Positions 1-40,061 of a DNA stretch of 40,061 bases are shown one piece after another. Position numbers and translations under genes: made by a program. Within the stretch, counting starts at the first letter, position 1. Each line of letters starts with the position of its first letter. Where the stretch lies: positions 2,367 through 42,427 of the forward strand of contig PLYM01000187.1 of NCBI GenBank assembly GCA_003153375.1, given 5' to 3'. This DNA is from Planctomycetaceae bacterium (GTDB lineage: Bacteria > Planctomycetota > Planctomycetia > Pirellulales > PALSA-1355). Below the pieces are notes generated by a model, which saw nothing but the letters and a program-made list of their open reading frames with translations, ran no database searches and was not told the DNA's origin.

Positions 1-987
1 ATCCTGCCGCGCAGCGAGCAGATTCCCGGCGAGACGCACCATCCGAACGAACGCGTCCGCTCCACGGTCTTCGAGGTCCGCAAAGCCGGCAGCCGGGTCA
101 AGGTGATCCTCAGCCGCACCCGCAAGCAGTTGGTGCAGCGCCTGTTCGAGCAGGAGATTCCCGAAATCGCCGACGGCGTGATCGAAATTCGCGCCATCGC
201 CCGCGAGCCCGGCTATCGCAGCAAAGTGGCCGTGAGCAGCTCGGACCAGCGGGTCGATTGCGTCGGTGCCTGCGTGGGCGTGCGCGGCAACCGCATCAAG
301 AACATCGTCGACGAGTTGGCCGGCGAGCGCATCGACATCGTGCGCTGGAGCGACGACCTGCAAGTGCTGATTCCCAACGCCCTGCAGCCGGCCGAAGTCG
401 AGGAAGTCATTCTCTGCCAGATGCTCGGCCGTGCGATCGTGCTGGTGCGCGAGGATCAGCTTTCGCTGGCCATCGGCCGCCGCGGTCAGAATGTGCGCCT
501 GGCCAGCAAGTTGTGCGTGTGGGACATCGAGATCATGACCCGCGAAGAGCTCGACGAGTCGATCGAGCGGGCCGTGGTCGGGTTCTCGGCGCTCGAAGGC
601 GTGGACGAAGGACTGAGCGAGAAGTTGGTGGGCGAGGGCTTTTTGTCCTACGACGATCTGAGCGTGATCGAGCCCGACGCGTTGATGGAGATGGGCAGCT
701 TGAACGAAGAGCAAGCCACGGCGATCGTCGAGCAGGCCGACGTGCGGGCCAAGGAAGCCGAACAGGCCGCCGCGCTGGAGCGCCGCCGGCAGCGTGAGCA
801 GGATCGTATCGACGCGGCCACGGCTGCCGCCGAAGCGGCGGAAGCCGCCGAGCGACAAGCCCACGAACAAGATCCCACGGCCGCGCCGACACACGATGGC
901 GAGACGGCCGGCGACGGCGAGTCGGCCAACGGCGGCGCGCCGCGGGAAGAGACGGCCGAGTCGCCCCCGGCCGCCAGTGAAGGTTGA
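1..987 (+). CDS. nusA: Transcription termination/antitermination factor NusA (5' end outside window)
   Basis: The reading frame is open from base 1, so the gene starts upstream; 328 C-terminal residues are visible. NusA binds RNA polymerase and nascent RNA and controls pausing, termination and antitermination. The visible part starts at the end of the S1 domain, followed by two KH domains: the first has [15 protein letters not shown] (about window residue 85) and the second has [16 protein letters not shown] (about 155). A helix-hairpin-helix segment follows ([15 protein letters not shown]). The last 100 or so residues are an Ala/Glu/Arg-rich, probably coiled-coil segment running into a Gly/Glu-rich disordered tail. 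It is followed by infB and rbfA, the conserved bacterial nusA-infB-rbfA order. The identification is secure; only the N-terminal domain cannot be checked. Confidence 0.96.
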
Positions 988-1066
988 GCGCTAACAGGGA
1001 GAACATCGTTTATGAATTAAGGTATTTCACGTCTTTCGCGTGCATCGTGCCCGGAAGACAAACGCG

Positions 1067-1074
1067 AGGGAGGG
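1067..1074 (+). promoter_or_regulatory. Strong Shine-Dalgarno site that sets the infB start
   Basis: AGGGAGGG lies 7 nt before the TTG at 1082. It decides in favour of the TTG over the upstream ATG at 1040, which would add 14 residues foreign to the IF-2 family. Confidence 0.8.
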
Positions 1075-1081
1075 CTGCAAG

Positions 1082-3739
1082 TTGCCCGTTCGTATCTACT
1101 CACTGGCTAAAGAACTCAAACTCGACAGCAAGATCCTGGTCGACATCTGCACCAACGCAGGCGTGACTGGCAAGGGCTCGGCATTGGCCAGCCTGACGGA
1201 TGAAGAGGTCGAGCGAGTGAAGGCCTATCTCAGCGGCGGTTCCGGGGCCAAAGCCCCCGTGGTTCGTGCTGCGCGCCCCGGTGGCACCACCACGACGATC
1301 GAGCCCCCCGCCGATCCGGGCGTCGTGCGACGCGAAGACTACATCGCACCCACTGGCACCGTCACCGATAAGATGCCGGTGCTCGATGATCGAAACAAAA
1401 GAAAGAAGCCGACCAACGGCGATGCCGGGGGCAAGCCCCCCGTCACCCGCTCGGGCTCGACTCCCAAGCTGGCCCCCCTGCCCAGCGTCTCGCAGCCGAC
1501 GGCCACGCCCGTCGCGCCGGAACTGGCGCCGCAGAAGCCAGACTTGCGGTTGCCGATGGATGTCATCAAGGCGGCCAGTCGCAGCGGCGGCACGAAGCCG
1601 CTAATCGACCATGTGCGCAAACAACAGGGCAAACGCCACGGTGGCGACGAGGTGCAGCCCGAGGGCGCGCCCGCCAAGCCGGCATCCCCGCGCGACCGTC
1701 CGTCGCGACCCAAAGAGATGATCAGCGGCGCTGCCCCGGTGACGCCCGCGGCCCGCGGACGCCGCGGCACGCCCGGCAAGGCTCCGGGCACTGAAGATCC
1801 GGCCTTGCTCGGCGGTCGCGAACAGCGCCAACTGAGCCGCCGCCGTACCGGCGCCGAAGTGCGCCCCCGAGGTGAAGAAGAGGAGACTCCCGCGCCGCGC
1901 CGCCGTGGCGGTCAGCGCGTCATCCGGCGCACCGGCTCGAACACGGCCGCCCCGCGCAAGAGCAAAGTCACGCTCGAGCTGCCCTGCACTGTCCGCAGCT
2001 TCTCCGAGGCGATCGGCATCTCCGCCTCCCAGGTGCTGCGCCAGATGCTGACGCTGGGCACGCCGGGCACCAACATCAACATCAACTCCGAAATCGATCC
2101 CGACACGGCTGAATTGCTGGCCGTGGGCTTGGGGGTCGAAATCGATTTCACCAAGCAGGTGGATCTGGCCGAACAGACCGTCACCGAACTGCGCGACGCC
2201 CCGGACGATCCGGCGTTGCTCGAAACCCGTCCGCCGGTGATCACCTTCTTGGGCCACGTCGACCATGGCAAGACGTCGCTGTTGGATCGGATCATCGGCA
2301 CCGACGTGGTCAGCGGCGAAAGCGGCGGCATCACGCAACACATTCGGGCCTATCAGATCGAGAAGGACGGACGCAAGATTTCGTTCGTCGACACCCCCGG
2401 CCACGAGGCCTTCACCGAGATGCGGGCCCGTGGCGCGAACGTCACCGACATCGCCGTGCTGGTCGTGGCCGCCGACGACGGCATCATGCCGCAAACCGAA
2501 GAGGCCATCAGCCACGCCAAGGCCGCCGGCGTGCCGATCGTCGTGGCACTCAACAAGATCGATCTGCCCGGCATCGACGTCGATCGAATCTATCAGCAGC
2601 TGGCCGCCAACGAGCTGTTGCCGACCGAGTGGGGCGGCGACACCGAAGTGGTCAAGACCAGTGCCACCGTGGGCACGGGCATGGACGACCTGCTGGAAAC
2701 GCTGCTCACGTTGGCCGAATTGCGCGACTATCGGGCCAACCCCCAACGGGCAGCCTCGGGCACGTGCCTCGAGGCGTCGTTGCACGAGGGCCGCGGTGTG
2801 GTGGCCAAGGTGATCGTGCAAAACGGCACGCTGCGCGTCGGCGACGCCGTGGTCTGCGGCGGGGCTTATGGCCGCGTGAAAGCGATGTACGACACGCTCG
2901 ACATCCACCTGCACCATCGCGAGGCCGGGCCTTCGATGCCGGTCAACCTCACCGGGTTGAACATCGCTCCGGCCGCCGGCGAACATTTCTACGTGCTCGA
3001 CGACATCGCCAAGGCCCGCCAGATTGCCGAGCTGCGCGAGGGCAAGAGCCGCCGCGCGGCCCTGGGCGGCGCGCCCACGCACGTCACGCTGGAAAACCTG
3101 TTCGATCGCCTGGGCCAGAAAGAGGCCCAGACGCTCAACATCATTTTGCGGGCCGACGTGCGCGGCTCGATCGAGGCGATCCAGAAAGAGCTCACCAAGC
3201 TCGTACACCCGGAGGTCAAGATCAAGGTTTTGCAGGCCACGGTGGGCGGCATCACCGAGGCCGACGTACACCTGGCCGACGCCTCGGACGCGATCATCAT
3301 CGGCTTCAACGTCGTGCCCGACGAAAACGCCCGCACGCTGGCCGAGGCCCGCGGCGTGCAGATTCGCCGCTACGAGATCATCTACAAGTTGACGGCCGAC
3401 TTGAAGGCCGCCTTGGAAGGCATGCTCGAGCCGGAGAAGCGCGACATCGAGCTGGGTCGGGCCATCGTGCAGCGAACGTTCACGATCAGCCGCGTCGGCA
3501 CGATCGCCGGCTGCCGCGTGATCTCGGGCGTCGTGCAGCGCAACTCCCGCGTCCGCGTGATTCGCGACAATCGAATCATCGGCGACTATGCGTTGGATTC
3601 GTTGAAGCGAGAAAAGGACGACGCCCGCGAAGTGCGCGAGGGGCTCGAGTGCGGTATCAAGCTGGGCGGTTTCAACGACTTGAAGGAAGGTGACACGCTC
3701 GAGGCCTACAAGGTCGAGGAGTTTGCACGCACGTTCTGA
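1082..3739 (+). CDS. infB: Translation initiation factor IF-2
   Basis: This is an 885-aa GTPase that places initiator tRNA on the 30S subunit and promotes subunit joining. I chose the TTG at 1082 over an in-frame ATG at 1040: it gives the usual family N-terminus ([16 protein letters not shown]) and has AGGGAGGG at 1067-1074 with a 7-nt spacer. An IF2-N domain (residues 1-50) is followed by a long low-complexity Pro/Arg/Lys linker. The G domain has GHVDHGKTS (about 391), DTPGHEAF and NKID; the G2-type segment is SGGITQHI. Domains II, III and C2 follow, with [14 protein letters not shown] near the C-terminus. The 95-bp gap after nusA holds an AT-rich patch but no convincing promoter, so infB is probably read from nusA. 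Confidence 0.97.
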
Positions 3740-3807
3740 GTTGGTAACGGCGGTCTCTTGGGGATCGTGCGATCGAAATGGCGTGCCTTGGACAAATCGA
3801 TAAACCT

Positions 3808-4209
3808 ATGACCTCGCGACGTACCCAGAAAGCCGCTGAAGCCATCCGCGAGGTCGTCGCCATGGCGATCCTGACCGACCTGAAGGATCCGCGGATCAGC
3901 GACGTGACGGTCACCTTTGTCGAGGTTTCGCCCGACATGCGGCAGGCCAAGGTGCACGTTTCGGTGATGGGCGACGAGACCAAACAGAATCTTAGCTTAC
4001 GGGGATTGCAGAATTCCGCGGGTTTTCTGCAATCCAAGGTGGCCAAGCGAATTGACACCCGCTACACGCCGCGATTGACGTTCGTGCTAGACTTAGGGGT
4101 TAAGCATTCGATCGAAATCAGCCGGATTTTGCAGTCTGTGCTGCCCGCCGAACCGGCAGCCGAGGATGACGAGCCCGCTGAGCACGAGGATTCGGATACC
4201 TCGACCTAG
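3808..4209 (+). CDS. rbfA: 30S ribosome-binding factor RbfA
   Basis: RbfA is a small KH-fold protein that binds free 30S subunits and is needed for maturation of the 16S rRNA 5' end. The family core is clear: SRRTQKAAEAIREVV near the N-terminus, LKDPRISDVTVTFVEVSPD in the centre, then VSVMGDE and RYTPRLTFVLD. The start is uncertain. The ATG at 3808 begins three residues before the conserved RRTQK block and is preferred; an in-frame ATG at 3778 would add ten non-family residues, though it has a weak GGGGA upstream. The C-terminus is an acidic tail. It lies 68 bp after infB in the same operon. Confidence 0.93.
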   Translation: MTSRRTQKAAEAIREVVAMAILTDLKDPRISDVTVTFVEVSPDMRQAKVHVSVMGDETKQNLSLRGLQNSAGFLQSKVAKRIDTRYTPRLTFVLDLGVKHSIEISRILQSVLPAEPAAEDDEPAEHEDSDTST

Positions 4210-4296
4210 ACTTATTGGAAGCGACGCAGCGGACCCAACGCGCCCTCCCACCCCCCATTCGCACCTGGCTTTTTCGATTCGACTGACGAGACAGGC

Positions 4297-5202
4297 ATGA
4301 CAACATCCAATCGCGCGGCATTGCTCAACAAGACCCACAAGCACCTGAAGCGGACGTATAAACACACTCCGCTCAAGGGCGACCAGCCGTTGCTCGAGTC
4401 GCTGTTGTTTGCTTGCGTCCTGGAAAATGCTCGCCACGACACGGCCCAACAGGCCTTCACCAAAGTTCAGGCCGCGTTTTTCGATTGGAACGAAATCCGC
4501 GTGAGCACGGTCAAGGAACTGTCGGAGGTGATGGACAACCTGCCGGATGCGACCGGCGCCGGCACGCGATTGAAGGGCGTGTTGCAAAGCGTCTTCGAGT
4601 CGGACTACTCGTTCGACTTGGAACACCTCAAGAAACAGAACATCGGGGTCGCGGTCAAGCGACTGCAAAAACTGTCCGGCTCGACCCCGTTCACCGTGGC
4701 CTATGCCACGCAAACCGCGCTGGGTGGCCACTCGATTCCGGTCGACAAGGGAACGCTCGGCGCTCTGTACGTGTTGGGCGTGATCAGCGAGTCCGAGGCC
4801 GCCGAAGGCCAGGTGCCCGGCATGGAGCGCGCCATTCCCAAGAGCAAGGGGCAGGAATTCGGCGCTCTGGTACACGAGTTGGGCGCCGACTTTTTCAGCA
4901 ATCCGTTCTCGCCCTCGCTGCGCGAACAGTTGCTGGCCATCGCCTCCGACGCCCGTGAGCGTTTTCCGAAGCGGGCCTCGAAGAAGCCGGTCGAGGCCCC
5001 TGCCCCGCCACCGACCAAAGCCGTGGCTGTCGACAGCAAGAAGAAGGGCAAGGAGCCTGCCGCGGCCGCGAAAAAGCCCGCCAAGACCGCCGAAAAGCAC
5101 GTCGTGCGCAATGCCAAGGCCGCCGCGCACCCCAAGAAAAAGGCCGGTCCCGCCGGCAAGAAAACCGCCGCCAAGACCCTGACGAAACGCAAGCCTCGCT
5201 AG
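4297..5202 (+). CDS. Degenerate endonuclease III-like (HhH-GPD fold) protein with Lys/Ala-rich histone-like tail
   Basis: 301 aa. Residues of about 25-225 follow the layout of endonuclease III/HhH-GPD DNA glycosylases. The stretch at about 125-160 (LSGSTPFTVAYATQTALGG, then IPVDKGTLGALYVLGV) aligns with the family's LPGVGRKTA...VDTHVHRV...LG. The catalytic-type Asp (PVD) is kept. The hairpin GVGxK is replaced by GSTPF, so the catalytic Lys is absent, and none of the four Fe-S cysteines of EndoIII is present. Residues of about 230-301 are a Lys/Ala/Pro tail (KKPAKTAEKH, AAKTLTKRKPR) resembling histone H1-like tails, likely to bind nucleic acid. It lies 87 bp after rbfA and may share that operon. 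A structural DNA-binding role is an inference; base-excision activity seems unlikely. Confidence 0.72.
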   Translation: MTTSNRAALLNKTHKHLKRTYKHTPLKGDQPLLESLLFACVLENARHDTAQQAFTKVQAAFFDWNEIRVSTVKELSEVMDNLPDATGAGTRLKGVLQSVFESDYSFDLEHLKKQNIGVAVKRLQKLSGSTPFTVAYATQTALGGHSIPVDKGTLGALYVLGVISESEAAEGQVPGMERAIPKSKGQEFGALVHELGADFFSNPFSPSLREQLLAIASDARERFPKRASKKPVEAPAPPPTKAVAVDSKKKGKEPAAAAKKPAKTAEKHVVRNAKAAAHPKKKAGPAGKKTAAKTLTKRKPR

Positions 5203-5274
5203 CGTCGCGTCGGGCGTAACGCGTGTCTCCCCCCGCCCTTGAGCCCCGCTGGAATGGATGACGAGCGGGCCAAT

Positions 5275-5304
5275 CTGACCGTTGCTGGTGTCGGCGGGTA
5301 TAAT
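5275..5304 (+). promoter_or_regulatory. Sigma70-type promoter for the TPR protein gene
   Basis: CTGACC (5275-5280), an 18-bp spacer, then a perfect TATAAT (5299-5304). Transcription would begin near 5311, 18 nt before the preferred ATG at 5329. This argues against the longer in-frame ATG at 5239, which lies upstream of the promoter. Confidence 0.65.
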
Positions 5305-5328
5305 AGGGCCGACCAGCCGAGGTTCTCG

Positions 5329-7581
5329 ATGCATCCGACGTGGAAAATATGGCTTTTGCTCGCTGCCGGGCCCCTGGTCTGGGCGGGCCGCGTCACGGCG
5401 GATGAACCCCAGCCCGCGAAGGCCCAGCCGGCGGCAGCGGAGACCCAGCCCCCGGCAAAGGGGCAAAGCGTCGAACTCGACGATCCCGTTGAGCTCCTCG
5501 TGCCACAGCGGGCCCGCAGCGGCCGCGAAAACGATCGCGTGCAGGCCCTGGCCCTGTTTGCCGCCGGCCGCGTGGCCGAGCAGAAGCAAAACCTGCCCCG
5601 CGCTCTGCGCTCGTACGAGCGGGCTTACCGGCTCGATCCCGCCGCGGTCGCCGCTCTGCGCGAGATCGTGCCTTTGGCGTTTAATCTCGATCGCCAGGCC
5701 GAGGCCGTGCGCTATGCACTGATCATGGCCGAGCACGACCCGACCGATCCGATGCTGTTGCGCCGCCTGGCCATCCATCTGACCGAGGAAGGCGACGGCG
5801 AGCGTGCTTTGAAGCTCTATGAACGGGCCGAGGCCCTGCACCAGCAGGCCAAGGACAAGCCGTCGGCCAGCCTGGTGCTGTTGGCGCTGGAAATGGGCCG
5901 GCTGTATTTCGTCGACAAGCAGTTCGACCAGGCCGCCCGTCATTTTCGCGAGGTGATCAAAGCCCTCGACGAACCGAAAGAGCACGGGCTCGACCCAACG
6001 ATGCAAAAGGCCCTGATCAACAACGGCGAGTTGACCTATCAATTGTTTGCCGAAGCGTTTCTCGAGGCCGACAAGCCCGACGAGGCCTTGGCCGCCTTCG
6101 AAAAGGCCAACCGGTATAAGCCCGACGAGACGTTGTTCGCCTACCACGAAGCTCGCGTACTGGCGCGGAAAAAGCAGGCGGCCAACGCGATGGCGAAGCT
6201 CGACCAATATTTCGCCGGTCACGGCTCGAGCCAGGGCACGGCCCCCTATCAGTTGCTCTCCGAATGTCTCGAAGCGCAGGCCCACCGCGATCAACTGCTC
6301 GACCGGCTGGAAAAATTGCGCGCCGCCGATGCCGAGAACGTGCCGCTGGCCTATTTTCTGGCCCAGCAATATCGACAGGCGAACCAATTCGATAAGGCCG
6401 AACCGATCTATCAGAAGCTGGTCGAGAATAAGACACGGCCTCCGGTCGAGGCGTATCAGGGACTGGTCGAAATCTATCGCCAAAGGAAGGATGCGGCCCG
6501 ACTGCTGGCGACCTTGGCCGAGACCGTGGGCCGCGGCGGCACGCTGGAGCCCTTGGGCGACAGCGCCAAGGCACTGGTCGAGGATGCCGACGTGTGCCGA
6601 GCCGTTGTCGAAGAGGCGCGGAAGAATCCCTTGGCCGCCGGCGACAAGAACGCGTTCGGCGCCAATCTGGCAGCCGCGCTGCTGGCGGTGGAGCTAGAGG
6701 ACCTGCCCACGGCCGAGGCGCTGTTCGACGCGGCGATCAAGGCCGATCCGAGCAAGGCCTCGGAAGTGCTGCTGACCTGGGGCTTGGAGTTGTTTCTGGC
6801 CAACCAGTTTGGCGAAGCCGTCAAGGTGTTCCAGCGGGCCTTGGATGAAAAGGCCAACGGCGATAATCCGGCCATCTATTTCTACCTGGCCGGCGCGCTC
6901 GAGATGAACAGCCGCACCGACGAGGCGATCGCCGCCGCCCGCAAAGGCGCCGATTTGAAGAAGGACTCGCCCCGCTTTGCCAGCCGCGTGGCCTGGATCG
7001 AATATCACGCCAAACGTTACGAGGCGGCCCGCAAGAGTTATGCCGAGCTGATCAGCCGCTTCGACTCGCAGTACGACTCACCCGAAGCCCGCGAAGTGGT
7101 ACACGAAGCCCGGCTGGTGCTCTCGAATATTTCGGTGCAGGAAGGCAAGATGAAGGAGTCCGAGGAATGGGTCGAGCAGGTGCTCGATGAGTTTCCCGAG
7201 GACGCCGGCGCGCTCAACGACTTGGGTTACTTGTGGGCCGACGCGGGCAAGCACCTGGATCGGGCCTTGGCCATGATCCAATTTGCCGTGGCGGCCGAGC
7301 CGAAGAACATGGCCTATCGCGATAGCCTGGGCTGGGTCCTCTTCCGGCTGGGACGCTTTCCCGAGGCGCTGGTCGAATTGAAATCCGCCGCGGCCGTCGA
7401 CGAGCCCGACGGCGTGATCCTCGATCACCTGGCCGAGGCCCAACTGGCCACTGGCGATCAGACGGCAGCGATCGAGAATTGGAACCGGGCAGCCGCGGCG
7501 TTCGAGAAGAGCGACACCACGAAGGTCGCGCTGACGCGCGAAAAAATCACGCGAGCCCAAAACGCGGCGGCCAAGAAATAG
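5329..7581 (+). CDS. Exported tetratricopeptide-repeat protein
   Basis: 750 aa. The ATG at 5329 gives an Sec signal peptide (MHPTWKIWLLLAAGPLVWAG, with likely cleavage after VTA at about residue 24); starting at 5239 would bury it and lies before the promoter. The mature protein begins with a Pro/Ala/Gln-rich stretch and then consists almost wholly of TPR-type helical pairs, for example ALRSYERAYRLDPAAVAAL, ALKLYERAEALH, DEALAAFEKANRYKPDE and, near the end, YLWADAGKHLDRALAMIQFA with YRDSLGWVLFRLGRFPEALV. TPR solenoids are protein-protein scaffolds; a periplasmic or outer-membrane role is inferred from the signal. No enzymatic domain is seen. Its partner and process are unknown. The following YebC gene starts 80 bp downstream. 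Confidence 0.88.
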   Translation: MHPTWKIWLLLAAGPLVWAGRVTADEPQPAKAQPAAAETQPPAKGQSVELDDPVELLVPQRARSGRENDRVQALALFAAGRVAEQKQNLPRALRSYERAYRLDPAAVAALREIVPLAFNLDRQAEAVRYALIMAEHDPTDPMLLRRLAIHLTEEGDGERALKLYERAEALHQQAKDKPSASLVLLALEMGRLYFVDKQFDQAARHFREVIKALDEPKEHGLDPTMQKALINNGELTYQLFAEAFLEADKPDEALAAFEKANRYKPDETLFAYHEARVLARKKQAANAMAKLDQYFAGHGSSQGTAPYQLLSECLEAQAHRDQLLDRLEKLRAADAENVPLAYFLAQQYRQANQFDKAEPIYQKLVENKTRPPVEAYQGLVEIYRQRKDAARLLATLAETVGRGGTLEPLGDSAKALVEDADVCRAVVEEARKNPLAAGDKNAFGANLAAALLAVELEDLPTAEALFDAAIKADPSKASEVLLTWGLELFLANQFGEAVKVFQRALDEKANGDNPAIYFYLAGALEMNSRTDEAIAAARKGADLKKDSPRFASRVAWIEYHAKRYEAARKSYAELISRFDSQYDSPEAREVVHEARLVLSNISVQEGKMKESEEWVEQVLDEFPEDAGALNDLGYLWADAGKHLDRALAMIQFAVAAEPKNMAYRDSLGWVLFRLGRFPEALVELKSAAAVDEPDGVILDHLAEAQLATGDQTAAIENWNRAAAAFEKSDTTKVALTREKITRAQNAAAKK

Positions 7582-7661
7582 CCGCTCGAGCGAATCGACC
7601 ACGATTCGTTACCGGCTCGCGGGCGAACAGAGATTTCCAGAGCTTCGAGAGAGTGCATTTC

Positions 7662-8411
7662 ATGGCAGGCCATTCGCACTGGGCGAACATCGCGCACAAG
7701 AAAGCCCTGATCGATAACAAGCGCGGCAAACTGTGGAGCAAATTGTCGAAGGCCATCATCGTGGCCGCCAAATCCGGCGGCGGCGACGTCGACATGAACC
7801 TCAAGCTGCGCTATGCGATCGACGCCGCCAAGGCCGTGAGCGTGCCCAAGGACAACATCATCCGCGCCATCAAGCGCGGCACCGGCGAACTGGAAGGCGG
7901 CAACCTGGACGAAGTTCTCTACGAGGGTTATGCCGCCGGCGGAGTGGCCGTGTTGTGCGAAATCCTGACCGACAACCGCAACCGCACGGCCGGCGAAATT
8001 CGCAAGATCTTCGAACTGAGCGAAGGCAAGCTCGGCGCCACCGGCTGCGTCTCCTGGATGTTCGAGCGCAAGGGGCTGTTCCTGGTGCCCGCCGAAAGGA
8101 TCGACGAGGACGCGCTGCTCGAGTTCGCTCTCGAGGCCGGCGCCGACGACGTCAAGCGCATGGACGACAAGTTCGAAATCACCTGCGACCCCTCGGTCTT
8201 CGCCGAAGTCGGCACCGCGCTCACCGCCAAGGGCATCACGCCCGACGTCAGCGAGATCACCCGCATTCCCACGTCAACCATCGACCTCGACGCCGAAACC
8301 GGCCGCAAAGTCCTCCGCCTGATGGAAAAGCTCGACGACCACGACGACGTCCAAAATGTCAGCGCGAATTTCAATATCCCGCAAGAAGCGCTGGCGGAAA
8401 TTCAAGGATAG
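7662..8411 (+). CDS. yebC: YebC/TACO1-family protein (probable translation or transcription regulator)
   Basis: 249 aa, the normal family length. The start is fixed by the invariant N-terminus MAGHSHWANIAHKKALIDNKRGK; an open frame runs further upstream to 7479 but overlaps the TPR gene and is not conserved. Family signatures include YAIDAAKAVSVPKDNIIRAI, KRGTGELEG, YEGYAAGGVAVL, LTDNRNRTAGEIR and GCVSWMFERKG. The family has been annotated as a transcriptional regulator; work on TACO1 and some bacterial members instead points to relief of ribosome stalling. It is the last plus-strand gene before a convergent junction with the cytochrome lipoprotein. Confidence 0.95.
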   Translation: MAGHSHWANIAHKKALIDNKRGKLWSKLSKAIIVAAKSGGGDVDMNLKLRYAIDAAKAVSVPKDNIIRAIKRGTGELEGGNLDEVLYEGYAAGGVAVLCEILTDNRNRTAGEIRKIFELSEGKLGATGCVSWMFERKGLFLVPAERIDEDALLEFALEAGADDVKRMDDKFEITCDPSVFAEVGTALTAKGITPDVSEITRIPTSTIDLDAETGRKVLRLMEKLDDHDDVQNVSANFNIPQEALAEIQG

Positions 8412-8471
8412 CGGCGCGTCGCAAGTTGGATGAAGCCCGGTTCCTTTTCATCCTTCCGCCTTCATCCTTGA

Positions 8472-10112
8472 CTACTCCCCGCCGTGTTCAACCTTCGGCC
8501 AGTATTCTTTTTCGAATTTGCCGGGCTTGTCGAACTCGGGGCTGTTGTCGTGATCGTGGCACTTGGCGCAGACGTTGTCCCGGGCGAAGTCCACCGTGAG
8601 CCGCAGCGCCTCGCGCTCGGCGTCGCGCTTGGCGCGGTCGTCGCCCTTTTCGGCGGCGACGTGAGCGCGGCCCGGTCCGTGGCAGTTGTCGCAGGCGTTG
8701 CCGGCCAACTGCGGCGTCTTTTCCAGGCTGTCGAAACCGCTGACGTAAGGAATGAACTCGCTGGGGTTCCAGCCCGTGGCATGGCAACTAATGCACTCCG
8801 GATCGTATTGCCGGGGCGGGTCGACCTTGACCAAGGTTTCGGTGGCGTGGGCATGATCGGTCTTGTTCCAGATGCCCCAAGCCGTCGGATGGCATTCCTT
8901 ACAACTGGCCGCCGAGGCAAACTTGCCTGACAGCGGGTCGCCCTTCTGCGCTCGCGGATGCGGCACGCCCTTGGCGCCCAGCTCCTGCCAGCCGAGTTGC
9001 TGGAGTTGCGACTGATAGTTGGCCATCAGTTGCTTCATCGGCTTGGCGTCGGGATAGCGCGAATCGAGCGCCACCCGCTGAAACCGCACCGCCAACGGCT
9101 GGTCGGCATTGCGGGTCTCGAAAAATCCAGCCACGATCACGTATTGGGCCTTGTGCCCCAACTCGATCAGTCGGGCTTTGGTGCCGGCAATCTTCTCGGG
9201 CTGGGCGGCCGGAATGTCGGCGCTGCCGGCCTCGACGACCAGATCGAACTCTGGAAACTGCTTGGCCAGCGCGCGGGCCTCCTCGGTCGTGGCGTTGGCC
9301 AGCAGGATTTTGATGTCGCATTTTTTCAGCTTGCCCAGCACCGACTTGATCGCTTCGGCGGCCGGCGTGATCGTCACGTCGTTGTTGTTGACTTGTTGTT
9401 GATATTCCGAGCCCAGCACCGCGGTGACGCCCAGCTTGAGTCCCCCGGCTTCGATGATGCGAAACTTGGGGGTTAGATCCAACAGGCTGACGTTGGCCGA
9501 GATGAAGATTGAATCCTCGGGCTTCTCCCCCGCCACGGCCGCCACGACCTCGCCAGTCGACAGCCGCAGATCGGCCGGTCCGAATCCAACGGCGCCATAA
9601 TTCATCAGCTTGAGCGCTTCGGCCGCCATGTTGAATTGCAACTCGGCCTGCCGACCAAATCGGCGCACCAACCCGCCCACGTCGACGGCCGCCACCGGCC
9701 AGCCCTGGACTTCCAACTGCTTGATGAACGAGTAGCGCCGACTCAAGCCGCCTTTTTGATTCTCGATACCCGCGCAGCCGCAGGGCTCCAGATAACCATC
9801 CTGCGAGCCGCTGATCACCAGCGCCAGCTTGGGCTTGGGCCAGCCTTCGAAATACTTGCCGTTCTCGGCGATGGGGTCGAACTTCGGCTTGGCCGACTCG
9901 AGCCGACGGGCCGTCTTTTCGGTGAACGCGACCGTTTGCACGGCTGGATCGAACATGGGTTCGCCGACCGGCGTGGGGTGGCCATCAATGGCGGTGCGTT
10001 CGGCGGCAGTTTGCGAGGTCGCCGGCGAATTGTTCGAGCCACAGCCCAAGACCAGGGATGCGGCCACTGCCGTCAGCAGCCCGCCCAGCCGATTGAAAAG
10101 TCTGCCAGTCAT
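8472..10112 (-). CDS. Lipoprotein: degenerate 5'-nucleotidase/metallophosphatase-like domain fused to a tetraheme cytochrome c554-like domain
   Basis: 546 aa from the ATG at 10112. The N-terminus (MTGRLFNRLGGLLTAVAASL, then VLGC) is a lipoprotein signal with Cys24 as the lipidated residue; a start at 10130 adds six residues. Residues of about 95-370 resemble UshA-type metallophosphatases: VISGSQDGYLEPCGC, GGLSRRYSFIKQL, AVDVGGLV, NYGAVGFGPADL, ISANVSLLD. The Asp-His/Asn metal ligands of active UshA enzymes are not evident, so catalysis is doubtful. The C-terminal 150 residues hold four CxxCH heme sites (CKECH, CISCH, CDNCH, CAKCH) arranged as in cytochrome c554-like proteins, with HATGWNP and CHGPGRAH. 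It probably transfers electrons in the periplasm. It lies 95 bp after the DUF1573 gene, likely co-transcribed. Partners are unknown. Confidence 0.85.
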   Translation of the reverse strand: MTGRLFNRLGGLLTAVAASLVLGCGSNNSPATSQTAAERTAIDGHPTPVGEPMFDPAVQTVAFTEKTARRLESAKPKFDPIAENGKYFEGWPKPKLALVISGSQDGYLEPCGCAGIENQKGGLSRRYSFIKQLEVQGWPVAAVDVGGLVRRFGRQAELQFNMAAEALKLMNYGAVGFGPADLRLSTGEVVAAVAGEKPEDSIFISANVSLLDLTPKFRIIEAGGLKLGVTAVLGSEYQQQVNNNDVTITPAAEAIKSVLGKLKKCDIKILLANATTEEARALAKQFPEFDLVVEAGSADIPAAQPEKIAGTKARLIELGHKAQYVIVAGFFETRNADQPLAVRFQRVALDSRYPDAKPMKQLMANYQSQLQQLGWQELGAKGVPHPRAQKGDPLSGKFASAASCKECHPTAWGIWNKTDHAHATETLVKVDPPRQYDPECISCHATGWNPSEFIPYVSGFDSLEKTPQLAGNACDNCHGPGRAHVAAEKGDDRAKRDAEREALRLTVDFARDNVCAKCHDHDNSPEFDKPGKFEKEYWPKVEHGGE

Positions 10113-10207
10113 GTTCGGATCCATCCTCATGGTTGCAGCCTTGCGTCGTGATTTCGTTTCCGCGCCGCTTGCGGCGCCGAAAGCCAGGACCGTTGTCTCA
10201 CCTGCAT

Positions 10208-11374
10208 TTAAGGCACGGTTACGAATTGGAGATACATGCGAATTTGTTTGATGTCGGCGTGCGTTGTTTCCAGGATCACTTCGCCGTATTTGCCTTGTTC
10301 GGTTCCCAGGTGATTCGCCGGTGGCGCATCGGGCGGAATTTCAATGGTCAGGGGAATCTGCGTGACCGCTCCGCTGGACAGCTCCGACGGCTCGCCCACC
10401 GTGACCTTGACCCAGTCCGGCTCGCGCGAAACCGGCTTGATCGTGACCTCGTGACGCCCAGCGCCCCGCACCAGCAGCAGCAAGCGCCGCGTCGTACCCT
10501 CGGAAATCTTCACGTCGCCGATCGCCAGCCGGCCGGCGTCGGCATTCCAGCCGGAACCGACAAGCGAGATATCGCTGTCGATGATGCCCGCGATCGGCAC
10601 CCGGATCGTGGGGGTTTCCTCCGTCCCACTCAGCCGGATTTGGAGGCGGATTGTCTGTCGAAAGGGCCCCAAGGGCAAGCCCGGTTTGACCGTAAGTTCG
10701 ACCGAACAGCCGCTTTTTGCCTTGCGCTCGGCCAACTGTTCGGGCGAGATAGGCAAGATTTTGGCTTCGAAGAAACTGGCCGTCTCCGCTTCGGCAAACT
10801 CGTGGCTGACGACTTCCAGGGAGTCCGAGAAGAAGGCGAAAATCCGCACCTCGGCTCGCCGAGTTTCGGTGGCCGATATCTTGCTCAGGACGAGGCTCGG
10901 CGGCACGACTTCATAGCGCGTCGTCACGCGCCCGGTGATCCCCAACTCGATCCGCGGCTCGTTCAGGTCATTGGTGACGATCAAAGCCTTCTGGCGAAAG
11001 TCCGATTGGTCGCCCGGCATGTAGGCGACCGTGACGTTGGCCGACTCGCCCGGCCCCACCTCGGTCCGATCCACTTCGGCGACCGTACACCTCGAGCAGG
11101 AGGTGCCAGCCTCGCGCAAAGTCAGCGTGCCTTGGCCGGTGTTCTTGATGTGGAACACATGGCGCACCTCGATATCGCGCTCGATGGCTCCAAAATCATG
11201 GCTCCGCTGATCGATCCACAGCTTGGGCGCTGCGGCCGCGACCTGCGCCGCCGAGCCTTCAATGTCATGCGGCAACGGCGACAGCGGCGGATTGCCAAAC
11301 CGGGCCCAGGTGATGCCGGCCCCCAGCAACAGGCCCAACAGCACGCTCATGACGACGACGTAGGAAGCTTTCAT
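10208..11374 (-). CDS. DUF1573 domain protein, exported or membrane-anchored
   Basis: 388 aa. One N-terminal hydrophobic segment (VVVMSVLLGLLLGAGITWA, residues 6-24) acts as an anchor or signal. The DUF1573 domain follows: DQRSHDFGAIERDIEVRHVF, FHIKNTGQGTLTL, then TSCSRCTVAEVDR with its Cys pair and VGPGESANVTVAYMPG. This Ig-like, ASH-type fold is very common in planctomycetes and in Bacteroidetes. Two more beta-rich regions follow, including ITGRVTTRYEVVPPSLVL and VPIAGIIDSDISLVGSGW. The molecular role is unknown. It sits between the O-antigen ligase-like gene and the multiheme lipoprotein on the same strand, so an envelope or periplasmic role is inferred. Confidence 0.85.
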   Translation of the reverse strand: MKASYVVVMSVLLGLLLGAGITWARFGNPPLSPLPHDIEGSAAQVAAAAPKLWIDQRSHDFGAIERDIEVRHVFHIKNTGQGTLTLREAGTSCSRCTVAEVDRTEVGPGESANVTVAYMPGDQSDFRQKALIVTNDLNEPRIELGITGRVTTRYEVVPPSLVLSKISATETRRAEVRIFAFFSDSLEVVSHEFAEAETASFFEAKILPISPEQLAERKAKSGCSVELTVKPGLPLGPFRQTIRLQIRLSGTEETPTIRVPIAGIIDSDISLVGSGWNADAGRLAIGDVKISEGTTRRLLLLVRGAGRHEVTIKPVSREPDWVKVTVGEPSELSSGAVTQIPLTIEIPPDAPPANHLGTEQGKYGEVILETTHADIKQIRMYLQFVTVP

Positions 11375-11542
11375 CGAACCTCGAAATTCTCAATCAGCAG
11401 CCAGGGGTTGAGCGGCCGCCCCGTTTCAATTTTCTCAAGCCCTCGAGCGGAGTCACCACCTTGATTTTAGCCAAACTCGCACGGTAACGCGACGCACCGA
11501 CCCGAGCGAACCTCAGCTCGATATTCTGGACGTTCGTGGCCG

Positions 11543-13852
11543 CTAACCGCCGTCCAGCTCATCGCCGTCCAGCAATTCGTGAACTTCCTTGGCCAACTCG
11601 GGCGGCAGTTTTTTATCGGCGTGCGGGGTTTGCTCGTCGAGTCGCACCGCTTTTTCGGCTTGGCGCCGAGCGGCCTTGGGTTGACCGGCGGCGGCCAGGG
11701 CCAGGGCATATTCGCCTTCCAGCGCCGCCAGGTTGGGATACAGCTCCACGGCGTTCCGCAGGTATTCGACCGCGGTCAGGCCCGATTCCTCGTCGTGGTT
11801 GCGCCGGTGCAGTTCGGCGTACCAGTTGCCAGCTTGACGCCAGGTCGAACTCGCGTGCGGCTGCAGCTCGGTCATCCGCCTGGTCGCGGCGACGAAATTC
11901 CGATAGGCGTGCGGCGTTTGCGGATTCTGTCGCAGCCGATCCATTTCCAGTTCCGCGATCGCCCGCCAGGGCTCGGCCGACAACGGATCACTGTCGGCGG
12001 CGGCAAAGTAATGACGCAAGCGAGCAGCGGCGTCTTGCCGCGAATCCTCCGCCAGGCTCATCTCGGCTCGGCAACTCAACACGGGGCGATACGCCAGCAG
12101 ATAGCAGGCCACCCCCGCGCAGACGGTCAGCGTCATCGCGCCGATCAAACCCAGCTGCACGGGCACGCTCTTGCTCTTGCTGCTGGAGGTGCTTGGCGCG
12201 GGTTCGCCGGAGAGTTGGTTGAGCGCCAGCGCCAGCAGCATCCAGAACGTGCCGGCCACGCCGGCAAAGGCAATGCCGCCAGAGGCCAACAAGTGAATCG
12301 CCAGCACCAAAGCACCGACCGCCGCCAGCCTCGCGGGCAATGTTCCGCGCATCACCCAAGGCCACAACAGACCGAACACCGCCGCGCCAATCGCCAAACC
12401 GCTTGCCAGTTGCTCCTCGGACAACGACAGTCCGACGGCCGGCGCGATCAGAAAAGCCAACACGAACCCCGCCGCCGCGCCCGCCGCCATGAATGCGACC
12501 GGGCGGCTCGATTCCACGGCTCGTTCGTTCGCGGGCCCCGCGCCCCACGCGACTCGCGGCGCGGTCCACGTTCGCCAGGCGACGACGCCCAGCACGGCCC
12601 CCAACGCCGCCAGGGCAAACGTGCCGCCCGTCACCCAGACTTCCAACAGAAAATTGTGTGGGTCGCGGATCTCTTCGCTGGCCTCGGGCAATTTGACTTG
12701 CGTGTAGTAGTCCTGGAAGTTTCCAGGCCCCACGCCCAGCCAAGGATAGCGGCCGATCAGCGACAACGTCGAGCGCCAGTACTGCCAGCGAAAGCCCAAC
12801 GACTTCGAGGCCTCGGTGAGCACCTGCGCGTCGAGACCCTTGACTGCCAGCGCCCCGCCCACGAGCAATAGCACCGCCACGGCAGCTCCCACGGCCGCCT
12901 TCCAGTTGAACATCCGCCGCCCCGCCCCGCCGGCCAGCGGCAACACGAGCGCGCCGGCCAACAGTGCCACATAAGCACTGCGACTCTTGGTCAACACCAG
13001 GCAGCCAGCCACGGCCAGCAGACAGGCAACCAGACCGGCGGCGCGCAGCAACGTCCCCCAGCGCCAGGGTTGATTCGTTTCATGGCCCGGCAAAGCGATC
13101 GCCGGACGTTGCGCCATGCTCAGCACGATGCCCAAGGCCACCACGAGCCAGGGGACCAAAAAACCCGCCAGAGAATTCGTCAGGGCGAACGTCCCCAACG
13201 GCTCGGTGCTCTGCAGCCGGCTCTCGAATCGCATTCGCTCGGCCGAGCCGGCGGGAAACCACTGGTTGAGCTCTCGCAGCACGCGATCCGGGTTTTGGGC
13301 ATACTGCTCCCGCGCTGCCGGCAGGCCGACGAAAACCTGATAAAACCCATAGGCCGCCAGCACCACGGCCAGGGCCATCATCACGGCCACCAGCGCCCGC
13401 GCCTCGCAGGCCGTGCGAATCATCTGCCGTGTCAGAAAGAACATCAGGCCCAGCGCGACCCATTCCCACAACATGTTGATCGTCAACCGTGGGCTGCCGG
13501 TGCCGACCAGTCCCAGTTCCAGCTCATCGCGCGCGCTCCACGCGCCGACCAGGGCGCTGGCGGCGCAAATCACGACCAGCGCCGCCACGGCCACGTCGAC
13601 CACGTCGAGCGGCCGCTCCAGGCGTCCCCGTGCCAGCGACAACAGCAGATAGGCCGCCGCCAACACGATCCACAACATGTTGAACGGCTGGCCGTCGCCG
13701 TACCACGAAACTCCCTCGCTGGGCAGCAGCGGCCGGGCAACGCACAGCGTCACCAATACGGCCAGCAGCCAGGCTCGCAACACTTCCGGCGCATCCCTGG
13801 CGGGCGTTGGGGGGGCTTGCTTGGCGGCTTTTTTCTTCGAGCGCGCGGCCAT
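11543..13852 (-). CDS. O-antigen ligase/polymerase-like membrane protein with C-terminal TPR region
   Basis: 769 aa with about a dozen hydrophobic segments and a periplasmic loop typical of the Wzy_C/O-antigen ligase family: GFRWQYWRSTLSLIGRYPW, GVGPGNFQDYYTQ and DPHNFLLEVWVTGG, the last containing the conserved His. The N-terminus is Lys-rich and cytoplasmic (AARSKKKAAKQ). After the last membrane segment (LGLIGAMTLTVCAGVACYLL) residues of about 600-769 form helical repeats (YLRNAVELYPNLAALEGEYALALA). Such proteins join or polymerise undecaprenyl-linked glycans at the outer face of the inner membrane; the substrate cannot be read from sequence. The start lies 6 bp after the wecA-like stop, so the two genes are probably translated from one mRNA. 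Confidence 0.85.
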   Translation of the reverse strand: MAARSKKKAAKQAPPTPARDAPEVLRAWLLAVLVTLCVARPLLPSEGVSWYGDGQPFNMLWIVLAAAYLLLSLARGRLERPLDVVDVAVAALVVICAASALVGAWSARDELELGLVGTGSPRLTINMLWEWVALGLMFFLTRQMIRTACEARALVAVMMALAVVLAAYGFYQVFVGLPAAREQYAQNPDRVLRELNQWFPAGSAERMRFESRLQSTEPLGTFALTNSLAGFLVPWLVVALGIVLSMAQRPAIALPGHETNQPWRWGTLLRAAGLVACLLAVAGCLVLTKSRSAYVALLAGALVLPLAGGAGRRMFNWKAAVGAAVAVLLLVGGALAVKGLDAQVLTEASKSLGFRWQYWRSTLSLIGRYPWLGVGPGNFQDYYTQVKLPEASEEIRDPHNFLLEVWVTGGTFALAALGAVLGVVAWRTWTAPRVAWGAGPANERAVESSRPVAFMAAGAAAGFVLAFLIAPAVGLSLSEEQLASGLAIGAAVFGLLWPWVMRGTLPARLAAVGALVLAIHLLASGGIAFAGVAGTFWMLLALALNQLSGEPAPSTSSSKSKSVPVQLGLIGAMTLTVCAGVACYLLAYRPVLSCRAEMSLAEDSRQDAAARLRHYFAAADSDPLSAEPWRAIAELEMDRLRQNPQTPHAYRNFVAATRRMTELQPHASSTWRQAGNWYAELHRRNHDEESGLTAVEYLRNAVELYPNLAALEGEYALALAAAGQPKAARRQAEKAVRLDEQTPHADKKLPPELAKEVHELLDGDELDGG

Positions 13853-13858
13853 GAGGTT

Positions 13859-15016
13859 CTATTGCCGCATCTTGCGACGAGCGGCCATTTCCAGAATCGC
13901 GATCACCGCCAACAGGCAGCCGATCATCAGCACAATGGTCACGGCGCCACCGAGGTTCACCTGGTCGAGCAGTAGCGCACCCAGCCCGCAGGCCGCCGTC
14001 AGCAGATAGATGGTCAACACGGCGCCGGTCTTCGTCAAACCCAGGGCCACGAGTCGGTGGGAGAGATGATTCGTATCGCCCTCGAACACGCTGCGCCCCG
14101 CCTTCAGACGAATGCAAATCACGCTCAACGTATCGTAAAACGGCACGGCCAGCACGCACAGCGGCGCCAGGATCGCGTGACGCGGCAACCCATTGCCCGA
14201 AAACGTGGCCAGGATCGTCATCACGGCCACGCAAAAACCGATGAAGTAGGCGCCGGCATCGCCCATGAAAAGCCGCGCCGGCGGCCAGTTGTGCAGCAAG
14301 AAACCGACCAGCGCGCCGACCAGCACGAACAGGAAGCCGGCCACGAACAACTGGGGCTGCTGCGAGCTGGCCTCGGAAACGCGCAACAACACCAGCGCCA
14401 ACATGGCCGCCGCGATGGCCGCCACGCCCCCGGAAAGACCATCCATGTTGTCGAGCATGTTGAACGAATTGACCAACCACACGATCCACAACACGCTCAG
14501 CACGTTGGTCACTAGCGGCCAATCGATGAAGAGCGTCAGTGCCCAGCCGCGGCCATAGACCACGGCCCCCGCCACGATCAACTCGATCGCCAGCCGAAAT
14601 CGCCAGTCGAGCTTGCGCACGTCGTCGACCAGTCCCAGGAACATTAGCACCGTACCGGCCATCAGCAGAAACCACAGGTCGGCCGATTGTTGCACCAATC
14701 CCGGCAAGTGCGGCTCGACGAACGCCGCCAGTGGCTCACCCCACGCGCCCAAGGCCGACATATCGAGGCTCCCGCTGGGCGACTCGCGATGCAACGTGCT
14801 CCACCGCCACAGCAGCAGGTTGCCCAGCGCCAGTGGGACGACCACTCCGGCCCAAATCGCAATGCCGCCGCCGAACGGCACGCTTTGCTTGTGGACTTTG
14901 CGCGGACCGGGACGATCGACCAATCCCCACCGCGGCGCCAGCCGGCGCAATATCAGGCCCACCAGCCAGGAGATGAGAACCGCGGGCACCGCCGCCGTGA
15001 GGACCACCCAATTCAT
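13859..15016 (-). CDS. WecA/TagO/MraY-family undecaprenyl-phosphate glycosyl-1-phosphate transferase
   Basis: 385 aa, with about 10-11 membrane segments. Family signatures in order: RKVHKQSVPFGGGIAIWAG (about 39-57), LGLVDDVRKLDWRFRLAIEL with the DD pair (about 130), VNSFNMLDNMDGLSGGVAAI with the NxxDNxDG motif (about 185), ARLFMGDAGAYFIGF (about 248) and the cytosolic HxxH-type loop EGDTNHLSHRLVALG (about 313). These enzymes transfer a sugar-1-phosphate, usually GlcNAc-1-P, from a UDP-sugar to undecaprenyl phosphate and so start envelope polysaccharide synthesis. The loop resembles WecA/TagO rather than MraY, and there are no mur neighbours, so cell-wall synthesis proper is unlikely. It overlaps the DUF4416 gene by ATGA (15013-15016) and is followed at once by the ligase-like gene. 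Confidence 0.92.
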   Translation of the reverse strand: MNWVVLTAAVPAVLISWLVGLILRRLAPRWGLVDRPGPRKVHKQSVPFGGGIAIWAGVVVPLALGNLLLWRWSTLHRESPSGSLDMSALGAWGEPLAAFVEPHLPGLVQQSADLWFLLMAGTVLMFLGLVDDVRKLDWRFRLAIELIVAGAVVYGRGWALTLFIDWPLVTNVLSVLWIVWLVNSFNMLDNMDGLSGGVAAIAAAMLALVLLRVSEASSQQPQLFVAGFLFVLVGALVGFLLHNWPPARLFMGDAGAYFIGFCVAVMTILATFSGNGLPRHAILAPLCVLAVPFYDTLSVICIRLKAGRSVFEGDTNHLSHRLVALGLTKTGAVLTIYLLTAACGLGALLLDQVNLGGAVTIVLMIGCLLAVIAILEMAARRKMRQ

Positions 15017-15561
15017 GGTCGACGCCCCTGGCGCTCACGGTGGCGCAGATAGTCGCGGCACTCGGTGAAAAACCGCTGATAGTCGTCGCGGCGGTAATCC
15101 TTGAACGTCCACTCGTGACGTTGCCACTGGCGGTCTTTGTAGAACAAGGTCACCTCGGCGTAGATTCCGCGCGACAGATACAGGCGATGGGCGTGATCTT
15201 TCGTCGAGGCCAGGACCAGCTTGGCCGACGTCAGGTAGCCCGGGTCGAGATTCAAGGGCCGCGTTTCCGCGTGCCCTCCCTTGTTAGCATACTCCGCCTC
15301 CCAGGCGTTCGTCTGCAACTTCATGTCGACCAGCATGGCCGGGTCGATCAGCCGCTCGAAGGCCCAAAAGCATTTGAGGATTCCCTGCCCCATCGTGGGC
15401 TCGTAGTAGGCGGTCTCGACGAACGCAAACCGCGGACTCGCCAGCACCGCCGGCCCCCACGCGCTAGCGGCTCGCTCGACTCCCCACGCCAGCGCCTCCT
15501 CATGCCGGCTGAAGGCCGCCAGGATCGGCAACACAAGAGCCGGCTCGGTGATGTCGCCCAT
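15013..15561 (-). CDS. DUF4416 family protein
   Basis: 182 aa, the usual size of the family. Recognisable blocks are FVETAYYEPTMGQGILKCFW near residue 48, then RPLNLDPGYLTSAKLVLAST (about 100), KDHAHRLYLSRGIYAEVTLF and WTFKDYRRDDYQRFF. It has no signal or membrane segment. The family function is not known to me. The stop codon overlaps the start of the wecA-like gene by four bases (ATGA), which suggests translational coupling and a link to polysaccharide initiation; this is inference from context only. Confidence 0.88.
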   Translation of the reverse strand: MGDITEPALVLPILAAFSRHEEALAWGVERAASAWGPAVLASPRFAFVETAYYEPTMGQGILKCFWAFERLIDPAMLVDMKLQTNAWEAEYANKGGHAETRPLNLDPGYLTSAKLVLASTKDHAHRLYLSRGIYAEVTLFYKDRQWQRHEWTFKDYRRDDYQRFFTECRDYLRHRERQGRRP

Positions 15562-15608
15562 AAGCAGGAAGCAATTTCAGAGTCGAGACAACTTGAGTTG
15601 AGTCAAAG

Positions 15609-15977
15609 TCAGGAGCCGATCGGTAACATTCGCACGCGAATATGGTGAGTTGTCACGGAGGCCACCGCGCCGGCAGTCAATTCCTTCCCCGCGGTGGCAA
15701 TCACCTGAATGAGAATCGCGGCCAGCCGTTCCCCGTTCAGTTTTTCGATACGAATCCGCACGACCGATGGCGATATCGCGCGCGACGCCGCCAAAAGACT
15801 ATGAAAATCGGCATCTAGCGTCACGACCACGGCTTGTCGTTGCTACGCCGCGTTGAGTATTGCCGCATCGCTCGCCGATGTCATTCCCAGATCGCCGACG
15901 TGCTCGGCAGAGATGCCGGCCGCGGCAAGGTGAGCGACCGCGGAACGAGGCAGCCCTTGATCCAACAATAGCTTCAT
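15609..15977 (-). pseudogene. DUF5615 PIN-like toxin gene split by an in-frame amber codon
   Basis: Read on the minus strand from the ATG at 15977 the frame gives MKLLLDQGLPRSAVAHLAAA and continues to AAILNAA, then meets TAG at 15845-15843 (codon 45) and continues in the same frame with QRQAVVVTLDADFHSLLAAS to a stop at 15609. Both halves fit one DUF5615 PIN-like protein of about 121 residues: the first acidic residue is in LLLDQGLP and the second in TLDADFH. There is no frameshift; one base change (for example CAG or GAG to TAG) explains it. The 3' part can also be read as a 73-aa ORF from the GTG at 15830. The gene overlaps the upstream DUF433 antitoxin gene by ATGA (15974-15977). It is most likely an inactivated toxin; read-through, internal restart or a sequence error are alternatives. 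Confidence 0.82.
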
Positions 15978-16207
15978 GCGGTCGATCGAAATTCGACAAT
16001 ACGGTCGTCCAGATTCGCTGCGGCATACTCGAGCGCTTGCCGAATGTCTTCATCCTCAAGCTCGGGATACTCGGCCCGAAGTTCGTTCCGGTCGGGATAG
16101 GTCGCCAAAGCCTCGAGCACGCGCCGAACAGTCAGCCGCAAACCACGAATGCAAGGCTGGCCGTTGAGCACCGCCGGATCGGAAGTGATGCGGTCAAGTT
16201 GCGTCAT
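15974..16207 (-). CDS. DUF433 family antitoxin
   Basis: 77 aa, complete. Family signature: RITSDPAVLNGQPCIRGLRL followed by TVRRVLEALATYP, then EYPELEDEDIRQALEYAAAN. DUF433 proteins carry a winged-helix-like DNA-binding domain and are typically paired with a PIN-like DUF5615 partner, forming a type II toxin-antitoxin-like module. A GGGAG about 8 nt upstream of the ATG supports the start. Its stop overlaps the ATG of the DUF5615 gene by four bases. Here the partner is broken by a nonsense codon, so the antitoxin may be a relic, or may still act as a repressor or neutralise related toxins elsewhere. Confidence 0.88.
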   Translation of the reverse strand: MTQLDRITSDPAVLNGQPCIRGLRLTVRRVLEALATYPDRNELRAEYPELEDEDIRQALEYAAANLDDRIVEFRSTA

Positions 16208-16311
16208 CGTTCGACTCCCAGGTCAGCATATCGATGATTCTAACCGAAACCGTCTCTTAATTCCCGGATGCAACGGCAGTTTTAATGGGCCTTCGGGGGC
16301 CTTTTCGACCT

Positions 16312-17850
16312 TCAATACGCCTTGGCAAACACCGCCCGCTGCGTGGTCTCGCGGCCGGTGAAGACACACTTGCCGCTGACGCTCTCTTCGAAACCGGGCT
16401 CGTCGTTCTGCGGCACGCAGCGAATCGTGACCTTGTGCTTGGCCAGAATCGCGTGGGTCTCGGGGCCTTCGGTGAAGTGGCAGACCGCGAAGCCGCCGTG
16501 GATCTCGGGCTTTTCGGCACTGGCGGGCGTAAAGAACGCCTCGAACTCGTCGAGCTTCGTGATCGTGCGGGTGTTTTGCTGGCGCTCGGCGAAGGCCCGG
16601 TCGAACAGACTTTGCTGCATGGCGCCCAGTTGCGTGCCGATGCCGGCCACGAACTGCGACCGGGAAATGGCCGGTTTCTTTTCGCCCGCCGGCTCGTCGC
16701 GCCGCTTGGGCATCAGCGTATCGCCCGCGATGTCGCGCGGTCCGACCTCGACCAGGATCGGCACGCCGCGCTTGACTTGCTGCCACTTCTTGTCGGCCCG
16801 TGGAAAGTCGCGGTCGTCAACTAGCGCCCGCACCGGGCCATCGTCATAGTGCTGCGTGGCCAGCTCGCCGCGCAGCTTGTTGCAGTACTCGATCACCGGC
16901 CCACGCTCCTCGTCGTTGCGGCAGATCGGCAAAATCACGACGTGCTGCGGCGCCAGCCGCGGCGGCAGCACCAGGCCGTCGTCGTCGCTGTGCGTCATCA
17001 CCAGCCCGCCGATCAATCGCGTCGACACGCCCCACGAGGTCGTCCAGGCGAACTCCTCGCGCCCTTCGGCCGAGAGGAACTTGATCTCCTGGGCTCGCGA
17101 AAAATTCTGACCCAGGAAGTGCGACGTGCCGGCTTGCAGCGCCTTGCGATCCTGCATCATGGCTTCGATGCTGTAGGTGTTGACCGCGCCGGGAAAGCGC
17201 TCGCCCTCGGGCTTCTCGCCGCGGATGACCGGCATGGCCATGTACTCCTGAGCGAACTTGCCATACACGCCCAGCATCTTGCGGGTTTCTTCCTCGGCCT
17301 CGGCGCGGGTGGCGTGGGCTGTGTGGCCCTCCTGCCAGAGAAACTCGGTGGTGCGCAAGAACATCCGCGTGCGCAGCTCCCACCGCACGACGTTAGCCCA
17401 TTGATTGATCAGGATCGGCAAGTCGCGATACGACTTCACCCATTTGGCGTAGGTCGCGCCGATGATCGTCTCGCTGGTGGGCCGCACGACCAGCGGCTCT
17501 TCCAGCTTGCCGGTCGGAACCAGCTTGCCGTCCGGCCCCGCTTCGAGCCGGTGGTGCGTCACCACGGCGCATTCCTTGGCAAAGCCCTCGACGTGCTGGG
17601 CCTCTTTTTCCAGGTAGCTGAGTGGAATGAACAGCGGAAAGTAGGCGTTCTGGTGGCCCGTCTCCTTGAACATCCGATCGAGCACCCGCTGCATGTTTTC
17701 CCACAGGGCATAGCCCCAGGGCTTGATGACCATGCAGCCGCGCACGGCCGACGGCTCGGCCAGGTCGCCGGCGCGCACGACCTGCTGATACCATTCCGGA
17801 TAATCCTCGGCGCGCGTGGGAGTGATTGCCGTCTGCGGAGCCTTAGCCAT
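16312..17850 (-). CDS. proS: Proline--tRNA ligase, archaeal/eukaryotic-like (type 3)
   Basis: 512 aa class II synthetase that charges tRNA-Pro. The ATG at 17850 (MAKAPQTAITPTRAEDYPEW) has AGAGGG upstream; an open frame extends to 17997 but is not conserved. Motifs: GCMVIKPWGYALWENMQ, VRPTSETIIGATYAKWV, LRTTEFLWQEGHTAHAT and TSHFLGQNFSRA. It lacks the large editing insertion of the common bacterial (E. coli-type) enzyme and ends with the extra C-terminal domain of the archaeal-type form, with Cys residues in IRCVPQND and GKCVFTGR, and a terminal Tyr (AKAY), as expected for type 3. It is read divergently from the yhaM gene. Confidence 0.95.
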   Translation of the reverse strand: MAKAPQTAITPTRAEDYPEWYQQVVRAGDLAEPSAVRGCMVIKPWGYALWENMQRVLDRMFKETGHQNAYFPLFIPLSYLEKEAQHVEGFAKECAVVTHHRLEAGPDGKLVPTGKLEEPLVVRPTSETIIGATYAKWVKSYRDLPILINQWANVVRWELRTRMFLRTTEFLWQEGHTAHATRAEAEEETRKMLGVYGKFAQEYMAMPVIRGEKPEGERFPGAVNTYSIEAMMQDRKALQAGTSHFLGQNFSRAQEIKFLSAEGREEFAWTTSWGVSTRLIGGLVMTHSDDDGLVLPPRLAPQHVVILPICRNDEERGPVIEYCNKLRGELATQHYDDGPVRALVDDRDFPRADKKWQQVKRGVPILVEVGPRDIAGDTLMPKRRDEPAGEKKPAISRSQFVAGIGTQLGAMQQSLFDRAFAERQQNTRTITKLDEFEAFFTPASAEKPEIHGGFAVCHFTEGPETHAILAKHKVTIRCVPQNDEPGFEESVSGKCVFTGRETTQRAVFAKAY

Positions 17851-17896
17851 GCGGTGCCCTCTCGAAGAAGATAGCCCAACATCCATGAAGCCGATC

Positions 17897-17926
17897 ATTG
17901 TAAGCCACGACCCAAAAAACCAACAA
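17897..17926 (-). promoter_or_regulatory. Candidate proS promoter
   Basis: On the minus strand TTGTTG (17926-17921) is followed by 18 bp and TACAAT (17902-17897). Transcription would start near 17890, 40 nt before the proS ATG. The -10 is good, the -35 only partly matching. Confidence 0.45.
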
Positions 17927-17947
17927 TGGCAGCACCCGTCTGGGCCC

Positions 17948-17976
17948 TTGTGACAACACTCCGACGTACCTAGAAT
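17948..17976 (+). promoter_or_regulatory. Candidate yhaM promoter
   Basis: TTGTGA (17948-17953), 17-bp spacer, TAGAAT (17971-17976), on the strand reading into the exoribonuclease gene; the start would be about 55 nt before its ATG. It lies back to back with the proS promoter, 22 bp away. Confidence 0.5.
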
Positions 17977-18036
17977 TGACGGTTTCCGGCAGCTCATGCC
18001 TCATTGACGCCCTCGCGGCGTCTTAGAAAGCTCTTG

Positions 18037-19032
18037 ATGTCACGGCGGTTCGTCAGCCAATTGGCTCACCAGGAGGCGATCGATCAAATCTTTCTCGCCT
18101 CCGACAAACAGTTGCGTCCCAATCGCAACGGCAACTTATATCTCCAGGTCGACTTGTCCGACCGCAGCGGCTCGATCGGCGCCCGAATGTGGAACGCCAG
18201 CGAGCAGGACTATCGCGGTTTCGAGAACGGCGACTACGTGCGCGTCGAAGGCACGACGCAGCTCTTTCAAGGCACGATCCAGCTGATCGCCACCAGCATC
18301 CGCCGCGCGCCCAACGGCGAGGTCGACGTCGACGACTTCATGATTCTGGGCTCCAAGGAAATCGATCACTACGTGCTGCAATTGAGCGGCTTTCTGCGCA
18401 AGTTGCGCGATCCGCATCTGCTTACGCTGGCCGAGTGTTTCCTGGTCGACGATGAATTCATGCGCAAGCTCAGCCGGGCCCCCGCCGGTGTCAAGAATCA
18501 TCACGCCTACCTGGGCGGGTTGCTCGAGCACATCGTGGGCCTGATGGAGCTGATCACGCGCGTCGCCCCGCTCTATCCGGCCATCAATGCCGACGTGCTT
18601 TTGATGGGCGCCTTCCTGCACGACGTCGGCAAGGTGGACGAGCTGACCTACGAGCGCGACTTCGCCTATAGCGACGAGGGCCAGTTGATCGGCCACGTCG
18701 TGATGGCGGTCGGCATGCTCGAGCGCAAGCTCAAGGAAGCCGAGCGGCTCAGTGGCGAGGCCATGCCCGACGAGCTGGTGTTGCGGCTGAAACACATGAT
18801 CGTCAGCCATCACGGCCAGTACGAATATGGCAGCCCCAAGCTGCCCATGACGCTCGAGGCCGTGGCCCTGCACCATCTCGACAACCTCGACGCCAAGCTG
18901 CACTCGTTCGAGCAGTTGATGCGCGACGATCCGAACGTCGACAGCGGCTGGACCAACTACCACGCGTCGCTCGGCCGCAAGCTCTTCAAGGGAGAGCCCG
19001 ATTCCTCGCGATCCGGCCCGGCCCGAAACTAG
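18037..19032 (+). CDS. yhaM: 3'-5' exoribonuclease, YhaM-like (OB-fold + HD domain)
   Basis: 331 aa. The ATG at 18037 gives MSRRFVSQLAHQEAIDQIFL; a TTG at 18004 would add 11 residues and is less likely. Residues of about 1-100 form an OB-fold nucleic-acid-binding domain (NGNLYLQVDLSDRSGSIGAR, YVRVEGTTQLFQGTIQLI). An HD-superfamily metal-dependent domain follows, with KNHHAYLGGLLEHIVGLM (about 155), MGAFLHDVGKVDELTYE carrying the HD pair (about 195) and MIVSHHGQYEYGSPKLPM (about 255). YhaM-type enzymes degrade RNA from the 3' end. RNase R follows 94 bp downstream, so two 3'-exonucleases are grouped. Its assignment to YhaM rather than another OB-HD nuclease is by motif layout. Confidence 0.88.
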   Translation: MSRRFVSQLAHQEAIDQIFLASDKQLRPNRNGNLYLQVDLSDRSGSIGARMWNASEQDYRGFENGDYVRVEGTTQLFQGTIQLIATSIRRAPNGEVDVDDFMILGSKEIDHYVLQLSGFLRKLRDPHLLTLAECFLVDDEFMRKLSRAPAGVKNHHAYLGGLLEHIVGLMELITRVAPLYPAINADVLLMGAFLHDVGKVDELTYERDFAYSDEGQLIGHVVMAVGMLERKLKEAERLSGEAMPDELVLRLKHMIVSHHGQYEYGSPKLPMTLEAVALHHLDNLDAKLHSFEQLMRDDPNVDSGWTNYHASLGRKLFKGEPDSSRSGPARN

Positions 19033-19095
19033 TTTTCAAATTAGCGTCGAATGAGCGCGGAGCAACCGGCGCCGTGCGCGCGCGGCTCGAGCGCG

Positions 19096-19116
19096 GCTGA
19101 ATCGCGATTCTTCAGC
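19096..19116 (+). other. Small hairpin directly before the rnr ribosome-binding site
   Basis: GCTGAA (19096-19101) pairs with TTCAGC (19111-19116) around a 9-nt loop. The RBS GAGGA begins at 19117, the next base, and the ATG is at 19127. Such a position could modulate translation; no function is shown. Confidence 0.4.
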
Positions 19117-19126
19117 GAGGACTGAC

Positions 19127-21394
19127 ATGCACAGCGACGAACTGCAAAAACGCCTGCTCGAGCTCGTCAGGCAGCCGGGCTACAAACCCGTCAAGCCGCG
19201 CCAGATCGCCAAGCAACTGGGCATCTCGGAAGACGACACCCGCGAACTCAAACGCGTGATCAAGCAATTGATGAAGCACGGCCAGTTGACCTACGGGGCC
19301 AACCACCTGGTCGGTCCCAAGGCCACGGGCGGCGACGGCTATCGGGTCACCGGCGTCTTCCGCCGCGTCGAGGCCGGCTTCGGTTTCGTGCGCCCCGCCG
19401 GCAGCGCGCCGGGCGCCGATCGGACGCAGGACATTTTCATCGCGGCCGGCGATGCCGGCGACGCCGCCACGGGCGATACCGTGCTGGTGCGCCTGAAACA
19501 AAAAACCGAGTCGCGCCGGCCGAATCCCGAGGGCCACATCGTCGAAGTCATCGAGCGGCAAACGCACCAGTTTGTCGGCACCTACTTCGAGCAGGATGGC
19601 ACGGCCTATGTGCGCATCGACGGCCTTCCTTTTTCGCAGCCGATCCTGCTCGGCGATCCCGGCGCCAAGAACGCGGCGCCCGATGACAAGATCGTCATCG
19701 AGATGGTCCGCTTTCCGGAACATGGCCAGGAAGGCGAAGGCGTGATCACCGAGGTGCTCGGCCCGCGCGGCACGCCGGGCGTGGACACGCTGTCGATCAT
19801 TCGCGAATTCAACCTGCCCGAACAGTTCGCCGAAGACGCGTTGGACGAAGCCCGCCGCCAGGCCGAGGCCTTCGACGAGAGCATTCCGCCGGGCCGCACC
19901 GACCTGACCGCGCTGGTCACGATCACGATCGACCCGGTCGACGCCCGCGACTTCGACGACGCGATTTCGCTGGAGCGCACCGACAAGGGGCACTGGCGGC
20001 TGGGCGTACACATCGCCGACGTCTCGCACTTCGTGCGGCCCGACACGGCGCTCGACCGCGAAGCCTATCAGCGCGGTACCAGCACCTATCTGCCCGACCG
20101 CGTGATCCCGATGCTGCCCGAAATTATTTCCAACGGGCTGGCCAGCTTGCAGCCCGATCGGGTGCGATATACCAAGACCGTGTTCATCGAGTTCACGCCC
20201 GAGGGCATTCCGGTCTTTACCGAGCCGATGTCGGCCGCGATTAAGAGCGATCGCCGCTTCACCTACGAGGAGATCGACTCCTACCTGGCCGATCCCGAGG
20301 CCTGGCGGAGCAAGCTCGACCCCAAGGTACACACGCTGATCAGCAGCATGCGCGAACTGGCCAGCATTCTGCGCGAGCGCCGCTTCCGCCGCGGCGCGCT
20401 TGAGTTGACGATGCCCGAGGTGAAGATCGATCTCGACAAGCAAGGCCGCGTCGACGGCGCGCACCTGGTCGTCAACACCGAGAGCCATCGGATCATCGAG
20501 GACTTCATGCTCGCCGCCAACGAGGCCGTGGCCGAGTTGCTGGAAAAGGCCGACCTGTCGTTCCTGCGGCGCGTGCACATGGCCCCCGAGCCGCGCAAGC
20601 TGCGCGTGCTGACCGAATTTGTCAGCGGCCTGGGTTTTCAAGTCGAGAGCCTGGAAAGCCGATTTGAGCTGCAACGCCTGCTGGCCCTGGTGCAAGGCAA
20701 GCCCGAGCAGCGCGCCGTGAACTACTCGTTGCTGCGCAGCCTGCAACGTGCCGTCTACAGCCCCGAAAAGGAAGGGCACTATGCACTGGCCAGTGAGTGC
20801 TACGGCCACTTCACCTCGCCGATCCGCCGCTATCCCGATCTCACCATTCACCGACTGCTCGAAGCGGTAATGACCGGCAAGAAGCCGCACAATGATTTTG
20901 GCGCGTTGGCCGTGCTCGGCGAGCACTGCTCGGACCGCGAGCGTCGCAGCGAAGCCGCCGAGCGCGAGCTGACCAAGGTCAAGCTGCTCGAATATCTCAG
21001 CAGTCGCGTCGGCTTGACGTTGCAGGCAGTCGTCACCGGCGTCGAGGAGTTCGGCCTGTTCGCTCAGGGCGTCGACCTGCCGGCCGAGGGTCTGATCCAC
21101 GTCTCGGCATTGAGCGACGACTTCTATCGCTACGATCGCGCGGCCCACACCTTGAGCGGCCATCGCTCGGGCAATCAATATCGCCTCGGCGACGCCATCG
21201 AAGTGCAAGTGGCCCGCGTCGACGTCGACCGCCGCGAGCTCGATCTGCGCATCGTTGGTCGCGGTCCCGGCAGCGTCCGCCCCCGCCGGCCTGACGGCAA
21301 GACGGAGCGCCAGGAAGCGCAACGTCGCAACGAAGCCAAAGCCACCAAGCAGTCCCGCGCGAAAGGCAAAGGCACGACAAAGCGGAAAAAATAG
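19127..21394 (+). CDS. rnr: Ribonuclease R (RNB-family 3'-5' exoribonuclease)
   Basis: 755 aa, typical for RNase R. Domain order: N-terminal winged-helix segment (KPVKPRQIAKQLGISEDDTR), cold-shock domains (YRVTGVFRRVEAGFGFVRPA and DIFIAAGDAGDAATGDTVLV), the RNB catalytic domain with TIDPVDARDFDDAISLER (about 265-283, the metal-binding Asp cluster) and GHYALASECYGHFTSPIRRY (about 548), an S1 domain (VVTGVEEFGLFAQGVDLPAE) and a basic Lys/Arg tail (KQSRAKGKGTTKRKK) as in other RNase R proteins. It degrades structured RNA processively. It follows the YhaM-like gene, together forming an RNA-decay pair. The ATG at 19127 has GAGGA five bases upstream. Confidence 0.96.
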   Translation: MHSDELQKRLLELVRQPGYKPVKPRQIAKQLGISEDDTRELKRVIKQLMKHGQLTYGANHLVGPKATGGDGYRVTGVFRRVEAGFGFVRPAGSAPGADRTQDIFIAAGDAGDAATGDTVLVRLKQKTESRRPNPEGHIVEVIERQTHQFVGTYFEQDGTAYVRIDGLPFSQPILLGDPGAKNAAPDDKIVIEMVRFPEHGQEGEGVITEVLGPRGTPGVDTLSIIREFNLPEQFAEDALDEARRQAEAFDESIPPGRTDLTALVTITIDPVDARDFDDAISLERTDKGHWRLGVHIADVSHFVRPDTALDREAYQRGTSTYLPDRVIPMLPEIISNGLASLQPDRVRYTKTVFIEFTPEGIPVFTEPMSAAIKSDRRFTYEEIDSYLADPEAWRSKLDPKVHTLISSMRELASILRERRFRRGALELTMPEVKIDLDKQGRVDGAHLVVNTESHRIIEDFMLAANEAVAELLEKADLSFLRRVHMAPEPRKLRVLTEFVSGLGFQVESLESRFELQRLLALVQGKPEQRAVNYSLLRSLQRAVYSPEKEGHYALASECYGHFTSPIRRYPDLTIHRLLEAVMTGKKPHNDFGALAVLGEHCSDRERRSEAAERELTKVKLLEYLSSRVGLTLQAVVTGVEEFGLFAQGVDLPAEGLIHVSALSDDFYRYDRAAHTLSGHRSGNQYRLGDAIEVQVARVDVDRRELDLRIVGRGPGSVRPRRPDGKTERQEAQRRNEAKATKQSRAKGKGTTKRKK

Positions 21395-21447
21395 GCCGCG
21401 TTGTTGACGGTTTCGCGCGCTCCACGGGTAACGACAATTCAAGACCC

Positions 21448-21475
21448 TAGTCACCCGGGGCACGGCCGGTACAAT
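21448..21475 (+). promoter_or_regulatory. Candidate promoter of the glycine cleavage operon
   Basis: TAGTCA (21448-21453), 16-bp spacer, TACAAT (21470-21475). It would start transcription near 21482, leaving a leader of about 107 nt before gcvT. I see no glycine-riboswitch core in that leader. Confidence 0.4.
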
Positions 21476-21588
21476 ACCCGTGCGACCTCGTTTGCTTCTT
21501 GGCATCTTACGGACTCTCGAACGCCGACTGGATCCACGGATCCTTAAGGGGCGAGGGACCCATATTCACTTCTGGGGACGAAGCCCGG

Positions 21589-22701
21589 ATGACGAGCCTG
21601 CTGGCACAGACGCCGCTCCACGCATGGCACGCCGCGCACGGCGGGCGGATGGTGGACTTCGCCGGTTGGTCGATGCCGGTGCAATACGCCTCGATCGTCA
21701 CCGAGCACAACGCGACCCGCGCGGCGGTCGGCCTGTTCGACGTCTCGCACATGGGTCGCGTTCGCCTTTCGGGCTCCGGCAGCGAGGCCTTTCTCAATCG
21801 CATGGTCACGCGGCGCGTGGCCGGCATGAACCCCGGCCAGATTCGCTATGCCCTGATGACCAACTACGACGGGGGCATCCTCGACGACGTGCTGGTCTAT
21901 CACCTCCGCGACGCGCGCGGCACGGCCTATCACCTGCTGGTCGTTAACGCTAGTAACCGCCCGAAGATTTGGGACTGGCTCGAGACGCATCACGACGGCG
22001 CCGACGTCGAGCTACGCGATCTGACGCTCGAAACCACCATGATCGCCGTCCAGGGTCCGCGGGCGTTGCAAATCGTCCGCGCGCACGTCGATCTCGATCC
22101 CGCCTCGCTGCGCTACTATCACGGCGCCGAGACGCAAGTTGCCGGCGCGCCCGGCCTGATCAGCCGCACGGGCTACACCGGCGAAGACGGCTGCGAGCTG
22201 ATTGTGCCGGCCGAAACATCCCTCGCCCTGTGGGAAAAGCTTGCCACCGCCGCGGCGCCGCTCGGCGGCCAGGCAGCCGGCCTCGGCGCGCGCGATACGT
22301 TGCGGCTCGAAGCGGCCATGCCGCTCTATGGCCACGAACTGAACGAACAGATCAACCCCTTCCAGGCCGACCTGGCATTTGCCGTCGACCTCGAGGGTCG
22401 CTCGTTCCCGGGACGCGACGCGCTCGCCAAACTTCGCGATAATGCCACGCTGCCGCGCCGCATCGGCTGGGAACTGGCCGGCAAGCGCGTGCCGCGCGAA
22501 GGCTACGCGGTCCTAATCGGCGATCGACCGGTCGGCCGGGTGACCAGCGGCACGTTCTCGCCCACGCTCGGCAAGCCGATCGCGATGGGTTACGTCGAGC
22601 CCGCATTGGCCGTGGCCGGCCAGGACTTCTCCATCGACATCCGCGGCAGCCACGAGCCGGCGCGCAGCGTCGCCCTGCCCTTCTATCGCCGACCTCAATA
22701 A
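21589..22701 (+). CDS. gcvT: Glycine cleavage system T protein (aminomethyltransferase)
   Basis: 370 aa. The ATG at 21589 gives MTSLLAQTPLHAWHAAHGGR, the usual N-terminus, with GGGGA upstream; a longer frame from 21499 is not supported. Motifs: MVDFAGWSMPVQYASIVTEH, VGLFDVSHMGRVRLSG, ALMTNYDGGILDDVLVY, LISRTGYTGEDGCELIVPAE and GLGARDTLRLEAAMPLYGHE. It transfers the methylene group from the aminomethyl-lipoyl arm of GcvH to tetrahydrofolate and releases ammonia. First gene of gcvT-gcvH-gcvPA-gcvPB-lipM. Confidence 0.96.
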   Translation: MTSLLAQTPLHAWHAAHGGRMVDFAGWSMPVQYASIVTEHNATRAAVGLFDVSHMGRVRLSGSGSEAFLNRMVTRRVAGMNPGQIRYALMTNYDGGILDDVLVYHLRDARGTAYHLLVVNASNRPKIWDWLETHHDGADVELRDLTLETTMIAVQGPRALQIVRAHVDLDPASLRYYHGAETQVAGAPGLISRTGYTGEDGCELIVPAETSLALWEKLATAAAPLGGQAAGLGARDTLRLEAAMPLYGHELNEQINPFQADLAFAVDLEGRSFPGRDALAKLRDNATLPRRIGWELAGKRVPREGYAVLIGDRPVGRVTSGTFSPTLGKPIAMGYVEPALAVAGQDFSIDIRGSHEPARSVALPFYRRPQ

Positions 22702-22712
22702 GGAACACTGCC

Positions 22713-23114
22713 GTGAAGCAGGAAGAATTGCTGTACGCCAAGACCCACGAATGGGTCCACGTCGACCGCGACGCTGCCGGTGAGAAGATCGCCACGGTCG
22801 GCATCTCGCACTTCGCCGTCGAAGCCCTGACCGACCTGGTCTACATCGAATTGCCCGAAGTGGGCCGGCAAGTGAAAGCCGGTGAGTCGTTCGGCGAAGT
22901 CGAATCGGTCAAGGCCGTCAGCGACCTCTACAGCCCGGTGAGCGGCGAGATCGTCGACATCAACGGCAGCCTGACCATGAAGCTCGACCAGTTGCACGAC
23001 GATCCCTATGGCGCGGGCTGGATCGTGAAGATCAAACTCAGCGACGAGTCGGCGCTGAAAAATTTGCTCGACTACAAAGCCTATCAAGCGCAATGCGCCG
23101 AAGAAGGACATTAG
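22713..23114 (+). CDS. gcvH: Glycine cleavage system H protein
   Basis: 133 aa lipoyl carrier. It starts with GTG at 22713; AAGGA at 22700-22704 overlaps the gcvT stop codon and serves as RBS, so the two genes are tightly linked. Motifs: YAKTHEWVHVDR, ATVGISHFAVEALTDLVYIE and GESFGEVESVKAVSDLYSPV, in which Lys67 is the expected lipoylation site. It shuttles the aminomethyl group between P and T proteins. The octanoyltransferase at the end of the operon is its likely modifying enzyme. Confidence 0.97.
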   Translation: MKQEELLYAKTHEWVHVDRDAAGEKIATVGISHFAVEALTDLVYIELPEVGRQVKAGESFGEVESVKAVSDLYSPVSGEIVDINGSLTMKLDQLHDDPYGAGWIVKIKLSDESALKNLLDYKAYQAQCAEEGH

Positions 23115-23118
23115 ACGC

Positions 23119-24490
23119 ATGCCGTATATTTCCAACACGCCCGCCGACCAGCAAGCGATGCTCGAAGCAATCGGCATCGGCTCGCTCGAGGACTTGTTCG
23201 CGGCCATCCCCGCCGAGCTGCGGCTGAATCGGCCGTTGGCCATCGGTCCGGCGCTCACCGAGATGGAGTTGACCACGCACCTCACTCAACTGGCCGAGCG
23301 CAACAGTCCCGCCGGCAAGAAGGTGTGCTTCCTGGGCGGCGGCAGTTACGACCATTTCATTCCGGCCATCGTCGACACGATCGCCTCGCGCGGCGAGTTC
23401 TATACCTCGTACACACCCTATCAACCCGAAGCCAGCCAGGGCAATCTGCAAGTCTTCTTCGAATATCAAACGCTGATCACGCAATTGACCGGCATGGACG
23501 TCTCGAACGCCAGCCTTTACGACGGCGGCAGCGCCGTGGCCGAAGCGGCGCTGATGGCCATTAGCGCCACCGGCCGCCATGGGCGCGTCGTCACCGCGCG
23601 CAGCGTACACCCCGAGTATCGGCAAATCCTGGCCACGTACCTGGCGAACCTAGGGGTCGAACTGGTCACGGTCGGCGCGGCCGATGGCACCATCTCTCCG
23701 GCCGAGTTGCAAGCGGCCGTCTCCCGCGACACGGCCTGCGTGCTGGTGCAGCATCCTAATTTCTTCGGCTGTCTCGAAGCCGTCGACGAACTGACGGCCA
23801 TCGCCCGCGAAGCCGGGGCCCTGATGGTCGTGTCGGTCGACCCGCTCAGCCTGGGCCTGTTGAAGCGACCCGGCGATTATGGCGCCGATATTGTCGTCGC
23901 CGAGGGCCAAAGCCTGGGCACGCCCATGTCCTACGGCGGGCCTTACCTGGGCATCATCGCCTGCCGCGATCAATTCGTCCGCCGCCTGCCGGGTCGCATC
24001 GCCGGCGAAACGGTCGACCGCCGCGGCAAGCGTTGCTTCGTGCTCACTCTGCAAACCCGCGAGCAACACATCCGCCGCGAAAAGGCCACCAGCAACATCT
24101 GCACGAACCAAGGCTTGTTCGCGCTGCGAGCCACCGTTTATCTCTCAGCGCTCGGTCCGCAGGGATTGCGCGAGACCGCCGAATTGTGCCTGCGCAAGGC
24201 GCACTACGCCGCCGGACGATTGACCGGCGAGTCCTCGTTTCAACTCGCCTTCGCGCAGCCCACGTTCAAGGAATTCGTCGTCCGCGCGCCGGGCCAGGAC
24301 GTCGCGGCGCTCCTCGAGCGGGCTTGCGAAGCCGGTTACCTGGCCGGGATTGCGCTGGGCCGCTGGTACGAGGAATTGTCCGATTGTTTTCTAGTCACGG
24401 TCACCGAAAAGCGCTCCCGCGCCGAGATCGACGGCCTGGCCACGTGTCTCGAAAAGCTGACGCGGCCCATGGTCGCCAAGAAAAAGACCC

Positions 24491-24498
<8 letters not shown>
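23119..24498 (+). CDS. gcvPA: Glycine dehydrogenase (decarboxylating) subunit 1
   Basis: 459 aa, N-terminal half of the split-type P protein. It starts 4 bp after gcvH with MPYISNTPADQQAMLEAIGI. Motifs: CFLGGGSYDHFIPAIVDTIA, FYTSYTPYQPEASQGNLQVF, YDGGSAVAEAALMA, YGGPYLGIIACRDQFVRRLP and EKATSNICTNQGLFALRATV. The PLP lysine is on the other subunit. Together with GcvPB it decarboxylates glycine and loads the residue onto lipoyl-GcvH. The split form is common in Gram-positives, Thermus and planctomycetes. Its end overlaps gcvPB by 8 bp. Confidence 0.96.
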
Positions 24499-25948
<1,450 letters not shown>

Positions 25949-25952
25949 CCCG

Positions 25953-26714
25953 ATGTCGAATGCTCCTGCGCGCTTGCCCTGCCGCTTGATTGCCGACGCG
26001 CCCGCCGAGGGCGCTTGGAACATGGCGGTCGACGAAGCGCTACTCGAGTCGGCCGCCGCCAGCGGTCGCTGCTCGTTGCGCTTCTATCAGTGGCGGCAGC
26101 CGACGCTTTCCCTAGGATACTTTCAGTCGCACGCCGTTCGCGCGTCGCACCACGCCAGCCGCGCGTGCCCGCTGGTGCGGCGGCAGACCGGCGGCGGCGC
26201 GATTCTGCACGATCGCGAACTGACCTATAGTCTGTTCATCCCCCAGTCTCATCCGTTGGCCGTCGACTCGACCCGACTCTACGTCGTCGTTCACGAAGCG
26301 ATCCAAGCCGTGCTGCAAGCCCATCGCGTGTCGGCAACGATTTGCGCGAATCCGCACAAGGTCGCCAAAGGCGAAGAGCCCTTTCTGTGCTTCCAGCGCC
26401 GTGCGATCGGCGACATGCTTTCGGGCACGGCGAAGATCTGCGGCAGCGCCCAGCGCAGGCGCCACGGGGCCGTCTTGCAACACGGTAGCCTGCTGTTCGC
26501 GCAATCCGGCTGCGCCCCGGAATTGCCGGGCATCCTGGAACTGTGCGGCCAACCGCTCACCCCCGCGGCGGTCATCACGGCCGTCGCCCACGAGCTGGCC
26601 GGCCGACTCGGGTTCGACTTCCAGCCCGGGGAGCTCGAGACCGACGAGTTTGAGGCTGCCACGGGCCTGCTTTCGCGAAAATATGCCAACCCCACCTGGA
26701 CCGAGCGGCGTTAA
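25953..26714 (+). CDS. lipM: LipM-like octanoyltransferase (lipoate/biotin protein ligase family)
   Basis: 253 aa. Family motifs: AEGAWNMAVDEALLESAAAS, LRFYQWRQPTLSLGYFQ, VRRQTGGGAILHDRELTYSL and KICGSAQRRRHGAVLQHGSL. Cys146 in FLCFQRRAIGD matches the active-site Cys of LipM-type octanoyltransferases, and Lys161 (AKICGS) the substrate-binding Lys. LipM moves octanoyl from acyl carrier protein to GcvH, after which LipA inserts sulfur. Its place as last gene of the gcv operon, 4 bp after gcvPB, fits that role. A true lipoate ligase (LplA) is the alternative, but the Cys argues for LipM. The stop codon lies inside the first of three tandem repeats. Confidence 0.87.
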   Translation: MSNAPARLPCRLIADAPAEGAWNMAVDEALLESAAASGRCSLRFYQWRQPTLSLGYFQSHAVRASHHASRACPLVRRQTGGGAILHDRELTYSLFIPQSHPLAVDSTRLYVVVHEAIQAVLQAHRVSATICANPHKVAKGEEPFLCFQRRAIGDMLSGTAKICGSAQRRRHGAVLQHGSLLFAQSGCAPELPGILELCGQPLTPAAVITAVAHELAGRLGFDFQPGELETDEFEAATGLLSRKYANPTWTERR

Positions 26715-26774
26715 TGTTCAGCACTCGCGACGTTAATCTTGAGCACCCGGAGCGTCAATCTTTAGCAAATGATG
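26709..26774 (+). repeat. Three tandem 22-bp repeats
   Basis: Units begin at 26709, 26731 and 26753, exactly 22 bp apart. The shared 15-nt core is CGTYAATSTTNAGCA; neighbouring units agree at 16 and 15 of 22 positions. The first unit contains the stop codon of the lipM-like gene. The spacing is close to two helical turns, so the cores face the same side of the DNA. An operator array for the promoter at 26849-26877 is possible. Confidence 0.8.
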
Positions 26775-27036
26775 AGCGCCTGCCGACCAGGCCGACGCCA
26801 CAGTGCCGCGCGGTCGTAGGGGTGGTTCGACTTTTCCTGGACTTGGATTTGCTACAGACCCGAATTCTTGACATAATGGGGGTCCAGTTCGGCTGGTTCC
26901 GTGCCTCAACGGCAACAGAGAAGGGACCGGCAATGCCGATTCATCAACACGTTCGGCTGCTCTCGCAAGGGCATCATTCTATCCGCACTCTTTTGTATTT
27001 TCCTGTGGGTGAACTTGCGGAGTCGGGCAGATATCT
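26715..27036. other. Intergenic region before the FHA gene
   Basis: This 322-bp stretch has no convincing ORF. It holds most of the 22-bp repeat array (to 26774), a promoter (26849-26877) and about 150 bp of leader without a clear terminator or riboswitch. Confidence 0.6.
26849..26877 (+). promoter_or_regulatory. Promoter for the FHA-domain gene
   Basis: TTGCTA (26849-26854), 17-bp spacer, CATAAT (26872-26877) preceded by an extended -10 TGA. Transcription would start near 26884, giving a leader of about 150 nt. The three 22-bp repeats end 75 bp upstream of the -35. Confidence 0.55.
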
Positions 27037-27690
27037 ATGGATCTCAAGCTGCGGGTGTTAGAGGGAAAGAACGCCGGCCAGGAAATCTCGGTCCCGGGCA
27101 AGAAGTATCTGATCGGCCGGGCCGAAGATTGCCACTTGCGCCCGGGTAGCGATTTGATCAGTCGTCACCATTGCGTGCTGCTGATCGAAGACGGCTACAT
27201 CGGGGTTCGCGATTTCGGCAGCAAGAACGGCACCTACGTCAATCAAGAGCGGGTCGTTGGCGAGCGCGAGCTCAAGCCCGGCGATCGCTTGACGATCGGT
27301 CCCTTGGCGTTCGAGATTCACGTCGCGCATGGCCTGGCCGCGAAAAAGCGGCCTCCGGTGGGCGACATTCGCCAGGCTGCCGCGCGCACCGCCGAGGATG
27401 CCACGCACGACCCGATGGATGTCAGCCAATGGCTGACCGTGGAAAACGAGAACTCCACGGCCGCCGCCGCTCCGGCCCCTGCCGTTTCCGAGCCCAGCAT
27501 GACCGACACCGATGCGGTCCATCTGAGCAACACGCAAACGTCCATTCCCGAGACTCAGGACGAGCCCAAGAAGGACAAGACTCCCGCGGGCAAAAAGCCG
27601 GCCGGAAAACTGCCGCCGATTCCCAACTCGTCGAAAGACAGCCAGGCCGCCGCCGCCGCGATGCTCAGCAAGTTTCGTAAGCGGCACTAG
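27037..27690 (+). CDS. FHA-domain protein
   Basis: 217 aa, no signal or membrane segment. Residues of about 1-95 form a forkhead-associated domain, which binds phosphothreonine peptides: KKYLIGRAEDCHLRPGSD, LISRHHCVLL and DFGSKNGTYVNQERV carry the conserved Gly-Arg, Ser-Arg-His and Gly-Ser-Lys-Asn-Gly residues. Residues of about 100-205 are low-complexity (Ala/Pro/Thr, then Lys/Pro), and the end is SQAAAAAMLSKFRKRH, a possible short helix. Planctomycetes have many Ser/Thr kinases, so a phospho-signalling adaptor is plausible. No kinase is next to it; partner unknown. Confidence 0.9.
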   Translation: MDLKLRVLEGKNAGQEISVPGKKYLIGRAEDCHLRPGSDLISRHHCVLLIEDGYIGVRDFGSKNGTYVNQERVVGERELKPGDRLTIGPLAFEIHVAHGLAAKKRPPVGDIRQAAARTAEDATHDPMDVSQWLTVENENSTAAAAPAPAVSEPSMTDTDAVHLSNTQTSIPETQDEPKKDKTPAGKKPAGKLPPIPNSSKDSQAAAAAMLSKFRKRH

Positions 27691-27773
27691 ACAAACTCGG
27701 CCCCCGCGGAAAAATCGTAGGCGCCGCCGCTGCTTGCCCAGGCCCCAAAGTGGCGTTTCTCTTGCGCCGGCCT

Positions 27774-27800
27774 TTGACTTGGCGGACGCGGGCGGATAAT
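27774..27800 (+). promoter_or_regulatory. Candidate promoter of the 66-aa gene
   Basis: TTGACT (27774-27779), 15-bp spacer, GATAAT (27795-27800). The spacer is short. A leader of about 100 nt follows with a bulged hairpin (CCCGGTG with CACCGTGGG) and a 10-bp direct repeat. Confidence 0.4.
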
Positions 27801-27845
27801 TGTGGAAGGGGCCCCCGGTGAACGATGACATTGCACCGTGGGCGC

Positions 27846-27873
27846 CGGGTTTCATGAGTCGATCGGGTTTCAT
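27846..27873 (+). repeat. 10-bp direct repeat, period 18
   Basis: CGGGTTTCAT occurs at 27846-27855 and again at 27864-27873, in the leader of the 66-aa gene. Confidence 0.6.
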
Positions 27874-27906
27874 TGACCGGGTCTTGTTGTCGCGAGGAGT
27901 CAGGCC

Positions 27907-28107
27907 ATGGCTGACGAAGAAGCGTTGCGCCGCCGTTACCGTGAGTTCCTGGATCTGCTCCCGCTGACGATTACGATCGCCGGACTGCCGCCCAGTGCAA
28001 GTCCGTACAACTTTACTGCCGATCAAATGGAAGTACGGCTCAGCACCCTGGCCACGGCCTTCAAGCTGGCCCGGCAACTGGTCCGGGATTCGGTAACCGG
28101 CAATTGA
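27907..28107 (+). CDS. Small protein of unknown function (66 aa)
   Basis: ATG at 27907 with GAGGAGT about 7 nt upstream. Sequence blocks: ALRRRYREFLDLLPLTITIA, GLPPSASPYNFTADQMEVRL and TAFKLARQLVRDS. It looks like two amphipathic helices around a short Pro-rich linker, with no Cys, signal or membrane segment. It has the look of a short planctomycete-conserved protein, but I cannot name a family. It has its own candidate promoter and lies between the FHA gene and another short gene on the same strand. Confidence 0.7.
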   Translation: MADEEALRRRYREFLDLLPLTITIAGLPPSASPYNFTADQMEVRLSTLATAFKLARQLVRDSVTGN

Positions 28108-28162
28108 GCTATCCGTCGAGCCATCCGTGAGGGGGTTCGCATTCACGGCGATTCGCATTCAC
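28106..28162 (+). repeat. Two short tandem duplications in the spacer between small genes
   Basis: Two 12-bp units starting GAGCTATCCGT and GAGCCATCCGT (28106-28129) are followed by a duplicated TTCGCATTCAC at 28136-28146 and 28152-28162 (period 16). They lie between the 66-aa and 82-aa genes. Confidence 0.6.
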
Positions 28163-28187
28163 AGGGAAACGAGGGGAGCTACGGTCC

Positions 28188-28436
28188 ATGAGAGCCGCTC
28201 GCAAAAAGCCGGCTGACGCCAGCCTGCTCGGCGTGGCCTTCGACGCCGAGGACGGACACACGCGATTGACGCGGGGCAAGAATTTCGTCCTCTGCGGAGG
28301 TTCGGAAGAAACCCACGCCGTGATGCAAGAAACGGCCACCAAGGTCAACGAGCATCTCGATCGCCGCGGCCGCCGCCTGGAAGACATGACCCTCGGCGAA
28401 TTGCGCGACATCTGCGAATCGGTCCGCTCCAAATAA
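28188..28436 (+). CDS. Small protein of unknown function (82 aa)
   Basis: ATG at 28188 with a good Shine-Dalgarno GAGGGGAG (28171-28178, 9-nt spacer). Blocks: a basic N-terminus (RAARKKPADAS), LLGVAFDAEDGHTRLTRGKN, FVLCGGSEETHAVMQETATK and a C-terminal helix (EDMTLGELRDICESV). It has no membrane segment or enzymatic motif. It resembles a short, widely conserved planctomycete hypothetical family; function unknown. Confidence 0.75.
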   Translation: MRAARKKPADASLLGVAFDAEDGHTRLTRGKNFVLCGGSEETHAVMQETATKVNEHLDRRGRRLEDMTLGELRDICESVRSK

Positions 28437-28623
28437 CTGGATAACCCGGCGCGGGCCAACTGCCCAAAGCCCAAAACCCTCGCCGCGACGATTGTCCGAG
28501 CTGACGATCACACCCCGTGCGACGTAACATTCTGGTGCTTTCTGCGCCTCTTGGCCTGGTAGAGAGCCCAATGTGTTCGGGTTCCAGCACCTTTCATCTT
28601 GCCAGCCGATAGGGGCGCCAGCC

Positions 28624-28791
28624 ATGGTCAGCAACCGAAACCGCCACAGCGAGCCGATCTCGCCGCCTTATGTCCCTTGGTCGGCCTACGGCCTGTCGCT
28701 GAGAGTCGTCGGCCGAGCCGCCTGGGCCGCTTATCGCTTCGACCTGACACGCTGGTGCGTGCGGCGCGTGGTGCGGCTGATGACGGCCTGA
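28624..28791 (+). CDS. Possible very small protein (55 aa)
   Basis: ATG at 28624, with GGGG about 10 nt upstream; the frame is also open upstream to an ATG at 28573. The product starts MVSNRNRHSEPISPPYVPWS and ends in an Arg/Trp-rich, probably amphipathic helix (AWAAYRFDLTRWCVRRVVRL). No family recognised. An opposite-strand frame (28594-28989) covers the same bases but reads as a shadow. Kept because its size and position match the other tiny genes here. Confidence 0.4.
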   Translation: MVSNRNRHSEPISPPYVPWSAYGLSLRVVGRAAWAAYRFDLTRWCVRRVVRLMTA

Positions 28792-28836
28792 AGCAAGCGC
28801 CAACTCATCCGGGTCGGAATTCCCGCTCACGACCGG

Positions 28837-28870
28837 GTCTGGCGGAGTCTGGCGCAAAAAAAAAAGTCGC
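28837..28870. repeat. Tandem GTCTGGCG pair and A10 tract inside an inverted repeat
   Basis: GTCTGGCG occurs at 28837-28844 and 28847-28854. TGGCGC (28850-28855) pairs with GCGCCA further on, the loop holding ten As (28856-28865) and GTC. The tract may bend DNA or be a mutable site upstream of the sigma-factor gene. Confidence 0.55.
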
Positions 28871-28888
28871 GCCAAACCGCCCACCTGT

Positions 28889-28907
28889 CCGGGGGAAGTG
28901 CCCCCGG
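28889..28907 (+). terminator. Strong GC hairpin upstream of the ECF promoter
   Basis: CCGGGGG (28889-28895), loop AAGTG, CCCCCGG (28901-28907): a perfect 7-bp stem. No proper T tract follows (AACTTTCG), so it may be only a weak terminator for the small genes, or an mRNA structure. Confidence 0.4.
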
Positions 28908-28931
28908 AACTTTCGAAACCCTCGGATTCGA

Positions 28932-28960
28932 TGGAACTTCCGTCGATTTTCTCGTAGAAT
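28932..28960 (+). promoter_or_regulatory. ECF-type promoter before the sigma-factor gene
   Basis: TGGAAC (28932-28937), 15 bp, CGTA (28953-28956), close to the GGAAC/CGTA pattern of ECF sigma factors. The overlapping TAGAAT (28955-28960) lies 17 bp from TGGAAC and could also serve the housekeeping sigma factor. A second GGAACTT lies at 28906-28912. Autoregulation is an inference. Confidence 0.5.
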
Positions 28961-29062
28961 AGCTTTACCCCCAGGGGTTCGTGGCCCATCTGATTGAAAC
29001 TTGCCCCATCGTCCGGCGGTATTCACCTTTAGGCCGAGCTTGCCAGATCGTCGAGGAACCGT

Positions 29063-29668
29063 TTGGCACCCGACATCGGAAACCACGACGGGCAGTCGTC
29101 TCCGAGCGGCGATGTGCGTGAGCTGGCCAACCGTTGTTTGCGTGGCGAGCAGTCGGCCATGGTCGAGTTGGTCGAGACGTTTCGCGGCCAGGTTTTCGGA
29201 CTTTGCTACCGCATGTTGCGGCATCGCCAGGATGCCGAGGACGTGGCTCAAGAGTCGTTCGTGCGGGCGTTACGCAGCTTGAAGAGCTGGGATCAGAAGC
29301 GCGAGTTTCTGCCCTGGTTGCTGGCCATCGCGGCCAACCGCTGCCGCACGCTGCTGGCGACGCGGATGCGGCAACCGACGATGACCTCGTTAATTGAACA
29401 ATTAAGCGACAATGCCCTGGAAGTTGCCGAAGCCCAAAACCTGGCCGAGGAAGTCGAGCTGGCCCTTACCGCCCTGCGGCCCGAATATCGGGAGGCCTTC
29501 CGATTGTTCCACCAGGCTGAACTTTCGTACGTTGAGATCGCCGAGACCATGAACTGCCCGTTGGGCACCGTGAAAACCTGGGTTCATCGAGCGCGGCGGG
29601 AGTTGGTTTCAATGCTGAAACATCGAGGGGTTCTACAGGAGTTGCGGCATGCAGTGCGAAGAGTTTGA
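29063..29668 (+). CDS. ECF-family RNA polymerase sigma factor
   Basis: 201 aa. TTG start at 29063 with GAGGA at 29053-29057; a GTG at 29113 is an alternative. Region 2 is VFGLCYRMLRHRQDAEDVAQ followed by ESFVRALRSLKSWD (about 45-80), with FLPWLLAIAANRCRTLL after it; region 4 is ALRPEYREAFRLFHQAELSY followed by VEIAETMNCPLGTVKTWVHR (about 135-180), a helix-turn-helix that reads the -35. Sigma regions 1 and 3 are absent, as in ECF factors. The gene overlaps the following anti-sigma gene by 20 bp. The stimulus is unknown. Confidence 0.93.
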   Translation: MAPDIGNHDGQSSPSGDVRELANRCLRGEQSAMVELVETFRGQVFGLCYRMLRHRQDAEDVAQESFVRALRSLKSWDQKREFLPWLLAIAANRCRTLLATRMRQPTMTSLIEQLSDNALEVAEAQNLAEEVELALTALRPEYREAFRLFHQAELSYVEIAETMNCPLGTVKTWVHRARRELVSMLKHRGVLQELRHAVRRV

Positions 29669-30476
29669 GGACCGAATTAACGCCGTGCTGGATCAGCGCG
29701 AGCGACCCGAATGGGATGCCGAGCTGCGGCTGCACTTCGAGTCGTGCATCGATTGCCGTGAGCTGGCGACCGCCTACGGCGCGGTCCTTGACGGCTTTTA
29801 CACTGCTTGCGCTACCCGTGCGCCAGCCGATTTGAGTACCCGCGTTTTGGCCAATCTGACTGCAAAGCCAACGCCGGCCAAAATGACGCCAGCCAAAATG
29901 ACGGCAGTCGAGAGCCTCGACCCGGCGCTGGCCACGCAGGTCGCCGCGTCGGCTGCATCGCCCGGAATTCGCCGCCGAGCGCTTCGCGCCGCCGTGGCGG
30001 TCGCTTCGCTGGCCACGGCTGCCGGCTTGCTGATTGCCTTCCTGCCGCAAGCGCCTGTTCGTCACGCGGCCCCGCAGGCCGCCGCTCCCTTGCGGCAGCC
30101 GAGCCTGGTGGCAACCGCCGAGCCTGCGGCCAGTTCTGATCCGCTGGCCGCCGATCCGGCCGCCCGCATTGAGACGATCAAACGCGCTCCCTTGCTGCCG
30201 CTGCTGTTTCCGAAATTGGCCCGCCGCGACAAATCGACCGATCCTTACGCTTCGATGGTCAAACAGACCGGCAAGGGCCTGGCTGGGTTGCTGCTGCAAG
30301 TGCCAGGTTTCGGCGGCCTTCGCGGCATCATCGACGCCAGCGACAATGCCGAGAACGAGCCCGCTTGGGCCGTGCAGTTGAGCGAAGGTCTGCGGCCCGT
30401 CACCGACTCGGTTACGAGATCCTTGACCCTGCTGCTCGAGGCGTTCACCGTCACCGATTCGGCCAAGCGCTCCTAA
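29649..30476 (+). CDS. Membrane anti-sigma factor with N-terminal zinc-finger-like motif
   Basis: 275 aa. The N-terminal 40 residues have MQCEEFEDRINAVL and LRLHFESCIDCRELA, i.e. the HxxxCxxC motif of zf-HC2/ZAS anti-sigma domains, expected to hold the ECF factor inactive. A single membrane segment follows (AAVAVASLATAAGLLIAFLP, about 115-135), then a Pro/Ala-rich stretch and about 100 residues outside the membrane, including KGLAGLLLQVPGFGGLRGII and SLTLLLEAFTVTD. A 15-bp tandem duplication (29871-29900) encodes PAKMT twice. It overlaps the sigma gene by 20 bp, so the two are probably coupled. The outer domain would be the sensor; its ligand is unknown. Confidence 0.85.
   Translation: MQCEEFEDRINAVLDQRERPEWDAELRLHFESCIDCRELATAYGAVLDGFYTACATRAPADLSTRVLANLTAKPTPAKMTPAKMTAVESLDPALATQVAASAASPGIRRRALRAAVAVASLATAAGLLIAFLPQAPVRHAAPQAAAPLRQPSLVATAEPAASSDPLAADPAARIETIKRAPLLPLLFPKLARRDKSTDPYASMVKQTGKGLAGLLLQVPGFGGLRGIIDASDNAENEPAWAVQLSEGLRPVTDSVTRSLTLLLEAFTVTDSAKRS
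29871..29900 (+). repeat. 15-bp tandem duplication inside the anti-sigma gene
   Basis: ACGCCGGCCAAAATG is followed directly by ACGCCAGCCAAAATG. It encodes a repeated TPAKM in the linker before the membrane segment and keeps the frame. Confidence 0.85.
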
Positions 30477-30788
30477 CCGATTCGATCGTTCCCGACCGGT
30501 ACAGGCGGCATAACCGTTCACCGTTTCCTAACCCGCGGGGCCTTTGGCCCCCGCGGGTTTTGTTTTGCGCCGGCGCCACCGGTTTGCTTGCCCTAACGGA
30601 AACCCTTCGCTCATCCGGATAAAGCGGCAAATGTACTCATTTTTCCCAACCGGTGAACTTTACCAGCCGCTCGCTCCGATTCCATGCCTTGGAGGCAAAT
30701 GCGGCCCTGGCAACGTGTCGAGGGCCCGGCCGGCTGCCACAAGGGGGCAGCGGACGAGCGAGCATCAAAGTTCTAGGAGGGAATCACC
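30477..30788. other. Intergenic region between the anti-sigma gene and the 124-aa gene
   Basis: 312 bp without a convincing ORF. It holds the terminator at 30530-30566 and, near 30733-30751, a hairpin (GCTGCC / GGCAGC, 7-nt loop) about 22 nt before the RBS of the next gene. I see no clear promoter. Confidence 0.55.
30530..30566 (+). terminator. Rho-independent terminator after the sigma/anti-sigma operon
   Basis: AACCCGCGGGG (30530-30540) pairs perfectly with CCCCGCGGGTT (30549-30559) over an 8-nt loop, followed by TTTTGTTTT (30558-30566). Confidence 0.9.
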
Positions 30789-31163
30789 TTGGCCAAGACG
30801 AAGAAATCCACGACGGTCGTGATCGATCCGCGTAAAGAGGGAAACCGCCGCATCAAGGGCGAACGCCGGGTGGCCGATGGCCCCGTGGCCGTCGATCGCC
30901 GGCTCGGAGAGCGCCGCGAGAAGGTGAATCGCCGCCGGCAAATCGACCCCACGACCTGCGAGCGCGACTACACCGACGCCGAGGTCGAGTTCATGCACGC
31001 CCTCGATCAATACAAGCGAACCAGCGGCCGGATGTTCCCCACGTGCAGCGAAGTGCTGGAAGTGCTCCGCGGCCTGGGCTATGAAAAGCACGGCCTGCCC
31101 GCCACCGCGGCCTGCCCCGAGCTGCCGCTCGAAGACCAGAACTGCTTCTCGCAGTCCTGCTAG
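30789..31163 (+). CDS. Arg-rich protein of unknown function (124 aa)
   Basis: TTG start at 30789 with a strong AGGAGGG (30774-30780). The N-terminal half is very basic with RR-rich stretches (NRRIKGERRVADG, DRRLGERREKVNRRRQID). The C-terminal half is a compact helical region: CERDYTDAEVEFMHALDQYK, RTSGRMFPTCSEVLEVLRGL and GYEKHG, ending in a Cys-containing tail (EDQNCFSQSC). This looks like a short protein conserved in planctomycetes; the helical part recalls a winged-helix-sized unit, but no function is known to me. It is a single-gene transcription unit bounded by two strong terminators. Confidence 0.78.
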   Translation: MAKTKKSTTVVIDPRKEGNRRIKGERRVADGPVAVDRRLGERREKVNRRRQIDPTTCERDYTDAEVEFMHALDQYKRTSGRMFPTCSEVLEVLRGLGYEKHGLPATAACPELPLEDQNCFSQSC

Positions 31164-31176
31164 CAAACGAAATCGC

Positions 31177-31228
31177 AAGCGGCCCATCGGTCATCGCCCC
31201 CGCGGTAACCGATGGGCCGCTTTTGTTT
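31177..31228 (+). terminator. Rho-independent terminator after the 124-aa gene
   Basis: AAGCGGCCCATCGGT (31177-31191) pairs perfectly over 15 bp with ACCGATGGGCCGCTT (31208-31222), with a 16-nt loop and TTTTGTTT (31221-31228). Confidence 0.92.
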
Positions 31229-31388
31229 GCGCTCTCCTGGTCACGGCGGCGAAAAAACTTTTTCCCCGGCGTTGAAAACTGCTCTTGCTCGTGTTTGGCC
31301 GGGTCGGTATTGTCCCGCCGCGTCACTTCTCATCCGGCTGCCGTTTGCGTACGCCGGCGTTTGCAATTCGCGAGGCTTATTCGAAGCC

Positions 31389-32150
31389 GTGACCTCAGCA
31401 AAGCTCTATCGTCGACGCGACCGCCGGCCGGCTGCCTTAGCCTGGACCGTGGCGGTGATTGTTTTGGTGACCACCGGCTCAGGCTGCCCGATGATTTCGA
31501 ATTCGAAGAATGCCGAAGGCGCGAAGATGTTCGACCAGGCTTACTATCAGGGCGCGCAGATGCGCTTCCAGGAAGCCATTCAGGCCGACCCTTCGAATCC
31601 TGACGGCTACTACAACCTGGCCCGCACCTATCACCAGCTCGCCAAACTGCACGGTCAGAAGACCGACTACCAGCAGGCCGAAAGTTATTATCACCAGTGC
31701 CTCGACCACAATCCGAACTACCAGGATTGCTACCGCGGGCTGGCCGTATTGCTCGTCGAACAGAATCGCAGCGCCGACGCCTTCACCTTGATGGAAGGCT
31801 GGGCCAGCCGCACTCCCTCGACGTCGGCACCCAAGATCGAGTTGGCTCGACTCTATGAAGAAGCGGGCAATCGCGACGCCGCCAAGCAGCAATTGCTCGA
31901 AGCCGTGAACGTCGATCCGATGAACGCCCGCGCGTTGGCCGCCCTGGGCAAGCTGCGCGAAGACTCGGGCGAGACCGCTCAGGCCGTGGCCAACTACCAG
32001 CGCTCGCTGCAAGTCGATCCCAACCAACCGCAGTTGGCCTCGCGCATCGGAGCCTTGGCCACCCCGGTAGCTCCCGGGGCGCCGATCGTCACCCCGCCCG
32101 GCGGCTCCCGCTTGGCCACGCCCGCACCCGCGCCGATCATGGTTCGCTAG
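31389..32150 (+). CDS. TPR-repeat lipoprotein
   Basis: 253 aa from the GTG at 31389. The frame is open back to 31212, but that part overlaps the terminator of the previous gene and does not look like coding sequence. The N-terminus is a basic start (TSAKLYRRRDRRPA) plus hydrophobic stretch (LAWTVAVIVLVTTGSGC) with a lipobox-like Cys. At least four TPR-type repeats follow: AYYQGAQMRFQEAIQADPSN, YYNLARTYHQLAKL, ELARLYEEAGNRDAAKQQLL and TAQAVANYQRSLQVDPNQPQ. The C-terminus is Pro/Ala-rich. Probably an envelope-anchored scaffold; partner unknown. The exact start is uncertain. Confidence 0.8.
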   Translation: MTSAKLYRRRDRRPAALAWTVAVIVLVTTGSGCPMISNSKNAEGAKMFDQAYYQGAQMRFQEAIQADPSNPDGYYNLARTYHQLAKLHGQKTDYQQAESYYHQCLDHNPNYQDCYRGLAVLLVEQNRSADAFTLMEGWASRTPSTSAPKIELARLYEEAGNRDAAKQQLLEAVNVDPMNARALAALGKLREDSGETAQAVANYQRSLQVDPNQPQLASRIGALATPVAPGAPIVTPPGGSRLATPAPAPIMVR

Positions 32151-32331
32151 GCCGCGCTTCGCCCCGCCGACCGCCGATCGTCGGCCTCTCCGCCTGATCT
32201 CCCGCCGCGCTGCCGAACCAACGTCCGAACCGCATCGCGCCAGCCCGTGTCCACCCCATCGCCAAGGGCCCCGCAGGGGCCTACAATGCTTGTTTTCCCG
32301 CTCCGTTTCGTACGCTTGGCAGTTGGCGGCG

Positions 32332-33495
32332 ATGCCCAAACGACGCTTGATGACGCCCGGACCCACGCAGGTGCCCGAGCCGGCCCGGCTGGCGATGGCG
32401 CGGCAGGTGATCCATCATCGCACACCCGAATTTCGGGCCGTGTTCGCCGAGGTCCTCCTCGGTTTGAAGTATGTCTTCCAGACCGAAAACGACGTGCTCG
32501 TGCTCACCAGCTCGGGCACGGGGGCCATGGAGGCCGCCGTGGTCAACGTGGCGCCGCGCGGATCCAAGGTGATCGTGCTCGAGTCGGGCGTCTTTTCACG
32601 CCGCTGGGCACAAATCAGCGAACGCTTTGGCATCCAGGCCGTGCGGCACGCCGTGCCTTGGGGCCAGGCCATCGAACCGGCCGACGTCGAACGTCTGCTG
32701 GCCGAGCATCCCGACACCGTGGCCGTACTGGGCACGCTGATGGAGAGCAGCACGGGCGTGGGCCATGACGTGCAAGCGATTGGCGAAATGGTCGCCAAGA
32801 CCGATGCCCTGTGGGTCGTCGACGCCATCAGCGGCGCCGGCGCCATGCAATGCCTGACCGATCGCTGGCACATCGACGTGCTGGTCGTGGGCTCGCAAAA
32901 AGCGTTGATGACGCCCCCGGGCCTGGCCTTTCTGGCGGTCAGCGACAAAGCCTGGCGGCAAGTCGAGCGGGCCACACCGCAGGCCTTTTACTTCGATCTC
33001 AAATTTCACCGCGACAAGATCCACGGCGCCGCCGGCAGCGACACCCCCTGGACGCCGGCCCACACGCTGATCGCCGGGCTGGGCGAATCGCTCAAGCAAA
33101 TCCGCGCCGAGGGAATCGAGGCCGTGTGGGCCAACTCGGCCCTGCTGGCCCGCGCCACCCGGGCGGGCGTGCAGGCAATGGGGCTCGAAGTGTTTGCCGC
33201 GCGGCCGGCCGAGGGCATGACCGCCGTTCGCTTTCCCGCGGGCATCGACGGCAAGGCCTTTCTCAAGCGGCTCGAAGCCCGCTTTGGCGTCAAGTTGGCC
33301 GGCGGGCAGTTGGAGCTCGACGGCCAGATATTCCGCCTGGCCCATTTCGGCCTCGTGGACGAATTGGATATCATTGCCACCTTGGCCGCCATCGAACTGG
33401 TCCTCGACGAGATGGGCCACGCCGTGACGCTGGGCACTGCTGCCGCCGCGGCCAGCCGCGTGATACAAGGCAAGCCAGCCGACGCGGACAAGTAG
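32332..33495 (+). CDS. Class V aminotransferase (alanine/serine--glyoxylate or phosphoserine aminotransferase-like)
   Basis: 387 aa, PLP-dependent. The ATG at 32332 gives MPKRRLMTPGPTQVPEPARL, the usual N-terminus; an upstream ATG at 32290 is not conserved. Motifs: HHRTPEFRAVFAEVLLGLKY, LTSSGTGAMEAAVVN, WVVDAISGAGAMQCLTDRWH and DVLVVGSQKALMTPPGLAFL, whose Lys (about 189) should bind PLP. The fold is that of alanine/serine-glyoxylate aminotransferases. Because serA follows 61 bp downstream, conversion of 3-phosphohydroxypyruvate to phosphoserine is the likeliest role, as proposed for related archaeal enzymes; the substrate cannot be proven from sequence. The C-terminal tail after about residue 365 is Ala-rich and not part of the domain. 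Confidence 0.88.
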   Translation: MPKRRLMTPGPTQVPEPARLAMARQVIHHRTPEFRAVFAEVLLGLKYVFQTENDVLVLTSSGTGAMEAAVVNVAPRGSKVIVLESGVFSRRWAQISERFGIQAVRHAVPWGQAIEPADVERLLAEHPDTVAVLGTLMESSTGVGHDVQAIGEMVAKTDALWVVDAISGAGAMQCLTDRWHIDVLVVGSQKALMTPPGLAFLAVSDKAWRQVERATPQAFYFDLKFHRDKIHGAAGSDTPWTPAHTLIAGLGESLKQIRAEGIEAVWANSALLARATRAGVQAMGLEVFAARPAEGMTAVRFPAGIDGKAFLKRLEARFGVKLAGGQLELDGQIFRLAHFGLVDELDIIATLAAIELVLDEMGHAVTLGTAAAAASRVIQGKPADADK

Positions 33496-33556
33496 AACGC
33501 CGGTCTGAATTCACAAATCATCACCGTTAACCCGTTTTTCATCGCTGAGACCGACC

Positions 33557-35179
33557 ATGCCGAAAGTGATCGTATTGGATACGCTGGCCCAAGAGGGACT
33601 CGACTTGCTGGCCGCCGCCAAGGGGGTCGAGTATGAAGTGCGCACCGGGCTCAAAGGCGACGCCCTGCGATCCGCCCTGGCCGAGTTCGACGGCGCGATC
33701 TGTCGCAGCGGCGTCAAGATCACGGCCGACGTGCTCGAAGGCAACCATCGCCTCAAGGCCATCGTCCGCGCCGGCGTCGGCACCGACAACATCGATTCCA
33801 AAGCCGCCACGCGTCTGGGCATCGTGGTCATGAACACGCCGGCCGGCAACACGCTGAGCACGGCCGAGCACACGATCGCCATGATGCTGGCTCTCTCGCG
33901 CAACATCGCGCCGGCCTATCAGAGCCTGATCGAGGGCAAATGGGACCGCAATCGCTACATGGGCGCGCAGCTCGCCGACAAAACACTGGGCATCGTCGGT
34001 CTGGGCCGCATTGGCCAGGCCGTGGGCGTGCGGGCCAAGGCGCTGCAAATGCGCGTGCTGGGCTTCGACCCGTTTCTGTCCACCGAGCGGATTGCCGAAC
34101 TGGGCTTCGATCCCACGGCCAACGTGGCCGAGATGCTGCCGCAGGTCGACTATCTCACCGTACACACGCCGCTCACCGAGGAAACCCGCAACCTGGTCGG
34201 CATGCCGCAATTGTCGCAACTGCGCGACGGCGTGCGATTGATCAATTGCGCCCGCGGCGGCATCTATGACGAGGCGGCGCTAGTCGAGGGGCTCAAGAGC
34301 GGCAAGATCGCCGGCGTGGCGCTCGATGTGTTCACCTCCGAGCCGTGTACGACCAGCCCCCTGTTCGGCATGCCGGGCGTGCTGGCCACGCCCCACCTGG
34401 GCGCCAGCACCGAGGAAGCGCAGGCGCAAGTGGCCGTCGAGGGCGTGGGCCTGTTGGTCGATTATCTGACCACCGGCTCCATCCGGCACGCGGTCAACAT
34501 GACGCCGCTCGACGCCAAGACCTTGGCCGACCTGCGCAGCTATCTGGACGTCGGCTATCGGCTCGGCCTGCTGATGGCCCAGATGGAGCCCACCGGCATC
34601 CGCCGCTGCAAACTGCAATATCGGGGCGAAGTGGCCGGCAAGAACACCAAGCTGATCACGGCCAGCTTTGCCGTGGGCTTGCTCTCCAACGCACTCGAGC
34701 AGGACATCAACATCGTCAATGCCGAAGTCCTGCTGCGCGAGCGGGGCATCGAACTGATCGAGGAGCGTCGCGCCGACACCGGCGCCTTCACCTCCGTCGT
34801 GCTGGCCGAAGTGGAAACCGAAAAGAAAACCCACAAGGCCGCCGGCACCGTGTTTGGCGTCGACATGCTGCGGCTCGTTCAGCTCGACGACTTTCGCCTG
34901 GATGCCTATCTCGACGGCGTGCTGATGGTCTTCACTCATCGCGACGTGCCCGGCATCATCGGCACGGTGGGCACGATCTTCGGCGCCCACAAGATCAACA
35001 TCGCGCAGATGGCCGTCGGTCGCGAGACCAAGGGGGGCGAAGCCATCGGCGTGCTCAATCTCGACCAGGCCCCGCTGCCCGCGGCGCTGGACGAAGTGCG
35101 CCGCCATCCGGCGATCAACACCGCCACCGTGATCAAGCTGCCGCCGGCCGGCGAGCGTCCCGCCTGGCTGGCTGGCTAG
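33557..35179 (+). CDS. serA: D-3-phosphoglycerate dehydrogenase, long (type I) form
   Basis: 540 aa; oxidises 3-phosphoglycerate to 3-phosphohydroxypyruvate, first step of serine synthesis. Substrate-binding part: AICRSGVKITADVLEG, VGTDNIDSKAATRLGIVVMN. NAD-binding part: LGIVGLGRIGQAVGVRAKAL (about 142), TVHTPLTEETRNLVG, LINCARGGIYDEAAL with catalytic Arg, DVFTSEPC and ATPHLGASTEEAQAQVAVEG with catalytic His. The intervening ASB domain and a C-terminal ACT-like domain (VLMVFTHRDVPGIIGTVGTI, about 455-530) follow, as in B. subtilis/M. tuberculosis-type enzymes, where they mediate serine control. It pairs with the upstream aminotransferase. Confidence 0.96.
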   Translation: MPKVIVLDTLAQEGLDLLAAAKGVEYEVRTGLKGDALRSALAEFDGAICRSGVKITADVLEGNHRLKAIVRAGVGTDNIDSKAATRLGIVVMNTPAGNTLSTAEHTIAMMLALSRNIAPAYQSLIEGKWDRNRYMGAQLADKTLGIVGLGRIGQAVGVRAKALQMRVLGFDPFLSTERIAELGFDPTANVAEMLPQVDYLTVHTPLTEETRNLVGMPQLSQLRDGVRLINCARGGIYDEAALVEGLKSGKIAGVALDVFTSEPCTTSPLFGMPGVLATPHLGASTEEAQAQVAVEGVGLLVDYLTTGSIRHAVNMTPLDAKTLADLRSYLDVGYRLGLLMAQMEPTGIRRCKLQYRGEVAGKNTKLITASFAVGLLSNALEQDINIVNAEVLLRERGIELIEERRADTGAFTSVVLAEVETEKKTHKAAGTVFGVDMLRLVQLDDFRLDAYLDGVLMVFTHRDVPGIIGTVGTIFGAHKINIAQMAVGRETKGGEAIGVLNLDQAPLPAALDEVRRHPAINTATVIKLPPAGERPAWLAG

Positions 35180-35227
35180 CGGTGTCAGCGCCTGGACGTC
35201 TCGATCGGCTACACCCCTGCTTCGCTC

Positions 35228-36439
35228 TTAGAGCAACCAGGTGAAGCCCAGGAAGGCGCCGTGCAGGATCAGGCTGCCGCTTTGCTCCACATGGTTGTAA
35301 GCGCCGAATTGGTTGTCGGCCAGCGCCAGATTGGTCACCGAGATCACGCGGTATCCGCAAATGATCTTGACGTTCGCGTTGCAAGCCCAGGTGACGCCCG
35401 TATCCAACTCGCTCAACACCGACACGTCGGTCTTGTTGGTGTGGAAGTAAGAAACCGGTGAGTTCACCGTGCTGCCGCCGTAGATCTGCTGCAGGTCAAC
35501 CATCGTGTTTCCATAGACGCCGACCTTGGGCACCGCGAACACCGTCACGCGCCGGGTCATGAGCGAGCTGAGAATCGCGCCGAGCTGTCCGCCGTAGAGG
35601 CTGTTGTGGCACTGAAAGTTCAGATAGGCCGCATCGCCGCCGCCGTTGCTGGTGAATGAATTGCCGAACGACGCCGATCCGTAGGTCAGGCTGTCGCTGA
35701 AGCGGAAGTAGCGGAAGCCCATCAGGCCGGCGACTTGCAGGTTGCCGGTCGTGTAGGTGCCCGACTGCACGTTCATCTCGAAGTTGTCCGTGCGATCGCG
35801 CCGCCAGATAGCCTGTTCCTGGGCATTGTTGAAATAGGTCGATGCGGGCAGGCCATTGATCAAGGTGCTGCCAAAGCCGATCGTGCTGCTCAGCGCGGTC
35901 GCCGGATTGCCCGTGATGTCGCTCACGCTGGCCGAGCCGTTCATCGGCGTCAGGCCCCAATAGGTGAACGCCACTGCCGGGCCGCCGCAGCCGCGCCAGG
36001 CATAGGCCACGTTGACTTGCCCACCGCCAGCCCAATCGGCGCCGGCGTTTTGCGTATTCATGCGCAGGTCAAGCGGATCGTTCGACGCCGTGGTCGTCCA
36101 CAGTGCCGGGGCTCGATTGCGCGTCATGGCCAGCGCCATCAGGCTGCCGTACCACATTCCCTTGGAGGAGTCACACGACTCGAGCGCGTCGCACGGCGCC
36201 GTCTGCTCAACCGCGTCCTGGCTCCATGCGCTCTGCGGCATGTAACCCACGAGCGAAACGCGGGAACCATCCGTCGCTCGGGCGTTGTAGGCGGCCGGTT
36301 CAACGCCCGCCGATCCAGGGGCGTCAATCGATAGCGGGAAGAGCGAAGAGGTGGAGGGGTTGATCTGAGCGCGAGCCTCGCCGGCTCCCCACGCGATCAT
36401 CCCCGCCAGGACCAAGGCGGTCTTGAGGAACGACTTCAT
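35228..36439 (-). CDS. BBP7-family planctomycete outer-membrane beta-barrel protein
   Basis: 403 aa from the ATG at 36439, with AAAGGA upstream; a frame extends to 36496 but places the signal peptide internally. The signal is MKSFLKTALVLAGMIAWGAG with cleavage after EARA. The mature protein is rich in Gly, Ser, Asn and Tyr with alternating strands: WYGSLMALAMTRNRAPALWT (the family's N-terminal block), INGLPASTYFNNAQEQAIWR, MGFRYFRFSDSLTYGS, VPKVGVYGNTMVDLQ and VTNLALADNQFGAYNHVEQ. This matches the BBP7 (formerly DUF1551) family, found mainly in planctomycetes and predicted to form an outer-membrane barrel. The role is unknown. It is convergent with serA. Confidence 0.88.
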   Translation of the reverse strand: MKSFLKTALVLAGMIAWGAGEARAQINPSTSSLFPLSIDAPGSAGVEPAAYNARATDGSRVSLVGYMPQSAWSQDAVEQTAPCDALESCDSSKGMWYGSLMALAMTRNRAPALWTTTASNDPLDLRMNTQNAGADWAGGGQVNVAYAWRGCGGPAVAFTYWGLTPMNGSASVSDITGNPATALSSTIGFGSTLINGLPASTYFNNAQEQAIWRRDRTDNFEMNVQSGTYTTGNLQVAGLMGFRYFRFSDSLTYGSASFGNSFTSNGGGDAAYLNFQCHNSLYGGQLGAILSSLMTRRVTVFAVPKVGVYGNTMVDLQQIYGGSTVNSPVSYFHTNKTDVSVLSELDTGVTWACNANVKIICGYRVISVTNLALADNQFGAYNHVEQSGSLILHGAFLGFTWLL

Positions 36440-36743
36440 CGGACAGATTCCTTTCTGCTGCTTGGCCCGTAAATTCCATTCCACGGGAATCGCCAAATCC
36501 TTTTCGGCTCTCTAGGCACCATCGTCAGATGACAGCAGGGGCGATGATGCGTTTTGGGGGTCGGAAAGGGCAGATTCCGGCCGAGGCGCGCCGCATTCGG
36601 AGCGAGCGCTTTGACCCGAACATCGTGCGCTTTGCCACTATCCGCCACGGGCGTCAAAACCGGCACGTCTTGCCGGCACAATCGGCACGATTGCTACGAC
36701 CGCGCGATGTAAATGCACCCCACAAGTCGAGCGAACGGCTGCG
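36440..36743. other. Intergenic region between the BBP7 and cupin genes
   Basis: 304 bp with no convincing gene; it contains the cupin terminator (36654-36676) and presumably the BBP7 promoter, for which I see no good -35/-10 pair. Confidence 0.5.
36654..36676 (-). terminator. Probable terminator of the cupin gene
   Basis: On the minus strand CCGGCA, loop AGACG, TGCCGG, then GTTTTG. The stem is only 6 bp and the T tract 4, so it is modest. It lies about 70 nt past the cupin stop. Confidence 0.45.
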
Positions 36744-37166
36744 TCACGGTCGCACGACCGGCGTGAACGAGGGCGGGTCGCTCGCCGGAAACGACTCCTC
36801 GGACGCTTCTTGCACCCGGTCGTAGCGCGGCTCGGCCGTGGCGTGGGCCAACACAATCGTCAACAACAACGATGTGTTTTCGATCGCCACGACCGCGTGC
36901 GGCTGGCCCGCCTCGAGCCATACCATTTGTCCGGCGATTAGCTCGCGCGATTCTTCGGCCAGCGTCAGCGTCAGACGACCTTCGAGGCATTGAATCACGA
37001 CCTCGCCCCGCGCCTGGTGCCGGGCAATTTCCTTACCGGCTGGCAATACGAGGCGAATCACCTCAACCTCGTCGGTTTTCACCAGCGCCGTGGTGGTCGC
37101 CCCGGCCAACTTGTTGCCGAGCACCAGATCGACGACTTCGCCCGGCCGTGCGTGAGAAATTGCCAT
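36744..37166 (-). CDS. Small cupin-domain protein with SFPASDPP tail
   Basis: 140 aa from the ATG at 37166, fixed by a strong AAGGAGGA just upstream (the frame continues to 37337 but is not conserved). One cupin barrel at about residues 30-105: VIRLVLPAGKEIARHQARGE, VVIQCLEGRLTLTLAEESRE and LIAGQMVWLEAGQPHAVVAI. Motif 1 has one His (ARHQARGE) and motif 2 GQPHAV, so the metal site may be reduced. The C-terminus is a separate tail: EPRYDRVQEASEESFPASDP, then PSFTPVVRP. Function unknown. An extended -10 (TGGTAGAAT, 37216-37208) is a good promoter candidate. Confidence 0.88.
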   Translation of the reverse strand: MAISHARPGEVVDLVLGNKLAGATTTALVKTDEVEVIRLVLPAGKEIARHQARGEVVIQCLEGRLTLTLAEESRELIAGQMVWLEAGQPHAVVAIENTSLLLTIVLAHATAEPRYDRVQEASEESFPASDPPSFTPVVRP

Positions 37167-37207
37167 CGCGTCCTCCTTCGTTGTCGCCGTGAATGATCGG
37201 ATAGCCA

Positions 37208-37216
37208 ATTCTACCA
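37208..37216 (-). promoter_or_regulatory. Extended -10 promoter of the cupin gene
   Basis: TGGTAGAAT on the minus strand (TGn plus TAGAAT). It would start transcription about 35 nt before the ATG. No matching -35 is visible. Confidence 0.45.
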
Positions 37217-37347
37217 CGGTCGGCACGCCGCACCCGCTCGTGCGCCGAATCGCTCGCCCCCACCGCTGGCTGTCTCTGTCTGGACACTTGGGAGCGAATG
37301 GACGCGCGCCCCAGCTGTCGCGGCGAATCGCGGGCATCGTGACGCGG

Positions 37348-37356
37348 TGCTACAAT
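37348..37356 (+). promoter_or_regulatory. Extended -10 promoter of the PD40/WD40 gene
   Basis: TGCTACAAT (TGn plus TACAAT), about 58 nt before the ATG at 37414. No -35 is visible. It faces away from the cupin promoter 130 bp to the left. Confidence 0.45.
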
Positions 37357-37413
37357 GAGCCTGCGATTTCCCGGCATTTGAGTCATCCCTCCCCGCCCGT
37401 GTGAAGAGCGAAC

Positions 37414-39324
37414 ATGAAGCCAGGGCTTGCCACTCACGATCGCGCCATGGTTGTCGCCGTAGGTCTGTTCGTGCTGCTCGGTCTCAAGCCGCTGCGTGCC
37501 GACGACTCCGAGGCGCCGCGGGCGATCTTCGTGATGCAGCCCGACGGCTCGGCCGTGCGGCGGGTCGTCTTCATCGAGAATTTTCGCTGGCTCGCCGCGC
37601 CGCGCTGGTCGCACGATGGAAAGCGGCTGGCTTTCGCGGCCCTCGGTCCAAAGCCTTCCAGATGTCTGATGGTCGATGTCAGCGGCCGCAACCTGTCGGA
37701 TCTGGGTCTTGGCAAACGGCCCGATTGGTCGCCCGACGACAAGCAAATCATCTTCGAAGCGGCCGGCGATCACGGCGCCACCGTGAGCGTGCAAAACGCC
37801 GACGGCAAGGGCAGCTCCGCGCTTGTCACGGGCGGCGGGCCGCGCTGGTCGCCCGACGGCAGCCAGATCGCCGTGCTCCGGCCGCTGCGCATTCTCGATA
37901 TGGTGCAGGGCGGCGAGCGACCTGTTTTCGACGAGACCGATCGCGTGGCCGAGACGCTCGGCGCGGCCTGGTCGCCCGACGGTCAGCGCCTGGCGGCCGT
38001 GGTCCGGCGCAACACCGCAACCGAACTTTTGATCGTCGCGGCGTCCGAGCCGATCACCGCGCCGCGTGTGCGCTGGCAGGGCGCGCTAGACGGCGGGATC
38101 GATTGGTCGCCCGACGGGCGGCGGATCGCCGTCAGCATCCGCGACCACCAACTTGCCGCGCGACGCTTGTACCTGCTCGATCCCGATGGCACCGACCCGC
38201 CGGCGCTGATTCTGGGTCAACAAGGCGACAATTGCGAGCCGGCCTGGTCGCCCGACGGCGGACACTTGGCATTCGCCAGTTCACGATCCGATGCCGCGGG
38301 CGCGTCGCTCGCGATGGCCGCGCCGGGCGGTCGACTGGAACTGGTCCGCACGCACGACAAAGGGGGCACCGTCTTCAGCGCGGCTTTCTCGCCCGATTCG
38401 CGGTTGGCATTTCTCGGCGGCGACGTCGCTCACCGCGAGATGCAGGTCTGGGACCTCATGAAGGACGAGGTCCTGTTGAACATCAAAATGCCCGGAATCT
38501 TCGTCGCCATCTCGCCCGACGGATTGCGTGCCGCATGTGCCGAACTGGCAGGCAACGACGTGCAACTGTTGAATCTGGACCATGGCACGGTGATCCGCTC
38601 GTTCGCGCACGGCGCCCAGGTGATCTTCGTGCAGTTCTCGCCCGATGGGTCGCGATTGGCTTCCGCGGGCGTGGACAACACGGCCTGCGTATTCGACGCG
38701 GCCACCGGGGCTGAACTGACGCGCATGGCCCACGAAGGAGCCGTCAAGCAGGTTGCCTTTTCGCCCGACGGCAAATTGCTGGCCACGGCCTGTGGCGACA
38801 AGAAGGTCCACCTCTGGAACGCGACGACCGGCAAACTGATCCGCCAGCTTGAGCATCCCGCAGCGCCCTGGAGTATCGCCTTTTCGGCCGATGGCCGGCG
38901 CCTGGCCAGCGGCACCGGGGGCGAACAGATCGGGCGCTGGTCCGACTTCGACGTGCAGCCAGCCACGGACTATGCGGTGCGCATCTGGGACGTCGAGACC
39001 GGCAACCTGGCGCTCCAACTGACGGGTCACACCGACTCGATTGCGAGCGTGGCCTTTGCGCCCGATGGCAAGCGCATCGTTTCGGCCAGCCTCGACCGCT
39101 CGTTGCGATTATGGGACGCGCAAAGCGGCGAGGAGTTGAGCCGCGTGGCCGGCAAAGGCTGGGTTACCCGATCGATCTTTTCATCTGACGGAACGCTGGT
39201 TTTGGCGACCGGTGGCGCCGAGAAGAACATGCAAACCAATCGCTGGTACGAAGCCCCCAACGAACGTGTGCGACTCTTCAAAATCACGCAGCCGGGCGCG
39301 CGACCCGTGAAGGCGAGCCCATAA
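37414..39324 (+). CDS. Exported beta-propeller protein (TolB-like PD40 half + WD40 half)
   Basis: 636 aa. Signal peptide at residues of about 10-30 (RAMVVAVGLFVLLGLKPLRA). The first half carries TolB-like PD40 repeats built around WSPDG: APRWSHDGKRLAF, RPDWSPDDKQIIFEA, PRWSPDGSQIAVL, AAWSPDGQRLAAV, IDWSPDGRRIAVS, PAWSPDGGHLAFA. The second half carries WD40 repeats: VQFSPDGSRLASAGVDNTAC, VAFSPDGKLLATACGDKKVH, LWNATTGKLIRQLEH, VAFAPDGKRIVSASLDRSLR, LWDAQSGEELSRVAGKG. Two propellers in one chain are likely, a protein-interaction module outside the cytoplasm. No kinase or protease domain is attached, unlike many planctomycete WD40 proteins. Function unknown. Confidence 0.88.
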   Translation: MKPGLATHDRAMVVAVGLFVLLGLKPLRADDSEAPRAIFVMQPDGSAVRRVVFIENFRWLAAPRWSHDGKRLAFAALGPKPSRCLMVDVSGRNLSDLGLGKRPDWSPDDKQIIFEAAGDHGATVSVQNADGKGSSALVTGGGPRWSPDGSQIAVLRPLRILDMVQGGERPVFDETDRVAETLGAAWSPDGQRLAAVVRRNTATELLIVAASEPITAPRVRWQGALDGGIDWSPDGRRIAVSIRDHQLAARRLYLLDPDGTDPPALILGQQGDNCEPAWSPDGGHLAFASSRSDAAGASLAMAAPGGRLELVRTHDKGGTVFSAAFSPDSRLAFLGGDVAHREMQVWDLMKDEVLLNIKMPGIFVAISPDGLRAACAELAGNDVQLLNLDHGTVIRSFAHGAQVIFVQFSPDGSRLASAGVDNTACVFDAATGAELTRMAHEGAVKQVAFSPDGKLLATACGDKKVHLWNATTGKLIRQLEHPAAPWSIAFSADGRRLASGTGGEQIGRWSDFDVQPATDYAVRIWDVETGNLALQLTGHTDSIASVAFAPDGKRIVSASLDRSLRLWDAQSGEELSRVAGKGWVTRSIFSSDGTLVLATGGAEKNMQTNRWYEAPNERVRLFKITQPGARPVKASP

Positions 39325-39609
39325 TGGGCATTCCGTGAGAAGCGAGGCAGCGGAGCCAGGCTTGATTCCGGAAGAAACTGGCACGCCGATCGGCACTGAA
39401 GTGTACGTGCACGGTATAGAACCGGTGCTGCTCGTGCCGTTCCAGGGCAATGCTGCCCCGCATCGCCCACACGGCGGCCAGCCCCTTCCGTGCCTGTCCT
39501 ATCGGCTGTTTGCGGCAGGAGAATATGTGGAAAACCGCGCATTCTCGCGCCCATTCCGCTACGGACAACCTGTTTGTGGGGTAAAGGTTGTGATCTACCG
39601 GATCGTCAG
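39325..39609. other. Intergenic stretch between the propeller and PilZ genes
   Basis: 285 bp with no supported gene; a plus-strand frame at 39335-39706 overlaps PilZ antisense and has no recognisable features. CCGGATC (39598-39604) and GATCCGG (39619-39625) can pair around the PilZ stop codon, without a T tract. Confidence 0.5.
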
Positions 39610-39969
39610 TTACTCGCCGATCCGGGTCATGCCGACAAACTCGCCGCCACTGATATACGAGCCCTCACCGCAGGGTTGGCACCACACGATTTGCGTGCGG
39701 ATGTGAACCGAGTATCCTTGTTCGGTCGCAATCGCGACTTCAACCTCGCCGGGTGTCAGGTCCGCGTTGTGCAGCAATCCGATGCTGGTCTCGGAGATTT
39801 CGCGGCTGAAACCTGAAAAGCGATGCCCGCCGATGTGAATCCTGACGGGCCGAAAGAACGCGTAGCGCACGCCGTCGCGTCGCTCTCTCTTATCACTGGC
39901 ACGCGCTTCCCTCAGGATTTGATAAACGTCCAAGCCAAGCTGTTTGCTTCCTTCCAAGTTCGACGCCAT
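39610..39969 (-). CDS. PilZ-domain protein with divergent motif
   Basis: 119 aa from the ATG at 39969 (MASNLEGSKQLGLDVYQILR), with a GGGGGG-containing RBS region upstream; a frame from 40032 is less likely. Residues of about 28-110 form a PilZ domain. The first c-di-GMP motif RxxxR is present (RRDGVRYAFFRPVRI). The second, normally D/NxSxxG, reads EISETS in FSGFSREISETSIGLLHNAD, so the Asp is Glu and the Gly is Ser. A beta-rich end follows (HIRTQIVWCQPCGEGSYISG, GEFVGMTRI). It may bind c-di-GMP weakly or have lost binding. It is the last gene of the window; no partner is visible. Confidence 0.8.
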   Translation of the reverse strand: MASNLEGSKQLGLDVYQILREARASDKRERRDGVRYAFFRPVRIHIGGHRFSGFSREISETSIGLLHNADLTPGEVEVAIATEQGYSVHIRTQIVWCQPCGEGSYISGGEFVGMTRIGE

Positions 39970-40061
39970 CGTCCTGCCCCCCTGATGGATGCGTGACTTG
40001 TACACTGCTGCCCGAACACCGTGATCTGCCACCTGGGCTAGTGCTCTGTCACAGCCTGATT

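Follow-up and report, generated by a model that had tools for sequence, protein, structure and literature searches.

The best described relatives of the protein considered here are two endonuclease III (EndoIII) proteins of D. radiodurans. EndoIII-1 (DR2438; PDB 4unf and 8a5f; NCBIfam NF053634) resembles a family of planctomycete proteins in its fold, in a PVD motif with its Asp, and in a DW at the conserved corner described below; however, it keeps the Lys of GVGVK and has no N-E-x-R-V in the aligned stretch. It also keeps the Fe-S cluster and acts as a glycosylase, as given in one report (PMC9268735). EndoIII-3 (4uob) is the best structural match and an EndoIII without detected activity; unlike the family, it retains both the Lys and the Asp, according to the same report (PMC9268735). 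Nth proteins proper, such as the one encoded elsewhere in the same genome (L001), share the fold and the Asp with our protein but differ from the family in having the Lys and no translation-gene neighbourhood, and in L001 also the Fe-S cysteines. The plant demethylases ROS1 and DME (7yho-7yhq), which are active enzymes, make up the second set of profile hits (E 1e-10) and rank fourth in VIA-align, and share only the glycosylase domain with the family.

Two other comparisons concern features outside the core. Histone H1-like and Hc1-like bacterial proteins carry Lys/Ala-rich disordered tails; in the planctomycete family, unlike in these proteins, the tail is attached to a folded EndoIII core and neither its length nor its presence is conserved. 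RimM and other assembly factors of the rpsP or rbfA operons occupy the same genomic slot as the family, which shows no homology to them and would share with them a putative role in assembly.

An EndoIII fold in a planctomycete-wide family

The window, that is, the whole stretch of 40,061 nucleotides that was analysed (contig PLYM01000187.1 of a Planctomycetaceae bacterium), contains the gene for the EndoIII-fold protein and the features listed in Table 1. Is the reading frame genuine? An artefact beneath the antisense ORF was ruled out by conservation over the phylum and by the GC content of the codon positions, which in the core of the gene is 0.60, 0.41, and 0.80, a coding-type pattern. The antisense ORF misleads gene picking by longest ORF. 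A plasmid origin was ruled out by a plasmid search without a match, and a viral origin by a search of viral contigs that gave no relative (nine pattern hits, none confirmed). Its own genome gave one match at E<=0.001.

Table 1. Features of the window discussed in the text, in order of position
Feature	Positions	Strand	Basis and remarks
nusA, C-terminal part	103..987	+	Pfam KH_5 2.7e-28; start apparently outside the window
infB (IF2)	1040..3739	+	Pfam IF-2 5.6e-38
rbfA	3778..4209	+	Pfam RBFA 1.3e-28; ends 87 bases before the start codon at 4297
Antisense ORF of 796 aa	4093-6483	-	Covers the 4297-5202 gene; looks like a high-GC artefact
Gene for the EndoIII-fold protein with basic tail	4297..5202	+	ORF, translation; 301 aa
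Folded core, residues 1-227, EndoIII/HhH-GPD two-domain fold	4297..4977	+	AF2, VIA-align, profile
D63-W-N-E-I-R68-V69, best-conserved stretch of the family	4483..4503	+	156-row alignment
G128-S-T-P-F132, GVGRK in EndoIII; Phe for the catalytic Lys	4678..4692	+	PDB profile alignment, family alignment
Asp150, position of the EndoIII catalytic Asp, just ahead of helix 151-160	4744..4746	+	Profile alignment, AF2, family alignment
Disordered Lys/Ala/Pro tail, ending in KRKPR	4978..5199	+	pLDDT, net charge
TPR protein, start codon uncertain	5329..7581	+	Pfam TPR; promoter-like site 5275-5304
yebC (TACO1/YebC)	7674..8411	+	Pfam 2.3e-56 and 5e-29
Protein with cytochrome c554/c7-type C-terminus	8472-10130	-	Adjoins the DUF1573 protein
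DUF1573 protein	10208-11374	-

Searches with the single sequence returned nothing meaningful in Pfam and only noise in PDB, and the best NCBIfam model, the DR2438-type glycosylase NF053634, scored 15.4 bits (E 0.01) and did not reach its cut-off of 400. PF00730 matched neither the window protein nor any of 30 family members at E 0.01. A 30-row family profile searched against PDB retrieved D. radiodurans EndoIII-1 at E 8.6e-17, with the family's Pvd opposite PVD and its gltpF opposite GVGVK, the F lying at the catalytic Lys. The AF2 model, for which the input was seven sequences (the window protein and six loci, all planctomycete, from one exact-pattern scan of genome contigs), has 14 helices; in ten-residue blocks of the core the pLDDT is 67-94, mostly 85-94, and it falls below 50 at residues 228-299. 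VIA-align placed 4uob first (Z 17.1, rmsd 4.5, 222 residues aligned, 242-residue chain) and Foldseek 8a5f (E 1.1e-5), and EndoIII-1, EndoIII-3, EndoIII-DNA complexes, and ROS1 were near the top in both. A second model, of the Fe-S form found at locus L039, had a mean pLDDT of 68. The profile match and the structure comparison rule out a resemblance by chance. The protein has detectable sequence homology to the HhH-GPD/EndoIII superfamily and its two-domain, all-helical fold; it is a divergent member of this superfamily by descent and fold, yet not endonuclease III. The sequence-only reading had recognised an HhH-GPD core, and rightly so; the unrelated fold that it had named as its refutation appeared in neither AF2 nor VIA-align.

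How widespread is the family? By protein search, 200 of 294 planctomycete genomes have a match. With the family profile, 364 of 392 genomes match at E<=0.001, a figure that includes other HhH-GPD proteins, and 292 match at E<=1e-15. Even the stricter figure is mixed: L147, which is EndoIII-like and carries the Lys, scores 2e-30 with this profile. Family members made up 78 of the 80 regions first fetched. When 20 genomes with a weak match or none were re-examined, hits were found in 18: two genomes (G013 and G042) have divergent members whose C-terminal stretches are charged +43 and +47, while the remaining hits have Lys at the site and are EndoIII-like, or belong to a GIGxET-type relative. In a tree of 88 rows, made by a quick method and with 32 of its 85 inner branches unresolved, all family members group in a single clade (SH-aLRT 97) that excludes L001, L147, and L152. 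This is a phylum-wide family, present in most planctomycete genomes examined and not recognised by Pfam, and it is best explained as an offshoot, spread across the planctomycetes, of the EndoIII-1-like (DR2438-type) HhH-GPD glycosylases. A search of the literature outside subscription journals, covering planctomycete HhH-GPD proteins and DNA glycosylases, nucleoid or histone-like proteins, and RimM, gave no title on this protein among the papers listed.

Translation genes, ribosome factors, and the conserved corner

The strongest clue to function comes from the gene neighbourhood. In the window the gene stands behind nusA-infB-rbfA, as had been read from the sequence and as Pfam confirms, and a consensus scan found no promoter-like or terminator-like site on the + strand between rbfA and the gene. 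A long TPR protein lies between it and yebC, both in the window and at several related loci. YebC is an RNA-binding translation factor as reported in PMC12234827.

When marker proteins were sought by tblastn on the same strand, over about 5-6 kb of flank on either side or as far as the contig reached, and classes were assigned in the order infB/rbfA, yebC, ffh-rpsP, and prfA, with yebC up to about 4.4 kb off, the 121 counted loci (126 fetched) comprised 59 of the infB/rbfA class, 32 of yebC, 23 of ffh-rpsP, one of prfA, and six with none. Thus, the family gene lies in a translation gene cluster in 115 of 121 loci, or in 116 of 124 if three family loci dropped by the motif filter are added back. 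In L123, one of the six loci without a marker, nusA is found upstream, and a longer query used earlier also detected infB. By contrast, 22 other HhH-GPD loci from the phylum, searched on both strands over about 6 kb or as far as their contigs reached, show none of the markers; these controls were 20 fetched loci, including Nth, MutY-like, and AlkA-like loci of the same genome, together with L147 and L152. The spacing is short: the median distance to the upstream gene is 120 bases for rbfA (56 loci; at most 500 in 53) and 151 for rpsP (25 loci; at most 500 in 23). Pfam confirms S16, SRP54, Maf, and RF-1 as neighbours, and in L210 and L227 ffh, rpsP, the family gene, and yebC all occur together. 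The order ffh-rpsP-[EndoIII-fold family]-maf, with prfA further on, is repeated in several planctomycete lineages (L127, L145, L149, L154, and others). The linkage to translation genes is conserved in the family, and it is this gene context that carries the odds given to the different readings below.

RimM usually follows rpsP in bacterial gene order. RimM was found in none of 59 planctomycete genomes, either by PF01782 or by TIGR02273, whereas both models were positive in 10 of 14 control genomes, namely all the bacterial ones. The same 59 genomes have RbfA in 58 cases, TrmD in 51, and RimP in 10. Since RimM was not found while the family occupies the slot after rpsP, it is thinkable that the family substitutes for RimM, yet genomes without a family match (G049, G012, G046, G016, and G028) lack RimM too.

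The best-conserved part of the protein is not the active site of EndoIII but a corner with the motif D-x-N-E-x-R-V. In an alignment of 156 rows (116 earlier rows and 40 new ones taken without a motif filter), R68 is Arg in all 156, N65 is Asn in 153, residue 66 is acidic (E or D) in 155, D63 is Asp in 144, and V69 is Val in 142; R68, D63, N65, and V69 are four of the five most conserved of 208 columns. Because the glycosylases L147 and L152 also have Arg at position 68, this residue is partly ancestral and some of the corner is inherited, while N65-E66 mark the family. The corner is flanked by two helices, of which one begins at the first DNA-intercalating loop and the other runs up to the second; judged from this helix order and topology, it should therefore face away from the former DNA-binding loops.

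What, then, does the protein do? We favour, with a probability of about 0.5, a largely non-catalytic factor of ribosome assembly or translation that contacts RNA; RNA rather than DNA as the ligand, the ribosome as the site of action, and any mechanism of assembly are inferred parts of this proposal. An EndoIII-derived protein that no longer depends on base-excision chemistry would work, in contact with RNA, at the ribosome or in the translation machinery, most likely in the assembly of the small subunit. Its core would dock through the D-x-N-E-x-R-V corner, and the disordered Lys-rich tail, where present, could add a non-specific grip on rRNA. We are more tentative about a bolder version, in which a DNA-glycosylase fold now serves ribosome assembly, or even forms a protein that is bound to the ribosome in this phylum only; encoded just behind rpsP or rbfA, it might take over some of RimM's job by other means. 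If the favoured reading is true, protein synthesis in most of a phylum has taken over a universal repair-enzyme fold, in a protein invisible to Pfam. It would also point to a course of ribosome maturation in Planctomycetota unlike the textbook one, with RimM in none and RimP in 10 of the 59 genomes.

Several points argue against a role in translation. Gene order is an association, and the three main settings may go back to a few ancient rearrangements that were then frozen. The fold is a DNA-binding one, and the corner is inherited in part. Moreover, lineages without the family manage without it: for example, six of six f45 genomes tested have other HhH proteins only.

The C-terminal tail and a possible role on DNA

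The sequence-only reading had also described a Lys/Ala tail and, taking it together with a dead active site, had proposed a structural or damage-sensing DNA protein. The tail itself is as described: it is disordered in the model, and the last 70 residues have a net charge of +17, as compared with +6 at most in 25 other ORFs of the window. Of 77 family members, 41 have a last-70 charge of at least +15. The same is true of 16 of 425 control ORFs from these loci, which were chosen by length and some of which are not genes. In the 16-row clade of the window protein, 14 of the 15 rows whose end is included have a terminal [KR][KR]KP[KR].

A nucleoid or damage-sensing protein, with a dead glycosylase core that still binds DNA and an H1-like tail as tether, would accord with these charges and with the DNA-binding fold. 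There is also a precedent: DrEndoIII3 is an EndoIII that binds damaged DNA with high affinity and in which no activity was detected (PMC9268735). In addition, PMC3440768 describes bead-like particles without an identity on DNA filaments of Gemmata.

This reading nevertheless fits the data less well than a role in translation, and we consider it rather unlikely. The gene setting speaks against it, with translation clusters at 115 of 121 family loci and at none of the 22 controls. The tail is highly variable: C-terminal extensions range from 7 to more than 300 aa, several lineages are almost tail-less, and the basic tail has changed at least 20 times on the tree. Positions of DNA contact are eroded, both at the Gln41-equivalent, for which the 156 rows show no preferred residue, and at the Gly pair of the HhH hairpin. 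The core (residues 1-195) is roughly neutral, with a median net charge of -2 in 62 rows without the Fe-S cysteines and +3 in 21 with them. A link to the condensed nucleoid had been suggested as well, and it does not fit the only two loci named Gemmatales, the order of the species whose nucleoid prompted the idea; L039 has an extension of just 36 aa with 19% K+R and L040 one of 41 aa with 15%. Both end in KKPR. With two loci this argument is weak. If the protein should act on DNA after all, it would still be a concrete candidate for the planctomycete DNA-bound proteins that remain unidentified.

A polycationic disordered segment is thus present in the window protein and not conserved across the family, where the tail is common rather than defining. 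Of the two traits to be checked in homologues, the loss of the Lys is conserved across the sampled phylum and the tail is not. Does the tail replace the Fe-S cluster? Such a rule was ruled out, as tails occur with and without the cluster: an extension charge of at least +10, counting the Fe-S loop as part of the extension, is found in 12 of 21 rows with Fe-S and in 46 of 62 without.

The active site and the question of catalysis

The residues of the active site are as first read from the sequence. PVD is kept, with Asp150 present; GVGxK has become GSTPF (residues 128-132), with Phe132 at the position of the catalytic Lys; and the Fe-S cysteines are missing, Cys40 being the sole Cys. The EndoIII of the same genome (L001) has GVGRK where the window protein has GSTPF, and its Lys, Asp, and Fe-S cysteines are all present. 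Lys and Cys at shifted positions, the other refutation named in advance, were not found in the window protein; several lineages do retain the Fe-S cysteines (21 of 83 family rows have them and 62 do not).

Among the 156 rows the Lys site is occupied by F in 57, Y in 34, G in 14, W in 10, and others in the rest (F/Y/W in 101), and by Lys in a single one, L233, outside a GVGxK setting. In nine of nine EndoIII rows, seven of which are without the N-terminal half in the alignment, the Lys is present and, like the Asp, belongs to the invariant positions. Position 150 is Asp in 99 of the 156 rows and otherwise most often T (13), E (9), G (8), S (7), or N (6), so that the 53 rows with another letter have T, G, S, or N in 34 and Glu in nine. 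Because the helix starts at 151 in the model and T, G, S, and N are common, position 150 may be a helix N-cap more than a catalytic carboxylate. In the ranking of 208 columns by conservation, Asp150 is 27th and the Lys site 64th. The HhH hairpin LPGxGxxTA is replaced by LSGSTPFTVA in the window protein, and in the family Gly is found at position 128 in 49 of 116 rows and at 130 in five. On the 88-row tree, the Fe-S state has changed at least seven times and Asp150 at least 11 times.

Monofunctional relatives such as MutY also have no catalytic Lys and can be active. For this reason, and because Asp150 is retained, the loss of the Lys is not by itself a loss of catalysis in the window protein. 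The earlier claim that catalysis is lost therefore stands only in part: the Lys is gone across the phylum as sampled, which does not suffice in a protein with Asp150. The case for a non-enzyme rests on the family, where Asp150 is inconstant and the HhH Gly pair is eroded. Catalysis looks dispensable in the family, since the Lys, Asp150, and the Fe-S state have all changed while D-x-N-E-x-R-V was kept, and the loss was stepwise.

Could the protein instead be a working monofunctional DNA glycosylase, with Phe or Tyr in place of the Lys, Asp150 excising the base, and the tail aiding DNA scanning? Asp150 is retained in 24 of 27 rows of the larger clade of the window protein. The same holds for 30 of 30 loci of f95, another taxonomic family of the same class, with matches in 44 genomes and 30 loci fetched, one of them the same gene as L093; the f95 loci have the Fe-S cysteines throughout, F or Y at the Lys site, and C-termini of 28-266 aa past the Fe-S loop with net charges of +4 to +21. 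Such retention exceeds the need of a pure non-enzyme and counts against a role in translation. Furthermore, DrEndoIII1, the nearest solved relative by sequence, is mostly monofunctional according to PMC9268735. On the other hand, the changes of Asp150 are mostly to non-acidic residues, the GxG of the hairpin is mostly lost, the intercalating-loop residue is unconserved, and the genome encodes an EndoIII with all catalytic residues elsewhere. A glycosylase of this kind is accordingly improbable, somewhat more so than a protein of the nucleoid or of damage sensing.

Quite improbable is a relic with a structural or redundant function only, carried along with an essential operon: the neighbours are usually essential genes and both active site and tail vary, but the hits that the profile has at E<=1e-15 in 292 of 392 genomes (some of them other glycosylases), the all but invariant corner, and persistence in three separate gene settings point to selection.

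Two other HhH proteins of the phylum are of note at the Lys site. L152 (genome G137) is a separate, long HhH-GPD glycosylase with Tyr at this position, the Fe-S cysteines, and a long C-terminal extension. A GIGxET-type protein (L185, L187-L189, L191-L198, and L200-L202), which has Glu there and lacks an Fe-S motif, occurs in genomes without a family match.
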